Assembly (NCBI RefSeq): GCF_026004075.1
Contig: NZ_BPIK01000001.1
Location: 2,396,041-2,460,040, forward strand
Direction: 5' to 3'
DNA length: 64,000 nt
Source: Meiothermus sp.
Lineage (GTDB): Bacteria; Deinococcota; Deinococci; Deinococcales; Thermaceae
The notes beneath the pieces were generated by a model. The model searched no databases. It was not told the origin of the DNA and saw nothing but the letters and a program-made list of their open reading frames with translations. Positions 1 to 64,000 of the stretch are shown piece by piece. The first letter of the stretch is position 1. Each line of letters begins with the position of its first letter. Made by a program: the position numbers and the translations under genes.

Positions 1-1020
1 CAGGTCAGGGTACATCGGCTGCGGGACGAGGCGGGACGGGAACACAGCTACCGGCTGGATGGGAGCCTGGACGGCAGTGGGTATACCCCCTGGGTGCTGG
101 AGCGGCTGCTGGAGCTGGCTGGCCGACTGCCGTATGAGGAGGCAGCGGAGCTGGGCCGCGCCTTCGGCCTGGAGGTGAGCGCAGCGGGGCTGGCCCGGCT
201 GCATGCGACCTACGGCAAAGCGTTAGAGGAGACGCTCTGTGCCAGCCTGCAGGAGCGGGCCTGGGCGGCTTTGGCCGAGGGGGAGGGACGGGTGATGGTG
301 CTGGAGGTGGATGGGGTGCGGGTAGCGGGACAACCCCATCCCAGCACCCATCGCTGTGAAGGTATCGAGGTCAAAACCGCCCTGGTTTATCCGCAGCGGG
401 CTCCTGGTGCGCGCACCCGTATGGCGGGGGTGATGAAGCCCGAGCAACTGCTGCCCCAGCTCTCGGGGCTGCTGCGGGCGGCGGGGGTACAGAGACAGGA
501 TGAAGTGATTGGGGTCTCAGATGGGGCGGTCTGGATCGAACAGCTCTACCAAACCCTGGGCATCCCCCAGGTGATAGACGTGTTCCATGCCAGTCAGTAT
601 CTCGAACAGGTCATGCTGGAGCTGGGCTGGTCGGAGGAGGAACGGGCGGAGGAACGTAGGCGCTGGCTGAGGGGGGAGGTGGCGGGTGGGGAGTGGCTAG
701 GCACCTACTGCCCACCCCCTACCGCTCCTGAGCGGCAGAGCTGGTCGGAAGAGGCCCGCAGCGCAATCCAGTACCTGGAGCAAAGGGCCGATCGGATGGA
801 CTACCCGGCCTATAAAGCCCGGGGCTGGCCCATCGGTTCAGGCCAGGTGGAGGGGATGAACAAGCATGTTATCGGTGCCCGCATGAAACGCTCGGGGATG
901 CAGTGGAGTCGCCCTGGGGCTTCGCGCACAGCAGCCCACCGCGCCCAGCTATGTAGTTCCCATCCGCTGGTGGCCTTCGAGGCCCTGAGGTGGAGGGCTT
1001 TCCCTGTACGGAATTGCTGA
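1..1020 (+). CDS. ISKra4-like transposase, 5'-partial at window edge
   Basis: The reading frame is open from base 1, so the N-terminus lies outside the window. The visible part has a DDE-type layout: VMVLEVDGVRV, then GVSDGAVWI, then VIDVFHASQYLEQ, and near the C-terminus PIGSGQVEGMNKHVIGARMKRSG. The last stretch is the hallmark of ISKra4-family transposases. It marks the left flank as mobile DNA. The right end of the element probably lies between the stop codon and about base 1040, just before a strong promoter for the next genes. Confidence 0.8.
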   Translation, partial: QVRVHRLRDEAGREHSYRLDGSLDGSGYTPWVLERLLELAGRLPYEEAAELGRAFGLEVSAAGLARLHATYGKALEETLCASLQERAWAALAEGEGRVMVLEVDGVRVAGQPHPSTHRCEGIEVKTALVYPQRAPGARTRMAGVMKPEQLLPQLSGLLRAAGVQRQDEVIGVSDGAVWIEQLYQTLGIPQVIDVFHASQYLEQVMLELGWSEEERAEERRRWLRGEVAGGEWLGTYCPPPTAPERQSWSEEARSAIQYLEQRADRMDYPAYKARGWPIGSGQVEGMNKHVIGARMKRSGMQWSRPGASRTAAHRAQLCSSHPLVAFEALRWRAFPVRNC

Positions 1021-1045
1021 GATGCACCCCAATACTTTTGGCAAA

Positions 1046-1074
1046 TTGACAAATAGATTTTTTTGGAGTATGCT
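1046..1074 (+). promoter_or_regulatory. Near-consensus sigma-70 promoter for the small-peptide/TPR operon
   Basis: TTGACA at 1046-1051 is separated by exactly 17 bases from TATGCT at 1069-1074. Transcription would start near 1081 and give a short leader ending in a consensus Shine-Dalgarno sequence. It is the best-matching vegetative promoter I see in the window, and it directly precedes a tiny ORF. Confidence 0.8.
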
Positions 1075-1109
1075 GAATCAGTTTCAACATAAAGGAGGTG
1101 ATCGTAATC

Positions 1110-1169
1110 ATGGCTAAGGTCGTAATGATTAATGCGATTCGCAGGCCGAGATCTTGGATCTACTGGTAG
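1110..1169 (+). CDS. 19-residue peptide, candidate precursor or leader peptide
   Basis: The ORF encodes MAKVVMINAIRRPRSWIYW. It is preceded at 1091-1103 by AAAGGAGGTGATC, a full complement of the 16S 3' end, seven bases before ATG. With the strong promoter and the terminator hairpin after it, this is the layout of a highly expressed short peptide upstream of weakly expressed processing genes, as in many RiPP clusters. The peptide has no recognised family. A second frame (from 1133 to the stop at 1208-1210) reads on in a protein-like way, so a one-base frameshift may have cut a peptide of about 33 residues. An attenuating leader peptide is the alternative. Confidence 0.5.
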   Translation: MAKVVMINAIRRPRSWIYW

Positions 1170-1191
1170 TGCGCATTGAAACCGAGGAGTG

Positions 1192-1223
1192 GGCCTGGAG
1201 CCGAGTATAGCTCCAGGCCTTTT
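1192..1223 (+). terminator. Hairpin terminator or attenuator before the TPR gene
   Basis: GGCCTGGAGC (1192-1201) and GCTCCAGGCC (1210-1219) form a perfect 10-bp stem with an 8-base loop, followed by four T residues. It stands between the small ORF and the TPR gene, so it should lower transcription of the downstream genes relative to the peptide. Confidence 0.75.
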
Positions 1224-1236
1224 GGAAAGGAATTTT

Positions 1237-3111
1237 GTGAATAATCCAGAATTTCGCGCTTTCTGCCTAATTCATGGTGGAAACCCCACGGCCAGGAAAC
1301 AGGCCGCGAATTTTAATTCAGGTTCAGGCCGCACTCGAGCCTTAACGTTGTCGTTTGGAATCTCCCCCGTAGGCGGACCTGCACAACTCGCGCGAACTTC
1401 CCTTGAGCGCATAGGCTCGCATATACCTCCACATCTGGCATATCAACACGCGACCACCTTGAGGGATCTCTGGACGAACCTCCCAACTTACGGAGCATTG
1501 ATTCCACTGATGGATCAAATCAAGTGGCGTCAGCCATTCCGATATCACCCCAGAGAGTACATGTACTGGGTGGTTGCAGATGCAGCCGATCTTTTCTGGA
1601 GCAGCCTCCGTGTAGGTCAGCTGAGAGCGCTACCGCAAGTCATCATCCATGACCTCGATCGTGCAGACGCGTTGTCTCAGCGATTTGCAGCGACCCTGGT
1701 TCGGTATGAACCTTCTCAGGTTACCGTTATCGCAACGCATAAGGCGGCGATAACGGAATTCTTACTTTACGTCCGCGACGTCCCAGTCAGAGAAGTGTAT
1801 TTGGGCCAGCCTATTCCAGAGCTTGAAGCTCATACCCCAACCCCATTAACCCATCACGAAGACTCGAGCACCCTGGATACACGGCGGCAAATCCCGCGCC
1901 GCTTAGCGCAGGCCCGATCGAAACGCAAGCCTCAAATGCTGCTCCGCGAGTTACAGCAAGCTGCCTCTATCTACACTATCGGGGGTTTTTATGAAGCAGC
2001 AGAGCATTGCTTAGACGAAGGCATCCCCCTAGCAGAACAACTGAAGGATCATGGCGGCTTATTTAAGCTATGGGCTAATCGCTTCCTTATAGCGTTTGCA
2101 TCGCGCGATGGCCGGGAGGCAGCTAGGGCCGTTGCAAAGCTTTGTGAGATTCTCCCCAAAAGCCGTGCACCTCGTCATGAAGCATGGGTCTGCTATTTCC
2201 AAGCGATGCTTTGGCTGCGACTTAGCCAACCAACAGAACCGGCAGCCGCCAATAAGCGTCTTCGGCACGCCCTCTCCCTGACGAAGAAGATTAATGACAC
2301 GTTGCTCCAGGCATTCCTCTACAACGCCCAGGGTCTTGCTTATCATCAGCTTGGAGACGTGCAAAAGGCCGAGGCAGCCTGTCGAGAGGCCATTCGGCTA
2401 ATCTCCAACGATATGATGAACCCCCGAGCGAGAATCGAGTACGCCACCTTTCTATACAACCTAGGCCAGCTAGAGCTTTCTAGAGGAAACATAGAATCGG
2501 CACTGCGCTACCTAGATGAGGTTCAAGCCATCGAAGGGGATCTGCCCTATTACCACGGTGAACGTGGACGTTTCCTTATGCTGGCCGGCGATATGGAGCA
2601 AGCCGAACGCTCCCTGGTTCAGGCCATAAGCTCAGGAGTGCCTAGCCCTGAGCTTCTTTGCAATCTGGCCCTAGTCCAGGCTGCGCTGGCTAAGCGTCAG
2701 GAGGCGCTCTCGACGCTGGAAATGCTGCGGGTTCGGTTTCCCGATTACCCGGAGGGCTTTGTCAATGCCGCTGCGATCTACCTCGAGGACGGTAACTTTG
2801 AGGCTGCAGCCAGCCTACTGACTCAAGGCCGGATGTGGCACAACGATAATCCAGAACTGCTCTGTAACCTAGGTTACCTGGCCTACTGCTCAGACCAGCT
2901 TAAGCAGGCAGAAGAAATCTACAACGAAGTGTTGCAACTTTCTCCTACACTGTCGGATGCTTGGGTCAACCTAGCTGCGGTTCAACTTGACAGGGGAAAC
3001 CTCGTCGGAGCTAAAAATTCACTCATCCAAGCTTTGCAGCTTAGACCCAACGATGTTGATATTCTCGACAAGCTCGCTTATCTAGAGGAAAGGATTACTC
3101 TGGCGACATGA
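1237..3111 (+). CDS. TPR-repeat protein with a degenerate ATPase-like N-terminal region
   Basis: Starting at GTG 1237 (Shine-Dalgarno GGAAAGGAA at 1224-1232) it is 624 residues. The N-terminal third contains ALPQVIIHDLDRADAL followed by a strand ending VTVIATHK, which resembles the Walker B and sensor region of STAND/LuxR-type ATPases, but no P-loop is visible. From about residue 240 onward there are successive helical pairs of TPR type (for example LLCNLGYLAYCSDQLKQAEE and AWVNLAAVQLDRGNLVGAKN). TPR proteins act as protein-binding scaffolds. It overlaps the next gene by four bases (ATGA), so the two are translationally coupled. Base composition is clearly less GC-rich than the ICE to the right. 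A role in binding the peptide or regulating the cluster is inference. Confidence 0.7.
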   Translation: MNNPEFRAFCLIHGGNPTARKQAANFNSGSGRTRALTLSFGISPVGGPAQLARTSLERIGSHIPPHLAYQHATTLRDLWTNLPTYGALIPLMDQIKWRQPFRYHPREYMYWVVADAADLFWSSLRVGQLRALPQVIIHDLDRADALSQRFAATLVRYEPSQVTVIATHKAAITEFLLYVRDVPVREVYLGQPIPELEAHTPTPLTHHEDSSTLDTRRQIPRRLAQARSKRKPQMLLRELQQAASIYTIGGFYEAAEHCLDEGIPLAEQLKDHGGLFKLWANRFLIAFASRDGREAARAVAKLCEILPKSRAPRHEAWVCYFQAMLWLRLSQPTEPAAANKRLRHALSLTKKINDTLLQAFLYNAQGLAYHQLGDVQKAEAACREAIRLISNDMMNPRARIEYATFLYNLGQLELSRGNIESALRYLDEVQAIEGDLPYYHGERGRFLMLAGDMEQAERSLVQAISSGVPSPELLCNLALVQAALAKRQEALSTLEMLRVRFPDYPEGFVNAAAIYLEDGNFEAAASLLTQGRMWHNDNPELLCNLGYLAYCSDQLKQAEEIYNEVLQLSPTLSDAWVNLAAVQLDRGNLVGAKNSLIQALQLRPNDVDILDKLAYLEERITLAT

Positions 3112-4127
3112 AGTCGACACTTACCCATGTTCGTTTTGCCCGGCCTCACGAGGGTAAAATCCACGACTCAATCCCAATTACCCACACCACCTACTACCGC
3201 TGCGTTGGCGTGCCGGTGGTGGCCCATACCAACAGCCCGGACGTTCTACCGCTGCTGGAATTTTACCTTGGCAAGCCCTTGTCTAACCTACCCAAGGATC
3301 ATGCTGAAGCCATCACAGTTCGTGTTTACGTTCAGGTGGAGGATTCCACGAAACCCCTTTCCCAACCAGTTTCGCACCTTCAGGACGACCAGTTCGTAAT
3401 CGTACTGAACCCGTCGGTTGGAATCGCTCAGGGGGCAACAGGAAACATAACCCTTTACCTTGCACCGTCTCACCTGACCAATCCACTATCCGCTGGGCGC
3501 ATGACTTTTGAACGTCTGTTCAACTATGTCCTGGTACGACACCCCTACCTCTACCCCTTGCACGCCGCAGCCGTAGGGATTGGTTCGCGCATGGCGGTGC
3601 TTGTGGGAGAACGAAACGTGGGAAAATCCACGTTAGCCTATGCCTGTCTACGCCGAGGTATGCACTTCCTCTCTGACGATCTCGTGGTGCGGCACGCCAA
3701 CGATGGGCCGTTTGCAATCCGTGGTCAGGGGAGGTGGGTTTACCTCGAGCCAAAACTTAGCCAGTGTTTCCCCGAGCTAGAAGAAGATCGTCTTCGCTTT
3801 CCCAAGTGGCGAAAGTTTAGAGTTGATGTTCACAGGCTCTACACCTCACAGAGTAGAAGCGAGGGCACTCTAGCGGCCTTTGTCTTATTGCGCCAAGGCA
3901 GCCGGGAGCGCCCATCTGCCCATCACACACTTGGGGATGAAGTGGTGGCTTCGCTTAAAACCCATGCCACGCTCTTCCGAAGGCCGAATGAGCAAGGCTG
4001 GATCGAAGCCACCCTGGCCGACCTTGAGCGACTGAGCGGTACACTTCCCAGCTATACCCTTGAGCTTTCTAATGATCATGAACGTAACGCTGCCCTAGTC
4101 CAAGAGCTTTTGGAAGGAGTTAGGTGA
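3108..4127 (+). CDS. HprK-like (PEP carboxykinase-fold) kinase family protein
   Basis: The 339-residue protein carries a Walker A motif GERNVGKST at residues 167-175, preceded by LHAAAVGIG, and the acidic pair in FLSDDLVV at about residues 188-193. This is the arrangement of HPr-kinase-like proteins. The N-terminal half lacks recognisable HprK domain 1. Stand-alone HprK-like proteins are known in some lasso-peptide clusters, where they phosphorylate the precursor peptide; that is the basis for suspecting a peptide substrate here. It starts on the ATGA overlap with the TPR gene and ends on a GTGA overlap with the transporter gene, so all three form one operon. Confidence 0.75.
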   Translation: MKSTLTHVRFARPHEGKIHDSIPITHTTYYRCVGVPVVAHTNSPDVLPLLEFYLGKPLSNLPKDHAEAITVRVYVQVEDSTKPLSQPVSHLQDDQFVIVLNPSVGIAQGATGNITLYLAPSHLTNPLSAGRMTFERLFNYVLVRHPYLYPLHAAAVGIGSRMAVLVGERNVGKSTLAYACLRRGMHFLSDDLVVRHANDGPFAIRGQGRWVYLEPKLSQCFPELEEDRLRFPKWRKFRVDVHRLYTSQSRSEGTLAAFVLLRQGSRERPSAHHTLGDEVVASLKTHATLFRRPNEQGWIEATLADLERLSGTLPSYTLELSNDHERNAALVQELLEGVR

Positions 4128-5350
4128 ACACCTCCAGCCCACCAGCACCACCTGATTACGAGCCCTCGCCTGTGCGAGGGGTTTCTCGCACCACGTTCTT
4201 GGTAAGCACCGCCAGCACTCTCAATGACACCGCCAACAACATGGTAGCTCCCGTCCTACCGCTGTTTCTAACGAATGTCCTAGGTGCTTCACCGGCTATC
4301 GTGGGCCTGATCGAAGGCATTGCCGGGGCGGTCTCGAGCATCCTTACCCTAGCTTCCGGTATATGGTCTGACCGAGTACAGCGCCATGCCCCCTTCGTGG
4401 TCGGCGGTTACCTTTTAAGTACCGTCAGTCGCACCCTGATGTTCGTAGCCTTTTCCTGGTGGTTTGTCCTGCTATTGCGGGGGTTGGATCGCTTTGGGCG
4501 CTCAATACGCTCAGCAGCCAGGGATGCAATGATCGCTGGGAGCGTGCCCCAGCACCTTCAGGGCCGGAACTTTGGCTTCTACAACTCAGCTGACCATCTG
4601 GGGGCCATGGTAGGTCCTCTTCTGACCTCGGTGGTTCTGTTGCTGTTCCCCGAGCAGCTGCGGATGGTGTTTATAGCAGCTATCATTCCTTCACTCCTGA
4701 CGTTATTCCTTCTTCTGAAACTACGCGACAAGACCACAACAGAGCAACGCCCTCGCAGGCCGATATCATTTAGCCAATTCCGCAAACTCCCTCAACCATT
4801 TTTCCTCCTCATGCTAGTAATGACAATTTTTGGCTTGGCCAACTCGAGCGACTCCTTCCTCATTCTTCGAGCCGAGCAGATAGGAACGCCCACCCCCTTG
4901 ATCCCTCTAGCGGTATCGCTGGTCAGCTTGGTCGCCATGCTGGTGGCATACCCTGCGGGAATCCTTGCGGATCGTATTGGTTTCGCCAATACCACGGCAC
5001 TCGGCATCGCCTGCTATGCCTTGACCTATCTGGGCTTTGCACACGTTCATCATGCTCCGGTGATGATCTGGCCACTGTTCCTGCTCTACGGGGGTACAGG
5101 AGCCATCGCCGGGGCCATGAAGCCTCTCGTCATGAGCAGCGTACCGAAGGACAGACGCTCTACCGCCAGCGGACTGATGGCCCTCTCGGGAGGGCTAGCC
5201 GTTCTTCTAGGCAACGTGATCGCGGGCATTCTTTGGAGTTGGTATGGCCCAACAGCGACCTTTATGCTTGGGTTCGGGCTGGCGATGACTGCTCTGTACG
5301 TGTTGCTGCTAATCCAGAAACAAATCACGCCTCCTCAGAGGCCGTCATGA
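4124..5350 (+). CDS. Major facilitator superfamily transporter
   Basis: The 408-residue protein has about twelve hydrophobic segments with the MFS motif A region between helices 2 and 3 (GIWSDRVQRHAPFV) and a second such loop at about residue 280 (AGILADRIGFAN). Size and topology fit a 12-helix exporter of the inner membrane. It starts at GTG 4124 inside the preceding gene's stop (Shine-Dalgarno GGAAGGAG). As last gene of the peptide/TPR/kinase operon, its likely job is export of the product or self-immunity, which is inference from position. Confidence 0.85.
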   Translation: MNTSSPPAPPDYEPSPVRGVSRTTFLVSTASTLNDTANNMVAPVLPLFLTNVLGASPAIVGLIEGIAGAVSSILTLASGIWSDRVQRHAPFVVGGYLLSTVSRTLMFVAFSWWFVLLLRGLDRFGRSIRSAARDAMIAGSVPQHLQGRNFGFYNSADHLGAMVGPLLTSVVLLLFPEQLRMVFIAAIIPSLLTLFLLLKLRDKTTTEQRPRRPISFSQFRKLPQPFFLLMLVMTIFGLANSSDSFLILRAEQIGTPTPLIPLAVSLVSLVAMLVAYPAGILADRIGFANTTALGIACYALTYLGFAHVHHAPVMIWPLFLLYGGTGAIAGAMKPLVMSSVPKDRRSTASGLMALSGGLAVLLGNVIAGILWSWYGPTATFMLGFGLAMTALYVLLLIQKQITPPQRPS

Positions 5351-5534
5351 AAATCAAGTCGGAAGTTAGAGCATGAGGCGAGTCGTAACGATAAGTCCAG
5401 CCCTCAGTGGTCTGGTAACAAAATACGCAGTATGGGGTTTAGCCTTCAGAACGCGCCGTGTCGCGTAAACCGGGGCCTTCGGTGCCTTGCCTGTACGGTC
5501 ATGCAAAAAGCACCCCACCCCGCTTCGCCCCTTC

Positions 5535-5557
5535 CCTCCCCTACTGCGTAGGGGAGG
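5535..5557. repeat. Short palindromic hairpin element
   Basis: CCTCCCCTA (5535-5543) pairs perfectly with TAGGGGAGG (5549-5557) around a 5-base loop. It resembles the hairpin 70 bases further on and lies in the roughly 390-base stretch after the MFS gene, which holds no convincing gene. The ORFs there are low-complexity shadows. It may be a REP-like unit. Confidence 0.6.
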
Positions 5558-5624
5558 CCAGGTGGGGTGGCTGACCTGGCCCTTCACGCAGCCGATTGGG
5601 GGCCTTGCCTAATACCCTCCCCCA

Positions 5625-5653
5625 CCCTCCCTACGCGGTAGGGAGGGCGTTTT
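5625..5653 (+). terminator. Strong rho-independent terminator after the MFS operon
   Basis: CCCTCCCTAC (5625-5634) and GTAGGGAGGG (5638-5647) form a perfect 10-bp stem with a 3-base loop, followed by CGTTTTTA. It would end rightward transcription before the convergent DUF262/helicase remnant region. Confidence 0.75.
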
Positions 5654-5745
5654 TAGGCCATCTCGGGGGCCGAGGTGGGATGGAATCTCTACAACGATGT
5701 ATTCGGTGTGCGGTACATAACTTCGGAAATTTAGTTACCATACCA

Positions 5746-6050
5746 CTAGCTTCGAGGCGATACCGTTTCTGCGCTCGCATCAAGACCCACCAGGGCCAGG
5801 AAGCCTTCCTCGCCGGGTGGGTGCTTCCGGATTTGGGTGGCCTGCCCGCCCACGGCTACCGGTACTGCCCGGTGGCGCTCGCGGTCGGGGAAGATGTGAC
5901 TGCGCTCGGAAGCGTCGAAGCCCTCGTCGGCCTGCCTGACGTCTTCCAGCAATCGCGGCTGCATCCGTAGCCCAGCAAATGGTTGAGCCAGGCCAGCAGG
6001 GTCAGGCAATATTCGAGTTTCTGGTATTGTTGATTGGCCCCATTGTTCAT
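5746..6050 (-). pseudogene. Frameshifted N-terminal remnant of a DEAD/DEAH helicase-like defence gene
   Basis: Reading leftward from ATG 6050 (overlapping the DUF262 stop as ATGA) the frame gives KLEYCLTLLAWLNHLLGYG. It then fails, and the adjacent frame continues with MQPRLLEDVRQADEGFDA. Joined, this looks like the N-terminal region of large helicase-type proteins found beside restriction-like genes, but the rest is missing. The break is at about 5965. Family assignment is from memory of that N-terminal pattern and is moderate. Confidence 0.5.
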
Positions 6051-7810
6051 GCGCCTTCTCGCAGCTTTTCAAAAGCGGCTTTGATGACCAGAGCGATGCG
6101 TTTTCTGCGTTCGCCAATAAAGGTTGGGTAGTCCAGTTCGTACCATCGTTCGGGCAGCCCATGCCATGTATACATTTGTTGAAGCTCGCTCGCATTAAAA
6201 CGCTGTTCCATTCCCGGCACGTAGGTGTTCGGCGCTTTGTCGGAAATCTTGATATTGTCGCTCCACTCCACCAAAGCGTAATTTGCCACCTGGTTGATGA
6301 GGCGCTTTTCTTTAACCCCAATGCGTTGCAAGTATTTGCGTGGGAACAGATGGTGCCTCTCCAGCGCAGATTTTTTAGCTTTCGATGAGGGATCGAGCAA
6401 TTCAGATGCCTTCATCCTTGAATACAGAACGGGCGCTCCCAGCAAGCAAAGCGCCGCGTAATAGGCGAATTGTCCAGTGCTCCGCGCCGCGGCGGTTTCC
6501 AGTTCCTTCGGAAGTGTGACTTCCCAGTAATCTCTGGTCAAGACAGCATTGATCTGTTCGTCGAGAATGCCGATAAAATCAGCAGCAGTACTTGCTCCGC
6601 GTAGCACCACCATGTCCTGTTCAAAGCGTGTTTCGGGGGAACCGGTATATCGAGCGGTGAGGGTTGCCATGAAGAACCAGCGCGCCATGATTTCGCGCAG
6701 CGCGTATAAATCCACCTTGAAATCCCGTTTGCCAATTAACCACAGCGCATATGTATATAAAACCGCTATCTGCGAAGAGATGATTTGATCGGATGGATAA
6801 CCGGCCCTTTTCAACACTTTGAAGAATTCATGCCAATTCTGGAGGTCTAGCGTGTATGTCTGAGCCTCACGTAATAGGGCGAATTGTTTTTCGCGCCGTT
6901 CCTTAGAGAATTGTCGGGTTTCCAAATCTTTCCCACGAAGCAGAGAATACACATGCTCAAGCCGTGCGCGACGGAAGCCCAACGCCACACTGACGCGAAG
7001 TAGCTGGTCGGGGTTCGGACGCAAGTAATGATTGAACGGCGAAGGTGCGCCATCGGCTGATGGTCTTTTGCTGCGCTCACAAAAATGTTCCAGTTCTTTA
7101 CGCCCGTCATCCCAAAAAACCGACATTAGCGTCAGAATAAAATTGGCCTGGTTGAGCGGCGTTCCCTGGCTGTTGATACGCACAAAGATCTCTGAGACCT
7201 TGTCTTCATCAACGGAGGATGAGATTTCCAAAGCAGTGAGGGGAAATTCATCGAGTTTGAGCAAGCGGTCAATCTTTTCGTGAATTTTATCTTCCTCTTC
7301 CGACGTCAATGGACGCCGCACGGCTAATCGCTCCAGAAATCCTTTCTTGAAAGCGTGCGGTCTTGTATCAGGAAGCCATAGTTTGCTGATGTCTGGAATC
7401 CATTCCGGATCTTTTTCAATGGCAGCGTTAAAAACCTCGAATTTTTCCCCAAGCGGATGGAAGGCGATTCTAATTCCCTGCTTCTTAAAATCTTTCGTTG
7501 CAACCGGCGCAGCTTTCATCACGGCATACAGTGAGGTCAAACGCTGCTGCCCATCTACGATGAGAAGCCGAGGCGCTCTTTGTTTTTGGCTAGCTCCGAT
7601 CGTTCGATGCGCATCGGGATAACCGTTTTCCCAAAAAAGGAGATAGCCGATGGGAAAGCCGCGATACATCGAGTCAAACAAGTCGCGCACCTTGGCCATC
7701 GGCCAGACAAAAGGACGCTGAATGTCGGGTAAACCTATCTCCCCCATGGAGATATCCTCAATGAGTTTTTTCAGGGTGTAATCAACTTTTTTGAAAAGGA
7801 CATCTGCCAT
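6047..7810 (-). CDS. DUF262/DUF1524-type (GmrSD-like) protein with C-terminal HNH-like motif
   Basis: The 587-residue protein starts with a DUF262 domain: GLPDIQRPFVWP at about residues 27-38 and the signature LLIVDGQQRLTSLY at about 83-96, the ParB/Srx-like nucleotide-hydrolysing motif. Near residue 485 it has LERHHLFPRKYLQ, an H-x-x-FP pattern like the HNH part of GmrSD enzymes. Such proteins belong to nuclease-based phage defence, cutting modified or foreign DNA. The gene looks intact, but its coupled downstream partner is broken. Base composition is lower in GC than the ICE genes. Confidence 0.8.
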   Translation of the reverse strand: MADVLFKKVDYTLKKLIEDISMGEIGLPDIQRPFVWPMAKVRDLFDSMYRGFPIGYLLFWENGYPDAHRTIGASQKQRAPRLLIVDGQQRLTSLYAVMKAAPVATKDFKKQGIRIAFHPLGEKFEVFNAAIEKDPEWIPDISKLWLPDTRPHAFKKGFLERLAVRRPLTSEEEDKIHEKIDRLLKLDEFPLTALEISSSVDEDKVSEIFVRINSQGTPLNQANFILTLMSVFWDDGRKELEHFCERSKRPSADGAPSPFNHYLRPNPDQLLRVSVALGFRRARLEHVYSLLRGKDLETRQFSKERREKQFALLREAQTYTLDLQNWHEFFKVLKRAGYPSDQIISSQIAVLYTYALWLIGKRDFKVDLYALREIMARWFFMATLTARYTGSPETRFEQDMVVLRGASTAADFIGILDEQINAVLTRDYWEVTLPKELETAAARSTGQFAYYAALCLLGAPVLYSRMKASELLDPSSKAKKSALERHHLFPRKYLQRIGVKEKRLINQVANYALVEWSDNIKISDKAPNTYVPGMEQRFNASELQQMYTWHGLPERWYELDYPTFIGERRKRIALVIKAAFEKLREGA

Positions 7811-7812
7811 GC

Positions 7813-7926
7813 CTACCCCTCCACGTCTGCAAACATGCGCGCCCTGAAAACGCCCTCCAGCGCCTGCGCACCGAGGATGAAGGAATCGCCGTCGACATCA
7901 ACCAGTCTAAGAATAACCCAAGTTGC
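7813..7926 (-). pseudogene. C-terminal fragment of an unidentified gene
   Basis: Upstream of and in the same direction as the DUF262 gene, an open frame ends in LVDVDGDSFILGAQALEG followed by VFRARMFADVEG and a stop just before the DUF262 start. It has no start codon of its own and is cut at about 7926, next to the IS982 relic. It is likely the tail of a third member of the same operon. Confidence 0.45.
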
Positions 7927-7953
7927 TACCTATTCAGACGATGTAGAACAATG

Positions 7954-7988
7954 AAGGCCACTATGAACTGGACCGTTCTAGTGGCCTT
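7954..7988. repeat. 10-bp perfect inverted repeat beside the IS982 relic
   Basis: AAGGCCACTA (7954-7963) and TAGTGGCCTT (7979-7988) are exact reverse complements separated by 15 bases. It sits about 45 bases upstream of the transposase remnant and may belong to the end of that element. Confidence 0.55.
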
Positions 7989-8034
7989 CTGCATTGTAGA
8001 CGCTCTGCTCAAAGCTCCCAAGCTTAGCCCTCCG

Positions 8035-8455
8035 GGCTGACCGGACACAAGGACGACCCCCAGAGCAAGACCCCCGCCAGCGTCGTCCTCACCCTCTGGA
8101 TACTGGCCGCCCTCTTCTCCGGCAAGCACAAACATGCCCTGGCCTACTGCAAAGAACACGCTTTGTTCACTGTTCAGTTTTATTCCTTCCAGAAGTCGGT
8201 TCTGCCGCCGCCTGCACAGCCTGTCCCACGGGATACCCCACCTGCTCCCCCTGTGCCAATCCTTGTGGCAGCATCTCTCCTCCGCCCAGCACTACGTCCT
8301 CGACACCTTCCCCCTCCCGGGGTTACATCCCCAGCAAGCGGGTCTACTTTCACGGTCTGAAGCTGCACCTGGTCTGCACCGACCAGCAGTTCATCACCGA
8401 GGTGCGGTGCACCCCTGGGTCTTTTATGGTGTTCTTCCCCCTCAGCGACCGCCCC
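8035..8455 (+). pseudogene. IS982-family transposase, N-terminal half, frameshifted
   Basis: Pieced together across frames, the region reads TLWILAALFSGKHKHALAYC, then SRFCRRLHSLSHGIPHLLPL, QHYVLDTFPLP, YIPSKRVYFHGLKLHLVCT and TEVRCTPGSFM. These follow the IS982 transposase order (SRFxRRLHxL, then VIDSFPxP, then the SKxxYFHGLKxHL block). Several frameshifts make it non-functional. The frame stops near FFPLSD at about 8455, where the ArdC block begins; a C-terminal IS982-like piece lies at 13.1-13.35 kb. Confidence 0.7.
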
Positions 8456-8747
8456 GCAGCCGCTCCATGATCTCCCGCTCCCTGGGGGTGAGCGGCAGGT
8501 CATCCAGGGGCTTCAGGCGGGGCCGGGGATTGGGCTTGGGTCGAGGGGCGAGGGAGGCCTTGGGGTCTGCCGCCAGGAGCTTCAGGGCCGCCTCGAGCAC
8601 CCTCTGACGGATCCGGATGCCCCTCGAGGCCAGCAGCAGCCGGGCCTGGGCCTGCTCGAGGTCGCGCCGGGCCTCCGCGATGCCGGAGAGGAGTTCGTCC
8701 AGCGCCCGCACGGCCCGCGCCCGCTCTTGCCCCAGGTCTATGCTCAT
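8442..8747 (-). CDS. Small coiled-coil protein of unknown function
   Basis: Starting at ATG 8747 (Shine-Dalgarno GGGAGGGA) it is 101 residues. Residues 5-60 form a continuous amphipathic helix (ERARAVRALDELLSGIAEAR), followed by a proline/lysine-rich linker and a short C-terminal segment LTPREREIMERLRG. That segment resembles the first helix of LuxR-type DNA-binding domains but is too short to be one. It is the last gene of a leftward group with the basic peptide and the ArdC-like gene. No family is recognised. Confidence 0.6.
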   Translation of the reverse strand: MSIDLGQERARAVRALDELLSGIAEARRDLEQAQARLLLASRGIRIRQRVLEAALKLLAADPKASLAPRPKPNPRPRLKPLDDLPLTPREREIMERLRGGR

Positions 8748-8770
8748 ATTCCCTCCCACGGGGGCAAGAA

Positions 8771-8917
8771 TCAGTACCCCTCGTCCCTGAGCGCCCTTCT
8801 GAGCCGGGCCCCACGGGTGCCTATCCGCCTGTGCCGTCTGTCCTTGTGGGTCTGGGTGGCCCGTCCCAGGCCCCACTCGTGTCCACGGGCAAACCTGAGC
8901 CGCTGCTTCTTCGCCAT
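8771..8917 (-). CDS. 48-residue highly basic small protein
   Basis: The ORF from ATG 8917 (Shine-Dalgarno GAGGTG six bases upstream) encodes MAKKQRLRFARGHEWGLGRA and a tail with many Arg/Lys residues. More than a third of residues are basic, so nucleic-acid binding is likely. It overlaps the end of the ArdC-like gene by a few bases and is followed by the coiled-coil gene, so it belongs to the same operon. No family recognised. Confidence 0.55.
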   Translation of the reverse strand: MAKKQRLRFARGHEWGLGRATQTHKDRRHRRIGTRGARLRRALRDEGY

Positions 8918-8922
8918 GCGCA

Positions 8923-9780
8923 TCACCTCGCAAGCAGGAAGGGGGCGGCTCCTGCCGCCCCCTGGTCTTTCCCCTCTATGCTGCCCCCCCTCTCGGGCTG
9001 TGCAGGGAGGGCTTCGAGGATCTCCCGTGCCCCACGCATGATGCGCTCCAGGGCCCCCTCCAGCCCCTCCACCGTGCCCTGCCAGTGGAGGATGTAGTCG
9101 CGGCTGCTCTCCATCGTGAGGCCGAGCTGCCGCCCCGCCGCGTAGGCCGTGGCCTCGGCCTCGAGCTCCTTCACCCGCGCCTCGCGTCGGGCCCCGTCGA
9201 AGTGCAGCAGCACGTGGGCCCACTCGTGCAACAGGGTCTCGGCTTTGTGGGCAGGGCTCAGGTCGGCGGCCAGCACGATCCGCTTCCCATCGGTTTTCCC
9301 CACCATCCCGGCCCTCAGCAGCCCCTCCTCCACCGGCACCGGGCAGGCGGCCGCCAGCTGCGCGTACAGCAGCGCATCCTCGCTCGCCGGGACCCTGGCC
9401 GGCTCCAGCGGGGCCCCTTCGGTCTGCGAGACGTCGAAGACATAGGCGGTGTGGAAGCCGACGATCTGGCGTTCTTCCCGCACCTCGCCGGTCTCCTCGT
9501 CCACCACCTCCACCCGCTTCAGGGTGGGCGCGAGGATGGCGATGGCCCGCTCGCCCTTCCTCACCCGCCTTCCCAGCTCATTCCAGCGCTTCATCCCGGC
9601 CACCAGGGTGGCGTCGGGCCGCTGCAGGAGGATGAGCAGGGTGTTGCGGGCGCTGTAGCGGGGGAAGCGGCCCATCTTTTCCAGGAACCCCACGAAGCCC
9701 TGGGTGTGCCCCTCCCGGAGTTCGGCGGCCAGTTGCTTCAACCAGGTCTCGATGCTCTGCATGAGCGCGTCGGCTTTCAT
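8923..9780 (-). CDS. ardC: ArdC-like antirestriction protein (ssDNA-binding and zinc metallopeptidase domains)
   Basis: Starting at ATG 9780 after GAGGAGGTAGCC it is 285 residues. The N-terminal domain has SARNTLLILLQRPDATLVAG (about residues 43-62) and the W/K-rich stretch RRVRKGERAIAILAP typical of the DUF1738 ArdC domain. The C-terminal domain has the zinc-protease motif HEWAH (about 199-203) with a following ELEAEATAYAAG. ArdC proteins protect incoming conjugative DNA from restriction, which fits an ICE. The last dozen codons are written in a GGGGGCGGC hairpin repeat, so this C-terminus (residues QGAAGAAPFLLAR) may be an extension created by that repeat. Confidence 0.85.
   Translation of the reverse strand: MKADALMQSIETWLKQLAAELREGHTQGFVGFLEKMGRFPRYSARNTLLILLQRPDATLVAGMKRWNELGRRVRKGERAIAILAPTLKRVEVVDEETGEVREERQIVGFHTAYVFDVSQTEGAPLEPARVPASEDALLYAQLAAACPVPVEEGLLRAGMVGKTDGKRIVLAADLSPAHKAETLLHEWAHVLLHFDGARREARVKELEAEATAYAAGRQLGLTMESSRDYILHWQGTVEGLEGALERIMRGAREILEALPAQPERGGSIEGKDQGAAGAAPFLLAR
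8941..8962. repeat. GC-rich hairpin repeat, copy 1
   Basis: GGGGGCGGC (8941-8949), loop TCCT, GCCGCCCCC (8954-8962). The same 22-base hairpin with flanking CTGG occurs at 9804-9825 and 12527-12548, each at a junction between leftward genes. This copy lies inside the 3' end of the ArdC-like gene. Confidence 0.75.
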
Positions 9781-9803
9781 GGCTACCTCCTCGCGCAAAG
9801 GAG

Positions 9804-9825
9804 GGGGGCGGCTCCTGCCGCCCCC
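9804..9825. repeat. GC-rich hairpin repeat, copy 2
   Basis: Identical 22-base hairpin between the stop of the 149-residue gene (9848) and the start of the ArdC-like gene (9780). On the minus strand the loop reads AGGA, and the RBS of the next gene follows shortly. Confidence 0.75.
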
Positions 9826-9847
9826 TGGTTCGCCCCGCCGGTCCCCC

Positions 9848-10297
9848 CTAGTCGGGCCGTCTCCGGGCGGGCTCGTCGCGGGTCTCCTCCCACTCCTCGA
9901 CCCGCAGCGCCCCCTCACGGATCCACTCCTCGAGCGGATCGGGAGCCTCAAAGCCCTCCAGGATTCGGGCGAACTCCTCCGGGGGGAGGTACTGCCAGCA
10001 GGGGCCCTCGAGGGCTTCCGGGTCGCGGAATTCCACCCGGCTGGCGATTTTGTCCACCCGGCTCCATTCGATCCAGCGGGTCTCCAGCCCCGCCAGCCCG
10101 GCAGGCTCCAGCAACTCCTGCCGCACCTTGCGAGCCACCCGCTCCAAGGCGTTGGTCAGGCTGGTGCCGCCGTGATCGTTCTGGTCGCGCAGCACCACCA
10201 GCACCTCCCGGCCCAGCCGGTACACGTCCACGTCGCACCAGGCGTAGCCGCGCCAGAGATTGGGATAGGGGAACCTGGGATAAGAGAGAACCTTCAT
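9848..10297 (-). CDS. Hypothetical acidic 149-residue protein
   Basis: Start ATG 10297 follows GGAGGTGGCG. The sequence (YAWCDVDVYRLGREVLVVLR, then DQNDHGGTSLTNALERVARK) suggests a small alpha/beta fold with a strongly acidic C-terminal tail. No family recognised. It lies between the 391-residue gene and the ArdC-like gene in one leftward operon, separated from the former by a terminator of the ICE family. Confidence 0.6.
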   Translation of the reverse strand: MKVLSYPRFPYPNLWRGYAWCDVDVYRLGREVLVVLRDQNDHGGTSLTNALERVARKVRQELLEPAGLAGLETRWIEWSRVDKIASRVEFRDPEALEGPCWQYLPPEEFARILEGFEAPDPLEEWIREGALRVEEWEETRDEPARRRPD

Positions 10298-10307
10298 CGC
10301 CACCTCC

Positions 10308-10348
10308 AAAAAAAGAACCCCTCAGAGAAAAGGACATTCCCTGAGAGG
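10308..10348 (-). terminator. Rho-independent terminator, GTCCT-loop family
   Basis: Read leftward, TTCCCTGAGAGG (10337-10348 on the plus strand) pairs with CCCCTCAGAGAA (10318-10329), allowing G-U pairs, with GTCCT in the loop and seven T residues after the stem. It ends transcripts of the 10.37-11.54 kb gene. Related hairpins occur at 26158, 26851, 51959 and 54493. Confidence 0.75.
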
Positions 10349-10366
10349 CAGAGAAGGACGCTTACC

Positions 10367-11542
10367 TTAGCCGTAAACCGGCGCGGTGTAGACGACTTCC
10401 CCGCTCGAGTCGCGGTAAGCGACGGCCCGAACGGGTGCAAACCCGGCACGATGCAGTTCCGCCTTCAAGAGGCGGAGGGCGGCGATCTCCTGCAAGAGAC
10501 CGAAGAGCCGCCTGGCATCAGCCGGTGGTAGGGCTTTGGCCAGTTCCCTCAGGCGCTCGCGCACCTCGCTCACCGACCAGCCCTCCCCCTGGAGCATCTC
10601 CGCCAGAACCGCGTGGGCCATCTGCGCTTCGACGAGCGCTGCAAAGCTCTCACGCCCTGCGTCGGGAGCGACTTTCGTCTCCCACAAGCCCGGCTTGCGG
10701 AAGCCGACGGCCTTGCCGTCACGGGTTCTGAGGATAGCGATCCCCAGGACGCCCTCCTTGAACTTCTCTTCCCGGGCGGCGAGGGAATCCACCGAAGCCA
10801 GTCCCTCAAGAGCGTTGTAGGGGTCTACCGCAATACCCACCTTCGCCAGCCGCTCCACCGTCTCTTGCGAGACGAGGCCTTCGGAGAAGTGCGGGTTGCC
10901 CGCGAGTTCCTCCTCCCGCTCCAGGCGGCTCAGGCTGCGAACCTCCTCCCTGGAGGAGAGGAAGCGCTCGAGCGCACCTTTCGCGTCGGCTACCCGGCGG
11001 TCGGGCTGGGCTGCGTACTTGTCCAGGAGCATCCTCTTGGTAGCTTTCAGAGCGAGCTTCTTACGGCCCGCCTTGAAGCCCACGGTGACGGCGTTGCCGT
11101 TCACCTCGAGGACGGTTCCCTGGCCGTACTGGGGGTGCTGGATTTGAGTTCCCTTACGCACTGCGGTACGCAAGTCCCACGGGAACACTTCATAGACCCG
11201 ATCCGGGCCTTTCCACGTACCCACGGGCTTGACCCCTTTGACCTCCTCCTTCACCGAGTCGTCCTTGCGAACGACCAGGGTGGAGGGAGTCCCATGGCCG
11301 AGGTGCTTGCGGGCCTTCTCCAGGGCCTCCTTCAGGGCCGCCCAGACGATGAGGGCCACCTGGTCGCCCTTGGGGAAGCGCTCGAAGCGCCACCCCTCGC
11401 GGGCCGCCCTGAAGAACTCCTCCTTGCTCACCCCGTCCCTCCTGAGGACCTGCCGGAGACCCTCGAGGGCCTCCTGCACGCTCCGAGGCTCACGCCCCAG
11501 AGCCGCCTGAATCCGGCTGCTCCATATAGCCGTGCTGATCAT
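10367..11542 (-). CDS. Hypothetical ICE protein with a Tudor-like central segment
   Basis: From ATG 11542 (AGGAGGTAAAACCATG) the protein is 391 residues. A central stretch (HPQYGQGTVLEVNGNAVTVG, then FKAGRKKLAL) matches the pattern of the small Tudor-like module found at the C-terminus of PcrA/UvrD helicases and in RNA-polymerase-binding proteins. The flanks are helical. A link to DNA or RNA polymerase is inference. The initiation region is identical over about two dozen bases to that of the sigma-like gene at 27626. Confidence 0.6.
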   Translation of the reverse strand: MISTAIWSSRIQAALGREPRSVQEALEGLRQVLRRDGVSKEEFFRAAREGWRFERFPKGDQVALIVWAALKEALEKARKHLGHGTPSTLVVRKDDSVKEEVKGVKPVGTWKGPDRVYEVFPWDLRTAVRKGTQIQHPQYGQGTVLEVNGNAVTVGFKAGRKKLALKATKRMLLDKYAAQPDRRVADAKGALERFLSSREEVRSLSRLEREEELAGNPHFSEGLVSQETVERLAKVGIAVDPYNALEGLASVDSLAAREEKFKEGVLGIAILRTRDGKAVGFRKPGLWETKVAPDAGRESFAALVEAQMAHAVLAEMLQGEGWSVSEVRERLRELAKALPPADARRLFGLLQEIAALRLLKAELHRAGFAPVRAVAYRDSSGEVVYTAPVYG

Positions 11543-11639
11543 GGTTTTACCTCCTGGGAACAGGATACTACAGATAGGCAATACAGTGCGGCCCTTGCCT
11601 CCCTGTCAGGGCGAGGGGCGGAGGGGCAAGAAGCCCCCC

Positions 11640-12053
11640 TCAGCCTGCCCAGAACGACAGCTCCCTGAACACCCCCAGGTCGCGGTAGTTCAGCGTCCAC
11701 ACCGGGGCTTTGGACCGCAGGGCCAGGAGCACCACGCTGGCGTCCTCCAGGGTGCCCCTCCACTCCGGCCTCGAGGCCAGCAGGATTTGGATGGCCTTGA
11801 GGTCTTCCAGCCCGAGCGGAACGACCTCCAACGCCTCCACCATCCCCTCCAGGGCCCGCCGGGCCACCGCCGCACCCCCCTCGAAGAGCAGCCACTTGTA
11901 CACCTCGAACACCACCGGCAGGGGGGTGATCAGGCGGCTATTCCCCTCCGCCAGCGCGCGGAACCCGCGCACCGCCGCCTCGTGGTCGGGGTCGGCGGCG
12001 TGGAAGAGCGCGATCAGCGGCCCCGCGTCCAGAACCAGCCTCTGCGGGGTCAT
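11640..12053 (-). CDS. vapC: PIN-domain toxin, VapC family
   Basis: The 137-residue protein has the PIN layout: LVLDAGPLIALF (first Asp, residues 6-17), PLPVVFEVYKWLL with Glu at about residue 50, LEDASVVLLAL with Asp at about 103, and VWTLNYRDL with the last Asp. Such toxins are Mg-dependent RNases that cut tRNA or rRNA. Its ATG overlaps the stop of the antitoxin gene (ATGA). It would stabilise the element after integration. Confidence 0.85.
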   Translation of the reverse strand: MTPQRLVLDAGPLIALFHAADPDHEAAVRGFRALAEGNSRLITPLPVVFEVYKWLLFEGGAAVARRALEGMVEALEVVPLGLEDLKAIQILLASRPEWRGTLEDASVVLLALRSKAPVWTLNYRDLGVFRELSFWAG

Positions 12054-12271
12054 CGCTCCTGGCGGTACAGACGGTCCTCAGCCCCCTCCCCGGCGTTTAC
12101 CGAGGCCTTCTCGACGACCCCAGCCAGCTCCAAAAGGGCCGCCGGGTTGCGGCGCAACCTGGCCTCCAGCGCCTCCTGCACCAGGGCCGAGAGGCTGGTC
12201 TCGGGGTGCTCCTTCAGGTAAGCCTCCACCACCCGGGCGAGGTCGTTGGGCAGGTAGATGGTGGTTCGCAT
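12050..12271 (-). CDS. vapB: Ribbon-helix-helix antitoxin, VapB-like
   Basis: The 73-residue protein begins RTTIYLPNDLARVVEAYLKE, the beta strand plus helix of the RHH/CopG DNA-binding fold, then LSALVQEALEARL. The remaining 30 residues should wrap the PIN toxin. The promoter is directly in front, so autoregulation by the VapBC complex is expected. Confidence 0.8.
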   Translation of the reverse strand: MRTTIYLPNDLARVVEAYLKEHPETSLSALVQEALEARLRRNPAALLELAGVVEKASVNAGEGAEDRLYRQER

Positions 12272-12283
12272 GGCTTTATCATA
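12272..12283 (-). promoter_or_regulatory. Leaderless promoter of the VapBC-like operon
   Basis: On the minus strand TATGAT is followed by six bases (AAAGCC) and then the antitoxin ATG, so transcription would begin at or next to the start codon. No Shine-Dalgarno sequence is present. Confidence 0.65.
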
Positions 12284-12293
12284 CCATGTAATA

Positions 12294-12515
12294 CTACTCC
12301 ACCTTCAGCCACCGCCCCCGGTCGTGGGCCTGGAGGGTCTGGTACAGCGTCCGCATCTGCTCCAGGCCCCCCTCCTTCCAGGGCCGCCACTCCCACACCC
12401 GCTCGCTCCCCTTGAGGCCGAGCTCGAGGCGCACCCGCCCCTCCTCATCCTGCCGCAGCCGGTAGGCATAGACCTGATTCCTGAAGACCCCGATGGTGAT
12501 CGCTAGCGTTTTCAT
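12294..12515 (-). CDS. Hypothetical 73-residue protein
   Basis: From ATG 12515 (a GTG two codons earlier is possible) the protein reads MKTLAITIGVFRNQVYAYRL and looks like a small beta-rich fold with charged loops. The codon usage and flanking hairpin repeat match the neighbouring ICE genes. No family recognised. It lies between the VapBC promoter and the SLOG gene, all leftward. Confidence 0.55.
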   Translation of the reverse strand: MKTLAITIGVFRNQVYAYRLRQDEEGRVRLELGLKGSERVWEWRPWKEGGLEQMRTLYQTLQAHDRGRWLKVE

Positions 12516-12526
12516 GCCCACCGGAG

Positions 12527-12548
12527 GGGGGCGGCTCCTGCCGCCCCC
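12527..12548. repeat. GC-rich hairpin repeat, copy 3
   Basis: GGGGGCGGC (12527-12535), TCCT, GCCGCCCCC (12540-12548), identical to the copies at 8941 and 9804. It fills the gap between the SLOG gene and the 73-residue gene. Confidence 0.75.
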
Positions 12549-12552
12549 TGGT

Positions 12553-13080
12553 TCAACCCTTGACCAGCCGAGCTATCTTCTCCAACGCGTCCTCTCTTTT
12601 GAGGTTGACCACGGGCACGCCCCACCTCGAGGCCAGCCGGATCGCCTGCCCCGTGCCACCAGTTTCCGGCCCGCATTCTTGCTCCGACTCGGCCCCGTCC
12701 GGTGTCCAGCAGAGGACGAAGGCCACCGGGTCGTTCAGGTCGAGCCCCAAGATCTGGTGGGAGTTCCGGGCCATCAACCGCTGTACCGCCGGTGACAGAC
12801 GCCCCCAGGCCGGATGCAATGCTGCCGCCAGCCGCACCGCCTCCGGGCTCGGGGCTTTCAGCGCCCCTTCCCGGTAGCCGTTGTATCCCGGCCACGGCAG
12901 AAACACCTCAACTGCTCCACCGCCCGCACGGGCCCCCCGCTCAAACGCCCGGTCAGCCCCTTCTGCCCCACCCGTTCGCAGCGCCCAGCCCCGCTCCGCC
13001 AGCCGCCGGGCAATCTTCCCCATCAGCTTTAGCACATCCTCGGGCGCACGCCTGCTTCCTACCCCAGCATAGGTTTTCAT
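12553..13080 (-). CDS. SLOG-superfamily (DprA/LOG-like Rossmann) protein
   Basis: From ATG 13080 the protein is 175 residues. It opens with MKTYAGVGSRRAPEDVL, then WALRTGGAEGADRAFERGA (about residues 32-50) and FLPWPGYNG. The GSR followed by a glycine-rich GGAxGAD segment is the nucleotide-binding signature of the SLOG/DprA-like fold common in phage and mobile elements. These proteins bind nucleotide ligands or DNA; the exact role is not predictable here. It is the first gene of the leftward block that ends at the ArdC genes. Confidence 0.7.
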   Translation of the reverse strand: MKTYAGVGSRRAPEDVLKLMGKIARRLAERGWALRTGGAEGADRAFERGARAGGGAVEVFLPWPGYNGYREGALKAPSPEAVRLAAALHPAWGRLSPAVQRLMARNSHQILGLDLNDPVAFVLCWTPDGAESEQECGPETGGTGQAIRLASRWGVPVVNLKREDALEKIARLVKG

Positions 13081-13089
13081 ACCCCGTGC

Positions 13090-13345
13090 GCTGGGGCGTC
13101 CTGCCGGGCAACACCGGGGAGATCTGGGCCCGGGGCCGGGTGGAAGATTCGGGCTTGGGCCCGGTCCTGGGGGACCGGGGGTTCCGCTAGGTGGAGGGAG
13201 TGGATGGGGAGAAACTGGATAGAGGTGCGCTTTGGCGTCCTGGTCAGGTCTTTCCGGCTTCGCCAAGTAGAGAGCAAGAGCTTCGGGGGCCTCGTAGCCC
13301 GGATAAACCTCCTCATCCTAGCCCACAATCTGGTTCGCAGTCATG
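13090..13345 (+). pseudogene. IS982-like transposase C-terminal remnant
   Basis: The frame contains VLGDRGFR at about 13155-13187, then in another frame RNWIEVRFGVLVRSFRLRQV followed by SFGGLVARINLLILAHNLVR. The last part fits the C-terminal helix block of IS982 transposases. It has the same orientation as the N-terminal half at 8.0-8.46 kb, so the ArdC/VapBC block may lie inside one split copy. Confidence 0.5.
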
Positions 13346-13398
13346 TCCTCCTCAGAATGGCTGGGGTGGGGCTATGCGGTAGCAAACGAAGGTATACC

Positions 13399-14510
13399 TT
13401 ACGCGGTCAGTTGAGCTTTGATCTGCTGTAGTTCCTGAAAAGCAGCCCGACTGGCAACCAGATAGAGCTTGGCCTTGAGGGCGAAGTAGTTGATTTGGGT
13501 CTGGTGGGAGAGGAGTTCCAGCTTGACAAAGGCCCACATAGCCGCAAAGAAATGGTTGGCCTGGGTGGTCAGGGTCTTGGTAGGCGACTTGGCCAGGGCA
13601 GCGTTTTGTCGGATGGATTGATGAAAGCGCTCGATCTCCCATCGTTTTTGATAGAGCTCGATCATCCGTTCAAAGTCCAGGGTGGTATCGCTGCTACACA
13701 AATACAACACCCCCTGGCTCCCATCTTCGTGGGTGAAGACTTGCCGAACCCGCAGCAGGGGGAAGGGAACCCCTTCCAGATATACCTGCCGGGGGGTGGG
13801 GTCTTGGTAGTCCAGACCCTCCACTCCTGTCCATTGACCCCTTTGCTGTTGTTCTTGGCTCATAGGGGGTGCGCACAGCGCATACCGGCGGTGCCGATAA
13901 CCTGGCGCTACCTTGCGATTGCTTTTGAGCGGCATCACAAAGTGCTTCTTCATGTCCAGCACGATAAATCGCATGTTCGCCGCCGAGGCAAGCCAGACGT
14001 CGTTGAGCACGTGCTGGAAGGGAATCTGGTTATGCACTGCGGTTTGCAGCAGGTAGCGGGCGTGTTCATTCTTGCTCACCTGGCTGCGGCGTTTGCGCTG
14101 GCCACTTTTCTGATCTACATAGACTTCCGTCTTCTCCACCAGCACGTAGCCTACCGGCAAGGTCAGCCCCTGGCTGTGATACAACAGGCTCACAAAGTTG
14201 ATCCCCTTGACCATCCGCTCTTTGCTATTGCCAGGCCACTATATCGTTCTCGTCCGTGTAGGGTTTCTCCAAAATGCTATCATCCAGAATCAGCACCCCT
14301 TCCTCACGCTGTATCTTTCGCACCGTGGCTTTGACCTTGCGCCACAACTGCACCGAGCCTTGTCAATCTCCCCCCAGCATGCGGGTGATCTGGTCGTGGC
14401 TTATGGCTCCATCCACCATCCGCGACAATCCTGTGGCCGTCGCCGCTCCAAAGCTGCTCAACAAGTAATCGGTGTACAAATCCAGGGGCTGGGGATTCAC
14501 CTTTTCAATC
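13399..14510 (-). pseudogene. IS701/IS4-like transposase with in-frame stops and a frameshift
   Basis: Residues encoded from 14214 leftward are intact for about 270 codons: YVLVEKTEVYVDQ, LNDVWLASAANMRFI (catalytic Asp), VLYLCSSDTTLDFERMIELY and QKRWEIERFHQSIRQNAALA (catalytic Glu). The N-terminal 90 residues (14215-14510) are recognisable (LDLYTDYLLSSFGAATATGL, EGVLILDDSILEKPYTDEND) but broken by stops and a frameshift. It is thus inactive. An IS5-like element is inserted upstream of its start, separating it from its own right end at 15649-15667. Confidence 0.75.
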
Positions 14511-14552
14511 TATGCCATTTCAGAAACTGTTGTAAAAGTCCCCTCCTCCAGC

Positions 14553-15606
14553 TTAAGCGGCCCTGGCCAGCCGCTTCACCAGCAAGCGTATCATGCCTAA
14601 ATACATCCAGGCTTCCGTTACCTCAGGGGGGTACTCGTAATCTTTCCCCAGCCGTCGGTTTCGCCCCATCCAGGCAAAGGTCCGCTCCACCACCCACCGC
14701 TTGGGCAGGGGCTTGAACCCACCCTCCCGCGGGATCTCCGGCACCTCCTCCCCCTCCCGCACCCAGACCCCCCGCACCCCCGCGTAAGGACGGGCCACCA
14801 CCTCCAGCTCCAGTCCCAGCCCCCTAGCCACCTCCCGCAAACCCCGGTAGCCCCAGTCCACAAAGAGCTTGCGCACCCGGGGCCACAAGGAGAGGTCCAT
14901 CCCCAAAAGCAACGCCTGCCCACCCCACTTGTCGTGCTCATTGGCCGGGTGGACAAAGGCCATGAACTACTCGCAACCAACTTTGGTTGGAGTTTCGCGC
15001 GACCATCCTCACAGGCTCAAACGTGTGTAGGACACTCGCCTGCGGCTCCCTTTACGCGCATCCCCGTTCCGGGGACGACCTACAAAAACAGTATACAGGA
15101 CTTTGTCCTGGCGGGGCTATCCTTCCCCGACCAACCGAACTGCGGTCTGGTCGGGGACTGCCGCCCCACACCCCTTCCGTTCAAGAGACGGCCCCCCGTG
15201 TTCTGCCGCTTTCTCCCTTTGACCTTCTTCGCCCCGTCGTGTCCCCGGGGCCCCCTTTTTCCGTGGTCTTGACGGACTGACTATCCATGACAAGAGCGCT
15301 GGGGCAAGCCTGCCTTCCTTCTCGCTCCCGATCCCACCGGACCAGGGCCTGGGCCACCCGCTCCCAGACCCCCTCCTTCTGCCACTTGCGGAAGTAGTGG
15401 TAGACCGTAGACCAGTGGGGTAAGTCATGGGGCATGGCCCGCCACTTGATGCCGTTTTCCAGGACGTAAAGTATGGCGCTGACGATCTCCCTCCTCGGCA
15501 CCTTTGCGGGTCGGCCACCGGGCTTGGGGGCGGGGATCAACGGCTCCAGGATGGCCCACTCCGCGTCCGACAGGTCGCTGGGGTAAGATCTCCGTGTAGA
15601 AGCCAC
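14553..15606 (-). pseudogene. IS5-family transposase, two frames, interrupted
   Basis: The first frame (15181-15606) encodes YPSDLSDAEWAILEPLIPAP, then NGIKWRAMPHDLPHWSTVYH and VMDSQSVKTTEKGGP with the first catalytic Asp. A frame change near a run of A5G5 would continue as GAKKVKGRKR, as in IS427-type elements that use frameshifting. The second frame (14553-14963) has AFVHPANEHDKWGG, LFVDWGYRGL and RWVVERTFAWMGRNRRLGKD with the catalytic Asp and Glu. About 220 bases of non-coding hairpins separate the halves, so the gene cannot make one protein. Confidence 0.75.
14966..15190. other. Hairpin-rich insert inside the IS5 transposase gene
   Basis: Where the IS5 family needs only about a dozen codons between KGRKR and AFVHPANEHD, there are about 220 bases with four hairpins: CAACCAA/TTGGTTG (14974-14989), CCCCG/CGGGG (15062-15074), CAGGAC/GTCCTG (15096-15110) and CCCCGACCA/TGGTCGGGG (15125-15156, with an inner ACCG/CGGT). 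It has no ORF and looks like a structured non-coding insertion or a MITE. Origin unknown. Confidence 0.5.
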
Positions 15607-15648
15607 CCTTCAAGTATAGCGGACTTTTACGACAGTCTCTCAGCTTTG

Positions 15649-15667
15649 CCGCGTAAGGTGAGTTACT
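15649..15667 (-). repeat. Terminal inverted repeat of the IS701-like element
   Basis: The minus strand here reads AGTAACTCACCTTACGCGG, identical to 52928-52946, where it borders the 3' end of another fragment of the same transposase. It marks the right end of the disrupted copy that starts near 13390. Confidence 0.7.
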
Positions 15668-15731
15668 GAATCACCGGCTCGGCTTCCGACGAAAAGTGTG
15701 GCTCGAATCTTCTGAAATACGCATGCTGCCA

Positions 15732-16973
15732 TTACCATGATACCCTCAGCTCAGTAAGCCCACGAAACCCGAACGCGGGCCGCCATATAAGCCTGCTGGT
15801 CTGCAAAGACAAGCTGCCTTTCCACTGTAGAAGAATCTCTAGAGCTTTTCCCCCTATCAGGCGGGCTAGCGGGGCACCTAGGCAATAGTGGGTTCCTCCG
15901 CCAAAGGCTGCTGTACGGTCCAGCTTCCTTTTTAAGTCAAGCCGGTCCGGATCGCTCACCCAGCTGGGATCACGGTTAGCCGAGCCCAGGACTAGGTACA
16001 CGACTTGGCCCCGCTCGATCCCTTTACCCTGAAAAACGAAGCTCTCAGTTGCCCAGCGGCCAACGATCTGCACTGGGCTTTCGAAGCGCAAGAGTTCCTG
16101 GACTGCGTAGCCCAGCAACTGCGGGTCCTCCCTGAGAAGCTTGAGCTGGTCCTGGTGGCTCAAGAGTACCAACACGCTGTTCGTAATGAAGTCAGCGGTG
16201 GTCTGGGTACCAGCGTCGAGCAAGGCCAGCAGGTTCGCGACGAATTCTGTTTGGCTGACCTGTCCTAATTCCCGCGCAGCTAACATGCCAGCCAGCACGG
16301 TTCCCTGGGGGCTCCCCCCAGCCTCCCCCGCGAGTCCTTCTACCAGCTGGCCATACTCGGCCACCGCCCGGTTGGCTCTTAGAAGCTCTTCCTTGGGAGA
16401 GGAAGAGCTCACACTGGAGATCACCCCGATCCAGGCGCGCAACTCCTCGAACGAACTCTCCGGAACGCCCTGCAATTCCGCCAACACCCTGAGTACCAGC
16501 GGAAGAGCATACTCGTTGAGTACATCCATGGAATGCTGGTCCTCGATGTCCTGTAGCAGCTTGCGGGCGACCCACTCGACTCGCGGGACTACACCAGCGA
16601 CTGCACGCGGAGACAAAAGCGGCCCCATCACCGCCCGCAGACGAGCGTGACCAACAGTATTCTGAAATCCCACCTGTTGAGCCATCATCCGCAAAAAGCC
16701 ACGGTATGGCTCGGAAATGGGTCTTCCAGAGGGGACTCCCCTCCCAGTAGCCGGTCGTCGTCGCGACAACCGCGGATCCCTGAGGAGGCTCGCGATGTCG
16801 GCGTGGCGGAATACATACCACGCTCCGGCGCGCGTGTGGGGAATCCCCCAGTGCACAGGGTCCGACATACGCAGGCGCGCGTACGCTGGATAGGGGTCGG
16901 CAAGGACCTCCGGCGACAGGGGGTCAAAGGGTGGGACTGGGGCCGTTGGGGGCATAGCTCTGGACTTCACCAC
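15732..16973 (-). CDS. Cytochrome P450 monooxygenase
   Basis: The 413-residue protein has the bacterial P450 order: VGHARLRAVM (C-helix region), I-helix LLDAGTQTTADF at about residues 250-262, the ExxR motif in QELLRFESPVQ, and the haem loop FGGGTHYCLGAPLAR with the ligand Cys at about residue 362. The usual acid-alcohol pair of the I-helix (AGHET) is AGTQTT, so proton delivery may differ. Enzymes of this type hydroxylate or couple small molecules using external redox partners, and none is encoded here. It is the last gene of the ten-gene leftward operon. Start is uncertain between GTG 16973 and ATG 16955. Confidence 0.9.
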   Translation of the reverse strand: MVKSRAMPPTAPVPPFDPLSPEVLADPYPAYARLRMSDPVHWGIPHTRAGAWYVFRHADIASLLRDPRLSRRRPATGRGVPSGRPISEPYRGFLRMMAQQVGFQNTVGHARLRAVMGPLLSPRAVAGVVPRVEWVARKLLQDIEDQHSMDVLNEYALPLVLRVLAELQGVPESSFEELRAWIGVISSVSSSSPKEELLRANRAVAEYGQLVEGLAGEAGGSPQGTVLAGMLAARELGQVSQTEFVANLLALLDAGTQTTADFITNSVLVLLSHQDQLKLLREDPQLLGYAVQELLRFESPVQIVGRWATESFVFQGKGIERGQVVYLVLGSANRDPSWVSDPDRLDLKRKLDRTAAFGGGTHYCLGAPLARLIGGKALEILLQWKGSLSLQTSRLIWRPAFGFRGLTELRVSW

Positions 16974-16982
16974 CTTCTAAAG

Positions 16983-17477
16983 TTACGGAGCCTCCTTGTC
17001 CACTTTTGGTGCCCTTTCCGCTCGCAACTGGGAAACGCCGGGCGTCGAGGCCCGGGGTTTCTTGTTAGGGCGTGCCAGTTCGATCCCGACGACTCGTCCG
17101 TCCGGAAGAACCCTTACACCAACCAGCAGGTCATAGTTCTGGGCTCGCTTCAGTTCAGCCTCCCAGGCCGGGTTGCGCAGGTCGAAGATGGCGCCCTCTC
17201 TCCAGGCAGGTCGGCGCTCATCAGAGCAGTCGTGCAGCAGTTTAAGTGTGGCAAACTGGAAGCGACCCTGGAGGTCGGTCCGAAGGGCGATGACCCTGGC
17301 GTAGCAACATGTCGTGTCCATCCAAGGGCCAAAGTCCGGCAACTCGCCGCCATCAGCAGCACCGGCATTCCCCGGACCTCCAATACGCTGGGCATCCATT
17401 TGGACGAAGAGCTTCGTCACCACCGCCTGTAGTTCCTCTATCCTTTCCTCGAGTGTTCGGGTGTCCTTATTAGCCAT
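16983..17477 (-). CDS. Unknown 164-residue protein of the biosynthetic operon
   Basis: From ATG 17477 (Shine-Dalgarno GGAGGAGG) the N-terminus forms a coiled coil (TRTLEERIEELQAVVTKLFV). The rest is mixed alpha/beta with YARVIALRTDLQGRFQFATL and YDLLVGVRVLPDGRVVGIEL. It starts 19 bases after the nucleotidyltransferase stop and ends 10 bases before the P450, so it is co-translated with them. No family recognised. Confidence 0.6.
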   Translation of the reverse strand: MANKDTRTLEERIEELQAVVTKLFVQMDAQRIGGPGNAGAADGGELPDFGPWMDTTCCYARVIALRTDLQGRFQFATLKLLHDCSDERRPAWREGAIFDLRNPAWEAELKRAQNYDLLVGVRVLPDGRVVGIELARPNKKPRASTPGVSQLRAERAPKVDKEAP

Positions 17478-17495
17478 CCTCCTCCTCCACAACGC

Positions 17496-18323
17496 TTATC
17501 GTTTCGATCCGGGCCCACCTCCCCCGATCTGCTCCCGGGGAGGTCCTGCCAGGGACGGTTCGACTTGGACGTGGACGCCAAGGGTTGCCACATGTTGCAC
17601 AACCCCCCTCACTGCGGCTTCGCAACAACGATGGAGCCCCTTGGCGCTGCGCAGATCGCCGTTGCGGAACTTCTCCACGAGGCTCTTAACCGCGGGCAGC
17701 AGCGACGGCAGTCGGAGGATCTCGTCGGGTGTGCGCGACCAAGAGGTGAAGTATGCCCGGTTCATGAGGGCGGAGATCATGGCCACATCCCACGCGAGGT
17801 TCCAGGCGATCCATCGCATTGCAGGGGCGTCGTCGCGTTTTCGGGCATTCTCCAGCTTGGCGAAGTTCTCCAACAATTCCCCCACGATCCCCTCGCGAAT
17901 GGCTTGCACGAACGATCCGGACGGCAGCTGATCAACGAGCAGCTTTAGCTTGGGCCAGTGCCCCTCCGGGTCGTACAGGGATAAGACCGAGACAAACTGG
18001 TCTACGCACAAGGGCCAGGTCAGGTCTACCCGCTGCAGGCGCCGGTAGACCGACCCCACGGTGTGGAATTCGACGCTGATTTTGAGCCCTTGCACGTAGC
18101 GCTCGTCCCTGCCGGGGGTGGGTGAGCTTCGCATGAGGACCGACATCTCCAGGTCGGAGTAGGGCTCGTCGGAGCCCCGTGCGGTGGACCCATAGATTCC
18201 GATGGCCACAACCGCGTCCGAGTAATGGCCCAGGATCCAATCTGCGATGTGCCGGGCCCTCTCGAGGCGTTCCCGGCGGGTAGTTGCTCGGAGGATCGGG
18301 AGAGGTTTGTCCCGTGCGTGCAT
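17496..18323 (-). CDS. Nucleotidyltransferase related to aminoglycoside 4'-nucleotidyltransferase (KNTase)
   Basis: The 275-residue protein matches ANT(4') enzymes over its length: VVAIGIYGSTARGSDEPYSD at about residues 38-57, continuing LEMSV (metal-binding Asp57 and Glu59), then WPLCVDQFVSVLSLYDPEGH and IREGIVGELLENFAKLENAR around the position of the KNTase catalytic Glu. The family transfers a nucleotide from NTP to a hydroxyl of an aminoglycoside. In an exporter/P450 operon it may instead nucleotidylate the pathway product or confer self-resistance. It differs enough in the C-terminal part that the substrate cannot be read off. Confidence 0.75.
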   Translation of the reverse strand: MHARDKPLPILRATTRRERLERARHIADWILGHYSDAVVAIGIYGSTARGSDEPYSDLEMSVLMRSSPTPGRDERYVQGLKISVEFHTVGSVYRRLQRVDLTWPLCVDQFVSVLSLYDPEGHWPKLKLLVDQLPSGSFVQAIREGIVGELLENFAKLENARKRDDAPAMRWIAWNLAWDVAMISALMNRAYFTSWSRTPDEILRLPSLLPAVKSLVEKFRNGDLRSAKGLHRCCEAAVRGVVQHVATLGVHVQVEPSLAGPPREQIGGGGPGSKR

Positions 18324-18356
18324 ACCGTCGCCAACTCCGATAAGGACAGTAGGTGG

Positions 18357-19325
18357 TCAAGTGGTGCTCGCGGTTGAGCTTTTGCCACCTATAATCCGCT
18401 CGATCTGTGCCACGGCCTCGGGTGCGAGCACTACCCCGGCCGCACCAAGGTTTTCCTGAAGCTGCCCTATCCCGGTGGCTCCCACGATGGCGCATGAAAG
18501 CTCCTTGCGTCGCAAAACCCAAGCTAGCGCGAGCTGAGCCCGGGTCATTCCGTGCTCGGCAGCGACCGCCGCCAATTCCCGCACACGAGCGAGGTTGTGA
18601 GGCGTCAGCAGAGCTTCCTTCAGCACCTTATGCCGGGCCAACCGGCTACCGGGGGGGATCCCGTCGTCGTACTTCCCGGTGAGCACCCCCATCGCCAACG
18701 GGCTCGTGGCCATCAAGCCCAATCCGAGCGGCTCCGCCTCCGGCGCCAGGGTGTTTTCCCACCGCTTCCTGTAAAGGATCGAGTAGTCAACCTGCTCGCA
18801 GATAGGTGGATGCAGCCCATTCGCCCTGGCAAACTCGCATGCACCCGCCAGCCGTGCGACAGGCCACTCGCTGGTTCCCCAGTAGAGGATAAGCCCCTGA
18901 TCAACGAACGCGCTCATGGTCGTGACAATCTCCTCGAGGGGTACATCCGGGTCGTGGCGGTGAGCAAAGTAGATATCCAGATAATCCGTTCGTAGCCTTT
19001 GAAGGCTGGCCTGCAGAGAGGCGCGCAGGTGCTTGCGGGAGAGGCCCTGGCTATTGGGACACCCGGACACAGGCCATCCCGCCTTCGAGGCGAGGACGAG
19101 GGTGCTGCGTGGGTACTCGGCGAGCACGCTGCCCATGAGTTCTTCAGCGCATCCGTTCGCATAGGTGTCCGCGTTATCGAAGAAGTTGACGCCGGACTCG
19201 TAGGCCAGACACACGATCTTCTTGACCTCGCCCACATCCTTCACGCAATCTCCGAAGCTGGCCCAGGCACCCAGGGCGATCTCGGAGACCTGAAGGCCCC
19301 ACTTACCGACCTTGCGATACCTCAT
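18357..19325 (-). CDS. Aldo/keto reductase
   Basis: From the ATG at 19325 it is 322 residues with the AKR catalytic tetrad: Asp and Tyr in FFDNADTYANG (about residues 48-58), Lys in LASKAGW (about 81) and His in IYFAHRHDPDV (about 122). The C-terminal nucleotide-binding part AIVGATGIGQLQENLGAAG is typical of the Kv-beta/YajO-like AKRs that use NADPH. It would reduce a carbonyl in the operon's product. Spacing to both neighbours is about 30-40 bases, consistent with one transcript. Confidence 0.9.
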   Translation of the reverse strand: MRYRKVGKWGLQVSEIALGAWASFGDCVKDVGEVKKIVCLAYESGVNFFDNADTYANGCAEELMGSVLAEYPRSTLVLASKAGWPVSGCPNSQGLSRKHLRASLQASLQRLRTDYLDIYFAHRHDPDVPLEEIVTTMSAFVDQGLILYWGTSEWPVARLAGACEFARANGLHPPICEQVDYSILYRKRWENTLAPEAEPLGLGLMATSPLAMGVLTGKYDDGIPPGSRLARHKVLKEALLTPHNLARVRELAAVAAEHGMTRAQLALAWVLRRKELSCAIVGATGIGQLQENLGAAGVVLAPEAVAQIERIIGGKSSTASTT

Positions 19326-19366
19326 GCCCATTAAGCACCCCCACCGCTATCGCCGCAGGTTGGCTC

Positions 19367-20164
19367 TCAGTTCCCAGTCCCCTCATAAGCGCGGAGGGCC
19401 CACGACCACGCCAGCAGGCACAAGCCGAAGAACGCGCCGGCAGCGACCAAAGCCTCGGCAAGGGCGATGGTGCCTGCTGTGCGTGTGTGCTCGTCGAGCA
19501 GGAGAGCGGCAGGAACATAGCCGGTCAGCGCCAGCGGGACGACGAACGTCAGGAGAAAGGCCCCGGTTCGACCGAAGATGGGAAGCGGGTACTTGGCGAA
19601 CTCGGTTAAGCTCCACAAGGTCGTGATGGCGTCCAAACTGCCGATGACCCGCATGGCTACGGCAGCCCCCAGGATCATGAGCCCGAGATAGATGAACGCG
19701 CCCAGGAGAACAAATAAGAGGACCGTGGCAACCTTACCGGCAGTCCATTCCACCCCGGCCGCGGACGCTCCATGGAGGACCAGGATCAGCCCGGTCAGGC
19801 ATCCTGAAATCCGCTCGAAGTGGATCCGCTCAGTGAGGAGCTGGAAGAGTACCCCGAGCGGACGGAGCTTGTAGAGCAGCAGGCTGCCGTCCTGGGCGTA
19901 GCTGCCGACCCACCATAGGCTCTCCCCCAGAGTGTCGGCAAGGCCGAGCGCCATTCGGTTCAACCCGTAAAGCACGAGCATCTCGGGGAAGGTCCAGCCG
20001 CGGACTTGCGGCACGTGTGTGAAGATGACGGAGAAAAGCACCAGGGTCAGGGCCTGCTCCAGGAGCACGGTGAGCACGCCAGCGGTATAGTCCACCCGGT
20101 ACTGCTTCCAGGTCGCGAATTGCAGCCTCAGGGCGGCCAGCGCGAGGGCGAGGTAGTGGGTCAT
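19367..20164 (-). CDS. ABC-2-type exporter permease, subunit 2
   Basis: 265 residues with six hydrophobic segments (for example YTAGVLTVLLEQALTLVLFS, VATVLLFVLLGAFIYLGLMI and AEALVAAGAFFGLCLLAWSW). The pattern matches ABC-2 permeases of the ABC6/DUF990 type, which come in pairs with one ATPase. Its start directly follows the stop of the other permease gene. It should form the membrane half of an exporter for the operon product. Confidence 0.8.
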   Translation of the reverse strand: MTHYLALALAALRLQFATWKQYRVDYTAGVLTVLLEQALTLVLFSVIFTHVPQVRGWTFPEMLVLYGLNRMALGLADTLGESLWWVGSYAQDGSLLLYKLRPLGVLFQLLTERIHFERISGCLTGLILVLHGASAAGVEWTAGKVATVLLFVLLGAFIYLGLMILGAAVAMRVIGSLDAITTLWSLTEFAKYPLPIFGRTGAFLLTFVVPLALTGYVPAALLLDEHTRTAGTIALAEALVAAGAFFGLCLLAWSWALRAYEGTGN

Positions 20165-20956
20165 TTATCCTCCTTGCACGTTGAACCGCTGGCGTACTCG
20201 TCCGAGGAGGAAGCGGGAGCTTGCAGCAAGCACCAGGAGCCAGAACAGCTGCACCGCCAGTCCGCGGAAGATCTCGCTCTCCGGCATGGACGGCTGCAGC
20301 ATGCGCGCAGGAAGGTAGATAAAGGCCTGGAAAGGCAGCAGACTGGCTAGAAGGGCGTAGCGATCCGGCAGCAGGTCAATGGGGAAAAATGCCCCGCTCA
20401 GGAGCGCCACGACCAGGGCCTTGGCTTCGTTGATCCCCTGCTGCGCGCTAGTGTAGAAAGCCGAGAGGCTCATCAAGAACTCGAAAAAGTAGGCACAGGC
20501 AAAACCCACCACCAGGCTCAGGAAGAACCACCCCAACCGCCACTCGCCAGCGCTCCAGGCCCCGGAGACGAACGCTGCGGTGGCGTAGGCCGGCAGCGCC
20601 ATGACCAACTGTCCGGCCTTCTGCCCTAACCACCGGGCTAGGAGGGCATACTCCAGTTCGACCGGCTGTACCAAGTCGTACACAACGGTTCCCACACGGA
20701 CGCGCTGGGCAAAGAACCCCCAGGCAGGCCCGCCGGTGAATCGCGCTGCGAGTCGCGCGGTCAATAAGTACAAGTAGAAAGCAGCGAAGTCCCGATCCGC
20801 AAATGACCCTGCGGGTACGGAAAGGAAAACCGCGCGCCACAAAAAGTAAAATGCCACCAGGAGCGCCAGCTCTCCGACGACCCAGACCGCGGCCGCTCTA
20901 CGGTATGCGAGGGCCAGCTGAAATCCGACACGGAGGTTGGCGGTATAAGGGATCAT
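20165..20956 (-). CDS. ABC-2-type exporter permease, subunit 1
   Basis: 263 residues with six hydrophobic segments (AAVWVVGELALLVAFYFLWR near the N-terminus; LFWLLVLAASSRFLLGRVRQ at the C-terminus). The loop VGTVVYDLVQPVELEYALLA is the coupling-helix-like stretch seen in this permease class. It follows the ATPase gene by two bases. Together with the ATPase and the second permease it makes a complete heteromeric exporter. Confidence 0.8.
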   Translation of the reverse strand: MIPYTANLRVGFQLALAYRRAAAVWVVGELALLVAFYFLWRAVFLSVPAGSFADRDFAAFYLYLLTARLAARFTGGPAWGFFAQRVRVGTVVYDLVQPVELEYALLARWLGQKAGQLVMALPAYATAAFVSGAWSAGEWRLGWFFLSLVVGFACAYFFEFLMSLSAFYTSAQQGINEAKALVVALLSGAFFPIDLLPDRYALLASLLPFQAFIYLPARMLQPSMPESEIFRGLAVQLFWLLVLAASSRFLLGRVRQRFNVQGG

Positions 20957-20958
20957 CT

Positions 20959-21945
20959 CTACCTTGCTCCCCGGTAGACCCGCCGGAGTACCTCCTCGAT
21001 CGAGGGTTCGTGGGTGGTCATCTCCCTGACCGGGGTTTGTGGAAGAAGGCGCGCAAGCACAGCCGCAGGGGCTCCTCCCCCCTCATGGGCGACGCACACC
21101 CAGCCGTCGTGGGTGTAGACCTCCCGTACTCCGCCCAGCCCCTCAAGCCAAGCGCGCACCTGATCCGCCCCGGCTTCGAGCCTTAGCCGGAGCTCGGGGA
21201 GTACGCCGTGCTGGGCTCGGAGTTGTCGGAGGGTTCCGTCGTAGAGGACTCGGCCCTCGTCGAGCAGGACGATACGATCGCTCAAGGCTTCAACATCGTC
21301 CAAGTCGTGCGACGTCAGGATGACGGTCGTCTGTAGATCAGAGGCCACCTGACGGATAGCGGACCGCAGCAACGCCTTGCTGTCGAAGTCCAGGCCGATG
21401 GTAGGCTCATCGAGCAGGAGCACCCTGGGGTGGTGGAGGAAGGCGAGGGCCAAGTCGCACCGGACGCGCTGTCCAAGGCTCAGCTGGCGTACCGGCTGCG
21501 AGAGCAACCCCTCGATGCCGAATTGCCGGGCCATGGCACCGATGCGCTGATCCAATCCACTCTGGCTGAGGCGATACACCTTGGCGTGGTAGCGGAGCGA
21601 CTCCAGCACCGGCAGGTCCCAGAAAAGCCGGGTGCGGTGGCCCATCACCACCCCGAGTTCCAGCTGGTGGGCGGTGCGCTGGCGGAACGGGTCTCGGCCC
21701 GCCACAACAACCCGACCCGCCGAGGGGCGGACGATCCCCGCGATGATCTTGATGGTTGTGGACTTGCCTGCCCCGTTGGGTCCGATGTAGCCGACCACCT
21801 GCCCCTGCGGGACGGTGAGGCTGATGTTGTCCAGGGCGGTAATTTCCCGGTAACGCGGCTTCACCAGGCTCCGCACGAAGCCCCCGAGGCCACGCCCGGG
21901 CTCGAGCACCCGGTAGCGTTTGGAAACCCCCTCCAGGACAATCAT
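20959..21945 (-). CDS. ABC exporter ATP-binding protein
   Basis: 328 residues. Walker A GPNGAGKST at about residues 54-62, Q-loop region VMGHRTRLFWDLP, signature LSLGQRVRCDLALA at about 155-168, Walker B RVLLLDEPTIGLD at about 175-187 and the switch His in ILTSHDLDD. The C-terminal 80 residues form the extra domain found in NatA/DrrA-like exporters. It energises the two adjacent permeases. Confidence 0.92.
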   Translation of the reverse strand: MIVLEGVSKRYRVLEPGRGLGGFVRSLVKPRYREITALDNISLTVPQGQVVGYIGPNGAGKSTTIKIIAGIVRPSAGRVVVAGRDPFRQRTAHQLELGVVMGHRTRLFWDLPVLESLRYHAKVYRLSQSGLDQRIGAMARQFGIEGLLSQPVRQLSLGQRVRCDLALAFLHHPRVLLLDEPTIGLDFDSKALLRSAIRQVASDLQTTVILTSHDLDDVEALSDRIVLLDEGRVLYDGTLRQLRAQHGVLPELRLRLEAGADQVRAWLEGLGGVREVYTHDGWVCVAHEGGGAPAAVLARLLPQTPVREMTTHEPSIEEVLRRVYRGAR

Positions 21946-22008
21946 AAGCCGGCTGATCCTACAAAAGCGGAGGCCATAAGGCCTCCTCTGAACGGCACCA
22001 GCACTCCT

Positions 22009-22665
22009 TCAGGCTCGCTCCCGCGGCCGGATGCCGCCCGAATGGGCTTGGGGGAGGTTCGTGAAGGAGAGGATGTCGATTTCCCCAGGCTGCACGATCC
22101 TTACCGGTGTTTCGACCTCAATCTTGGGCAGATCGTCACCGAAGCCGTGCCTCGTGATGTGCTCGTAGTAGCGGTCCAAGGCCCCGGGCAGGTCGATCCG
22201 CGGGGTGTCCTGCTCAAGCCCGGTATCGTCGGACTCGTCCTCGTCTTCGTCAAAGATGCCGTCGGTTAACCCCCCGCGGTTATGCGACAGGATCATGTAG
22301 TTGCCGGAGATGTTCAGCCGCGCCATCTTGAAGATGGCGTCGCCCGGACGGACCTCGCCATCCCAGAAAAGGATCGCGCCCCGGTCCGCCAGGTACTTGG
22401 CCTTGCGGAATTGGCGCGAAAGCAGCAGATTCGTAGGGTTTTGCAGCGGGAGCGAAACCCCTTCTCCGAGGGTGATCTGCCAGCACAGCCAGGGCTCATC
22501 GGTCAGGTTGGTCTCCGCCTTGACCAGCGTGTATTCCCCGGGCTCCGGGATCGGCACCCGCATGACGATAGTGACCCGGTTGACATCAATCGCCCCTGAG
22601 ACCATGATGGTGCGGCTCTCCATGTCGATGGTAGCCGCCATGTGCAAGTCCTTCGACCTCAGCAT
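22009..22665 (-). CDS. Unknown 218-residue protein of the biosynthetic operon
   Basis: Mostly beta-rich in the first 150 residues (TIMVSGAIDVNRVTIVMRVP, EYTLVKAETNL, LADRGAILFWDGEVRPGDAI), with a strongly acidic linker IFDEDEDESDD at about residues 140-150 and a short basic C-terminal tail. No signal peptide or membrane span, so it should be cytoplasmic. No family recognised. Gaps of 46 and 63 bases to its neighbours place it in the operon. Confidence 0.6.
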   Translation of the reverse strand: MLRSKDLHMAATIDMESRTIMVSGAIDVNRVTIVMRVPIPEPGEYTLVKAETNLTDEPWLCWQITLGEGVSLPLQNPTNLLLSRQFRKAKYLADRGAILFWDGEVRPGDAIFKMARLNISGNYMILSHNRGGLTDGIFDEDEDESDDTGLEQDTPRIDLPGALDRYYEHITRHGFGDDLPKIEVETPVRIVQPGEIDILSFTNLPQAHSGGIRPRERA

Positions 22666-22711
22666 CTTTCCCTCCGTCGTGTCTGCAAGGAAACCTAGAC
22701 CCTAACTCCTC

Positions 22712-23173
22712 TCAACCCGCACAGCGGCAGAGTTTTCCCAAGTCTGATCTCGCAAGCACTACCGCTGCCAGGAGTACCCAAGATCGATCTACGGCTCTCA
22801 CCCCCTTTTCGTCTAAGCATAAGTAGTTGTAAATGAGGCGGGAAAGCTCTTGAACCAGGCGGCGGGGATCGCCGAGCCCATCCGTCACACGGCGCCTGCA
22901 GTAGCCCCATTCCTCACAGATTGCGGACTTCAAGAGCTGGATCAGGCTGTCGGCCTCGCGCTGCCCCTCTGCCTCCAGATCCTCCAACAGCTCAGCAGCC
23001 CGCTCGCTATGGCTTGCGCGTTCGATCCAGCACAGCTGTGCGGTCAGATCCTGGGCGACGTGGCAGAGCCCGAAGACCGCGTGGAGCTCGGACGTTCCGT
23101 AGCGCATGAGTACCATGGCGCGCTCCAACTCTTCCTCGGGGAGGTAGTAAGCGCCTGACCGGTGCTGGGTCAT
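22712..23173 (-). CDS. Unknown all-helical 153-residue protein of the biosynthetic operon
   Basis: Predicted to be almost fully helical (YLPEEELERAMVLMRYGTSE, ELLEDLEAEGQREADSLIQL, VQELSRLIYNYLCLDEKG). It contains three Cys/His-rich spots (FGLCHVAQ, AICEEWGYCRRR, LCRCAG) that could hold a metal. Its ATG overlaps the stop of the FAD enzyme (ATGA), so it may form a complex with it. No family recognised. Confidence 0.6.
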   Translation of the reverse strand: MTQHRSGAYYLPEEELERAMVLMRYGTSELHAVFGLCHVAQDLTAQLCWIERASHSERAAELLEDLEAEGQREADSLIQLLKSAICEEWGYCRRRVTDGLGDPRRLVQELSRLIYNYLCLDEKGVRAVDRSWVLLAAVVLARSDLGKLCRCAG

Positions 23174-24570
23174 CGCACACCTGCCTTCAGCGGGAAACTG
23201 ACGGCGAAATTCCCCCGAACCGTGAAGGAAGCTGGACGGCTGCCACTGAATTTTTCGATGAGTGCCGGGATGATCACTTGTGCGGCCAGCCTAGCCCCAT
23301 CCACGTTCTTGGCGGCGGGACCAAGCGTCAAAGAGGCCAGTGGCCCGGCTGCGAAGAGGCCTGGGTGGCCGCTGACCTCAAGCGTGCCGTCCTCCAGGAC
23401 CGGGTAACGATCGGCGAGGAGCTCGACCTCATCCGGCAGAAGCTGCGTGTCAGGGGATAGGCCGGTCGCCAAAATCACCAAGTCCACATGCTCATCGGCG
23501 CCCGATGACAGGTTGAGTTCGAGGCGGCCGCTGGCTGATGCTCGGACAGCCAACACCGTGGCATGACGGTGAACCCGTAAGACGCCCGCTTCTTCTAGGC
23601 TGCCCAGCCGCGGCAGGAACTCCAGCATGATGCTGCCACGGGATTCCTCCAGCAACGTACCGACCTTCCGGGCCAGGCTAGGCAGCCGCCGGAACCGCGC
23701 AATACCCTCCGTTCGGAAATAAGCCGTGTCGAAATCGGCACACCGGTAACGCTCCTCGCGGCGTAGGATCCACACGGGCCGTGCTCCGGCCTCGAGCGCC
23801 CGGAGGATGGTGTGGGCCGCGCTGAGCCCACTACCGACGACGGCGATCGTCTGGCCCGGGTTGAGCGCTGGCTTCGCGTATACCGAACACACCTGCGCGG
23901 GATAGCGGCGGGCAGCCTCCGAGAAAACCTGCGGCCACACAGCCTCGCGGTTGCCCGCTGCCAGGATGACTGTCTTGGCCCGGATGACCGGCCCCTCGGC
24001 GGTAGCGATCAGATATCCGTCCCGCCCCGGGTCAGGTCTAACCGAGATTACCCGCGCGCGGTAGGCGATCTTGCGGAGCTGATGTACCCCGATCATGTGG
24101 GTCGAGTGGCCGATGAACACGTCGAGCGGGACTACGGCGCGCTGGCCCGAGAGGCCCAGCCAGACCTGCTCGCGCTCGAGCGACGTCAACTGGTCGAGGT
24201 GAAGACGAGCGAAGTCTAGCATCTGCATGTCGCCGTCCGGGGCGATGTGGTGCTCGTAGGGGCTGCGCATGACCCTTTGCCCGGTGGCGTTCATGGCCTG
24301 GAAGAACTGCCCAGCGAGGAAGGAGTGTTTCTCCAGCAGGATCATCCGGCGCCGCAGGCTGGGTACGTGCCAGAGGTGGCAGGCTATGCCGCTGCCAATA
24401 ATCCCGCCTCCAATAATCACGATATCTGCTGAAGTTGGGGGTAGGTCGGGGCGAACCGCCCGGAGTGAATGATTCACGCCCGGAAAAACACGACCGACTG
24501 GACTATCAAGAAGCTCAGGGTCATGCCTGAGCTCTTCGATGCTGTTGCATCGGCGGTTAACTTCCAGCAT
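23170..24570 (-). CDS. FAD/NAD(P)-dependent oxygenase of the SidA/flavin-monooxygenase type
   Basis: From ATG 24570 it is 466 residues. An FAD-binding GGGIIGSG lies at residues 54-61, a second dinucleotide motif VGSGLSA at about 245-251, and LVILATGLSPD near residue 390 is the ATG hinge of these flavoproteins. Two Rossmann domains in this order are typical of class B monooxygenases, including amine N-hydroxylases. It is the first gene of the operon. The frame stays open upstream to 24948, but that extension overlaps an IscB start in another frame and is not protein-like, so I reject it. A TATATT box lies about 40 bases upstream of the start. Confidence 0.8.
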   Translation of the reverse strand: MLEVNRRCNSIEELRHDPELLDSPVGRVFPGVNHSLRAVRPDLPPTSADIVIIGGGIIGSGIACHLWHVPSLRRRMILLEKHSFLAGQFFQAMNATGQRVMRSPYEHHIAPDGDMQMLDFARLHLDQLTSLEREQVWLGLSGQRAVVPLDVFIGHSTHMIGVHQLRKIAYRARVISVRPDPGRDGYLIATAEGPVIRAKTVILAAGNREAVWPQVFSEAARRYPAQVCSVYAKPALNPGQTIAVVGSGLSAAHTILRALEAGARPVWILRREERYRCADFDTAYFRTEGIARFRRLPSLARKVGTLLEESRGSIMLEFLPRLGSLEEAGVLRVHRHATVLAVRASASGRLELNLSSGADEHVDLVILATGLSPDTQLLPDEVELLADRYPVLEDGTLEVSGHPGLFAAGPLASLTLGPAAKNVDGARLAAQVIIPALIEKFSGSRPASFTVRGNFAVSFPLKAGVR

Positions 24571-24610
24571 AGCCTCGAATTTAGATGACTCGGGACTCTT
24601 AACAATATAG

Positions 24611-24710
24611 GTAGAACTACAAACGCCCGGCCTCGGGTGAGCAGGAACCGAGCACGCTTCTCGCTGCAAGGCATGAGCGGCTTTTTTCTTCTGTCCAGCA
24701 CGAAAACCAT
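24611..24710 (-). pseudogene. iscB: IscB N-terminal (PLMP domain) remnant
   Basis: From ATG 24710 (preceded by GGAAGGAGAAAAC) the frame reads VFVLDRRKKPLMPCSEKRAR followed by FLLTRGRAFVV. This is the PLMP/RRXRR start of IscB, the RNA-guided transposon nuclease ancestral to Cas9. The resemblance ends at about 24611, where the biosynthetic operon's upstream region begins. No RuvC, bridge helix or HNH region remains. Confidence 0.65.
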
Positions 24711-24935
24711 GTTTTCTCCTTCCCTTTCGGGACCCCTTACGGGGCTGGTGACGGATATGGGCGGACGCTCCCGTACCGCTCCCCTCGGCCATGTTGCGAA
24801 CCGGTGCACGTCCCGATCCGTTTCGCGCACACCCCAAAGCTTGTCTGCAACCGGGACTGCCAGGGTCCGGGGCTGGGGAAGCACCCCGGAGTGGGTCTTG
24901 AACCTGTTCGCAACGTAGCGACATCAGCGCCTTGT
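24711..24935 (-). ncRNA. Possible omega-RNA region upstream of the IscB remnant
   Basis: IscB systems place their guide RNA scaffold immediately upstream of the gene, beginning at the transposon's left end. These bases lie between an IS605-type hairpin (24979-24999) and the IscB ATG, have no convincing ORF on either strand, and contain several short GC-rich complementary runs such as CCCCGTAAGGGG on the minus strand at about 24730-24745. The call rests mainly on position. Confidence 0.4.
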
Positions 24936-24978
24936 CCATGGGCTCCATCGCTTGGCCTCGTCATAGACGGGCTCCAAG

Positions 24979-24999
24979 CCCCTGGCTTCAGCCATGGGG
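24979..24999 (-). repeat. IS200/IS605-type end hairpin
   Basis: CCCC-TGGCT-TC-AGCCA-T-GGGG forms an imperfect palindrome with the bulged base usual in IS200/IS605 ends. About 270 bases upstream of the IscB start, it is in the right place for the left end of an IscB-carrying transposon. The guide would correspond to sequence just to the right, near 25005-25030. Confidence 0.55.
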
Positions 25000-25029
25000 T
25001 CTACGACCTGCCTGTGCGCCGCGCAGTCA

Positions 25030-25227
25030 GGACTTACGGGTTGGTTGTCTTTCGATGGGGAGGCGGCCACCGCCTTCCTGCACTTCAGCGCGGACTACTT
25101 CCGGGTGCTGGCGAAGCGCTACGGGGAAGACGCCCGCTTCCGCCGGGGGCGGGACTACCTCGAGGCCGATCTCTCCCAGGCCCCCCGCACCCTGCGGGCG
25201 GCGAGGAGGCTGGGGCTGGAGCGTTGA
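25030..25227 (+). pseudogene. C-terminal fragment of an unidentified ICE gene
   Basis: An open frame without a good start ends in FSADYFRVLAKRYGEDARFR, then LEADLSQAPRTLRAARRLGL, with ICE-like codon usage. It begins where the IS605-type end stops, suggesting that the IscB element or a later rearrangement removed its 5' part. No family recognised. Confidence 0.4.
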
Positions 25228-25250
25228 CTTGTTCAAGGTGGAACGCCATA

Positions 25251-25658
25251 ATGTCCCATATGGGAACAGTGCTCCCCCTCCGCTTCGACGGCTCACCCAC
25301 TGACGTGGCGAGCGTCCGGGAGGGGTTGCCGGTCGAACTCATCACCGAGGTGGCCCGGCACTACGGCCTCAGCCAGCACGACGTGCTGGAAGCCGCCGGC
25401 ATCCCCCGCAGCAGCGTCCACCGCTACAAGGGCCTGGGACGCCTGAACCGGGAGCAGTCCAACCGCCTGTACCGGGTGATCTACCTGCTGCGCCGTGCCG
25501 AGGAGCTCTTCGGCTCGCCCCAGCTGGCGGCCTCCTGGATGAACAGCCCCAAGGTGTTCCTGCACGGCTCGAGCCCCCTCGCGTACCTGGACACTGAACC
25601 TGGCTTCCAGGCGGTGGAGCACCTCCTGGGCCGCCTGGAGGACGGCCTGGTGACGTGA
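25251..25658 (+). CDS. Xre/MbcA/ParS-type antitoxin (DUF2384)
   Basis: 135 residues. The N-terminal half contains a Cro-like helix-turn-helix (VARHYGLSQHDVLEAAGIPR). The C-terminal half has the DUF2384 toxin-binding pattern: AEELFGSPQLAASWMNSPKV, then LDTEPGFQAVEHLLGRLEDG. The start at 25251 or 25260 cannot be decided. It overlaps the RES toxin gene by four bases (GTGA). Confidence 0.85.
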   Translation: MSHMGTVLPLRFDGSPTDVASVREGLPVELITEVARHYGLSQHDVLEAAGIPRSSVHRYKGLGRLNREQSNRLYRVIYLLRRAEELFGSPQLAASWMNSPKVFLHGSSPLAYLDTEPGFQAVEHLLGRLEDGLVT

Positions 25659-26155
25659 GGGCCTGGCGCATCGCCTCGCGCAGCTACGCCCACACCGCCT
25701 TCACCGGGGAAGGGGCAGCCAAGAGCCCCGGACGCTGGAACCGCCTCGGGGTCCCCCTGGGTGTACGCTCGCAGAGCGTCCCGAAGGGGATCGTCCCGGT
25801 GGTGTACCTGGCCGAACACCTCTCCACCGGCATCCTGGAGGTGCTGGTTCACGTGGACGACCGGGCTCACCTGGCCGCGTTCGTGGCCATCGAGGTGGAG
25901 ATCCCCGATCCCCACGTCGAGGAGCTGAGCGAACTGCCCCCCGACTGGCGGCAGTTGCCCGAGCCCTACCCCGAGTCCACCCAGAGGCTGGGCAGCGAGT
26001 GGGCCCTGAGCCTGCGCTCCCTGGCCCTGCGTGTCCCCTCGGCGGTGGTCCCCAGCGAGTTCAACCTGCTGCTCAACCCCCGCCACCCCGCGATGAGCGA
26101 GGTGAGGGTCGGCCAGCCCCAGCCGCTCTTCCTCGACCCACGCCTGCTGCGCTAG
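25655..26155 (+). CDS. RES-domain toxin (ParT/MbcT-like)
   Basis: 166 residues, start GTG 25655 inside the antitoxin stop. Conserved RES features are WRIASRSYAHTAFTGEGAAK near the start (Arg/Tyr pair), GRWNRLG, VVYLAEHLSTGILEVLVH with the conserved Glu, and VPSEFNLLLNPRHP near the end. RES toxins resemble ADP-ribosyltransferases and deplete NAD+ or modify a metabolic enzyme. With its antitoxin it probably stabilises the ICE. A terminator facing the other way follows directly. Confidence 0.87.
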   Translation: MRAWRIASRSYAHTAFTGEGAAKSPGRWNRLGVPLGVRSQSVPKGIVPVVYLAEHLSTGILEVLVHVDDRAHLAAFVAIEVEIPDPHVEELSELPPDWRQLPEPYPESTQRLGSEWALSLRSLALRVPSAVVPSEFNLLLNPRHPAMSEVRVGQPQPLFLDPRLLR

Positions 26156-26157
26156 GC

Positions 26158-26198
26158 AAAAAAGAACCCCCTGAGGAAAAGGACGATCCCCAGAAGGC
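26158..26198 (-). terminator. Rho-independent terminator, GTCCT-loop family
   Basis: Leftward reading gives a stem of about 11 pairs (arms roughly 26167-26178 and 26187-26198), a loop containing GTCC, and six T residues at 26163-26158. It ends the transcript of the 71-residue gene to the right. Confidence 0.75.
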
Positions 26199-26215
26199 AA
26201 AGAAGGACGGAAGGG

Positions 26216-26431
26216 TCAGTCAAGGATGACGACCGAAGGGAAGAGAGCCCTCACAAACTCCACAAAACCCCGTTGAAGGGCTTCACTGCGGAAAGTGATC
26301 CTATAGGCGGGCTTGAGCCAACCCTGGTCTCCTTCCCATTCGACGAGTCCACCTGCTTTGAAGCCCAGGTAGAGCAACTCCGCAAGCTTCTCGCCGGTGC
26401 GCAGATCTGGACAGACAAAAACCTTTTCCAT
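26216..26431 (-). CDS. Hypothetical 71-residue protein
   Basis: Start ATG 26431 follows AGGAGGTAAAA. The sequence MEKVFVCPDLRTGEKLAELL, then LKPAYRITFRSEALQRGFVE suggests one small alpha/beta domain. An AT-rich promoter region with ACAATATTGT lies directly upstream. It stands alone between two divergent or convergent small genes, with its own terminator. Confidence 0.6.
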   Translation of the reverse strand: MEKVFVCPDLRTGEKLAELLYLGFKAGGLVEWEGDQGWLKPAYRITFRSEALQRGFVEFVRALFPSVVILD

Positions 26432-26579
26432 TTTTACCTCCTGACGACAATATTGTATTGTTCAATCTTGACCGCTTCAATCCCCCTCGAGTACCATAAA
26501 AAGTGGAAGGGGAAGCCTTTTCCCCTCCTGACCGCAGATGCGCCGGGCTTTCCCGGCCATTTTGCGTTAAGATGGAGCT

Positions 26580-26840
26580 ATGCCTAAAGCAATTCACGAA
26601 GGAACCCGAGTTCGCTTCGTTGACACCGATCACCCGGAGGACCTGGCCTGCTTTCTGCGCCACATGGCTGCGTCACTCGGGGAAGAGCCTCTGCTTGATG
26701 TTTCAGGCGATACGGTGGTTATCGAATGCCAGACTGCCCCACGGATGCTCGAGTTCCTCGAGGGGTGTCTCAACGGGCGTCTGGTGCCGGTATGGGACAG
26801 CAACGGGGCTTACTTCCGCGAGCGCGGCCCGATGAACTAG
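26580..26840 (+). CDS. Hypothetical 86-residue protein
   Basis: Start ATG 26580 with GGAG five bases upstream. The sequence (HEGTRVRFVDTDHPEDLACF, then VIECQTAPRMLEFLEGCLNG) has no recognised family. Its 3' end converges on the sigma-factor gene, separated by a terminator. Confidence 0.55.
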   Translation: MPKAIHEGTRVRFVDTDHPEDLACFLRHMAASLGEEPLLDVSGDTVVIECQTAPRMLEFLEGCLNGRLVPVWDSNGAYFRERGPMN

Positions 26841-26850
26841 CCACCAGCCC

Positions 26851-26890
26851 AAAAAAGAACCTCCCGAAGACAAGGACTATCCTCGGAAGG
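26851..26890 (-). terminator. Rho-independent terminator, GTCCT-loop family
   Basis: On the minus strand CCTTCCGAGGATA pairs with TGTCTTCGGGAGG around loop GTCCT, followed by TTCTTTTTT. It is almost identical to the copy at 51959 but serves the opposite strand. It terminates the sigma-like gene. Confidence 0.8.
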
Positions 26891-26906
26891 CAAAAAGGCT
26901 TGCCTG

Positions 26907-27626
26907 CTATGCGACCATGCGGGCCTTGAGCGTCGCCGCCAGGGCGTCCAGATTGGCCTGGGAGACCTCCTCTCCCGCCAGGAAGCGGTCGAGGGTAGAG
27001 AGTTCCGCCGCCCCGAGCCCCAGTCGGGCTTTCTCCAGGGCTTCCTCAAGCTCCTCGAGCACGTCTTCCTCTTCGGTTGACGCAACCATCTCCTCCAGCC
27101 GTGTGCCGGTCTCCGGGTGTGGAGCCGATAGGCTGAGAATGCGGTTTGCCTCCTCCACAGCGAGAAGGCGCTCGAGGGTCTCCTCATCGACCCCGAGGGC
27201 CTGCGCCAGCTCGGGGTGGGTGGGGGCGCGTCCCTTTTCCCCTTCCAGCTCCAGCCGCACCGCCACCAGCTTCTTGAGAAGCCGGTTCTCGCGGTACGTG
27301 CCCACGCCGTCCTGGGTCAGCCGCTCCCGGACCTTGCGGTCGAGGGCCACGTTCACCCAGAAGGTGAGGTTCTTGGAGCCGGAGGGGAGGGGCTTCTTCA
27401 GCACCTCCACCACTTCACAGAGGAGTTCCTGGGCCAGGTCACGGGCCTCGTCGCCGAGGCGGTGGAACAGCCGGAAGGCCTTCTCGAAGGCCAGGTAGCC
27501 GTAGTGCGCCACCAGGGCCTCGAAAGCCTGGCCATCCCCGTGCTTGTAAGCGATGTAGTTCCGCATGACCATCTCCCGCGACAAAAGCCCGAGGCCGCCG
27601 ACCATCAGCCGGATGCTGTCGTACAT
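26907..27626 (-). CDS. Sigma-70-family-like RNA polymerase factor
   Basis: From ATG 27626 it is 239 residues. Residues 30-95 resemble sigma region 2 (FEALVAHYGYLAFEKAFRLF, then RLGDEARDLAQELLCEVVEV, then LTFWVNVALDRKVRERL). Residues 130-155 resemble region 3 (RAPTHPELAQALGVDEETLE). The C-terminal part is acidic and lacks a clear region 4. It is likely a regulator that directs polymerase to ICE promoters. Its initiation region AGGAGGTAAAACCATG is shared with the gene starting at 11542. Confidence 0.65.
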   Translation of the reverse strand: MYDSIRLMVGGLGLLSREMVMRNYIAYKHGDGQAFEALVAHYGYLAFEKAFRLFHRLGDEARDLAQELLCEVVEVLKKPLPSGSKNLTFWVNVALDRKVRERLTQDGVGTYRENRLLKKLVAVRLELEGEKGRAPTHPELAQALGVDEETLERLLAVEEANRILSLSAPHPETGTRLEEMVASTEEEDVLEELEEALEKARLGLGAAELSTLDRFLAGEEVSQANLDALAATLKARMVA

Positions 27627-27749
27627 GGTTTTACCTCCTGGGAACAGATTACCATGTACGATCAATAAAGTGCAGTGCGTTGTATACTGAGCCTGCCTGC
27701 GAAGGCACCAGACAGCCTAGCTGTCGTGGTTTTACTTCCTGCACCAAAG

Positions 27750-27765
27750 CCCCCCGCAAGGGGGG
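27750..27765. repeat. GC hairpin
   Basis: CCCCCC-GCAA-GGGGGG with a short outer stem GCACC/GGTGC, in the roughly 200-base gap between the sigma-like gene and the conjugation operon's end. A possible bidirectional termination or insulation element. Confidence 0.5.
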
Positions 27766-27785
27766 TTAGGTGCTTAAGGGAAAAC

Positions 27786-27807
27786 AAAAAAGGGGGCCGT
27801 AGCCCCC
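27786..27807 (-). terminator. Terminator of the long conjugation operon
   Basis: Read leftward, GGGGGC-TACG-GCCCCC is followed by six T residues. It lies 19 bases beyond the stop of the last operon gene (27826), closing the more than 20-kb leftward operon. Confidence 0.8.
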
Positions 27808-27825
27808 TGTATTTCTATGTGTGCC

Positions 27826-27963
27826 CTAGCGGTATCTCCGCCCCGCCCACCGGCCCCACAGCCAGGCCAGCAGCAGGCCCACCGCAATTCCCACCCCCAC
27901 CCCGGCCTTGAAGCCGAAGCCCACCCCGTTCTGCCAGACTAAAGCGACGTGCTCGAGGGTCAT
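27826..27963 (-). CDS. 45-residue single-span membrane peptide
   Basis: The ORF from ATG 27963 overlaps the previous stop (ATGA) and contains GVGVGIAVGLLLAWLWGRWA followed by GRRYR, i.e. one membrane helix with a positive C-terminal end that would face the cytoplasm. It is the last gene of the conjugation operon. No family recognised. Confidence 0.6.
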   Translation of the reverse strand: MTLEHVALVWQNGVGFGFKAGVGVGIAVGLLLAWLWGRWAGRRYR

Positions 27964-28391
27964 CGGGAGATGCTCCAGATCACCACCTGCGCCGTGGAGG
28001 GGTCAACCTCACCCGCCGCCAGGTAGTAGCCGCGCGAAGGGTTCAGGGTATCCACGAAGGACGCCACGAAGATTCCCTCCACCTCGTAGGCAGCAACCAG
28101 GCGCACAGGCGTGGCCGGAAGGCTAAGCGCCCACCCGCTCGCGAGTTGATTGACCAGGGTGTCGCCCTTTCTCCGGGAGAAGCTGTAGCAACCCACATCC
28201 TTTGGCCCCGCGCCCACAAGCTTGACGGCGCGATCCAGCAACCCCTTGCACGCGCCCTCTGCCAGGGGCTTGGCAAAGGGTAGGGGGATGCCCGGCGGGG
28301 CTACATGGAAAGCCCTATCGCTGCTCTGCGCCAGACCCAAACCCGTACCCATTGCCGCGATCACCAGTCCGATCAAAATAGGCTTTCTCAT
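27960..28391 (-). CDS. Exported hypothetical protein
   Basis: 143 residues with a signal peptide (MRKPILIGLVIAAMGTGLGL, Ala-Gln cleavage site). The mature part has two cysteines and beta-rich segments (TPVRLVAAYEVEGIFVASFV). Overlaps both neighbours by four bases. It is probably a periplasmic accessory of the conjugation machine, by position only. Confidence 0.65.
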   Translation of the reverse strand: MRKPILIGLVIAAMGTGLGLAQSSDRAFHVAPPGIPLPFAKPLAEGACKGLLDRAVKLVGAGPKDVGCYSFSRRKGDTLVNQLASGWALSLPATPVRLVAAYEVEGIFVASFVDTLNPSRGYYLAAGEVDPSTAQVVIWSISR

Positions 28392-29701
28392 CTTCCGAAC
28401 AGTCCTCCTTTCTTACCCATTCCAAGATACCGGCTCACCCGCCGCACCCACGACTCCAGCGCCGCGATGCGGCTCTCCGTCGAGCGCCGCATGAGCTCCT
28501 CGGCTTCCTCCAGCCGGTTCTCCACCTCCAGCAGTATCCGCCCCCGCTCCTCGTCCATCCGTGCCCGGAGCTCCCGTATCTCCTTCTTGCCCGGAGGCGC
28601 GGACTTTTCCTCGGAAGAGGAAGCAGGCGCGAGGGTGTCTACCCTATGGCTCACCTTCAGGGCCAGGTCGCGGGCCTCCCGTGCGGCCTCCCGCAACGCC
28701 CGAAGCCCTGGGGCCATCCCCCCCAGCCGGGTCTCGGTGCGGTGCAGGCCCGCCTCCAGCCGGGCCACTGCCCGGCGAAGCTCCTCGACCTCGGCCTCGA
28801 GGCGTCCGATCTTCATCAGCGCCGCCCCCAGGGTCAGGGCCTCCTCGCTCGGCAGGGGGAGGTACGCGGTCCCACCCAACTCCGGTTCCTCGTCCGGTTC
28901 GTCCGTCCGGTGTACGGGGCGTGAACCCCGTCCCACCAGGGGATCGTCCGGCCCCAGGACCTCCGTGAGCTCCCTCGTCCGACCGGCGGCTTCCTCTTCG
29001 GACGCCCGGACGGCCTCGAGGGCCTGCCGCCGTCCGACCGAACGTTCGGGGTCATAGAAGTTCATGGCCGCCCGTATCCGGGCCTCGGCTAGTGCCCCGT
29101 CCGGTTCCTCCCCGAACACCGTCCGGTAAGCCTCCATCCACTTCTTCCGAATACGGTTCTGAGAATCCTCGGAAGAGGAAGTCAGGCTGTCCGCCCGGTC
29201 ATCCGGGCTTGGGGGGGCACTCTTGCCCCCTTGTTCCTGTTCGCCCTCCGGTTCAGGTGGCAAGACGCGCCCGACCTCCACCAGCCGACCCCCCGGCCCC
29301 TCGATCAGGGGATCGGACTCGTGGTCCGGGTTCCAGGGGCGCACCGCCTCCAGCGCTTCCACCCGGCTCCTGGCCTCACCCCGCTCCATCAAGCCCATCG
29401 CCCGGCGCACCCGCGCCTCGAAGAGGCCATCCACCCCCCCAAACACCTTCCGGTACGCCTCCTTCCAGCGTGTCCGGGTCTTGCCGGACAGGGGGGTGTC
29501 CACCCTGTCCTTTGGGGGTGTCCCACCCTGTCCCTCCACCCTGTCCCTACCCTGTCCACCCTGTCCTTCAGGGGTGTCCACGGACAGGACAGGGGGGGTG
29601 TCCAGGGGGTGTCCATCCTGTCCCTCCACCCTGTCCATCACAGGGGGTTCAGCGCCTTTTTCTCTCGCCTGCACGTCTTTTTCGCTATCTTCGCTGGACA
29701 T
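28388..29701 (-). CDS. Hypothetical protein with duplicated helical domain and long C-terminal coiled coil
   Basis: From ATG 29701 it is 437 residues. The N-terminal 90 residues are low-complexity, with repeated DRVEGQ/DTP units. Two related domains follow: RTRWKEAYRKVFGGVDGLFE with ARVRRAMGL, and RKKWMEAYRTVFGEEPDGAL with ARIRAAMNF, separated by about 85 residues. The C-terminal 170 residues form a coiled coil (EAEVEELRRAVARLEAGLHR). No family recognised. It is co-transcribed with the conjugation genes and might be a DNA-bridging or scaffold protein; that is a guess. Confidence 0.65.
   Translation of the reverse strand: MSSEDSEKDVQAREKGAEPPVMDRVEGQDGHPLDTPPVLSVDTPEGQGGQGRDRVEGQGGTPPKDRVDTPLSGKTRTRWKEAYRKVFGGVDGLFEARVRRAMGLMERGEARSRVEALEAVRPWNPDHESDPLIEGPGGRLVEVGRVLPPEPEGEQEQGGKSAPPSPDDRADSLTSSSEDSQNRIRKKWMEAYRTVFGEEPDGALAEARIRAAMNFYDPERSVGRRQALEAVRASEEEAAGRTRELTEVLGPDDPLVGRGSRPVHRTDEPDEEPELGGTAYLPLPSEEALTLGAALMKIGRLEAEVEELRRAVARLEAGLHRTETRLGGMAPGLRALREAAREARDLALKVSHRVDTLAPASSSEEKSAPPGKKEIRELRARMDEERGRILLEVENRLEEAEELMRRSTESRIAALESWVRRVSRYLGMGKKGGLFGR
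29500..29640. repeat. Short tandem repeats of CCACCCTGTCC type
   Basis: The first codons of the gene above contain many copies of TGTCC joined by CACC or CTCC units, forming imperfect tandem repeats of 11-17 bases. Similar GGTGTCC motifs continue upstream at 29809-29880. It encodes the low-complexity N-terminus and may vary in length between strains. Confidence 0.6.
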
Positions 29702-29865
29702 TTTCGACTCACCGCCATCTGTGATTTTTCTCGTCCTCAAGCGGTTTGGACAGGGGGTGTCCGGGGGGTGGGGAAGTCTGTAATACATAGGCACATTTCA
29801 GCAGTTTCGGGTGTCCAGCCCCGACCTGTCCTCCAGGGTGTCCACCCTGACCTGTCCGGGGTGTC

Positions 29866-30261
29866 CTATCGGGACACCCCCCACCAGATTCCAGCCACAT
29901 AGCCCACCACCATCCCGATGATCCAGCCCCACCGTTCGCTCCGGCCAGCGGCCAGGGCCAGCAGTTGCGAGGCCAGCAACAGGCCGACCAGGGTGTACGC
30001 GCTCAGGGTGAGGGCGAGCCCGCCCAGGAACCAGCCCACGCCGATCCCTACCCCAATGAGCATCCTGTCCGGCAGCAACCGCAGGGCGGGCAGCAGGGCC
30101 AGCCCCACGGTCACCGGCAGGGTGGGCGCTTCCATCGCCGCCATCACCACATACCCCAGGTAGACCAGGCCCGCCAGTACCCACAGCGTCCATTCGCTCG
30201 TCCGTACAACCAGGACCGGGACTCGCTTGCCCGCCTCTATCCGCTCCTGTTCCTCCTTCAC
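29866..30261 (-). CDS. Four-span membrane protein
   Basis: From GTG 30261 (GTGA overlap with the upstream stop) it is 131 residues with four hydrophobic helices, for example LWVLAGLVYLGYVVMAAM and WGWIIGMVVGYVAGIWWG. The N-terminal 20 residues are charged and cytoplasmic. No family recognised. About 160 bases separate it from the next gene and contain GGTGTCC repeats. Confidence 0.6.
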   Translation of the reverse strand: MKEEQERIEAGKRVPVLVVRTSEWTLWVLAGLVYLGYVVMAAMEAPTLPVTVGLALLPALRLLPDRMLIGVGIGVGWFLGGLALTLSAYTLVGLLLASQLLALAAGRSERWGWIIGMVVGYVAGIWWGVSR

Positions 30262-30884
30262 AGCACCACCACCTTCCCGTCCGCCTCCAGGCGGCTGACC
30301 CTCGTGATCCCTTGCGCCTCTCCCTGCACCAGCCGGAAGGCCACGTCCCGTCCGGTGGGCACGGAGAGGGTGGCCCATCCCTGGGCCACCACTTCACGGG
30401 CCACCAGCACCCGCCCTTCCAGGCTCGCTGGCGGGGGGTCGGCGTAGGTGGGCACCCCCACCGCCTCCTGGGGCAGCATCCACGCCTCGGCCAGACCGCC
30501 CTTCGCCGGGTCGAGCCAGGCCGCCGTGACTTCTACGCTCACCCGCTTGCGGGAGAGGGCCAGGGCTGTCCGTCCACCCTTCTTCAGACTGGCCTCCGTC
30601 CGGCCCTCCTGGTAGACCAGCCCATCCCGTCCGGCCTGTCCGACCAGGATGATCGCCCCGTCCGGCAGGTCCACCCGGAAGCTGTACGGCTCCGTACAGC
30701 CCGTCCAGCTTCCCGCCGTCCGGTTGTCCTTGATGGCCTCGAGTCGGACACAGGCCCCCTCGAGCGCCCCCGTCACCTCCACCAGGGCGGCAGGCTGGAA
30801 CTCCCCGGCCACCCCTGAGATCACGTCGCATCCAGAGACCAAGAGGGCCAGCAAGGCCCCCCCGAGAAGCACAGACTTTTTCAC
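30258..30884 (-). CDS. Lipoprotein of unknown function
   Basis: 208 residues with a lipoprotein signal (MKKSVLLGGALLALLVSGC; lipobox LVSGC, residues 15-19). The mature part looks beta-rich, with two further cysteines (GACVRLEA, WTGCTEPY). It is probably anchored to the membrane near the envelope-spanning complex. It follows the SLH porin gene by nine bases. Confidence 0.7.
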   Translation of the reverse strand: MKKSVLLGGALLALLVSGCDVISGVAGEFQPAALVEVTGALEGACVRLEAIKDNRTAGSWTGCTEPYSFRVDLPDGAIILVGQAGRDGLVYQEGRTEASLKKGGRTALALSRKRVSVEVTAAWLDPAKGGLAEAWMLPQEAVGVPTYADPPPASLEGRVLVAREVVAQGWATLSVPTGRDVAFRLVQGEAQGITRVSRLEADGKVVVL

Positions 30885-30893
30885 CGCTGCCTC

Positions 30894-32294
30894 CTAGAAC
30901 TCCAGCCTGTACCCCACCCGCACCGTGAAGTCCGTCCGGCTGGCCGTGGCGTTCTGGTAGCGGAAGCTGAAGCTGCCCGGCTCACCGGCCACCAGCCCTT
31001 CCGTACCCCGCACCCCGAGTTCCACGAAGGGGTTGGAGCTCGAGGTGAAGCGCACCCCCCACTCGCTGCCCCTGTTTCCGCTTCCGGGGAAGGCCACCAG
31101 CCGGTAGTACCCCCCGAGGCTGCCGAAGTCGGCCCCCCAGTCCAGCCGCCCTTCCAGCAGGCTGTAGGGCTCCTCCCCCTGGTAACGGTAGTAGCCCACG
31201 CTGGGGGTCACCGCCCCGAAGCGGTAGCCCGCCCGGACAAACAGCAGGTTGCGGGAGAGGTTGCCCTCGTGAAACCCGGCCCCCACCCCGGCCTCCGCCA
31301 CCACGCCGGGGATCAGGCCCCCGTCCGGCTCGTGCACGATCCGCACCACCCCGAAGGCCGAGTCGCCGTACCCCAACTCCAGCCCCAGGGCCACCCCCTC
31401 GAACAGCCGATACCCGGCCCGGCTCTCCGACAGCCCGCCCTGGGCGCGGTGCTCGAGGGTGAGGCCGCCCTGTTCAGCCCGCACCTGCACCCCGTCCGAG
31501 GTCAGCCGACCGTCCAGCCGGACGCCGTTCGCCTCACCCCGGACGAACACCTCCCCGTCCGGCTCGCCGTTCGAGAGTCCGACCGAACCCCCCACGGTGA
31601 GCTTCGGACGGCTCTTCCCCTGCTTCTCCAGGGCGTCCACCCGTCCGCCAAGGTCGAAGACTTTCTTGTTCAACTCCCCCTGGGCGGCCTGGGAGCGCTG
31701 CTCGAGGTCGCGCACCACCTGCTCCAGGGCGTTCACCCGGGCGGTCAGGGCCCGCAGCCCATCCTCGCCCCGCTTGATGAGGTTCTCCAGAGCTCCTACC
31801 GAGCCGATGATCTCGCCAATCTCCTCCCGGGTCACCATCTGGCTGGACACCTGAGCCAGTTCCTCCGCCAGCCCCTCCACGTTCTTGCGGGTCTCCTCCA
31901 GGTTGGCCTTGACCTCGGGGTAGTCCCCCATCGCCTCCTGCACAATCCGCAGGCCCTCCCGCAAGTCCTCGATGGCGGCCAGGGCCTCCTCCAGCCGGGC
32001 CTGGGCGTCCTGGTTCAGCGCCTCCCGTACCCGCCGCGCCACGTCGTCGGCGAAGGCCAGGTACGTGCGGTAGAGCATGGCGGCAACCTGGTAGCGGGTC
32101 ATGTACTCCCTCCCCCTGAACGTGCCGTCGGGGTAGCCCTGCACGATGCCCTTCTGGTAAAGAAAACGGATGTCCTCCAGGGTGGGAGGAACATCCTTGA
32201 AGGGGGCCTGCTGCGCCAGGGCCAGCCCTAGACTGGCACTCCAAACAGAAACAGCGGTTTTTGCCAACAACCAACGTTTTTCTCGCAAAGGCAT
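30894..32294 (-). CDS. SLH-domain outer-membrane protein with coiled coil and C-terminal barrel
   Basis: 466 residues. Signal sequence to about residue 27, then one SLH domain (FKDVPPTLEDIRFLYQKGIV, GYPDGTFRGREYMTRYQVAA), a coiled coil at about residues 100-210 (LEEALAAIEDLREGLRIVQE), and a C-terminal region of alternating strands ending in RVGYRLEF, as expected for a beta barrel closing with Phe. This is the layout of Thermus/Deinococcus SlpA/OmpM-type proteins that tether the outer layer to secondary polymers of the cell wall. Finding one inside a conjugation operon suggests an element-encoded channel or an envelope change in the host. Confidence 0.8.
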   Translation of the reverse strand: MPLREKRWLLAKTAVSVWSASLGLALAQQAPFKDVPPTLEDIRFLYQKGIVQGYPDGTFRGREYMTRYQVAAMLYRTYLAFADDVARRVREALNQDAQARLEEALAAIEDLREGLRIVQEAMGDYPEVKANLEETRKNVEGLAEELAQVSSQMVTREEIGEIIGSVGALENLIKRGEDGLRALTARVNALEQVVRDLEQRSQAAQGELNKKVFDLGGRVDALEKQGKSRPKLTVGGSVGLSNGEPDGEVFVRGEANGVRLDGRLTSDGVQVRAEQGGLTLEHRAQGGLSESRAGYRLFEGVALGLELGYGDSAFGVVRIVHEPDGGLIPGVVAEAGVGAGFHEGNLSRNLLFVRAGYRFGAVTPSVGYYRYQGEEPYSLLEGRLDWGADFGSLGGYYRLVAFPGSGNRGSEWGVRFTSSSNPFVELGVRGTEGLVAGEPGSFSFRYQNATASRTDFTVRVGYRLEF

Positions 32295-32295
32295 A

Positions 32296-32311
32296 GCAAT
32301 AACATATTACC
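32296..32311. promoter_or_regulatory. Candidate operator GGTAATANNNTATTGC, copy 1
   Basis: The minus strand reads GGTAATATGTTATTGC directly in front of the SLH gene's ATG. The same pattern occurs at 48499 and 55913. Here it also overlaps the Shine-Dalgarno position, so it could act on translation instead, or be chance. Confidence 0.35.
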
Positions 32312-33521
32312 TCATTTTTGTACAATATTCCTGCAAGTCCACCACCTGCCCCCGGTAGACCTCGCCGCCCATGATGCCGCTGGCCTGGGCCAGGTAGCTC
32401 ACGTAGGGCTCCCCCCGCATCCACTCGATGCCCACTCCCTGAGGCCTCCTGCCGTAACCCTCCAGCCCCGGAATCTGGTAGGCCGTCCCGTTCACCCGCA
32501 CAAAGCCCCCCGGCTCCACCGGGAAGGTGCCCTGGGGCTGCCACACGGTGCGCTCGAGCCAGGGCCGGATGCGGGCGGTGACCTCCTCGCCCGTCTTGCG
32601 GATCTCGAACAGTCGGGGAGAGATGCTGGCCTCGGTGCACCAGTTCCACCCGCACTGCGTCCCCGAACCGCTCCCCCGGTAGCGGCCTTGCAGGTCGTAG
32701 ATGTAGTACCCCCGCCAGCCGCAACCGAACCACCCGCAAGTGGCGGCGTACTCCACCGAGCGGAAGGTCTCCGTCCCCGTGCCGGGGTCGAAGCTGAAGG
32801 TGTGGTTGTTGCCCAGCGTGCCGGTGTACCGCCCTGTCCGGCTGGTGTCCACCCCCACCTCCACCGTGGTAGTGATGGAGCGCAGCGTGCAATCCCCCCG
32901 CACCGTCCCGCTCCCCTCCACCAAAGAGAGGGTCTCCCCGTTGTAGATGCGGTAGGGGTCATACCCCTGCGCCCGCACGTCCTGTACCTGGCCGTTCCAG
33001 ACGTGGTTGAACAGGTAGCTGCCGCTCTGGGGGTCGCCCAGGTAGCGCTCGGTGACCTGGAACTCCACCCGTGCGCTGAGGCTGCCCGTCCAGCTTCCCT
33101 CTACCCAGGTGCGCCCCGTCCTCGGCCCCGAGAGGCCCATCCACAGGGCGATGTGGTCGTTCTCGGCCCACCCTGGATCGTATATGAGCCCCAACCCCCG
33201 CAGGGCGATGCCCTCCAGGCTTCCCCCCTGTCCCACGATGAAGCCCACCGGCTGCTTCACGCTGCCGGGGAGTACCCGGATGGGGACATTGGCGCTGCCG
33301 CAGTATTTGCGGGCCTCCTCCTGGGGGATGTAGAAGGTCGTGGCCCCGGCGGTACGCCACTCCCGCAGCCTGAGCGCCCAGGGGGTGATCTGGGGCACCA
33401 CCAGGTGCAGTTCCCCCGGTGCGTTCAGCACGCCCCTCAGTCCGGCCAGGTCGTTCAGGCTGCCGCCGGTGGTCTGGGCCAGGCCCACCCCCAGCAGCGG
33501 GATCAACCACCATCCTCTCAT
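32307..33521 (-). CDS. Secreted protein of unknown function in the conjugation operon
   Basis: 404 residues with a signal peptide (MRGWWLIPLLGVGLA). The mature protein is rich in Trp, Tyr, Gly and aromatic beta-strand patterns (VWNGQVQDVRAQGYDPYRIY, FGCGWRGYYIYDLQGRYRGS), with several cysteines that could form disulfides. No family recognised. Four secreted genes of unknown function stand in a row here, each overlapping or almost touching the next, which suggests a surface or channel complex. Confidence 0.65.
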   Translation of the reverse strand: MRGWWLIPLLGVGLAQTTGGSLNDLAGLRGVLNAPGELHLVVPQITPWALRLREWRTAGATTFYIPQEEARKYCGSANVPIRVLPGSVKQPVGFIVGQGGSLEGIALRGLGLIYDPGWAENDHIALWMGLSGPRTGRTWVEGSWTGSLSARVEFQVTERYLGDPQSGSYLFNHVWNGQVQDVRAQGYDPYRIYNGETLSLVEGSGTVRGDCTLRSITTTVEVGVDTSRTGRYTGTLGNNHTFSFDPGTGTETFRSVEYAATCGWFGCGWRGYYIYDLQGRYRGSGSGTQCGWNWCTEASISPRLFEIRKTGEEVTARIRPWLERTVWQPQGTFPVEPGGFVRVNGTAYQIPGLEGYGRRPQGVGIEWMRGEPYVSYLAQASGIMGGEVYRGQVVDLQEYCTKMR

Positions 33522-34393
33522 GGCATCACCTCCCGCGCCCCCTGCTGCAAGGCGTTGAGGGAAAGCGCCTTGCGGAAAAGCTCACTGCCCCCCTTGGGCA
33601 TCTCCACCACCGTGATCTCCGCATCGCTGAAATCGCCCCGGGCCGACAGCAGGATGTAGTCGTGCCGGTAGCCCCGCACGATGAGCACCCCGGCGACCCC
33701 TTTCGTCCCGAGCTCATAGGAGCGGCTGTCCCGCAGGCCGCCGTAGAGGCCCAGCCCGGCCCATCCCTGCTGGAACAGCCCGCCCACCCCCTGCACCGCA
33801 TAGAGCCGCATCTGCACCGGCGCAATGGCGTAGCAGAGGCCCGAGCACGCCGGGGGGTAGCGCTGATCCCGGTTGAGGTAGCCCTTCACCAGGTAATCCC
33901 GCAAGATGGCCCGCACCGGCTCGGCCAGGCCGGTGACCAGGCCCTCGATGAACATGGGCTGGCCCCCGTTCACGTCGTTGGCCAACCCCTTGATGTAGTT
34001 GGTGGCCTCCGCCTCCCGCCACAGCAACCAGCCCAGCGCCCCACCCCCGATTGTCCAGGGGATCATCACCGTGAAACGGCTCTGGGCGATGGCCGGCTGG
34101 CCGCACAGGTCGGCGCTGGCGGTCAGGATGTACTGACCGTTCATGGAAAAGTTCACCGGCAGGCTCACGCTGCCCGTGCTGGTCTGGCTCCATTGCCAGG
34201 AAGTGACCCAATCCCCCCACCGGCCCTCCTGCTTCAGCGACAGGGTGAGTCGTTCCGCTGTGGCCCCGGCCCGCACGGTAATCGTCACGGTTGTGGGGCC
34301 GGTCACCCCGCCCTGGGGATTGGTCTCGATGCTGAGGGTGCAGGCCCACCCCAGCCCCCAGAAAGCCACCGCCGCCAATGCCAGACGTCTCAT
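33518..34393 (-). CDS. Exported protein with N-terminal Ig-like domain
   Basis: From ATG 34393 it is 291 residues. A signal or lipoprotein leader (LALAAVAFWGLGWAC) precedes an Ig-like segment (GGVTGPTTVTITVRAGATAE, ending FTVMIPWTIG) and a larger mixed domain (VMIPWTIGGGALGWLLWREA). The ATG overlaps the neighbouring stop (ATGA). No family recognised; located in the secreted block. Confidence 0.6.
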   Translation of the reverse strand: MRRLALAAVAFWGLGWACTLSIETNPQGGVTGPTTVTITVRAGATAERLTLSLKQEGRWGDWVTSWQWSQTSTGSVSLPVNFSMNGQYILTASADLCGQPAIAQSRFTVMIPWTIGGGALGWLLWREAEATNYIKGLANDVNGGQPMFIEGLVTGLAEPVRAILRDYLVKGYLNRDQRYPPACSGLCYAIAPVQMRLYAVQGVGGLFQQGWAGLGLYGGLRDSRSYELGTKGVAGVLIVRGYRHDYILLSARGDFSDAEITVVEMPKGGSELFRKALSLNALQQGAREVMP

Positions 34394-34791
34394 GTGCGGC
34401 CTCCCAGATTCCAGAGTTGCTCGAGGTAGTACGCCACCTGCATCCCGATCTCCGGGCTGGCGAGTACCGTCCACAAACCCTTGCTGTTCACCACAAAGTA
34501 CCTCCGGTCAATCAGGAGCATTCCCCGGCCCCGCAAGCCCTTGAGATAGCGCACCTCCATCCCGGTACGCACCCACCCCGGCAGGCTCCCGCTCACCAGG
34601 ACTCGAGTCCGGCTGGGCAGGACACGGGCAAAGGCGGGGTCGGGCAGGTCGCCGATCACCAGGGCGTCTTGCCCCCCTACGCTGCCTACCCATCCCACCG
34701 CCTGGGCAAGACTGGGGGTCTGGAAGAGGATCTGCTGTTGCTGCTGGGCCAGCCCCATCCCCAGAAGAAGAAGCAGTGCGAGCAGCCTCAC
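34390..34791 (-). CDS. Exported hypothetical protein
   Basis: 133 residues with a signal peptide (MRLLALLLLLGMGLA) followed by a glutamine run. The mature part has alternating beta and alpha segments (DALVIGDLPDPAFARVLPSR, RGRGMLLIDRRYFVVNSKG). This recalls half of a phospholipase-D-like fold but lacks the HxK motif, so no function is assigned. Overlaps both neighbours by four bases. Confidence 0.6.
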   Translation of the reverse strand: MRLLALLLLLGMGLAQQQQQILFQTPSLAQAVGWVGSVGGQDALVIGDLPDPAFARVLPSRTRVLVSGSLPGWVRTGMEVRYLKGLRGRGMLLIDRRYFVVNSKGLWTVLASPEIGMQVAYYLEQLWNLGGRT

Positions 34792-35378
34792 TTGACCTCC
34801 CCCCTGCGCTGGTTGGCCGACCTGATCTGATCCACCAGCAACCGCCCCCAGGTGAGCACCTGGCGCAACGTCGGGCCCTCAAGCTGCCACCAGGTGGGCA
34901 TATAGACCGCCTGGTTATCCAGGATCACCAGGGGCAGCCCGGTGCGCCCCACCACCCCCAGCGGCTCGTTCTCGTTGCTGCTTGCCACCACCTTCACGAA
35001 GCTGGCGAGCTCGGGGTTCGTCGTCCACCCCCGGAACCACACCATCTGCTCCTGCGGCACGACGGCGAAGATCTGCGGGCGGTTCTGCTTGCGGGTGGGG
35101 TCGCTGGTTCTGAGCCAGCCGTCCAGGTAGCCGATGACCGGCTGCAACGACTGCACGTCCCCGATCAGGAGCACCTCCCTCGAGCGCGACAGCCGGGCCT
35201 CCACGTCGTTCTGCCAGTCTGCCGGGTAGATCATGTCCTTTGGCAGCAGGCAGGTGATCTTGAGGCTGCACAGCCCGTTCCGCAACAGGTCGTAGGCGGT
35301 CTTGAAGTCCTTCGCATCAATCGCCAGACTTCCTCCTCCGAGGAAGAGGCAGAGCACGGGTAGGTAGATCCAGCGCAT
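34788..35378 (-). CDS. Exported hypothetical protein related in pattern to its neighbour
   Basis: 196 residues; signal peptide MRWIYLPVLCLFLGGGSLA. The mature protein has REVLLIGDVQSLQPVIGYLD, PQIFAVVPQEQMVWFRGW and GLPLVILDNQAVYMPTWW. The last resembles GMLLIDRRYFVV of the previous protein, so the two may share a fold (a degenerate PLD-like or TraW-like domain). No catalytic motif seen. Confidence 0.6.
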   Translation of the reverse strand: MRWIYLPVLCLFLGGGSLAIDAKDFKTAYDLLRNGLCSLKITCLLPKDMIYPADWQNDVEARLSRSREVLLIGDVQSLQPVIGYLDGWLRTSDPTRKQNRPQIFAVVPQEQMVWFRGWTTNPELASFVKVVASSNENEPLGVVGRTGLPLVILDNQAVYMPTWWQLEGPTLRQVLTWGRLLVDQIRSANQRRGEVK

Positions 35379-35381
35379 CGT

Positions 35382-37010
35382 TCACCTCAGCAGGATGTTG
35401 TAGACCTCCGGCCCGAAGCCGGGGATGCTGACCCCGCTCACCCCCAGCCCCGGCGTTCCCCTGACCCTGGGAATCTCGTAGCCCTCGGGCACGCTCACCC
35501 AGCCCCAATAGGTGCGCTCGCCTGCGAAGGGGAGCACGTAGGGCGCTACCGGGATGGGCCGGGGCCAGTCCAGCGCCCCCGAGAGGGAGATGAAGGGCGG
35601 GGTGGGCAGCAGGCTGACCTTGATCCGCACCGGCACCCACCAGTAGAAAAGGGCCCGCATCCCCAGGGAGGCTGCCACCCCCAGCGGATTGCGGTCGGCA
35701 CGGAAGTCCGGCACCGTGCTCACCTCGGCCCGGTTCCACACCTGGAAGAAGCTCAGGTAGCCGAAGCGCTCGTAGATGTAGGGATTGGAAGGGGGGAACC
35801 ACCGCTTGAGCTCCTCCAGCCGCCAGGCCCCCGGGGCGTTCTTGCTGTTGATGAAGAGGTCACGTCCGACCAGCTTGCTCCCCTCGTCGGCGGCGGCCAG
35901 GGCCAGCAGGGCCCGCTCCATCACCTGCTCGTCCATCCCGCCGATCAGCCCGGAAAGCTGGTTGCTCACCGGGGCCAGGAAGGGCAGCCGGGCCAGGCCT
36001 CGCACCGCCTGGTAGTAGTACGCCGTCCCCGCCAGCCGTTCGGCCTCCGGGAGGCGGGGCAGGGCTTGCCGTAAGGTGCTCACGATGCCCTGGGCCTCGC
36101 TCACGAGGTTCTGGGGGGTGAGCCCGTCCAGCGTTCGCATCACCGGCGTCACCACCGCGCCCCCCTCGAGGACGTGCGCCTGCCAGGGCATGGGGGCAAA
36201 GACCCTGAGCTTTGTGGGGTTAGACAGGTCGGTGGGTACTCGAGGCCGCAACGCGGTGAGCACATCCTTCTGGTAGTCCGGGTAGTAGGCGCTCACCGCG
36301 TGGGCGATGCCGTCCGAGACCCGCTTCTGCGCCTCGGCGTCGTTGAACCACAGGGGCTCACCCCCCTCGTACCCCGGCGTGCACCAGGAGAAGCCGATAG
36401 CGTCAATGTCAATGCAGAAGCCGGGGACGTACATCAGGGGCAGGATTTGCAGGCTGAGGTCGTCGCAAAACTCCTCGTTGTCTAGCTGCGGAATGGGCCA
36501 GTAGGCATCCAGCATGTGCTGGCCCTGGGCGGCGGGCTGCGGCCACCCCAGGCCGGGATCAAACCCCTGAGGCACAATCCCCGAGGGCGTGTCCACCCGC
36601 ACCTCCGGCAGAGGCGGGTTGAGGTCAGGCCCCTTGAGCCCGGCCCAGCAGTACACCGCGTAGAGCGCGGGGTTGTTGAGCCGGGTGATGGCGTGCCAGT
36701 AGTAGCGCTCCTCGAACCTCTGCCAGGCCCTCCGTAGGTCGCGGGCCACCTCCTGGGTGGTGGCGAGGTCGCTCATCGGCAAGCGCCACTCGTGGGCCAC
36801 CGCCGGTTTGCCCCCCTCCTTCGCGGCCTGGTGCTCCTTCCAGCGGTCGGCCCGGATGACCTCTATGAAGGGCCACTTGAGCAGGGTGAGTCGGTCCAGC
36901 CGGTAGTCCGGTGCGCTCACCAGATAGCGCGTGGTCTCGGGGTAGCGCGGGTCCTGGGCCAAAGCAGACCCCAACCCCAGAAGAATGAAAACGGCCAGCA
37001 TCCATCGCAT
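35382..37010 (-). CDS. Large secreted protein of the conjugation operon
   Basis: From ATG 37010 (after GGGAGGTGGGATTG) it is 542 residues with a signal peptide ([18 protein letters not shown]). It has seven or more cysteines in pairs (YAVYCWAG, NEEFCDDLS, GFCIDIDAIGFSWC), suggesting a disulfide-stabilised periplasmic protein. Size, Cys content and operon position are reminiscent of TraU/TraN-class pilus-assembly factors of F-type systems, but I see no alignable motif. Function unassigned. Confidence 0.6.
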   Translation of the reverse strand: MRWMLAVFILLGLGSALAQDPRYPETTRYLVSAPDYRLDRLTLLKWPFIEVIRADRWKEHQAAKEGGKPAVAHEWRLPMSDLATTQEVARDLRRAWQRFEERYYWHAITRLNNPALYAVYCWAGLKGPDLNPPLPEVRVDTPSGIVPQGFDPGLGWPQPAAQGQHMLDAYWPIPQLDNEEFCDDLSLQILPLMYVPGFCIDIDAIGFSWCTPGYEGGEPLWFNDAEAQKRVSDGIAHAVSAYYPDYQKDVLTALRPRVPTDLSNPTKLRVFAPMPWQAHVLEGGAVVTPVMRTLDGLTPQNLVSEAQGIVSTLRQALPRLPEAERLAGTAYYYQAVRGLARLPFLAPVSNQLSGLIGGMDEQVMERALLALAAADEGSKLVGRDLFINSKNAPGAWRLEELKRWFPPSNPYIYERFGYLSFFQVWNRAEVSTVPDFRADRNPLGVAASLGMRALFYWWVPVRIKVSLLPTPPFISLSGALDWPRPIPVAPYVLPFAGERTYWGWVSVPEGYEIPRVRGTPGLGVSGVSIPGFGPEVYNILLR

Positions 37011-37978
37011 CAATCCCACCTCCCCAGTCGCAAGCCCTCGGGTTCACCTCCCGCGAGCAGGGTGTCCAGGGCCTCGGCAAAGTCGGGGTACAGCACGAAC
37101 TTCCCCTTGCCCCGCACCTCCAGGCACATGGCGAAGGACGGGCGGCTTCTGCGCTTCCCCTCCACCGGGTCGCCCAAAATGGGCAGCAGCACCGGGTTCT
37201 CCAGCAGGTCCAGGATGGTCTCGCCGTGGGCGGTGGCCACCACCCGCACCCCCCGGCGGCTCGCGGTAAGGCACTGGAAAACGTCCTCGTTGTAGCCGAT
37301 TTCGTCGGCCACCACCACCTCGGGTGAGTGGTTGGCGATGGCCTGGTAGATGACCCAGCCCTGGTTCTTGGAGGGCGGGTCGGGCACCTGCAAGCGCCGG
37401 GCAGGGGAGATGCCGGGGTGGGTGAGCTTGCCGTCCCCCCCGATCTCGTTGCTGGTGTCCACCACCGCCACCCGTGGCCCGTAGCGCCCGGCCAGGATAC
37501 GCACGATGTCCCGCAGCAGGGTGGTCTTGCCGGTGCGGGGCGGCCCCACCACCAGCAGGGAGCCGGTCTGCTCGAGCCAGGGCCGCAGGGCCTCGGCCAC
37601 CCCCATCACGAAGCGCCCGATGCGGATGGTCACCCCTACCGTCTCCCCATAGGCGTCCTGGATGCGGGAAATGCGGTGCAGGGTGCCCTCCAGGCCCGCC
37701 CGGTTGTTCTCCTTGAACCCCCCCAGCCGGTGGGTCAGGTAGGAGAGGTCGTCCTTGCTCACCGTGCGCCCCTCCAGGACGTAGACCTGATCCGCTGCGG
37801 TGTAGATGAGGGGCTTGCCCAGATCCAGCACGATCTCGTCCAGGCTGTCCCGGTGCCCCTCCACCTCCACCCGCACCCACGGCGGCAGGCGTTCCATCAG
37901 GCGGGCGAACTCCTCGGGGAAGCGCTCGTGTACCCGCACTAGGCTTTTCTGTTCTGCTTCAACCACCGGTACACCCAT
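37010..37978 (-). CDS. SpoIIIAA/Ycf45-like AAA ATPase, possible VirB11 equivalent
   Basis: 322 residues. Walker [10 protein letters not shown] at residues 145-153; [20 protein letters not shown] at about 170-190 is the typical SpoIIIAA signature; [12 protein letters not shown] is Walker [11 protein letters not shown] resembles the His-box region. SpoIIIAA proteins belong to the secretion-ATPase superfamily with VirB11. No other VirB11 is present in this system, so this protein may power pilus or channel assembly. It overlaps the transglycosylase gene by about 40 bases; a GTG at 37939 is an alternative start. Confidence 0.8.
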
Positions 37979-38406
37979 AGCACGTCCCTCACATACTTCT
38001 GCGTCTCGGGGTAGGGAGGAATGCCCCTGTACCTACGCACCGCCCCCGACCCGGCGTTGTAGGCCGCCAGCGCCAGCCGCCAGTCCCGGAAGCTGTCCCA
38101 TAGCTGCCGCAGGTGCCGCGCCGCTCCCCACAGGTTCCACTGGGGGTGCGAAAGCCGCTCCCTCGAGATGCCAATCGCCCTGCCCGTCGCGGGCATAATC
38201 TGCCCCAGCCCCACCGCCCCGTCGGGAGAGACCGCATCCGGGCAGAAGCGGCTCTCCACCCACACCAGGGCGACGAGCAAATCCGGGTCCAGCCCGTACC
38301 CCCTGGCGTAGTAGGCCGCCCACCCCGCCAGGTCAGGGGGGATGCGACCGCAAGCCAGCCCCCACGAGCACGAGGCCAGAACCAACAGGGCTAGCAGTCG
38401 GGCCAT
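37939..38406 (-). CDS. Lytic transglycosylase, SLT family (VirB1-like)
   Basis: 155 residues with a signal peptide ([18 protein letters not shown]). Catalytic Glu lies in [18 protein letters not shown] (ES motif), followed by [16 protein letters not shown] and [18 protein letters not shown], the standard SLT motifs. It cuts peptidoglycan to let the transfer channel pass. Confidence 0.92.
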
Positions 38407-38942
38407 TCCACCTCCAGGTACTCCAGGAACAGCCCCGCTATTTGAGGGTCAAATTGCGTCCCGGCCCCCTGCCGGATTTCACGGCGGGCCTCCACCGGGC
38501 TCAATGCCTCCCGGTAAGGCCGCCCGGATCGCATGGCATCGTAGGCGTCCAGCACCGCCATGACCCGCGCGGAAAGGGGGATTTCCTCTTTTCCCCTTCC
38601 GAGGATGTACCCTTTCCCGTCCCAGCGCTCGTGATGCATCAGGGCTACGTCCTGCGCCGTCCGGCTGTATCCGTTCTTCGAGGCATGTTGCCAGGACAGG
38701 GCGACGTGAGAGCGCAGCACCTCCAGTTCGGACGCCTTGAGCGGACGCCGCAGCAGGTCGTAGCGGGGCAGGTACAGCTTGCCCGCGTCGTGAATCTGTG
38801 CCGCGTCTACGAACTCGCCCCACAGGCCGAAGCGGGTCGCCGCCCAGGAAGCCAACCACAGCAGCCGCTCGGAGTGGCCGCAGTTTTCCAGGGTGATCTC
38901 TCCTTGAGGGATGATGTAGCCCCTACCGGTTTGCAGCAGCAT
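38391..38942 (-). CDS. HD-GYP-like phosphodiesterase
   Basis: 183 residues. Motifs: [21 protein letters not shown] (HD pair with the following Lys), [13 protein letters not shown], and [13 protein letters not shown], where the canonical GYP reads GYI. Metal-binding His/Asp residues are kept, so c-di-GMP or another nucleotide may be hydrolysed. It may link transfer to second-messenger signalling. Overlaps both neighbours. Confidence 0.8.
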
Positions 38943-39249
38943 CGTTCTCCTCTTCCGCCACTATCCCGTAGCTGCCGGTCACATCTCCCGGAACCATGCG
39001 GTAGCCGGATATCTGGGTTGCGTCGTTCGAGCTCATCCGCTGCATCAGCAGCACCATCCGGGATAGCGCCGCTCGGGTAGCCCGTAGCTCCTCCAAAGCA
39101 GCGGCCTGCCAGAGCACCAGCACCCCCAGCAGCAAGAGCACCATGCCGAACTCGATCATGCTCCCCCGCAGGAGAAACGCCCCCGGCACCACGCCCGAGA
39201 GCCCCACGATCACCCCGACCCAACCTGCAATGCGTACAAATCGCTCCAT
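38923..39249 (-). CDS. Two-span membrane protein
   Basis: From ATG 39249 (GAGGTGAGT directly before) it is 108 residues: two hydrophobic helices (IAGWVGVIVGLSGVVPGAFL and IEFGMVLLLLGVLVLWQAAA), then a cytoplasmic helix and an acidic tail. No family recognised. Overlaps the HD-GYP gene, which could receive signals from it. Confidence 0.55.
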   Translation of the reverse strand: MERFVRIAGWVGVIVGLSGVVPGAFLLRGSMIEFGMVLLLLGVLVLWQAAALEELRATRAALSRMVLLMQRMSSNDATQISGYRMVPGDVTGSYGIVAEEENDAAANR

Positions 39250-39251
39250 AC

Positions 39252-39743
39252 TCACCTCAAAAACCGTGCGCCGAGGCGCTGCACCAGCCCGTCAATGCGG
39301 TAGGGGCGGCCCACCGCGTAGGCGTCCACGAACTGCCGCACCAGGGCGGCTACCTGGGCAGGGTTCTCCTCCAGCCGGTAGACCGGCAACCCCATCCGCA
39401 CCTCACGGATCAGCGCCACCCGGCGATCCACCACGGCGTAGTCGCCACGTGTGTAGGCTATCAATCTTGCCCCCGTCCCCTGGAGGATGGAAGCCCAGGG
39501 GAGGTAAGAGGCCCCGATCTCGGCGGTGTCCCCCCGGGTGAGGATGTAGCCCCTGGCCCCCCGCTCCGCCACCGCCACCCGGTAGCCCTCGGCTATTGAG
39601 CGGTCGTCAAAGACCGCCATCTCCAGCAGCACCTCGCTGCGGGCGGTGGCGACCAGGCGGGTCACCTCGGCTTCCGATAGCACGGGCTCGCCCTGGGCAA
39701 CCACCAGGGCGAAAAAGAGCAGGACTCCCAGGCTACGCCGCAT
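39252..39743 (-). CDS. Exported PLD-like protein
   Basis: 163 residues with a signal peptide (RRSLGVLLFFALVVAQG). The mature part follows a half phospholipase-D fold: VTRLVATARSEVLLEMAVFD, then YILTRGDTAEIGASYLPWAS and RGDYAVVDRRVALI. The usual HxK(x4)D is missing, so it may be a structural relative. It shares this half-PLD pattern with the exported proteins at 34390 and 34788. Confidence 0.55.
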   Translation of the reverse strand: MRRSLGVLLFFALVVAQGEPVLSEAEVTRLVATARSEVLLEMAVFDDRSIAEGYRVAVAERGARGYILTRGDTAEIGASYLPWASILQGTGARLIAYTRGDYAVVDRRVALIREVRMGLPVYRLEENPAQVAALVRQFVDAYAVGRPYRIDGLVQRLGARFLR

Positions 39744-39948
39744 CCGCCACCCCCACCGCCCGCGCGATCCGCTCGGCTTCCTCGCCCTCGGCCAGAAGGG
39801 TCACCCACTCCCTCCCGTAGCGGTACAGGCGGTAGCCCTCCCCGGCCACTCCGACCAGACAGTGCTGCAACATCTCGTCCCACACCACCCAGGTGGCGTT
39901 CTCCAGGAGCCGCCAGAACTCCCGTGCCTCAAGCCCCTCGAGTCTCAT
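39733..39948 (-). CDS. Hypothetical 71-residue protein
   Basis: The ORF (EAREFWRLLENATWVVWDEM, then YRLYRYGREWVTLLAEGEEA) is protein-like and overlaps both neighbours. Probably cytoplasmic. No family recognised. Confidence 0.55.
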   Translation of the reverse strand: MRLEGLEAREFWRLLENATWVVWDEMLQHCLVGVAGEGYRLYRYGREWVTLLAEGEEAERIARAVGVADAA

Positions 39949-42223
39949 CGCCCAGCGCCTCCAACGAAACCGCCACCCGCACCCGCCCCTCTTCCGTGGG
40001 GAGCCGCCTGGCGAACTCCCTGATCACGGTCTCGGCCTCCTCGGGGTTCATGAAGACCTCGGCCTGGCCGTCCACTCCCTGCCGCCGGGCCCACTCCCGC
40101 ACCCGACACCAGCGCACCAGGGCCGCCACGAAGGGCTTCTCCAGCGCCTCCAGCCCCTTGCTGGTGAGGTTGAGGGAGAGCGCTTCTTTGCCTTTCACCT
40201 CCAGCCAGCCCTCCCGCACCCAGGCGGTCTCGGGCGGAGGGAAGCCCTCGGGCAGGACGAAGCGGAGGCCCGTGGTGGTCTTCTTGTGGTAGTAACGCTG
40301 GAAGACCGGCATCACAGAGGTCAGGCGGCGGATGTATGCCTCGAGGCTGCGCGGGTCGCTGGCCTCCTGGGCCTCTGGCAGAGGTTCGGTGACCTCAGGC
40401 TCAGGACGGCTCCTTGTGGGCGCTGCTTCCCCGGAAAAGGGAGCAGGCCGGGGCTGGGGTTCGGTGTAGGGGGCTGGGACCCTGCTCGTCTGCGTGGGGA
40501 CCGTCCGCGTCGGGACGGCTTTGCGGGCCTTCTCGTACAGCCCGTGCAGGGGGTGTTTTTTCTCCCACATCCCCCCCAGGTAGGTTCGCACCGGCGGCTT
40601 GCCGTCGAGGATCACCACCGTCTCGCCCTTTTTGACCTCCCGCATCTCCTCGGCGGACAGCAGGAAGCGGGCCTCCTCCCGCTCGCCCTCCCCCTCGCTG
40701 CCCGAGAGGAAGCCGCTCTTGGAGGAGCTCCTGGAGTAGCCCACCACCGTCTCGTAACCCAGGGTGCGGGCCAGCCACTTGCGGTCTTCTTCCGAGAGCC
40801 GCTCGAGCAGATACACCTGCTGCCCGAACGTTCCCTGGATGCTCTCCCACACGTCCCGCCCGTACACCGAGCGCCCGTTGGCGAGGTTCTGGACGCTGAT
40901 GTGGAAGGCCGCTCCCTTGGAGCGCATGGTTTTCAGGTTGTCTTCGATGCCGGGGAGCTTGCCAAAGGCGGTGAACTCGTCGAGGTAGACCGAGGTGAGG
41001 GTCTTGAGTGTTCCCCCGTTCCGGGCCGCTGCCCTGTGGATCTCCCGATCCAGGATGCGCTTCACCAACCACAGCAGGGCCGTGGCCTTGCCCCCTTCCA
41101 GGTGCTCCTGGGGAATCCCGATATACAGCAGGCTGGGCTCGCTGAAGAAGCGCTCCCAGGGAATCGCTCCCCTTCCCGGCAGGCTCGCGGCGTCCAGGTA
41201 ATCGTTCTCAAAGAGGGCCAGCTTCCCCGCCAGCCCCGCCACCACCCCGGCGATGATGTCCTCGCGGGTCTGGAGCACCGCCCCGATGCGCTCCTTGAGG
41301 TGCGGGCGCACCTCGGCATAGGCCTTGATCTCCTCCTTGCCCTGGCGCAGCAGGTCGAGGATGTGCCGCAGGGAGTAGCGCCCTTCCTGCCCCTCAATCC
41401 AGATCAGCCCGGCCAGCAGCATCCGCTCGAGGTTGGCGTAGAACTCCGCCCCCCCGTCGGCCAGGCGGGGCACGATGATGTCCGCGATGTTGCTGGCTTC
41501 CTGGGGGTTCTCCGCACCTTCCAGCAGGGCAATGCGGGCCGAGCCCGGCGCGAAGGGCGTGTAGGCATACACCGCCCGCCCGAAGTGGCTGTAGTAGCGT
41601 ATCGCCTCCATCAGCCCGCCCTCGTCGGGCCACTTCAGGTCAAACACGATGGCGCTCCAGCCGTCCCGCGCGTCGAGCAGCAAGTTGGGCTGGTAGTAGC
41701 CGGTCGTTTTGCCCCCGCCGGGCTTGCCCACCACCAGCGTCCCGGTGCGCCGCTCCATCGAGGGCACCCTGAGCGGCTTCCCCTCGAACAGCCCGTACCA
41801 GCCGGTGCCCTCCCCTAAGTAACCCTTCAGGTCGCTGGCGCTGGCCCACCGCCCCTGCCCCGGCAGCTTGCGCGGGCGGTGCGGGCGGATCAGGAAGGGG
41901 ATCATCCCCAGGACAAACCCCCCGGCCACCACCATCCGCAGGGTGTCCAGGGGCAGGGCCTTCTGCCACAGGCCGTTCATGACCTCCGTGCAGTTGCCGG
42001 TCAGGTCACCGTAGCAGCGCAGGATCAGCTCGGCAGGGCTCGACGCCTTCAGCGCGGCTCCCCACCCCGCCCGCAGCATCCCCTGGGCCACCTCCAGCGC
42101 GGCCTGCCATCCAACCCCGAAGGCCAGGGCCAGGGTGGAGAGCATTACCAGACCTCCCAGAAACCGCAGGAGCTTCTGGGAGGTGGGCACTTCGAGCAAC
42201 GACTGCCGCCGGGTCACGCTCAT
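39929..42223 (-). CDS. virD4: Type IV coupling protein, VirD4/TraG family
   Basis: 764 residues. Two N-terminal membrane helices (LGGLVMLSTLALAFGVGWQA and LRMVVAGGFVLGMIPFLI), Walker A VVGKPGGGKTT at residues 164-174, DLKWPDEGG, Walker B TSVYLDEFTAFGKLPG at about 408-423, and the downstream QNLANGRSVYGRDVWE region of the all-alpha domain. It brings the transfer intermediate to the channel and pumps DNA. The C-terminal 200 residues are a proline-rich linker plus a helical domain particular to this system. Its ATG overlaps the stop of the small upstream gene. Confidence 0.93.
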   Translation of the reverse strand: MSVTRRQSLLEVPTSQKLLRFLGGLVMLSTLALAFGVGWQAALEVAQGMLRAGWGAALKASSPAELILRCYGDLTGNCTEVMNGLWQKALPLDTLRMVVAGGFVLGMIPFLIRPHRPRKLPGQGRWASASDLKGYLGEGTGWYGLFEGKPLRVPSMERRTGTLVVGKPGGGKTTGYYQPNLLLDARDGWSAIVFDLKWPDEGGLMEAIRYYSHFGRAVYAYTPFAPGSARIALLEGAENPQEASNIADIIVPRLADGGAEFYANLERMLLAGLIWIEGQEGRYSLRHILDLLRQGKEEIKAYAEVRPHLKERIGAVLQTREDIIAGVVAGLAGKLALFENDYLDAASLPGRGAIPWERFFSEPSLLYIGIPQEHLEGGKATALLWLVKRILDREIHRAAARNGGTLKTLTSVYLDEFTAFGKLPGIEDNLKTMRSKGAAFHISVQNLANGRSVYGRDVWESIQGTFGQQVYLLERLSEEDRKWLARTLGYETVVGYSRSSSKSGFLSGSEGEGEREEARFLLSAEEMREVKKGETVVILDGKPPVRTYLGGMWEKKHPLHGLYEKARKAVPTRTVPTQTSRVPAPYTEPQPRPAPFSGEAAPTRSRPEPEVTEPLPEAQEASDPRSLEAYIRRLTSVMPVFQRYYHKKTTTGLRFVLPEGFPPPETAWVREGWLEVKGKEALSLNLTSKGLEALEKPFVAALVRWCRVREWARRQGVDGQAEVFMNPEEAETVIREFARRLPTEEGRVRVAVSLEALGDETRGA

Positions 42224-42444
42224 AGCCGCTCCGCCAACCTCCGGGTGGCCGCATCCAGGGTGCCGTAGACCCGCTCGAGCACCCGTCCATCCACCTCAAG
42301 CTGCCACAGGCCCACCTCCTTACCGGCCCGGCCCGGGCTCTCCAGCACCGCCTCCACCGCCCGCACCACGCAGTCGTGGTTCTGGTGGGTGAACCAACGT
42401 CCTACCAGTTGCTTTCCTTCGATCAAGTCCGATACGTTCAACAT
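42220..42444 (-). CDS. Hypothetical 74-residue protein
   Basis: Small alpha/beta protein (DLIEGKQLVGRWFTHQNHDC, then VGLWQLEVDGRVLERVYGTL) between the TrbL-like and VirD4 genes. Overlaps VirD4 by four bases and lies 12 bases after the TrbL-like gene. No family recognised. Confidence 0.55.
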   Translation of the reverse strand: MLNVSDLIEGKQLVGRWFTHQNHDCVVRAVEAVLESPGRAGKEVGLWQLEVDGRVLERVYGTLDAATRRLAERL

Positions 42445-42456
42445 ATCTCCCTCACG

Positions 42457-43914
42457 TTAGCTATCGCTGGACGCTGGAGGCAGACCCCGTGGCGAGGGGT
42501 TGGGCAGTTCCCGCACCGGCCTCCACTCGCCCTCAATCACGTCATCCCCGTAGCGCTGGATAGAAGAAGAATAGGGCTGCATCTCGTAGGCCGCCGGGCG
42601 GGGCAGCGATCCGCCTCCGGCGGGCAGGGCCCCAGGGCTTCCACCGGCGGGCAGGGCCCGTTCTCCTGGCAGTACAACGGTACGCTCCGTACCGGCTCCT
42701 CCACCGCCCCCTGCACGCCCGGCGTAGATCCGTCCGCCCAGGCTCGAGGTGCCGAGCATCTGGCGCACGCCGGTAGCAACGAAGCCCCCGACGAAGCTCA
42801 TCGCCACCCGCTCGACGTTGAACAGGATGTAGGCCGCCGCCGCCATCCCTGCCAGCAGCAGGATGATCCCCAGCAGCCAGGCCGTGATCACCGTCTGCAA
42901 GGCCTGCAAGGCCAGGCTCAGGTCGGTGCGTACCGCATCGAACTTGGCCTCCAGCGCACAGAAGGGATCGACAATAAGGCACTTTTGGGACTGCTTGGCC
43001 TGCTCCAGCGCATCCTCGCTTTTCTCCTTGACCGCTTCCAGCCGATCCACTGCCTGATCCACGTAGGCGTTGACCTGGTTGACCGGGCGGTTGATACCGA
43101 TCTCCACCGCCGCCTTGAACCCCACCGGCAGCAGAACCACGATGAGCAGGGCCCCCATCATGGCCGCCACCCACTTGCCAAACCAGTCTGCCGCCGAGCC
43201 CTTGGGGAAGACCAGCAGCGCCGCCGCCAGCGGGAACAGCGCCACCCCCACCTCCACCGTGAACGAGGCCACCACGATCAGGATGAAGAAAAACAGCATC
43301 AGCGGAATGAGCAGCAGCGTGGCCCAGTTGAGGTATTGCAGCACCTTGGACGAGCCCGCGCTGGTGCCCGAGGCGACGGATCGGGTCGTAGCGTTCTTGG
43401 CCGCATTCTCGGCGGTTTTCGCGGTCATTACCTTGACCGCCCCCACCGCACCCATGAAGGGTACCACCCGCATCGCCAGCGCATCGAGGCTATCCCCCGC
43501 ATCGGACAGGGTAGCCGCCACCGAGTCGGTGCCCCGCTCCCGCGCTGCGGTCATGGCCGCATCCAGGGTGTTCCCCACGAACCCACTCGTCCACAGCGAG
43601 AGCATCAGCCCTGCCACCGCCAGCCGCACGAAGGCCCCCTTGATGGCCTCCAGGCCTCCGCCCAGGATGCCCTGCACGATGCCGTAGACGAAGCCCAGCA
43701 TCACCAGGGCCAGTGCCAGGGCGGAAATCCCCCGTTCCAGCCGGGCTATGTCGCGGCTGATGCTGTTGAGCCAGCGCGAGATGTCGAAGACGGTCTGAAG
43801 CAGGTTTTGCTGCTGTGCCGTGCCGCTGGGGGGCGGCACCTGCGGCTGCTCGGCCAGGGCCGGCCCGCTCACCAGCAGCAGCACCAGGGTCAACAGAACA
43901 GGAATCCAGCGCAC
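42457..43914 (-). CDS. VirB6/TrbL-like polytopic conjugation protein
   Basis: From GTG 43914 (AGGAGGGC then TTTT) it is 485 residues with a signal peptide (VRWIPVLLTLVLLLVSGPAL) and at least six further membrane segments (ALALALVMLGFVYGIVQGIL; LLLIPLMLFFFILIVVASFT; AWLLGIILLLAGMAAAAYIL). A coiled segment links them, and the C-terminal tail is Gly/Pro-rich. This profile fits the inner-membrane platform subunit of type IV secretion. It begins 10 bases after the upstream stop. Confidence 0.75.
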   Translation of the reverse strand: MRWIPVLLTLVLLLVSGPALAEQPQVPPPSGTAQQQNLLQTVFDISRWLNSISRDIARLERGISALALALVMLGFVYGIVQGILGGGLEAIKGAFVRLAVAGLMLSLWTSGFVGNTLDAAMTAARERGTDSVAATLSDAGDSLDALAMRVVPFMGAVGAVKVMTAKTAENAAKNATTRSVASGTSAGSSKVLQYLNWATLLLIPLMLFFFILIVVASFTVEVGVALFPLAAALLVFPKGSAADWFGKWVAAMMGALLIVVLLPVGFKAAVEIGINRPVNQVNAYVDQAVDRLEAVKEKSEDALEQAKQSQKCLIVDPFCALEAKFDAVRTDLSLALQALQTVITAWLLGIILLLAGMAAAAYILFNVERVAMSFVGGFVATGVRQMLGTSSLGGRIYAGRAGGGGGAGTERTVVLPGERALPAGGSPGALPAGGGSLPRPAAYEMQPYSSSIQRYGDDVIEGEWRPVRELPNPSPRGLPPASSDS

Positions 43915-43924
43915 AAAAGCCCTC

Positions 43925-45295
43925 CTATGGACGCAAGCAGGTGATGTTCCCATCCGCCCCCGGCCCCAGCACCCCATCCGGGCAGGCCACCGTGCGGGAG
44001 AGGGTTGCCAGCATCCGCAGGTTGGCGGTCTGGCTCTCGGCTTCCTCGCTGACCTGGGCCATCGTGCGCTCAACCTCGGCTTTCCAGGATTCGATCTCGT
44101 CGGCGCGACGCTCGAGCTCAATCTCAATCAGGTTGGCGATTTGCCGTGTGGTGTAGGCCTGCTGGGCGGCGCTCTGCCGCACCGCCCCCACCACGTCCTG
44201 GGTGTTGGTGAGGTTCTGCCGCATGATCTTGGCCTGGGCGTCCACCAGGATCTCCAGCACCTCCCGGGTGGAGTTGGCCTCCCGCGCCCGCCGCACCACC
44301 TGCTCGGCCTCCCCCTCCTGCGAAGGCAGGGGGTTGGTCACCTGGAGCGCCTTGGCCAGGTCATCCTGGGTCTGGTTGGTGGCGGCTTCCACCTGCTTCT
44401 CCGCTGCGGCGTTGTTGGCCTCTACCTTGGTTCGTAGCTGGAGAAGCTGCTCCTTCCGTTGCAGGCTGCCGAGCTCGGCCATCAGCAGGTTGGGGTTGAG
44501 CTTGATGGCCTCCACCGCCCACCACGAGGGGCTGCCGTTGGGGTAGGGGTTGTTCCTGATGGCGTCCACCTGTTTTTCCCGCACCCGGGTCATCCAGTTG
44601 GACACCTTCGCCACCATCTGACGGTAGCTGCGCCTGATGGCAAGGAAATCCTGCTCGAGTTGATCCGCCTCGACGTTGCCCCTGGCCAGCCCCATCTCCG
44701 CCCCCAGCCCGTTGACCAGGTAGCTCACCCCGGTAATGAAGCCCTCTCGCTTGAGCATGTCAAAGTCTTGCCGTACCTCATCCCACATCCCCACCGCCCG
44801 ATCCAGCGTGCGGTAGAGGGTGCACACCCAGCGCACGCTCTCCAGGCTGAAAGCATTGACGGTGGCGCAGGCGGTGCTGCCCCACTGCTGCACCTGGTTC
44901 CACAGGGCCTCCAGGGCCGGTGGGTTCTGCGAGGGCGGCTCCGCCGCCGGATCTACCACCACGCTGAAGAAGATGGTCTTTGCCCCCACCGTAAGCCGGG
45001 CCGGGCTCGAGCCGCTCGGGGTGTTGGCCGCTGCCGTGAACACCACCTCCACCGTGGCGTTTTTCCGGGGGTCGCTCACGGTGATGCTGGTGGGGCTGTA
45101 GGTCACCCCGGCAGGCAGGCCGGTGATCCCGATGGCGAGCGTGCCGGTGAAGCCCTCCGACAGCACCGCCAGGGTGGACTTGGCGCTTTTCCCCGGTGCC
45201 ACGCTCACCGGGGTCGGGGAGAGGTCAATGTAGTAGTTCTGCGCCAGCCCTATCCCCGGAAGAAGGAAAAGCAGGTTCAAAAACAGCCTTCTCAT
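43925..45295 (-). CDS. Secreted coiled-coil protein in the VirB5/TrbJ position
   Basis: From ATG 45295 (ATGA overlap with VirB4) it is 456 residues. Signal peptide, then an Ig-like domain (residues 20-110, GFTGTLAIGITGLPAGVTYS), then a long helical region with coiled coils (REQVDAI-type helices; KVEANNAAAEKQVEAATNQT; RQIANLIEIELERRADEIES). TrbJ/VirB5 proteins are secreted, helical and encoded next to the VirB4 ATPase, as here. The Ig-like N-terminal domain is not usual for them. Confidence 0.6.
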   Translation of the reverse strand: MRRLFLNLLFLLPGIGLAQNYYIDLSPTPVSVAPGKSAKSTLAVLSEGFTGTLAIGITGLPAGVTYSPTSITVSDPRKNATVEVVFTAAANTPSGSSPARLTVGAKTIFFSVVVDPAAEPPSQNPPALEALWNQVQQWGSTACATVNAFSLESVRWVCTLYRTLDRAVGMWDEVRQDFDMLKREGFITGVSYLVNGLGAEMGLARGNVEADQLEQDFLAIRRSYRQMVAKVSNWMTRVREKQVDAIRNNPYPNGSPSWWAVEAIKLNPNLLMAELGSLQRKEQLLQLRTKVEANNAAAEKQVEAATNQTQDDLAKALQVTNPLPSQEGEAEQVVRRAREANSTREVLEILVDAQAKIMRQNLTNTQDVVGAVRQSAAQQAYTTRQIANLIEIELERRADEIESWKAEVERTMAQVSEEAESQTANLRMLATLSRTVACPDGVLGPGADGNITCLRP

Positions 45296-47826
45296 GTTTT
45301 CTCCTCCCCATAAGCCAGCGCCCGCACCGCCCGAATCACGTCGCCGTAGCGCTGCACCGCCGCCCGCCGCCGCGCCACCTCGCCCTTGTCCGTGGTGAAC
45401 ATCCAGTAGTCCACCGGGTTGGGCCGCACCACGATCACCTCGCCCTCCCGGCCCTCGCCGGTGCGAATCCAGGCCAGGCCCTCCGAGTAGACCCCCTTCA
45501 CCCCGGTCAGCCTGGCGTGTACCGCAATGGCCCGGTCGGGCATCCCCAGCACGTCGCGCATCACCGCGTGCTCGGCATCGCTGCCCGAAAGGCGCAGCAG
45601 GAAGTGGAAGCTGGTGTTTTGCAAAAGAGCCCTGGGGCCTTCCCCGGCGAAGTCTGCGAGGCTCTGGGTGATGCTCCAGATGCCCCCGCCCAGAAAGCGG
45701 AAGCGCCGGTAGAGCTCCTCGACGAGGGCGGAGGCGTAGGGGCTCTGGAAGACCTTCCAGGCCTCGTCCAGCACCACCAGCACCCGCCGCCCCTGCCCCT
45801 TCTTGGCCCGCTTCCACACCAGGTCGGCGATCAGGAGCGTGCCGATCACCTCCAGGTCGTCCTTGAGGCCCTCGAGCTCGTAGCACACCACCCGCGCCCG
45901 GGCCAGGGGGACGCTGGTAGGCCGGTCGAGAAACTGCCCCTTGGGGCTGTCACCTACCCAGGACTGAAGCCGCAAGGCCAGCTTGCGGGCGACTTCCTTC
46001 TCCGAGGGAGAGGCCGGGCGGCTGCCCACCTCGTCCAGCAGCACCAGGGTTTGCACCAGGTCAGAGAGTCGGGCCCCCTGGTAGACCTTGCGGTACGTGC
46101 CGTCCGGCTGGGGCAGGTCGGGGCTGGCCCGCTTGTAGGTCTGCTCGATGGCCGCTTCCAGGATGGCGTTCTCCACCGCCTCCTCGGTGCGGTCGTCCCC
46201 CGCCGGGAGGATGGCCCGCAAAAAGCGCAGCACGTCCTGGAGCTTCTCCGGGCTGGGGGTGTGTTCGCCCTCGTCCAGGTCGAACATATTGACCGCCGTC
46301 TCCCCGCCGGGGCGGATGTCAATGAAGGCCCCTTCAAAGGCCTCCACCAGCGCCTCGTAGTTGCGTCCCCGGTCGAGGATCACCACGTCCACCTCGTTGC
46401 GGCGCAGCAGTTCGGAAAGAATGTATTGTGTGAAAAAGGTCTTCCCCGAGCCCGATCCGCCCGCAATAATCCCGTTCCAGTTGTTGGTGGTAGGGGTAAA
46501 GGGGTCTATGCGGGTGAGGGAGAGGAAGCGGTTGTGGAAGAGCGCCACCGGCTTCTCGTGCCCCTTCCAGGCCCCGGTGAGGGGGATCAGGTCGGCGGCG
46601 TTGGATTCCAGCAGGCTCACCACCTCGTCGCTCATCCCCCCGCTAAACGGGGCCCGGCTCTTCCAGGGCTCGAAGAGGCCGTTCTTGAGCTGCCGGAAAG
46701 GGTTGCCGGGGATTTCCGACAGCCGCCCCACCACCTGACTCGCCCGGCGCTCCAGGGCCTCCCGCTCCTTTTCGATCAGGATCAGGGCTACCCCCACCCG
46801 GTACACGTGGTCGCCCGTCTGGGAGATGTGCTGGATGGCCCCCTCGGTCTCCCGCTGCCCGACCAGGATGTTGGGATCAACGTAGGTCTCGGTGTTGGCG
46901 CTGGCGGCGTAGAACCGCCTGGCCCGCGCTTTGAGGGCTTTCAGGGCCTTCTCGTAGGGCTCGTGGTAGACATCCACCACCAGGTAGAACTCACCCCCTC
47001 CGGCCAGGGCCAGCACGTCGCCCATCTCGGTGTAGGTCTCGTCGGGGATGGTGTAGAGGGTGAACATGCTGGCCCACTTGCCCCCGATGTAGAGGGCGTC
47101 GCGGTAGGAGTTGTCCACCTCGCTCCGCACCAGTTGGGTGCGTAGGGTGGGGGGCTTGAGTCCCGGCATCTTCTCCACCGCACTGCGGGGGTAGCGCTGC
47201 CAGGTGGGGCGGTAGCGGGGCACCCCGGCCTGCCGCATCCCGGGGTTGAGGTAGCGGTAGGCCAGGCCGAAGACCTCCTGGGAGTCCATCTCCTGCACCG
47301 CCACCCCCCGCCCCTTGGCGATCATGCGGATTCGCTCGCGGATCTTGGCCCCTTCCTTGACCCGCTCGGCCAGTTCAGCCTTGCCAAACGGCAGCCGCCG
47401 GGGGCGCTTGTTGCCGTAGAGCACGGTGAGGAAGGCCCGCCGGGTCATCACCTGCCCTCTGGCCCACAGGTCGCTCCAGAACTTGTAGCGTTCGTTCTGC
47501 AAGAAGCGGGCGGTGGGGTGGGATGGGTCGAAGGCCCTCCCATACGCCTCCACGGTTTCCTGGGGAGCCGGGGCCGCCTCCACCACCAGCCGGGCCCGCG
47601 CCCCTTGCGGCACCCCGTTCCTGAGCACACTCCGCACCATGTAGAGGAGCCCCTCGAGCTCGTTCTGGGATAGGAGCAGGGTGGGGCGGAGCAACAACTC
47701 CACCCCCACCTCGCACCGCCCATCCTCAAGAAACATCGCCCCGTCGTGGATCTCCCAATACGGAAACTCCTCGGTGAGCGAGCGCTCCCGAGGGCGGTTG
47801 AAGAGATTTACATTACTCGCGGTCAT
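45292..47826 (-). CDS. virB4: VirB4/TraC/TrbE-type conjugation ATPase
   Basis: About 844 residues. The N-terminal half carries the VirB4 beta/alpha domain (GVELLLRPTLLLSQNELEGL). Walker A AGGSGSGKTFF lies at about residues 454-464, then VDVVILDRGRNYEALVEAFE, Walker B RRVLVVLDEAWKVF at about 680-693, and IWSITQSLADF. It is the main energiser of pilus and channel assembly. The start overlaps the VirB3 gene by 14 bases. Confidence 0.93.
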   Translation of the reverse strand: MTASNVNLFNRPRERSLTEEFPYWEIHDGAMFLEDGRCEVGVELLLRPTLLLSQNELEGLLYMVRSVLRNGVPQGARARLVVEAAPAPQETVEAYGRAFDPSHPTARFLQNERYKFWSDLWARGQVMTRRAFLTVLYGNKRPRRLPFGKAELAERVKEGAKIRERIRMIAKGRGVAVQEMDSQEVFGLAYRYLNPGMRQAGVPRYRPTWQRYPRSAVEKMPGLKPPTLRTQLVRSEVDNSYRDALYIGGKWASMFTLYTIPDETYTEMGDVLALAGGGEFYLVVDVYHEPYEKALKALKARARRFYAASANTETYVDPNILVGQRETEGAIQHISQTGDHVYRVGVALILIEKEREALERRASQVVGRLSEIPGNPFRQLKNGLFEPWKSRAPFSGGMSDEVVSLLESNAADLIPLTGAWKGHEKPVALFHNRFLSLTRIDPFTPTTNNWNGIIAGGSGSGKTFFTQYILSELLRRNEVDVVILDRGRNYEALVEAFEGAFIDIRPGGETAVNMFDLDEGEHTPSPEKLQDVLRFLRAILPAGDDRTEEAVENAILEAAIEQTYKRASPDLPQPDGTYRKVYQGARLSDLVQTLVLLDEVGSRPASPSEKEVARKLALRLQSWVGDSPKGQFLDRPTSVPLARARVVCYELEGLKDDLEVIGTLLIADLVWKRAKKGQGRRVLVVLDEAWKVFQSPYASALVEELYRRFRFLGGGIWSITQSLADFAGEGPRALLQNTSFHFLLRLSGSDAEHAVMRDVLGMPDRAIAVHARLTGVKGVYSEGLAWIRTGEGREGEVIVVRPNPVDYWMFTTDKGEVARRRAAVQRYGDVIRAVRALAYGEEKT

Positions 47827-48121
47827 GGCCAATGACGAGCGGCGTGGTCTCCCGGTCTCTTCCCGGCGTATAGCGGTCGCTCTGGGTGAGCCACAGCGCC
47901 TCGTGCAGAAGCGAAGCGCCCGGATAGCGCTCCCGCAGCTTCTCCGCTGCTGTCAGCGCCAGGTAGCCGGTCAGGGCCCCCGAGAGGAGCCCTGCCGCCG
48001 GATGCACCCCTTCCATGAGGCGCAGGCCGATCACGAACCCCAGCCCGATGACCGGGAGTTGCCAGAGTTCCAGCCCCACGATGGTGATGGGCTGGTAGAG
48101 GCGGTACACCCGACGACGCAT
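47813..48121 (-). CDS. virB3: VirB3-like inner-membrane protein
   Basis: 102 residues: RRRVYRLYQPITIVGLELWQ, followed by two close membrane helices (LPVIGLGFVIGLRLMEG and LLSGALTGYLALTAAEKLRE), then a cytoplasmic tail. Size, topology and position between VirB2 and VirB4 are those of VirB3. Confidence 0.8.
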   Translation of the reverse strand: MRRRVYRLYQPITIVGLELWQLPVIGLGFVIGLRLMEGVHPAAGLLSGALTGYLALTAAEKLRERYPGASLLHEALWLTQSDRYTPGRDRETTPLVIGHDRE

Positions 48122-48462
48122 CAGGCGCAGCCCGTACCGGAAACGAAAATCCGCGCAAACGAAGGGGCCGCCGCCAGGATCACCCCGCCGATAGCCGCCC
48201 CGATCATGAGGGGCACGGCCTTTTTCCCGCCGATCATCAAGCTGATGCCGCCGATGGCGAACATGATGATCACCAGCGCCAGGCCGAAGGGGCCTTTCAT
48301 CGCGTTGTAGATGTTGCAGATGGCGATGGTCAGGTTGTTGAACGCTTGTTCAGCCTGGGCGTGGGCCACGTTGCCCATCCCCACCAGCACCAACCCCATC
48401 AGCAACCCGCGAACCTCCGGCAGAGCCGCCAACCGTTTAGCCAAAATCGCCGCTTTGTGCAT
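48121..48462 (-). CDS. virB2: VirB2/TrbC-like pilin subunit
   Basis: 113 residues with a long leader cleaved near AHAQA (about residue 35), then a hydrophobic pair of helices (GPFGLALVIIMFAIGGISLM and AVPLMIGAAIGGVILAAAPS) around a GGKK loop: the prepilin layout. Two cysteines (AICNIYN; the C-terminal GTGCA) could form a disulfide in the mature pilin. First gene of the leftward conjugation operon; start supported by GAGGTGAGAGA. Confidence 0.8.
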   Translation of the reverse strand: MHKAAILAKRLAALPEVRGLLMGLVLVGMGNVAHAQAEQAFNNLTIAICNIYNAMKGPFGLALVIIMFAIGGISLMIGGKKAVPLMIGAAIGGVILAAAPSFARIFVSGTGCA

Positions 48463-48498
48463 TCTCTCACCTCAACGATTTTTTATTACCCATTGTGG

Positions 48499-48514
48499 GC
48501 AATATAATATTACC
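48499..48514. promoter_or_regulatory. Candidate operator and -10 region in the virB2/virB10 divergent promoter
   Basis: The minus strand reads GGTAATATTATATTGC, matching GGTAATANNNTATTGC. On the plus strand TATAAT at 48503-48508 lies within it, eight bases before the VirB10-like ATG at 48517, implying a leaderless or near-leaderless transcript. A protein bound here could control both directions. Confidence 0.55.
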
Positions 48515-48516
48515 AT

Positions 48517-50262
48517 ATGCGCCTTGACCCAGAGGTAAAAAAGCAGGTGGAGGCTGCGCTGAAAAATCCAGTCCCTCCGCCCACCGACCCGGCCTTCGAC
48601 GAACTGCTGCTCCGCTTGCGTAAAGAGAATCCTGAACTGGCGGATCTGCTCGAGTCGGGGGTGCTCTTCGACGACCTGCCCACCCCGGAAGAGGAGACCG
48701 CCCGGGCGGTGGCACGACGTAGCTTCTTCCTCTCCCTCAAGCACCGGCTGCTGGATCGCTACGACGAGCTCACCGGGGAGTGGGTGCCCTCCCGCCCCAA
48801 GCAGATTGCGGTGGGCTTTCTGGGCCTGGTGGTAGCCACCTCCCTGTGGTTTGCCCTCTCCACCCGGGAGACCAAGGCCGCCCAGGGCGGCCTGCCGCTG
48901 CCGGTGGCAACCGCACCCAAACCGACCCCCGCTCCAGAGGCTCCCTCCGCACCGGAAACCACCCAGACCCAGGCCGGGAGCACCGCTGCCCAGGACAGCC
49001 CCACCGCTCCCGGAAGCGAGCCGGGGAACGCTCAGGGGAACGCTCAGTCGTCCGCCTCGGACTCCTCCAGCGTGCCCCCGCCTCCCTCGGGCTACTCTGA
49101 GGTGCCACCCCCTCCTTCAGGGTATCCGGCTTCCACCCCTCCGACGGGTACTTCAACCACCGGCGGCGTAACGCAACCGGCCCCGCCCCAGCCTCTCACC
49201 CTCTACGCCGCCAGCCCTGGGGCGGTACAGCCTGCATCCGGTGGTAGCACCACCGCACCCACCACCGGCTCCAACACCAACACCGCCACCCCTGCGTCGT
49301 CCCAGCCCCTCACCCTTTACACGGGTGGGGGGAGCCAGGGAGCGCAGCCCCTCACCCTGAGCCGTCCGGCGGCTCCATCCGCCTCCGGGCCCTCCTCCCG
49401 CCCCATCACCGGGAGCGTGGCCGAGGATGTGGCGGCCAGCCTGCAAGGCCAGCCGGTGCCGTCCGCCTCTGCCAGCGCCAGCAGCACCGGCGGCAGCCTG
49501 ACCCTCAAGAAGGAAACCCAATCCACCTTCGCGGTGCGCTCGGTGGAAGGCCAGGGGGGGCAGGGTGGTAGCTTCTACCTGGTGGGAGGGCCCCAGGCCC
49601 AGGCCCCGGTGGGGACGCCTCCAAGCGCGGCTGCGCCCTCCTCGGTGCCGGGCTTCCCGGCGCAGGCCCCGGCTTTCCCTCCGGCCCAGCCCTCCGCCCC
49701 GGCGGCTGCGGCCACCCCTCCAGCGGCTCCCTACACCCTGGGCACCCGCCTCAAGGGCCGCCTGGGGGTGGGGGTGCTCATCGCCGAGGGGACGCCGGGG
49801 GCAGTAGCGATAGACGCCGAGGACGGCTCGACCTGGGTGGGGGAGGTCACTCTGGATGAGACCCGCCGCCTCAAGGGGAAGCTCACCCGGGTCATCAAGG
49901 ATGGCCGGGAGTACGCGGTCAGCGCAACCCTCCTCGACGCCGAGGGGACGCTAGGGGTGGCAGCTAAAGTGCGTGAGGAAGCCCCCTCCATCGCCGCCGA
50001 CCTGATCCGGGGGTCGTTGCGCGGGGTCAGCGATTACGTCACCGCCGCCTCCCAGGCCAAGAGCGTGACTGTGCTGCCGGGCGGGGGTGTGGCGCAGTCC
50101 TCGCAAACGCCCCCCCTCGAACTATTCATGGCCGGAAGCCTGGCCAACCTGTTTGCCCTTCAGCAGGACAAGAAGGCGGTAGTACGGGTCGCCCAGGCCG
50201 AGAAAGGAACGGAGGTGGTGATCCTTGTTGTTCCAGGTCAAGACGCCGCTACGGGGAAGTGA
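48517..50262 (+). CDS. VirB10/TrbI-like channel protein
   Basis: 581 residues. Cytoplasmic N-terminus, one membrane helix (QIAVGFLGLVVATSLWFALS, about residues 91-110), a long Pro/Ser/Thr-rich periplasmic linker (residues 120-410), then a C-terminal beta domain (YTLGTRLKGRLGVGVLIAEG, ARLKGKLTRVIKDGREYAVS-type strands). This is the VirB10 layout spanning both membranes. It is transcribed away from the main operon. The linker contains repeats such as QPLTLY. Confidence 0.8.
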   Translation: MRLDPEVKKQVEAALKNPVPPPTDPAFDELLLRLRKENPELADLLESGVLFDDLPTPEEETARAVARRSFFLSLKHRLLDRYDELTGEWVPSRPKQIAVGFLGLVVATSLWFALSTRETKAAQGGLPLPVATAPKPTPAPEAPSAPETTQTQAGSTAAQDSPTAPGSEPGNAQGNAQSSASDSSSVPPPPSGYSEVPPPPSGYPASTPPTGTSTTGGVTQPAPPQPLTLYAASPGAVQPASGGSTTAPTTGSNTNTATPASSQPLTLYTGGGSQGAQPLTLSRPAAPSASGPSSRPITGSVAEDVAASLQGQPVPSASASASSTGGSLTLKKETQSTFAVRSVEGQGGQGGSFYLVGGPQAQAPVGTPPSAAAPSSVPGFPAQAPAFPPAQPSAPAAAATPPAAPYTLGTRLKGRLGVGVLIAEGTPGAVAIDAEDGSTWVGEVTLDETRRLKGKLTRVIKDGREYAVSATLLDAEGTLGVAAKVREEAPSIAADLIRGSLRGVSDYVTAASQAKSVTVLPGGGVAQSSQTPPLELFMAGSLANLFALQQDKKAVVRVAQAEKGTEVVILVVPGQDAATGK

Positions 50263-50812
50263 GCGCCGGGAGATCCTCGAGCGCATCCGTGCCGCCATAC
50301 GCTGCGACCTGGCCCTCAGTGAGGGCCAGTTGGTGCGTCACTACGGGGTGGTGCCCTCGGAAAAGGAAGCCGATGGGATGGGCCTCTTCGTAGTGCGGGC
50401 GGTGCTGAACCCCTCGCACCACGCCAACCGACTCATGGAGGTACGCTTCTACACCCCTTACCTCTGGGTCAGCCGCCTGGGGCCGCCCCTGCTGCGCCAC
50501 CTGGCCGGGGTGGGGGAGATGCGCCACCTCCTGGGGGCTGCGGTGGGCGACTGGCGTACCGACACCCACCGCATCCACTACCGTGAGCAACCCGATGCCT
50601 ACTGGTACAGCAGGCTGGGCCCCTTTGCGATTGAATACGACGCGGGAAGCTACTCCCTGGGCCTGCTCCAGCGCAAGGTGCAGACCTTTGCCCTGCGCTT
50701 CGTGGGGCAGTATTGGGGCGCTCCCACGGAAAGGAAGGCCGCCAGCCTGCGGGAGAGGCTGGCCCCCTTCGGGCTGGATGGACGGTTCGTGCTGGCTGCG
50801 CCCTGGTGGTAG
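50225..50812 (+). CDS. Hypothetical protein downstream of the VirB10-like gene
   Basis: Up to 195 residues from a TTG at 50225, overlapping the VirB10-like gene by 38 bases; a later start is possible. The sequence (IRAAIRCDLALSEGQLVRHY, then YTPYLWVSRLGPPLLRHLAG, then LGPFAIEYDAGSYSLGLLQR) is alpha/beta and cytoplasmic. No family recognised. It may belong to the transfer module by co-transcription. Confidence 0.55.
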   Translation: MLFQVKTPLRGSERREILERIRAAIRCDLALSEGQLVRHYGVVPSEKEADGMGLFVVRAVLNPSHHANRLMEVRFYTPYLWVSRLGPPLLRHLAGVGEMRHLLGAAVGDWRTDTHRIHYREQPDAYWYSRLGPFAIEYDAGSYSLGLLQRKVQTFALRFVGQYWGAPTERKAASLRERLAPFGLDGRFVLAAPWW

Positions 50813-50860
50813 TCCCTTGCCCCCTTCGGGAGCCTGGGGTCACGCGGGCGGGGGCAAGAT

Positions 50861-51538
50861 TCAGGCCCCCGCCTCCGCCCACACCAGGGGGCGGGGATCG
50901 TCAAAGGCCAGCATCACCGGAATCGGGCCGCCCACGTCCACGACCGCTACCGCCTGGGGGCACTCCCCCTCCTCCTTCCACCGGGTCATGGTCCGCTCCA
51001 CCACCAGCCGGGCGCTCTCCTCGAGGGTTCGCCCCTGGGCAATGACCCGCAGCCGGGGCGTCACCACCTCCACCAGGCGATGGGGTTCTGGGGGGAGCAG
51101 CCTCGGTTCCTCTCGCGGGGTATAGCCCTCGGCTTTCAGTATGTGCACCACCTGCCGCAGGGTCTCGCCCGGCGTGAGCAGGGGGGGTGCATCCCTGAAG
51201 CCCTCCTTCAAGGGCCTGCCGCGCACCCACGGCAGGCGCTCCACTTCGAGCATATCGACTATACCGGTGAGCCAGACCAGCGGCTCTTCCAGGCTCCACA
51301 CCACCAGCGCCGCTTCCGCCCTCTCCTTCTCCAGTACCGATAGACGCCGCCGGTAATAGTCCAGATGTTCCTGCATAAAGCGTTGGTGCGGTGGGGGGAC
51401 TGCTTCCAGGGCAGCTTCCAGCGTGGGCCGGGTGAGGGCTCCGTCTGCTGCTTCCGCCTCGAGCCCATACCGCTCGGCCACCATCCGCACACCGCTGGAC
51501 AGGCTGCGATCAAAGAGGTCAGTTAATTCTGCTCGCAT
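50861..51538 (-). CDS. Paralogous unknown protein, module copy A
   Basis: About 225 residues from ATG 51538. It is clearly related over its full length to the protein at 53079: shared blocks include HQRFMQEHLDYYRRRLSV, LVVWSLEEPLVWL, RLPWVRGRPL and the end QAVAVVDVGGPIPVMLAFDD. No family recognised. No membrane or signal segments. The two genes and their neighbours form a duplicated module. Confidence 0.65.
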   Translation of the reverse strand: MRAELTDLFDRSLSSGVRMVAERYGLEAEAADGALTRPTLEAALEAVPPPHQRFMQEHLDYYRRRLSVLEKERAEAALVVWSLEEPLVWLTGIVDMLEVERLPWVRGRPLKEGFRDAPPLLTPGETLRQVVHILKAEGYTPREEPRLLPPEPHRLVEVVTPRLRVIAQGRTLEESARLVVERTMTRWKEEGECPQAVAVVDVGGPIPVMLAFDDPRPLVWAEAGA

Positions 51539-51680
51539 CTTTGCTATCATCTTACTTGAGCGGGTCAGCTCGAGCACATTGAAAACCGGTTCTGGCCGTC
51601 CGGCGTTCCAGGGAATCCGTCGCCTTCGCGCGAGGGTTCCCTGGGCCAGGGGGAGCTTTTCGCGCAAGAAAGGAGCAACA

Positions 51681-51944
51681 ATGCGCCTTGTCATCCTTGC
51701 CGAAGAGCCCCCGGCGGAGCTGCGGGCTCAGTTAACCTTCTTTGAGGTATGCACCGAAGAAAAACTTCTGAGCCTCACCAGCCTCTACCCGGTCAAGGCA
51801 GCGCCCCGGGTCCTGCCCTTCCTCCGCCTTTGTGGCATCGAGGCGAGTGAGGTGGGGAAGTCTGTCCGCTCAGGCGACCTCGTTGCCTGGCCCCTGCCAG
51901 AGCGCCCTGGCCGGAACTCTCGCTGGATGCTGATGCTGGCCTAG
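51681..51944 (+). CDS. 87-residue protein with structured leader, module copy A
   Basis: Start ATG 51681 with AAGGAGCAAC directly before. The sequence begins RLVILAEEPPAELRAQLTFF. A hairpin CCAGGGAA/TTCCCTGG lies at 51608-51644 in the 5' leader, and a GTCCT-loop terminator follows. It is transcribed opposite to its neighbours, like the gene at 54220, which it resembles in size, C-terminal GDxxxxP pattern and surroundings. Confidence 0.6.
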   Translation: MRLVILAEEPPAELRAQLTFFEVCTEEKLLSLTSLYPVKAAPRVLPFLRLCGIEASEVGKSVRSGDLVAWPLPERPGRNSRWMLMLA

Positions 51945-51958
51945 CTCGTCCGTCCTTC

Positions 51959-51999
51959 CCTTCCGAGGATAGTCCTTATCTTCGGGAGGTTCTTTTTTG
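51959..51999 (+). terminator. Rho-independent terminator, GTCCT-loop family
   Basis: CCTTCCGAGGATA (51959-51971), loop GTCCT, TATCTTCGGGAGG (51977-51989), then TTCTTTTTT. Thirteen pairs with G-U allowed. Confidence 0.85.
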
Positions 52000-52016
52000 C
52001 CCTTTCTTGCCCCCCC

Positions 52017-52256
52017 TCACTCCTCACCATTAACTTCCGGGGGTAAGATTTCGCTCACCGGTCTTACTTCCAGACCCCCCTCCCGCTCCATCCGGTCAAA
52101 CCGCTTCGGGTAGGGGTGGTAGACCCGCACCCATTCCGCCTCTCCCTGCTTCCTGCGGCTGTACCATCCCATGCGCTTGAGGGTGTTTCTGAGGCTGCGG
52201 GTGCTGTACGCTCGCAAGCTCGTTATCAGGATCAACCGTTCTCCGTCCCGGCGCAT
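52017..52256 (-). pseudogene. Truncated paralogue of the gene at 54552
   Basis: The 79 codons (SLRAYSTRSLRNTLKRMGWY, SRRKQGEAEWVRVYHPYPKR, EILPPEV) match the C-terminal half of the protein at 54552-55118 almost residue for residue. The homology continues a few codons upstream (RGRIAFM) to the stop of the 52273 gene and then ends, so the 5' half was lost at that joint. It may still be translated from ATG 52256. Confidence 0.7.
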
Positions 52257-52272
52257 GAAGGCGATGCGCCCC

Positions 52273-52911
52273 CTATTTTGCCCGAAGCTCCCGCAGCTCT
52301 TCCTTCCCCCAGCCCAGAGCCTCCCGGCTGCGCTCGAGCAGCGCTTCGGGTAGCTCCGGCAGGCGTTCTTTGAGTGCGGCAAAAGCCCGCTCGAAGGGTT
52401 CCTGCCGCATTCCCAGGTCGAGCCCTACCCGGCTTCCAAACCGCCAGGCTGCCAGCCAGAAGACCCAGGCGTTCTCCGGGGTGGGTTCGGCGCGGCAGAG
52501 CGGGCCGCCATCTTTGGCAGCCCCCAGAAGCCCGGCCCTGTCCAGCAGGCCAAGTCGCGCAAGGTCGGCCTGCCACGCTGCCCACGCCGCCTCGGGAAGT
52601 TGCAGGGGCCGCCACAGGTAGAGTGGGGTATCCTCCAGGTCGAACTGGCGGGCTATCTCCTCCCGGGATACCGCCACCCGCACCGGCAGCCCTTCATAGG
52701 TTCCTTCGACAACCAGGACACCTTCTTCAAGACCTACCAGCCGCCCTTCCAGAACACCCCCGGCCTCCTCGCCTTTATAAACGGGCAGCCTCACCGGCCT
52801 GGGAGAAGGGTCGCTCACAGTGGCCCGGTCAAGTTCCGCCGTGACGCCTCGAGCGAGCCATGCTTCAATCTGGTCACCTGTCAGGAAGCTGGGAAACACT
52901 GCCACTCGCAC
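52273..52911 (-). CDS. Hypothetical protein, module copy A, related at its N-terminus to the 53743 gene
   Basis: 212 residues from GTG 52911 (GGAGGAATACA). N-terminal part VAVFPSFLTGDQIEAWLARG and LEGRLVGLEEGVLVVEGTYE recalls VLVTLYPDRPMSGAEAEEWA and FLEGARLLTDTHAGLRLVGV of the 96-residue protein at 53743. The C-terminal 130 residues are helical and extra. No family recognised. Confidence 0.55.
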   Translation of the reverse strand: MRVAVFPSFLTGDQIEAWLARGVTAELDRATVSDPSPRPVRLPVYKGEEAGGVLEGRLVGLEEGVLVVEGTYEGLPVRVAVSREEIARQFDLEDTPLYLWRPLQLPEAAWAAWQADLARLGLLDRAGLLGAAKDGGPLCRAEPTPENAWVFWLAAWRFGSRVGLDLGMRQEPFERAFAALKERLPELPEALLERSREALGWGKEELRELRAK

Positions 52912-52927
52912 TGTATTCCTCCTATTT

Positions 52928-53019
52928 AGTAACTCACCTTACGCGGTCAGTTGTGTTTTGATCTGCTGTAGTTCTTGAAAAGCAGCCCGGCTGGCAGCCA
53001 GATAGAGCTTGGCCTTGAG
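52928..53019 (-). mobile_element. Fragment of the IS701-like element (transposase C-terminus and end)
   Basis: Starting at AGTAACTCACCTTACGCGG, these 92 bases match the 3' end of the IS701-like copy at about 13390-13480. A short ORF at 52939-53037 reads from MQVAKD, the start of a 53743-like gene, straight into the transposase tail (SRAAFQELQQIKTQLTA). It is an in-frame fusion of 32 residues, probably without function. Confidence 0.7.
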
Positions 53020-53039
53020 ATCCTTTGCAACTTGCATTG

Positions 53040-53067
53040 CCCCTCCTTCTCCGGGGGGTTCTTTTTT
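53040..53067 (+). terminator. Partial copy of the GTCCT-type terminator
   Basis: Only the right arm and tail remain: a C-rich run, CCGGGGGG, then TTCTTTTTT. The left arm and GTCCT loop are missing. It follows the IS fragment and probably came with the duplicated module. Confidence 0.4.
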
Positions 53068-53078
53068 GCTGTGCAGGC

Positions 53079-53750
53079 CTATGCCACCGCCCCTCCCCAC
53101 ACGAGGGGGCGGGGATCGTCAAAGGCCAGCATCACCGGGAGGGGGCCTCCCACGTCCACCACTGCCACCGCCTGCGGGGCCTCCCCCTCCTGCTCCCAGC
53201 GGGCCCGGTTACGCTCCACCAGCAGCCGGGCGGTGTCTTCCAGGCTCCGCCCCTCGGCCACCAGCCGCAGCCGGGCCGCTACCTCGACTGCCAATTGGTC
53301 GGATTCAGGGGGCAGCAGCACCGGCTCCTCCTGTGGGGTAAAGCCCTCTGCTTGCAGGATATGGGCAATCTGTCGCAGGGCCTCCTGCCGCGTGAGCACC
53401 GGCGCATCCCGGAAGTCTTTCCGCAGGGGCCGGCTCCCGACCCAGGGGAGCCGCACGAGGTCAGGCATCTGGCCCAGGCCCATCATCCGAACCAGCGGCT
53501 CTTCCAGGCTCCACACCACCAGCACCGCCTCTGCCCCTTCCTTTTCCATGACCGAAAAACGCCGCCGGTAGTAGTCCAGGTGCTCCTGTACGAAACGTTG
53601 GTGCGGTAGGGGCAGCACCTCCATCGCCGCCTCGAGGGTGGGGCGGATGATGGCCCCGTCCGCCGCCTCGAGGCCGTACCGCTCACCCATCATCTTCACC
53701 CCCTCGTTGAGGGCGTGGTTGTGAAGCTGGTCTAGCTCCCCTCTAGCCAT
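53079..53750 (-). CDS. Paralogous unknown protein, module copy B
   Basis: 223 residues. Shares HQRFVQEHLDYYRRRFSV, LVVWSLEEPLV, RLPWVGSRPL and the end QAVAVVDVGGPLPVMLAFDD with the protein at 50861; by eye well over half of residues are identical. Its start overlaps the stop of the 53743 gene by eight bases. No family recognised. Confidence 0.65.
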   Translation of the reverse strand: MARGELDQLHNHALNEGVKMMGERYGLEAADGAIIRPTLEAAMEVLPLPHQRFVQEHLDYYRRRFSVMEKEGAEAVLVVWSLEEPLVRMMGLGQMPDLVRLPWVGSRPLRKDFRDAPVLTRQEALRQIAHILQAEGFTPQEEPVLLPPESDQLAVEVAARLRLVAEGRSLEDTARLLVERNRARWEQEGEAPQAVAVVDVGGPLPVMLAFDDPRPLVWGGAVA

Positions 53751-54033
53751 CCAGGTTGATCATCCCGCTCACGTTCTGTCCCTCCCACCGGCCCGCGACC
53801 CCTACCAGCCGCAACCCTGCGTGGGTATCCGTCAGGAGCCTTGCCCCTTCCAGGAAGCCTACCGTCTGTCCCTCCTGCACCACCGCCACCGGCGGCAGGG
53901 GCTTCCCATCCTCAAACGCCTCGAGCGGAAGCTGCGCTTGCAGCCTGCCCGCCGCCCACTCCTCGGCCTCGGCCCCGCTCATGGGCCGGTCAGGGTACAG
54001 GGTTACCAGCACCACCTTATCCGCAACTTGCAT
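53743..54033 (-). CDS. 96-residue unknown protein, module copy B
   Basis: From ATG 54033 (GAGGAGGAAAGGCA) it reads QVADKVVLVTLYPDRPMSGA and ends GRWEGQNVSGMINLDG. Pattern similarity to the N-terminal part of the 52273 protein and an identical start (MQVA) at 53037 indicate three copies or relics of this gene. No family recognised. Confidence 0.55.
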   Translation of the reverse strand: MQVADKVVLVTLYPDRPMSGAEAEEWAAGRLQAQLPLEAFEDGKPLPPVAVVQEGQTVGFLEGARLLTDTHAGLRLVGVAGRWEGQNVSGMINLDG

Positions 54034-54145
54034 TGCCTTTCCTCCTCCTCTTACCATGATAGGCGAGGGATTGCCTCAGCGTACCTTGAAAGCGTGACCT
54101 TGGAACGGGTTCTCTCCGCAAGACCCGGCCCAGGCACATCGGCAA

Positions 54146-54179
54146 CAGGTCTCTTGTCCAAAAAGACGAAGAGACCCTG
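54146..54179 (+). promoter_or_regulatory. Hairpin in the 5' leader of the 54220 gene
   Basis: CAGG-TCTCTT-GTC (54146-54158) pairs with GAC-AAGAGA-CCTG (54165-54179, with a bulged G and C) around a CAAAAA loop, about 40 bases before the GTG start. The counterpart gene at 51681 also has a hairpin leader, which suggests RNA-level control. Confidence 0.45.
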
Positions 54180-54219
54180 TGCTTGGCGGCCCGGGCCTCT
54201 TCGTCGGAAAGGAAACTGC

Positions 54220-54477
54220 GTGTACAAGGTTACCACGTTCAGGCTGCTCAACGCCAGGGGTGTAAAGGTCATCAGATTTACCGACCTCAGCGACAGCGCT
54301 GGCAGGAAACTGCTGGATCGTGGAGCGATCTTTGACCGCTCCACCGCCGACCTTGCAGAGGAAGTGAGCGTCTCCGCCATCGAGCCGGTAATAGTGGAGG
54401 AACACGAGTTCCTCCCGGGCGATGAGATTCTCATCCCAACCGCTAGAGGTTGGTTTCTAGGCCGAGTAGCTGAGTAG
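54220..54477 (+). CDS. 85-residue protein with structured leader, module copy B
   Basis: Start GTG 54220 after GGAAAGGAAACTGC. The sequence (TFRLLNARGVKVIRFTDLSD, then EEHEFLPGDEILIPTARGWF) looks like a small beta-rich domain. A hairpin leader lies upstream and a GTCCT-family terminator downstream, as for the 51681 gene. No family recognised. Confidence 0.6.
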   Translation: MYKVTTFRLLNARGVKVIRFTDLSDSAGRKLLDRGAIFDRSTADLAEEVSVSAIEPVIVEEHEFLPGDEILIPTARGWFLGRVAE

Positions 54478-54492
54478 CCCTCAGTCCTTCTT

Positions 54493-54532
54493 CTCCTCAG
54501 AGACGATCCTTTTCTCTGGGGGGTTCTTTTTT
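54493..54532 (+). terminator. Rho-independent terminator of the GTCCT-loop family
   Basis: CTCCTCAGAGA (54493-54503) pairs with TCTCTGGGGGG (54513-54523) with several G-U pairs, followed by TTCTTTTTT. The loop contains ATCCT instead of GTCCT. Confidence 0.75.
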
Positions 54533-54551
54533 GCCTGCTCTTACCCCTCCC

Positions 54552-55118
54552 TTACTCCTCAGCATCCACATCCGGGGGCAAGATTTCGCTCAGCGCCCTC
54601 ACCTCCAGCCCCCCCTCCTTCACCATCCGGTCAAACCGCCTGGGGTAGGGGTGGTACACCCGCACCCCCTCGGCCTCTCCCTGCTTCCTGCGGCTGTACC
54701 ATCCCATGCGCTTGAGGGTGTTTCTGAGGCTGCGGGTGCTGTACGCCCGCAAGCTGGCAATCAGCATGAGCCGCTCCCCGTTGCGGCCCATGAAGGCGAT
54801 CCGCCCCCGGGGGTTTCGCCCCACGAAGCGCCAGCCCTCCCGCTCGGCAATCCGAATCGCCCGCCGCAAGAGCACCGCATCCGCCACCGCCGTGGCCCTG
54901 GGGCGGTAGAAGCGGGTCATGGAGAGCACTTCGACCCGCCCCCTGGGGCCCACCACCACCGCCCGGCCAATGACCGTAGGGACTATCACCAGATACTTCC
55001 GCTTGACCAGATCGTAGAAGGTGGCGCGAGGTATTCGCTCAAGCACCTCCTCCACCAGCATCGGCCCTCGTAGGTGGAGACTACAGATGAACCGCCGGTG
55101 CTTCTCGGCCAGACTCAT
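54552..55118 (-). CDS. Winged-helix protein, replication-relaxation-like
   Basis: 188 residues from ATG 55118 (overlapping the upstream stop as ATGA). N-terminal winged-helix pattern (HRRFICSLHLRGPMLVEEVL, then IPRATFYDLVKRKYLVIV) followed by YRPRATAVADAVLLRRAIRI, which resembles Replic_Relax/MobC-type DNA-binding proteins of conjugative elements. The C-terminal half is duplicated at 52017. It may bind the transfer origin; this is inference. Confidence 0.5.
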   Translation of the reverse strand: MSLAEKHRRFICSLHLRGPMLVEEVLERIPRATFYDLVKRKYLVIVPTVIGRAVVVGPRGRVEVLSMTRFYRPRATAVADAVLLRRAIRIAEREGWRFVGRNPRGRIAFMGRNGERLMLIASLRAYSTRSLRNTLKRMGWYSRRKQGEAEGVRVYHPYPRRFDRMVKEGGLEVRALSEILPPDVDAEE

Positions 55119-55933
55119 CGCCCCTCGAGCTCGATCCGCGTACCCGCCATCACCGAGCGCTTGAGGGCGAATTGCCGCCCGCTGCCGATCTCCACCAACC
55201 CCCACTCCAGCCCGATCTCCCCGGCCCGGGCCCCCTCCAGCGTGATGAGGCCCGAAAGGGCCTCACCGGGGTTGACCAGGGTCTTCAGAGGCTCTCGCTT
55301 GAGGCTGTAGGAGAGCCGGTTGCCGCCCTGGGTGATCACCAGCCTTCCGGGGTCCGCCGCCAGCGTGCGGTTTCCCCGGTTCTCCAGGGTGAAGAAGATC
55401 GTCACCGTGCCCTTCCCATCCGAGGGCACCTGGGCGGTGGTGGTAAACCGCACCGCCTCCGGGTTCAGAGGTGCGCTCTGCGGCGGCTGTGCGGCCTGCG
55501 GGGCCGGGCTGCTCGGGGCCGGGCTCGCCGGTGGGACGTAGGCGCTCGCCGGTGCGCTCACGCTGCTGCGCCGGGAAAGCTCGATCACATAGCGCCGGGG
55601 CCCCACCCCCGGCCCGATCTTGAGGGTGAAAAGCAGGGTGCGCCCGGCCACCTCCACCACCAGGTCGGTCTGCCCGGCCTTCTGGGTGGCCGAAACCAGG
55701 ATGCGCGGCCCGGCGCTCTCCACCCGCAGAAGCTCGCCCTTGGCCGAGGCCAGGGTGCTCACCGTGTCCCAGAAGTCCAGCACCGTGGTAAAGCCGGGGC
55801 TGACCTCGATCACCCCCGGAACCCGCGTGAGGTCATCGGCGTAGTAGGTCTTGAGCACCGACTGGCCCATCGCCAGCGGCGTGAGCAGCATGAACACCAG
55901 GGCCAGTTGTTTGCAATAACTTATTACCTTCAT
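55115..55933 (-). CDS. Secreted protein, VirB9/TrbG-like candidate
   Basis: From ATG 55933 it is 272 residues with a signal peptide (MKVISYCKQLALVFMLLTPL, cleavage after AMG). Residues 35-110 are beta-rich (GVIEVSPGFTTVLDFWDTVS, then DLVVEVAGRTLLFTLKIG), as in the N-terminal domain of VirB9. A Pro/Ala linker is followed by a second beta domain (VTIFFTLENRGNRTLAADPG) that resembles an Ig-like fold instead of the VirB9 C-terminal domain. It is the best VirB9 candidate in the window. Confidence 0.5.
   Translation of the reverse strand: MKVISYCKQLALVFMLLTPLAMGQSVLKTYYADDLTRVPGVIEVSPGFTTVLDFWDTVSTLASAKGELLRVESAGPRILVSATQKAGQTDLVVEVAGRTLLFTLKIGPGVGPRRYVIELSRRSSVSAPASAYVPPASPAPSSPAPQAAQPPQSAPLNPEAVRFTTTAQVPSDGKGTVTIFFTLENRGNRTLAADPGRLVITQGGNRLSYSLKREPLKTLVNPGEALSGLITLEGARAGEIGLEWGLVEIGSGRQFALKRSVMAGTRIELEGR
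55913..55928. promoter_or_regulatory. Candidate operator GGTAATANNNTATTGC, copy 3
   Basis: The minus strand reads GGTAATAAGTTATTGC, but it overlaps codons 3-8 of the VirB9-like gene, so an operator role here is uncertain. TATAAT-like ATATAATG lies just upstream. Confidence 0.3.
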
Positions 55934-56055
55934 ACAGGCATTATATGACAACATCCTGTTACCGAGAATGCCAACACACTCTGTCACCAAAAAATGAACC
56001 GCCCGGCCTCCCGGGGCGGCCTCAGCTTGTTGCGACGTTATCTTAGGATCGCCCG

Positions 56056-56304
56056 CTAGAACGGCAGGCCATCCTCCGCTTCCCCAACGAACTCCTGGTG
56101 GGCCTCATCCGCTGCCCGATCCGCCGCCCAGAAAGCCTCGTCAAAGCTGGCGTAGCTTCCGATCACCGTTTCCCTGCCGTCCTCAGCGCGGTGCACCGCC
56201 TGGAAGGTGTGAATATTCGGCTGGCGCACAAACCATTCACCCAGGCCCCGATACGACCGGAACACCTCACGCTCGCCAATCATCCCGTTCAGCTTCAAGA
56301 TCAA
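56056..56304 (-). CDS. Hypothetical 82-residue protein
   Basis: Compact sequence (EVFRSYRGLGEWFVRQPNIH, then VIGSYASFDEAFWAADRAAD) with an acidic end. Overlaps the upstream gene by 38 bases. No family recognised. Last gene of the leftward replication operon. Confidence 0.55.
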   Translation of the reverse strand: MILKLNGMIGEREVFRSYRGLGEWFVRQPNIHTFQAVHRAEDGRETVIGSYASFDEAFWAADRAADEAHQEFVGEAEDGLPF

Positions 56305-56623
56305 GCCCGTCCACCTCCTTATCGCTCACCCCACGCGGTCGGCCCAGCCGCCACACATAGTAGACCCTGGAACCTTCTTGTATTTTCTCGAACTGCACCC
56401 GGCTCTTCAACAGCCGCTCCTCGAACCTGCCCTCGGCCACAAGCTCGTAGAGGGTACGAAAGCCCTCCCGCTCCCGCACCCGCACCTCCCGCCACACCTC
56501 CCCCCCGGCCTCCACGGGCCTCGAGAGGAAAAGCTCGGCATCGTGGCAAGCCCTTACCACGATAGCCCCTGGCGGCATCCTGAGCGAGAGCGCCACGATT
56601 TTAGCCCGAGGACGGATCAGCAT
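56267..56623 (-). CDS. Hypothetical 118-residue protein
   Basis: Alpha/beta sequence (GAIVVRACHDAELFLSRPVE, then REGFRTLYELVAEGRFEERL). No family recognised. Overlaps both neighbours, indicating tight co-translation. Confidence 0.55.
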   Translation of the reverse strand: MLIRPRAKIVALSLRMPPGAIVVRACHDAELFLSRPVEAGGEVWREVRVREREGFRTLYELVAEGRFEERLLKSRVQFEKIQEGSRVYYVWRLGRPRGVSDKEVDGLDLEAERDDWRA

Positions 56624-56957
56624 AGCATTCCTCGGAAAGGGAAACCCCCGGCCCCTTTGGGAATACCCGCACCACCCGCTCCAACCGGTCAGGCCAGACC
56701 CCCAGGATTTCCACCACCCGGGCCTGGGGCCAGCCCGCCTCGAAGCGCTCGAGCAACTCCCGCAACCAACCCTCCAGGCTGCACTGCGGCATCCCCGGAA
56801 ACCGGGCGTGGGCCTCCAGGTCGGCCTCCTCCGGCACCAGCAGCGCCCAGTAGACCACCTCCCCGTCCACCAACCACCGCAGCCTGCGACACCCCAGCCC
56901 CTTTAGCTTCGCCGTTACCTCCGGCACCATCCGTAGCAGCACCCCCCAAGGACTCAT
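56601..56957 (-). CDS. Hypothetical 118-residue protein
   Basis: Sequence MSPWGVLLRMVPEVTAKLKG, then RWLVDGEVVYWALLVPEEAD, then LEGWLRELLERFEAGWPQAR. No family recognised. Lies directly downstream of the GTTGGGA repeat region. Confidence 0.55.
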   Translation of the reverse strand: MSPWGVLLRMVPEVTAKLKGLGCRRLRWLVDGEVVYWALLVPEEADLEAHARFPGMPQCSLEGWLRELLERFEAGWPQARVVEILGVWPDRLERVVRVFPKGPGVSLSEECYADPSSG

Positions 56958-56964
56958 CGCACCC

Positions 56965-57401
56965 TCCGTTCAGAACTCCCAACACTCCCAACACCTCTTC
57001 CCGCCGAACCGCCCTTTCCACTTCCTGAACAGCATTTTCCCACCATCTGCCGATGTAGGGCCAGTCCTCCCCCCACCTCCCACTTCATCAGCCTTTTTTC
57101 CCATGCTGGACGTGATTCCGGTGCGTTGGGAGAAAATCGCCGTTTTTGCCTCTGCAAGCGGCCCCTTTTCCCAACGCTTTTTCGTCGTCCAGCACGCAAA
57201 TCCATCAACCTGTTGGGACTGTTGGGACTCCTGGCGATAGGACACCCCACTAGAGTTCCACCTCATACGCCCCCACCTCCCCCTCGCCGTTGGGACAAAC
57301 TGAACTCCCAACAGCCGGTTTTCTCCCAACGTCTTTTGTGTCGTCCAGGACAGTATTTTGCCCCATGTTGGGACTGTTGGGAGTTTTGGCGAGGACACCC
57401 C
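56965..57401. repeat. GTTGGGA iteron-like repeats, possible origin region
   Basis: At least ten copies of GTTGGGA or its complement occur in about 430 bases: doublets at 57211-57228 and 57366-57383 (TGTTGGGACTGTTGGGA), a doublet TCCCAACACTCCCAACA near 56970, and singles near 57124, 57165, 57285, 57308 and 57325. The two doublets sit in an imperfect direct repeat of about 36 bases, and GTCGTCCAG is also repeated. Half of the region is the 3' end of the DUF927-like gene; the 290 bases to the left have no gene. Location next to replication genes suggests an oriV or oriT. Confidence 0.6.
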
Positions 57402-59193
57402 CTGGAATTTGCACCACGTCACGGGTCGTGCCCTGAATCCGCACCCCCACCCCGTAGCGCACCCGCCCACCCCGCTGTTGCGAGCGGATCACCCCCCGCT
57501 CGCCCAACCGCTTCCACAGGGTGCGGGGGGTAGGAAGCGGCTCCCCGCTCTCCACCGCCAGACGGTTCAGCGCGGCGTAGGCGGCGGTGGGTTCCAGGTA
57601 TATGCCCTGGGCATCCACCCAGCCCACCAGCGGCCCCTGGGGCACCCACCCGTCCGCCCGGGCCTGCCAGCCCCACCGCTCGGGTTCGGCAGGGGGGGTC
57701 TGGGCGTCATGGCGGTTGCCCAGGTGGGCCCGCCCGCTGCTCAGGAGCCCCAGCACCAGCGGGATGAAGCGCTCCACCGGGTTCATGTCGCTCTGGTAGC
57801 CCTGCTGCGCCTCCCCCACCTCATGCAGGACGGCCTCCACCTCCCGCGTGAACCGCTCCGCCTCCGCCGGGGAGATGACGCCCACCTCGAGCCAGTAAGC
57901 CCGCACGATCTCCCACACTGCCTGAAGCCGGGCCAGGGCGTCGGTGGTGCGTCCGTGGGCGGCTGGATAGCATGAGCGCAGCTCGCCGGTGCGAAGCCGC
58001 ACCTGCTGCCGCACCCCCTCCAGCCGCCCGGCCAGCCAGCGCACCCAGGCGGCCAGGGCCAGGGGAAACCCCGCCGCCTGGTTTTGCAGCCGGGTGAGCG
58101 CCTCCAGGTTCACCTCGCCCGGGGTTAGCTCGAGGATCAGGCACCGCGCCCGCACGCTGTGGCCGGGGGGCAGATCCTCGCCGGTGACCAGCAGGCTGCC
58201 CCGGGGGGCCCGGTCGGGCTGCATCCGTCCGTCCGAGCGCATCCGCGCCCGCCCCGTGGCGTTGCCCTGGTTGCGCAGAATCCGGGCGGCCTTACCCTGG
58301 AGCTCCTTCTGCTTGCCCTCATGTCCGGTGGGGGCGTAGTCGTCAATCAGCAGCAGGGCATCCTTGGCCGCGAAGGCCAGGGCCTCCAGGGCGTTCGCCG
58401 TGCCCTCCCAGTTCGTCGGCGGGTGCGGGGCAGTGTGCCCCCACAACGCCTGCACCAGCAGGGCCAGGCTGGTCTTGCGGGCCCCGGTCAGCCCGGCAAC
58501 GTACAGGCTGCCCAGCGGGTGGTTGATGGGTGCTCCCAGGGCATAGAGCAAAAGGGGCCAGGTGACCCGCCGGGGGCCTGCCTCCAGCATTGCCAGCAGC
58601 CGCCGGTGCGCCTCCGGTTCGGCCTCGCCGGTGGGCGGTTGGGGCAGGGCGAAGCCGCTCAGTTCGGGGGGGAGATCCACCTCGAGGCCCTCCACGCTGC
58701 CCTCCGGCCCGATGCCGCCCCCGGCGTGCAGGTACACCCAATCCCCGCCCTGCCGAACCCAGCCGGTGTGGGCGTAGACCGTGGCCTGCTCAGGGGTGCT
58801 CAGGTGTTGGATGGCGGCGCGAAGATGGTCTTTGACCCCATGTCCCGGCGTCACGATGGCCCGGGCCCCCCACTCCCGCACCGGCCAGTGCATCGCAGCA
58901 AACTCGCTCGAGCGCACCCGGGCGGACGGAAGGGGGCCGGCTGCGGTGGAGCCCTCGAGCTCGAACAGCAGCTCGTCCTGCACCCCATCCGTGTAGCGCA
59001 CCTCCCGCCGGATGCGACAGGCAAAGTTGCAAAGCGGCACGTAGACAACAGTCCGATGCTCACCCCGCCCTTCCAGCCGGGCCATCTCAATGCGCCCTTG
59101 CTGGATGCGGTAGCGGGGATGGCCGGGCAGAACCTCCTCAAGCTCTACCGGGCTTATAAAGTCTTGATGTACGGGTGGTATACTCTTGACCAT
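57250..59193 (-). CDS. DUF927-like ATPase/helicase
   Basis: From ATG 59193 (AAAGGAG then TTCTGT) it is 647 residues. Central ATPase: LYVAGLTGARKTSLALLVQA (variant Walker A) at about residue 235 and ALLLIDDYAPTGHEGKQKEL (Walker B) at about 280, then LLVTGEDLPPGHSVRARCLI. This matches the DUF927 helicase-like proteins of mobile elements that work beside a DnaG-like primase. The last 40 codons are written in the GTTGGGA repeats and have odd composition. Confidence 0.75.
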   Translation of the reverse strand: MVKSIPPVHQDFISPVELEEVLPGHPRYRIQQGRIEMARLEGRGEHRTVVYVPLCNFACRIRREVRYTDGVQDELLFELEGSTAAGPLPSARVRSSEFAAMHWPVREWGARAIVTPGHGVKDHLRAAIQHLSTPEQATVYAHTGWVRQGGDWVYLHAGGGIGPEGSVEGLEVDLPPELSGFALPQPPTGEAEPEAHRRLLAMLEAGPRRVTWPLLLYALGAPINHPLGSLYVAGLTGARKTSLALLVQALWGHTAPHPPTNWEGTANALEALAFAAKDALLLIDDYAPTGHEGKQKELQGKAARILRNQGNATGRARMRSDGRMQPDRAPRGSLLVTGEDLPPGHSVRARCLILELTPGEVNLEALTRLQNQAAGFPLALAAWVRWLAGRLEGVRQQVRLRTGELRSCYPAAHGRTTDALARLQAVWEIVRAYWLEVGVISPAEAERFTREVEAVLHEVGEAQQGYQSDMNPVERFIPLVLGLLSSGRAHLGNRHDAQTPPAEPERWGWQARADGWVPQGPLVGWVDAQGIYLEPTAAYAALNRLAVESGEPLPTPRTLWKRLGERGVIRSQQRGGRVRYGVGVRIQGTTRDVVQIPGGVLAKTPNSPNMGQNTVLDDTKDVGRKPAVGSSVCPNGEGEVGAYEVEL

Positions 59194-59237
59194 ACAGAAC
59201 TCCTTTGCATCCCACCTGGCGGGGTGGGGTGTATTTT

Positions 59238-60176
59238 TTATTCCTGCAACAGTTGCCCGGCCAAACCCTGCTGCCCCCACCGGGCGGCGTATTCACAGGC
59301 GTCGAGTCCGCCCTCCAGGGGTTCCAGGACAAACATCGCAACCTTCACGGCCTCCCCTTCCTCCTTCCAGCGCCCTATCGCCCTGCGCCCGCCAGGGTCT
59401 CCGTCGGCATAGAGGTAGACCCGGCGGCCTGTCAGGCCCTCCCAGGGCACCCGGCCCTCCACGCCGGGAATGCCCAGCAGGTCGGCCCGACCCTCCAGGG
59501 CAAACCAACTGGTGATGGCGTTGAGCTCCCCCTCCATCACGATCACGGGTCGGCCTGCATCCTGCCCGAAACCGGGGGAGTACCAGGCGGGCGCCCCTCG
59601 CTCGGGGGTCAGGTAGCGGTAGCGGAAACCCTCCCTGGGCTCGCGCAGCCTGGCCTTGATGGCCTGCACCTCCCCGGTGGGCCCCAGGATGGGGATCACC
59701 AGGTCGCCCTGACGGCTCTTGCCCAACCCCACCTGTCGGGCCTGCTCGAGGGTGATGCCCCGTCCGCGTATGGCCTCCTCGTCGAGGCGCTGCTGGGCCG
59801 CCTCGAGGGCCCTCTTCTCCGCCGGGGTAAGGCCCCGAACGGGGCGCAGGCTTGCGCGGTGTTTGATGCTGGCCTCATGGGCCACAGTCTCACCGCTACC
59901 TGCCCGGTTCTTGAGCAACTCCGCTGCTGCATCCTTGCTCATCCCCGCCTTGAGAAGCAGGTGAAAGGCGTTTCCGCTCTCCCCGCTGCCATGGTCCTTC
60001 CAGAACCACATCCCCCGTGCCTGGAATAGCGAAAGCGAGGGGTGCGTGTCGCCTCGCCACACCGCCCGGCATACCCCGGCTCGCCCCGGCCTGGCCCCCG
60101 ACTCCGGCCAGAGTTCGCACACCAGTGCAGGCAGGTCAACCCTCTCGATGGAGCGCGTCAGGGCGTCCTTCGTCAT
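59238..60176 (-). CDS. Toprim-domain primase (DnaG-like)
   Basis: 312 residues from ATG 60176 (GGAGGAAG six bases upstream). A CHC2-like N-terminal part (GDTHPSLSLFQARGMWFWKD) lacks the full zinc-binding cysteine set. The Toprim domain has VIVMEGELNAITSW with the catalytic Glu and VYLYADGDPGGRRAI with the DxD. It probably makes primers for element replication together with the adjacent ATPase. Confidence 0.85.
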   Translation of the reverse strand: MTKDALTRSIERVDLPALVCELWPESGARPGRAGVCRAVWRGDTHPSLSLFQARGMWFWKDHGSGESGNAFHLLLKAGMSKDAAAELLKNRAGSGETVAHEASIKHRASLRPVRGLTPAEKRALEAAQQRLDEEAIRGRGITLEQARQVGLGKSRQGDLVIPILGPTGEVQAIKARLREPREGFRYRYLTPERGAPAWYSPGFGQDAGRPVIVMEGELNAITSWFALEGRADLLGIPGVEGRVPWEGLTGRRVYLYADGDPGGRRAIGRWKEEGEAVKVAMFVLEPLEGGLDACEYAARWGQQGLAGQLLQE

Positions 60177-60558
60177 CGGTGTCTTCCTCCAGCTCATGGC
60201 AGAGCACCTCCAGGCTCTCCCCGCGCCAGACCTTGACCTCGAGCCAGGCCAGCCCCCTACCCGCCACCACCAGCCGCCACCCGGCTGCCTCCATGCCGGT
60301 AGCCCGCGAGGCGGAACGGGTCCTGCCAGCCATCTCCAGCACGTCCTGGAGCCGGTCGGGCAGCAGGGACAGGGGGTGCAGTAACGCTCCCACCCCCTCC
60401 AGGTCGAAGGCGATCTCAGGTTGGGGCCTCTCCTGCGGCAGCAGACTCAGTATCTCCTGGGCAGAGCACAGCAACTCTCCAATCGCGCCCACGGGGAGGC
60501 TCAGCACCAGGCTCTTGTGGCGGGGTGTCAGCAAGAACAGGTCTCTCTCCATTTGCAT
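60136..60558 (-). CDS. Hypothetical 140-residue protein
   Basis: Sequence MERDLFLLTPRHKSLVLSLP and SAQEILSLLPQERPQPEIAF suggests a helical cytoplasmic protein. Overlaps the primase start by about 40 bases; the first codon (60558 or 60552) is not certain. First gene of the leftward replication operon. No family recognised. Confidence 0.55.
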   Translation of the reverse strand: MQMERDLFLLTPRHKSLVLSLPVGAIGELLCSAQEILSLLPQERPQPEIAFDLEGVGALLHPLSLLPDRLQDVLEMAGRTRSASRATGMEAAGWRLVVAGRGLAWLEVKVWRGESLEVLCHELEEDTDDEGRPDALHREG

Positions 60559-60666
60559 AGTGTTCTGGTGCGCCCTGTGCACCCTGGTTATCTCCTGACG
60601 CTAGCACAATTTCCAGGGCTCGCCGGACAAATGATGAGAAATCGTCACTTTCGCTGTAGTGACGCA

Positions 60667-60921
60667 CTAAGCGGATGCGTCGTCGCTGGGCTGGCATTCG
60701 AACTCCTCCGCGATCCGTATCAGCAGGCGTTCCTCGCTCACACCCAGCCGCAGTGCCAGCACCCTGGCCAGCTTGCGGCTGCACACCAGCGAGGGCCGTC
60801 GCACCTCGCCCCGCTCGTACTTCGTCAGCAGCGAAACGGTGATCCCTGCTTCCACCGCCAGCGCCTCCTGGCTGAGGCCTGCCTGCTTCCTCAACCGGCG
60901 AATGATGTTGGGGCGCTCCAT
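60667..60921 (-). CDS. XRE-family helix-turn-helix regulator
   Basis: 84 residues. IIRRLRKQAGLSQEALAVEA followed by GITVSLLTKYERGEVRRPS is a textbook Cro/CI HTH_3. It faces the CI-like gene across AT-rich repeats, a layout used for switch control of conjugation or excision. Confidence 0.87.
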   Translation of the reverse strand: MERPNIIRRLRKQAGLSQEALAVEAGITVSLLTKYERGEVRRPSLVCSRKLARVLALRLGVSEERLLIRIAEEFECQPSDDASA

Positions 60922-60931
60922 AGCTTTGATA

Positions 60932-60965
60932 GTAATATATTACCTATTATAAGACAATATATTAC
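60932..60965. promoter_or_regulatory. Operators between the two divergent HTH genes
   Basis: A perfect 12-bp palindrome GTAATATATTAC (60932-60943) and a near copy CAATATATTAC (60955-60965) fill the 62-base intergenic region. TATAAT on the minus strand (60946-60951) serves the left gene; TAAAAT at 60972-60977, six bases before the right gene's ATG, serves a leaderless transcript. Confidence 0.65.
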
Positions 60966-60983
60966 ATGCAATAAAATACTCCC

Positions 60984-61700
60984 ATGCCTAAGAAAAGCTT
61001 CCGTACTGCCTCCCTTACCCCTGAGAACGTCACACCTGACTGGGGACGACTATTGCAGTCCAGGCGAGAAAAGCTGGGCCTCTCTCGTGAGGCGTTGGCC
61101 CTGGCTGCTGGTGTATCTCCTTCCCTGATCGCCAAACTCGAGCAGGGCAATCACGACCTCAGGGACGTGAGCGTGGGCCGTTTGCACGCGTTGTTGCGCA
61201 CGCTTCACCTCCCCTCCATAGACTTTTTGTTGGGGGAGGGCCCGACCGAGGAGTTCACCCCTTCCGCCCCCGGCATCACCCCGCTGCCCTACTACTCATC
61301 GCTGACCCTGGCCTGTGCTGGGGAGGAAGCGTCCACGCGCAGCCATTTCGACACCCGATTGCTTCCCACCCGGCCCAGCTACACCAACTTCTTCCTGGCC
61401 ATACTGGAGCAGGACGTACTTCGATCTGAGGATCTCAGCCTGGTCGAGGGCTCGGTGCTGGTGGTGGAGCGGAAACCCGCCCGGGAGAGAGGCATCGCCC
61501 TGCTCGGTTTCGTCGAGGAAATCCGACGACCCCTGCTGTACCGCCTACCCCCGGAGCCCCGGCTGGTGCGGCCAGTCAGCGGGATGGGGGCGGTGTACTG
61601 GCTCCTGCCGGACGGCTCTCTCCAGCCCCCCTCCGGTAAGAAAGCCGCTATGTACCCTGTCCCGGTGGGTGTCATCCACGGGGAGTTCCGTCACGTATGA
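60984..61700 (+). CDS. HTH repressor with C-terminal S24-like domain (CI-like)
   Basis: 238 residues. HTH: LLQSRREKLGLSREALALAA followed by GVSPSLIAKLEQGNHDLRD. The C-terminal 100 residues (LEQDVLRSEDLSLVEGSVLV, then GIALLGFVEEIRRPLLYRLP) resemble the beta-rich LexA/CI (S24) domain, but I do not see a convincing Ser-Lys pair, so self-cleavage is unproven. Its stop overlaps the recombinase start, linking repression and excision. Confidence 0.75.
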   Translation: MPKKSFRTASLTPENVTPDWGRLLQSRREKLGLSREALALAAGVSPSLIAKLEQGNHDLRDVSVGRLHALLRTLHLPSIDFLLGEGPTEEFTPSAPGITPLPYYSSLTLACAGEEASTRSHFDTRLLPTRPSYTNFFLAILEQDVLRSEDLSLVEGSVLVVERKPARERGIALLGFVEEIRRPLLYRLPPEPRLVRPVSGMGAVYWLLPDGSLQPPSGKKAAMYPVPVGVIHGEFRHV

Positions 61701-63235
61701 AGCTTTGCGCTCTCTATACCCGTGTTTCCACCGAGGAGCAGGTCGAGCGCTACTCCCTCGAGGCTCAGCAGGAGGTGCTCACGCGCTGGGCCGAAGCTCT
61801 GGGGTATGAGGTGGTCAAAACCTACACCGACCCCGGCTACTCAGGAGCCCAGGAGGATCGGCCTGCCCTGACCCGCCTGCTCGCGGATGCTCAGGAGAAG
61901 CGTTTTATGGTGGTGCTGGTCTATCGCCTTGACCGCCTGGCCCGCAAGGTGCGCCTGGCCTACGACCTCATCGAGCGGCTGGAGCGGTGTGGGGTGGGAC
62001 TCATGAGCTACTCCGAGCCGAATATCAACACCACCACCCCCATCGGCAAGGCGGTGCTGGGGATCATGGCCGTCTTCGCTGAGTGGGAGCGCGACACCTT
62101 TGCCGAACGCAGCCGCCTGGGCATGCACAAAGCTGCCCGGATGGGAAAGTACCTCGGTGGCATCGTGCCCTATGGCTACACCGTCGAAGACGGTCGCCTG
62201 GCTCCTTTGCCCGAGGAGGCGGCGGTGGTGCAGCAGATGTTTGCCTGGGTGGCCGAACGGGGCTGGAGCACCGAGCGGGTAGCCCAGGAACTCAATCGAC
62301 TGGGAATCCCCCCCAAGTACCGTCGAGACGGTCGAGGGGTACGTGGTAAGCGCACTGCCGGAGTCTGGCGCGGTGGTGGGGTACTGAGAATCCTCAAGAA
62401 CCGCACCTATATTGGCGAGTACACCTATGGTAAGCGCACCACCAAACCCCAGCCAGAGTTGGTGAAGGTGGCAGTGCCTCCCATCGTGGAACCTACCCTT
62501 TTCGAAGCTGTACAGGAGCAGCTAACCCGTAACGCTCTCTTCGCTACCCGCAACGCGAGGAGCGTGTACCTGCTAAAGGGGCTTATCCGCTGCGGGATGT
62601 GCGGGCGCGCTTACGTCGGATCAGCCGACTACTACGCGTGCGTGGGGCGAACCAACCGTCAGGCGTCTCCCATTCCTGAGATGAGATGTACCGCTCCGCA
62701 CGTGCGCAGGGCAGACCTGGAAGAGAGGATCTGGCACGACATCCGCTCCTTCCTGCTCAACCCTGGCGAGGCCTTGCAGGCTTTCATAAATGAGGAGTCC
62801 CCGGAAAGCCATGAAGTCTCCCTGCTGGAAAGACGCTTGCAGGCCCTCTTCGAAGCCCGGGCCCGCCTGCTGGATCTTTATCTGGAGGGAGGGGTGGAAA
62901 AGGAAACCTACTACGCCCGCCTCGAAGATCTGGACGCCCGCGTCCGGGAAGTCCAGGCGAGCGTGGAAACAGCCCGGCAGCGCTCCATCGCCGAGCGCCA
63001 GCGCAAGGAAGCCCTCCACTCCCTGGAGAGCCTCTCGGCCCGCCTGCGTGATCGGATAGACCGCCTTACCCCGGAAGAGAAGCAAGCCGTGGCACGAGAG
63101 CTGGTGGAGGGAGTAACCGTGCGGCCCGGAAAGGGAGAGGTCGAGGTTGAGGTGCGTTACCGGTTCGGGCAGATTGCACCTCACACGGGCAGGGGTTCAT
63201 GGCCGCAATCAGCAAAAACCGCGCAGGATAGGTGA
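61697..63235 (+). CDS. Large serine recombinase (ICE integrase)
   Basis: 512 residues. Resolvase domain: [20 protein letters not shown] (catalytic Ser11), [12 protein letters not shown] and [16 protein letters not shown]. Recombinase domain from about residue 155 ([14 protein letters not shown]). Zinc ribbon [13 protein letters not shown] near residue 298 with a later Cys pair (YACVGRT, MRCTAPH). Coiled coil at about 375-455. The final 20 or so codons (after FGQIAPHTG) overlap the comM junction, so the C-terminus differs between integrated and excised forms. Its ATG overlaps the CI-like stop (ATGA). Confidence 0.95.
63175..63202. other. Attachment site (right junction with comM)
   Basis: On the minus strand, comM reads normally through codons for IAAMNPCPC (to 63183) and then departs from the family, which continues with Gly-Tyr. 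The crossover should therefore lie within or next to CACACGGGCAGGGGTTCATG (63182-63200 region). This also forms the end of the recombinase gene. Confidence 0.65.
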
Positions 63236-64000
63236 AGCTGGCCCGGGCCCGCGAGATGGTCACCACCCCGTCCTCCAGGGGCTGGCGCAGCACCTCCAGG
63301 GCATCGCGGGAAAACTCGGGGAACTCGTCCAGGAAGAGCACCCCCCGGTGGGCCAGGGAAATTTCACCCGGTTTGGGAATGGTGCCCCCGCCGATCAGGC
63401 CCGCATCGGAGACGGTGTGGTGCGGGCTGCGGAAGGGTGGGGTCTGGATCAGGCCGCGCAAGAGCCGTCCGGCGGCGGAATGAATGCGGGTGACCTCGAG
63501 CGCCTCCTGATTTTGCAAGGGTGGGAGCAGCCCCACTATGCGCTTGGCCAGCATGGTCTTGCCCGAGCCAGGGGTACCGGTCATGAGCAGGTGGTGGGCA
63601 CCGGCTGCGGCAATTTCCAGGGCCCGCTTGGCCTTGGCCTGGCCCTTCACGTCCAGCAGGTCGAGGGCCACTTCAGCAGGTTCAGACTCCGGGCTGGGGC
63701 GGGTGGGGGCCAGGTCTTCCTGGCCTTGCAAGAAGCGCACCACCTGGGCCAGGTGGGCTGCTCCGAACACCTTCACCCCCTCGATGAGGGCGGCTTCCTG
63801 GGCCGAGGCCTGGGGCATCAGAAGTTGGTAGCCCTCCTGGTAGGCCCCCAAAGCCAGGTTCACCGCACCGGGCACCGCGCGCAGCTCGCCGTCCAGGCCC
63901 AGCTCACCCGCCGCCGCAAAACCTTGCAGGGCCTCGAGCGGAATGACCCCCTGCGCGCAGAGCAGCCCCAACGCGATGGGTAGGTCGTAGTGGGTGCCTT
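63183..64000 (-). pseudogene. comM: comM/yifB (Mg-chelatase-like AAA protein), 5' part, disrupted by integration
   Basis: The reading frame enters from the window edge ([17 protein letters not shown]). It contains Walker [41 protein letters not shown], Walker [21 protein letters not shown] and [20 protein letters not shown], and stops matching after MNPCPC. A stretch of about 40 unrelated residues follows from element DNA. ComM is a helicase that aids branch migration in natural transformation, so its loss may lower transformability. The C-terminal half is not in the window. Confidence 0.9.

Follow-up and report, generated by a model that had tools for sequence, protein, structure and literature searches.

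The window analysed here, a stretch of 64,000 nucleotides (G000:C1:2396041-2460040), is part of an ICE of ~100 kb, whose limits were placed at ~G000:C1:2359062-2459236 by comparison with the copy in Meiothermus luteus. The DNA of the window has its nearest named relatives in M. luteus (L050) and Calidithermus chliarophilus (L051) and encodes a T4CP, a VirB4-like ATPase, a serine recombinase, and a protein that weakly matches Replic_Relax; it very probably derives from Meiothermus, the genome with the M. luteus copy (G008) being of the same genus. The ICE has genes for conjugation and is not claimed to be a PICI. The copy in M. luteus (G008) is represented by a contig with a joined att site and a 127-bp terminal overlap; the overlap indicates that the contig is probably circular, which points to a circle and not to replication. 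One segment of the window (~12.0-25.8 kb) is 99.6% identical in M. luteus, 99.8% in G001, and 98.9% in the part of G002 that was compared, whereas most other backbone blocks in these genomes are only ~76-90% identical; judged from these identities, the segment is recently spread cargo.

The right part of the ICE contains a DUF927-type helicase gene, a putative primase gene, and the integration module (Table 1). The PF06048 match of the helicase is barely above the gathering score (24.4 vs 22.6 bits). The C-terminal region of the protein (residues 557-626) comprises conserved helices, followed by a stretch (residues 598-626) that co-varies with the repeat word described below. Several otherwise different helicases, including those of the window (57250-57280), L118, L117, L154, and L156, end in a short acidic peptide (e.g. 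EEGGDWEVVL) that follows the array-encoded linker and is perhaps a docking motif for a host replication protein.

Table 1. Features at the right end of the ICE (window positions;., no strand assigned).
Feature	Position	Strand	Basis or remark
118-aa protein directly beyond array a	56601..56957	-	blastp homologues in 10/13 loci
Third doublet, inverted	56973..56993	-	TGTTGGGAGTGTTGGGAGTTC on - strand; words 56977/56986
Array a, 11 words	56977..57382	both	gene-strand TCCCAAC (>) / GTTGGGA (<)
Second, less perfect copy of the GTCCAGGAC element, GTCCAGCAC	57187..57195	.	repeat search
27-nt repeat, copy 1	57211..57237	+	doublet TGTTGGGACTGTTGGGA then ...TGGCGA
Half-array sites 4-5 (offsets 70, 87)	57289..57312	.	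inverted pair GTTGGGA-N10-TCCCAAC
Half-array sites 1-3 (offsets 0, 9, 52), common to 13 loci	57324..57382	.	offset comparison
Palindrome GTCCAGGAC in the 36-bp gap of the half-array	57343..57351	.	repeat search
27-nt repeat, copy 2, same doublet element	57366..57392	+	155 bp beyond copy 1
DUF927-type helicase, 676 aa, proposed initiator	57250..59280	-	PF06048, E 2.8e-5
Helicase C-terminal tail, array-encoded (residues 627-676)	57250..57402	-	ends ...GEVGAYEVEL
Helicase winged-helix-like C-terminal region (residues 557-626)	57403..57612	-	comparison and structure prediction
Putative separate DNA primase, 319 aa	59238..60197	-	phrog_47, E 7e-15
HTH regulator (HTH_31/HTH_3), ICE backbone	60984..61700	+	domain match
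Large serine recombinase	61697..63235	+	domain match; right end of ICE at ~63196, within the last codons of the ORF

The 3' end of the helicase gene is occupied by an array of short repeats (array a). Exact copies of GTTGGGA occur 15 times in the window when both strands are counted, and 11 of them fall between 56977 and 57382 (- strand: 56977, 56986, 57169, 57306, and 57324; + strand: 57125, 57212, 57221, 57289, 57367, and 57376). This agrees with the initial annotation, which had reported ten or more copies clustered at the end of a replication ATPase gene and partly translated as the C-terminus of the enzyme: five copies are traversed by the helicase ORF, six lie beyond its stop, and the last 50 residues of the protein are encoded by the array. 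The copies form three doublets with 9-bp spacing plus five singles, distributed over both strands. The two doublets that had been described as parts of a longer direct repeat are indeed present in two 27-nt copies (89% alike), but the total of two has to be raised to three. Along the strand of the helicase gene, the sites follow the order >><<>>><><< with offsets of 0, 9, 52, 70, 87, 155, 164, 207, 251, 390, and 399. The doublet GTTGGGANNGTTGGGA is found six times in the 3.25-Mb genome, three times in array a and three times at G000:C1:2373615-2373725 (array b, see below).

Chance or composition is ruled out as the source of the array by dinucleotide and Markov shuffles. The dinucleotide shuffle predicts 9.8 copies of GTTGGGA per window, equivalent to ~0.06 per 406 bp (Poisson P(>=11) ~1e-21), and the largest cluster of any 7-mer per 406 bp in 200 order-3 Markov shuffles of positions 54000-60000 comprises 6 copies, compared with the 11 observed. 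The window contains one 7-mer that is even denser (CCTGTCC, 12 per 406 bp near 29.5 kb). It belongs to a separate word array of the ICE backbone, unrelated to GTTGGGA, which is placed at 29486-29880 and counts 14 copies of CCTGTCC and 10 of GGTGTCC in a stretch of 1.2 kb, at the 5' end of an ORF (28388-29794, - strand) whose sole Pfam match is a sub-threshold leucine-zipper model. The same words occur at the matching place in all six ICE backbones, including that of the window (11-15 and 5-16 copies, respectively; raw counts), and are present also where the helicase of the ICE or its word differs. This array is a candidate for an oriT or a centromere.

A protein search of 50 genomes of the family yielded 13 near-full-length helicase loci in 11 genomes, encoding 12 distinct proteins. 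The gene of G018 was counted despite containing a stop, and G000 and G009 were entered separately although their helicases are 100% identical. A match of 45 residues in G004 and another fragment in G018 were left out. Each of the 13 loci has 7-11 copies of one 7-mer per 300 bp at the 3' end of the helicase gene, while the largest clusters in eight Markov shuffles of each locus comprise 4-6 copies. Relatives that share the replication genes and lack the repeats, which the initial annotation had named as evidence against an origin, are thus absent from this set.

The spacing of the sites is conserved in all loci, whereas the words change. Offsets 0, 9, 52, and 70 with the orientation >><< are common to all 13 loci, and a fifth site (>) follows at 83-87. 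In five loci, the sites form an exact dyad (0, 9, 52, 70, 84/85, 123/124, 138, 156, 199, 208) despite differing words; a sixth locus (G018) conforms save for one stray copy, and G030 and G006 deviate. A mirrored second half (< >> <<) is present in eight loci (G013, G006, G002:C16, the second element of G009, G030, G018, G001 at 1.58 Mb, and G049), which therefore possess two iteron sets in the form of two opposed half-arrays; the array of the window consists of one shared half-array and a second part that is arranged differently. The word is TCCCAAC (GTTGGGA) in G000, G009, G008, and G003; TCCCTAC (GTAGGGA) at nine sites of G002:C4, where two further sites are still TCCCAAC; CGGGAAC (GTTCCCG; word B) in G013, G002:C16, and G030; CGGTAAC (GTTACCG; word C) in G006, the second element of G009, and G049; and TGGGAAC (GTTCCCA; word D) in G018 and G001. 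All gene-strand words except TCCCTAC end in AAC, with the other half being variable. A palindrome resembling GTCCAGGAC was matched in 12 of the 13 loci (not in G030), and a stretch resembling TATCGCCAAAAC stands before the first doublet in the loci inspected.

In 9 of the 13 loci, namely the eight mirrored ones (with one stray copy outside in G018) and G003, the array lies within the helicase ORF; it straddles the stop in G000, G008, and G002:C4, and likewise in G009, which has the same gene end and offsets as G000. Whole arrays have an AT content of 0.40-0.48, compared with 0.28-0.37 in the preceding 1 kb (ten loci measured), but the central gap between the half-arrays (0.26-0.42 in eight loci) is not AT-rich. 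Two simple patterns detected no DnaA box at 55.5-58.5 kb, and a search of plasmid DNA with the array as query gave no match. The composition of the gap and the lack of a detectable DnaA box both count against an origin. The initial interpretation of the repeats as an iteron origin is nevertheless strengthened by the presence of arrays at all 13 helicase gene ends, by the fixed geometry with changing words, and by the occurrence of a different word beside a different helicase (see below). Array a is very probably the replication origin (oriV) of the ICE, of the kind found in SaPIs and PICIs, and would be bound by the predicted C-terminal winged helix of the helicase.

A second array within the ICE (array b; G000:C1:2373615-2373726, L009:13616-13726) comprises six GTTGGGA words and is separated from array a by 79 kb in the integrated form and by ~10 kb on the M. 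luteus contig. Its flanking elements resemble those of array a, and it is situated upstream of a gene with weak C-terminal wHTH matches and, judged by eye, membrane helices in the N-terminal half. Among five genomes (G000, G009, G003, G001, and G016, with G001 and G016 being identical in this region and G008 excluded for its other spacing), none of the 42 word columns is variable, compared with 43 of the 91 columns outside the words. All six words are intact in the four genomes with GTTGGGA helicases and also in G001 and G016, whereas the array has decayed in G002 (3/6 words) and G006 (2/6); seven homologues of the neighbouring gene in the genus g4 (probably Thermus) have no such array. Array b may be a distant binding site for the initiator, may act as an operator, or may be recognised by a different reader. 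Because a protein search found no GTTGGGA-class helicase in G001 and G016, something else may read GTTGGGA in these genomes. It is nonetheless unlikely that the words in general are read by another protein of the ICE or the host, such as the 118-aa protein or the membrane protein with the wHTH, and that the helicase is recruited only indirectly: the 118-aa family is present in only 10 of the 13 loci, and co-variation with the word is seen in the helicase, the protein that was examined for it.

The helicase is the only protein cluster represented in all 13 loci, and the next most frequent clusters occur in 10 and 9 (the stretch of G049 is only 5.3 kb long). This also makes it quite improbable that the array serves as an operator at which a repressor or activator controls the genes following the helicase, an arrangement that would suit the position of the window array ahead of 118-aa genes and that of array b directly upstream of the wHTH membrane-protein gene. 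Operators do not usually comprise ten sites arranged as a base-exact dyad across ~215 bp, and nine of the 13 arrays are located inside the coding sequence of the helicase. The array may regulate in addition to being an origin.

Evidence against an oriT comes from the gene content of the loci. The initial annotation had offered an oriT with repeated binding sites as an alternative, and many oriTs are flanked by multiple binding sites. Binding sites for a relaxosome protein would also fit an element that looks conjugative. However, the relaxase candidate and the Replic_Relax-type ORF (48.5-50.8 kb) are more than 6 kb away from array a, and all eight of the other loci have the array without a homologue of the relaxase candidate, the T4CP, or VirB4 of the ICE in the 20-kb stretch inspected (5.3 kb for one locus). 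Homologues of its primase, HTH regulator, and serine recombinase were not found in the same stretches either; a third protein cluster occurs near seven of the eight loci, and its four scanned members are tyrosine integrases (PF00589). Conversely, an ICE in G001 (465-565 kb) shares many aligned blocks with that of the window, spread from its left end as far as the serine recombinase, and has kept the backbone (VirB4 89%, serine recombinase 95%, T4CP 81%), but no DUF927 helicase was detected in it at E 1e-8. The place of the helicase is occupied by a primase-D5 fusion (D5_N, DUF5906), and instead of the GTTGGGA array there are nine copies of ATGTAGG at 492753-493005, beginning ~270 bp past the stop of the fusion (shuffle maximum 5; 0/100 shuffles as high). 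In this ICE, both the word and the helicase are different, whereas the conjugation genes are retained. An oriT is rejected as very improbable, since arrays are present where conjugation genes are not found and accompany the helicase.

Least credible is selection of the repeats for the repetitive C-terminal peptide (TPN/TGN/SGN) that they encode, since the words lie on both strands and use all three codon phases across loci, 6 of the 11 words of the window are past the stop, and the words of array b are invariant outside the helicase gene, which outweighs the reading of the first doublet as TPNSPN, TGNTGN, or SGNSGN, the acidic C-terminal peptide common to several relatives, and the in-line GTTGGGA tandems of the unrelated phage contigs L219 and L239.

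The design of an array next to a putative initiator gene is, on the evidence of further loci, wider than the DUF927 helicases and recurs beside other primase-helicase genes of the bacterial family. A profile search of 111 genomes of the phylum revealed PrimPol domains in long frames (775-935 aa) at seven further loci, and each of these loci has an array (7-14 copies) that exceeds every one of 100 shuffles. The words are TACCGCA, CTCCGGA, AATGTCA (three loci), ACCCGCA, and CACTGAC, and the array is inside the ORF in G021, G000, G017:C33, and G007 and after the stop in G002:C1, G017:C6, and G004. Among shorter PrimPol frames, 12 of the 24 matches were scanned and 7 of these 12 exceed all shuffles; at several loci the words are within the last part of the long ORF after PrimPol, and at L167 they extend across its stop. 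L169 is borderline (2/100 shuffles as high), and four loci with a separate PrimPol gene (L172, L173, L175, and L179, the last of which ends at the contig end) have no array by comparison with shuffles. A comparable 3' array is absent also from five homologous actinobacterial plasmid loci and one viral contig; in this set, repeats occur elsewhere at L165 (eight GTGGTGA on the 5' side), L161 (seven CTCCGGC in 97 bp within the gene, with denser simple repeats before the gene), and L164 (six GCTCCCC before the gene). The four loci with a separate PrimPol gene, the borderline case, and the five plasmid loci count against the array as an origin. In IMG/VR, one query recovered a single distant relative (L153), which has no array, and a second query recovered no relatives; the doublet pattern matched 53 contigs, only two of which have >4 words per 400 bp, both as in-line tandems.

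The genome of the window contains four loci with such arrays, two of which share the word CGTGCAC (L166, G000:C1:2500500-2506593, where the helicase frame looks split into two ORFs; and L167, 1534500-1541500). A strict rule of one word per cell is therefore not supported; the other coexisting loci examined (in G009, G002, G017, and G001) have differing words. In a g4 genome in which no homologue of the DUF927 helicase was found, three CGGGAAC doublets occur within 2.5 kb (L123, G029:C1:912000-931999), and a 300-bp scan detected no dense array there.

The part of the helicase that goes with the word appears to lie behind the presumed recognition helix. The motif (P/E)RTLWKRL in this helix is the same in all 12 sequences save for the first residue, although the words differ. 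In residues 597-626, by contrast, pairs with the same word are more alike than their core identity predicts, and only 1 of 20,000 label shuffles, which ignore relatedness apart from the regression on core identity, gave a value as high; the excess is absent from the helices at 557-597 (p 0.70). The sharpest case is the pair G013 and G006, whose words differ and whose helicases share 86% identity in the core and 37% in residues 597-626. There are also contrary pairs: G002:C16 (word B) is 70% identical in this stretch to G018 (word D) and 63% identical to the second helicase of G009 (word C). The words require six changes on the core tree (shuffled mean 7.6; as low in 13/200) and five on the tree of residues 597-626, and words B and C are rejected as clades on the core tree (p-AU 9e-31 and 2e-60, respectively). 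The six changes and the rejection of both clades indicate that words have switched repeatedly. Words B and C are told apart by one column, residue 612, which is G, A, R, or V depending on the class of word; as two of nine alternative ways of grouping these six sequences likewise yielded one separating column in the region, this residue alone is only a lead, and the link at the residue level rests on 12 sequences.

The AlphaFold models of this region are weak and, like the outcome of the fold search, count against an origin bound by the helicase. Runs on three sequences had low confidence (mean pLDDT 54.6 and 32.2 given); both models place a pair of helices and a hairpin of two strands at 564-611, again with low confidence. 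None of the PDB chains in a fold search matched at E <= 0.001; several top-ranked chains below significance are ORC/Cdc6 origin-recognition or initiator proteins, and many others are DNA-binding regulators. At the sequence level, significant PDB matches were confined to the PrimPol portion of the alignment. Whether the helicase gene ends in a specificity cassette that can be swapped, in which the post-helix stretch, the coding tail, and about ten words move and change together, is close to an even question, with the balance slightly against it; a recombination tract could also carry the gene end and the array together without residues 597-626 being the determinant. If there is such a cassette, an element could adopt a new origin language in one recombination event while the spacing scaffold (0, 9, 52, 70, ...) and the dyad stay fixed, many related integrative elements could share one bacterium with little cross-talk, and the pieces would be separable enough for learning the recognition code (e.g. 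at residue 612).

Among known replication systems, classical iteron plasmids (RepE/Pi type) have long direct iterons of 17-22 bp. They are rejected as a model because array a consists of 7-bp words on both strands, with no DnaA box by the two patterns and no Rep_3 hit among the proteins scanned. The alpha protein of phage P4 is a primase-helicase whose C-terminal wHTH binds short repeats, and there is more than one repeat site (ori1/crr). The ICE resembles P4 in the predicted C-terminal wHTH, the short repeats, and the presence of more than one repeat site per element, and differs from it in having a DUF927 instead of a D5 helicase and a separate primase. The available text of PMC4234260 states that the winged helix of P4 alpha binds the origin repeats; it also describes the origin of pRN1 directly 3' of the gene for ORF904, a primase-helicase with a C-terminal wHTH, which is similar in position to array a but is a 100-nt stem-loop without iterons. 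The origin of phage lambda has iterons inside the initiator gene, according to the accessible part of PMC4488673. There are four of them, each 19 bp long, and they are recognised by the N-terminal half of O, a protein that recruits a helicase. The arrays described here, by contrast, place about ten words of 7 bp, in both orientations, at the 3' end of the gene for the helicase itself.

The closest counterparts are the rep-ori modules of SaPIs and PICIs and those of SCCmec elements. As far as the available sections of PMC7581432 go, SaPI Rep helicases recognise iterons directly downstream of rep via a C-terminal domain, and the DUF927 protein Cch is related to the Rep of SaPIbov1; together with PMC6092414, available in part, they describe origins with self-loading initiator helicases of the DUF927 or D5 type and two iteron sets around an AT-rich stretch. 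Compared with these partial descriptions, the shared features are a helicase of the DUF927 type (SaPIbov1 Rep/Cch) or D5 type (SaPI5 Rep/Cch2), a C-terminal DNA-binding domain (here predicted), short iterons at the 3' end of rep, and, in eight loci, two iteron sets. The differences are that the arrays reside on an ICE and on other integrase-bearing elements, that the iterons lie mostly inside the rep gene with base-exact spacing across words and no AT-rich centre, and that the ICE has the additional array b. The rep-ori class is already known; the concerted word changes on a base-exact spacing and the embedding of the array in coding sequence set the present arrays apart from it. No earlier report of these arrays was found in the open-access literature, as far as its accessible text goes, and a search of that literature for iterons within coding regions gave nothing. 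The protein families themselves are the same as in Ppol-Hel of Thermus ICETh2 and in the PrimPol-DUF927 fusions of 970-1000 aa already reported for Meiothermus in the available part of PMC7693054, which does not mention iterons or a replication origin and has no occurrence of the word 'repeats' in its main text. In the same part of that paper, deletion of the primase did not lower the copy number of excised ICETh2, which counts against the array as an origin, and a Hel mutant gave limited induction of the circular form.

If array a is the origin of the ICE, the excised element would be a circle on which the DUF927 helicase encoded beside the array acts as both initiator and replicative helicase. 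Its C-terminal winged helix would bind the 7-bp words (GTTGGGA in the window), with the stretch after the recognition helix setting the variable part of the word. The fixed spacing would place several helicase subunits in two opposed groups, from which two opposed rings might self-load and unwind the DNA at the array, and the neighbouring putative primase would prime replication that starts there. The iterons, often located in the last part of the helicase gene, would at the same time be translated as a linker before the short, often acidic C-terminal peptide.

It is a long-standing question in the biology of plasmids and satellites how an initiator and its roughly ten binding sites can shift to a new specificity in step, and the helicase loci provide a natural series of five words on one fixed scaffold. 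Because one pair of helicases is nearly identical except where the word differs, both the code and the route of switching are directly testable. For the ICEs of Meiothermus and its relatives, and for their other integrative elements, the accessible text of the papers mentions no origin; the arrays supply candidates and would extend a PICI-like origin layout to a conjugative element.
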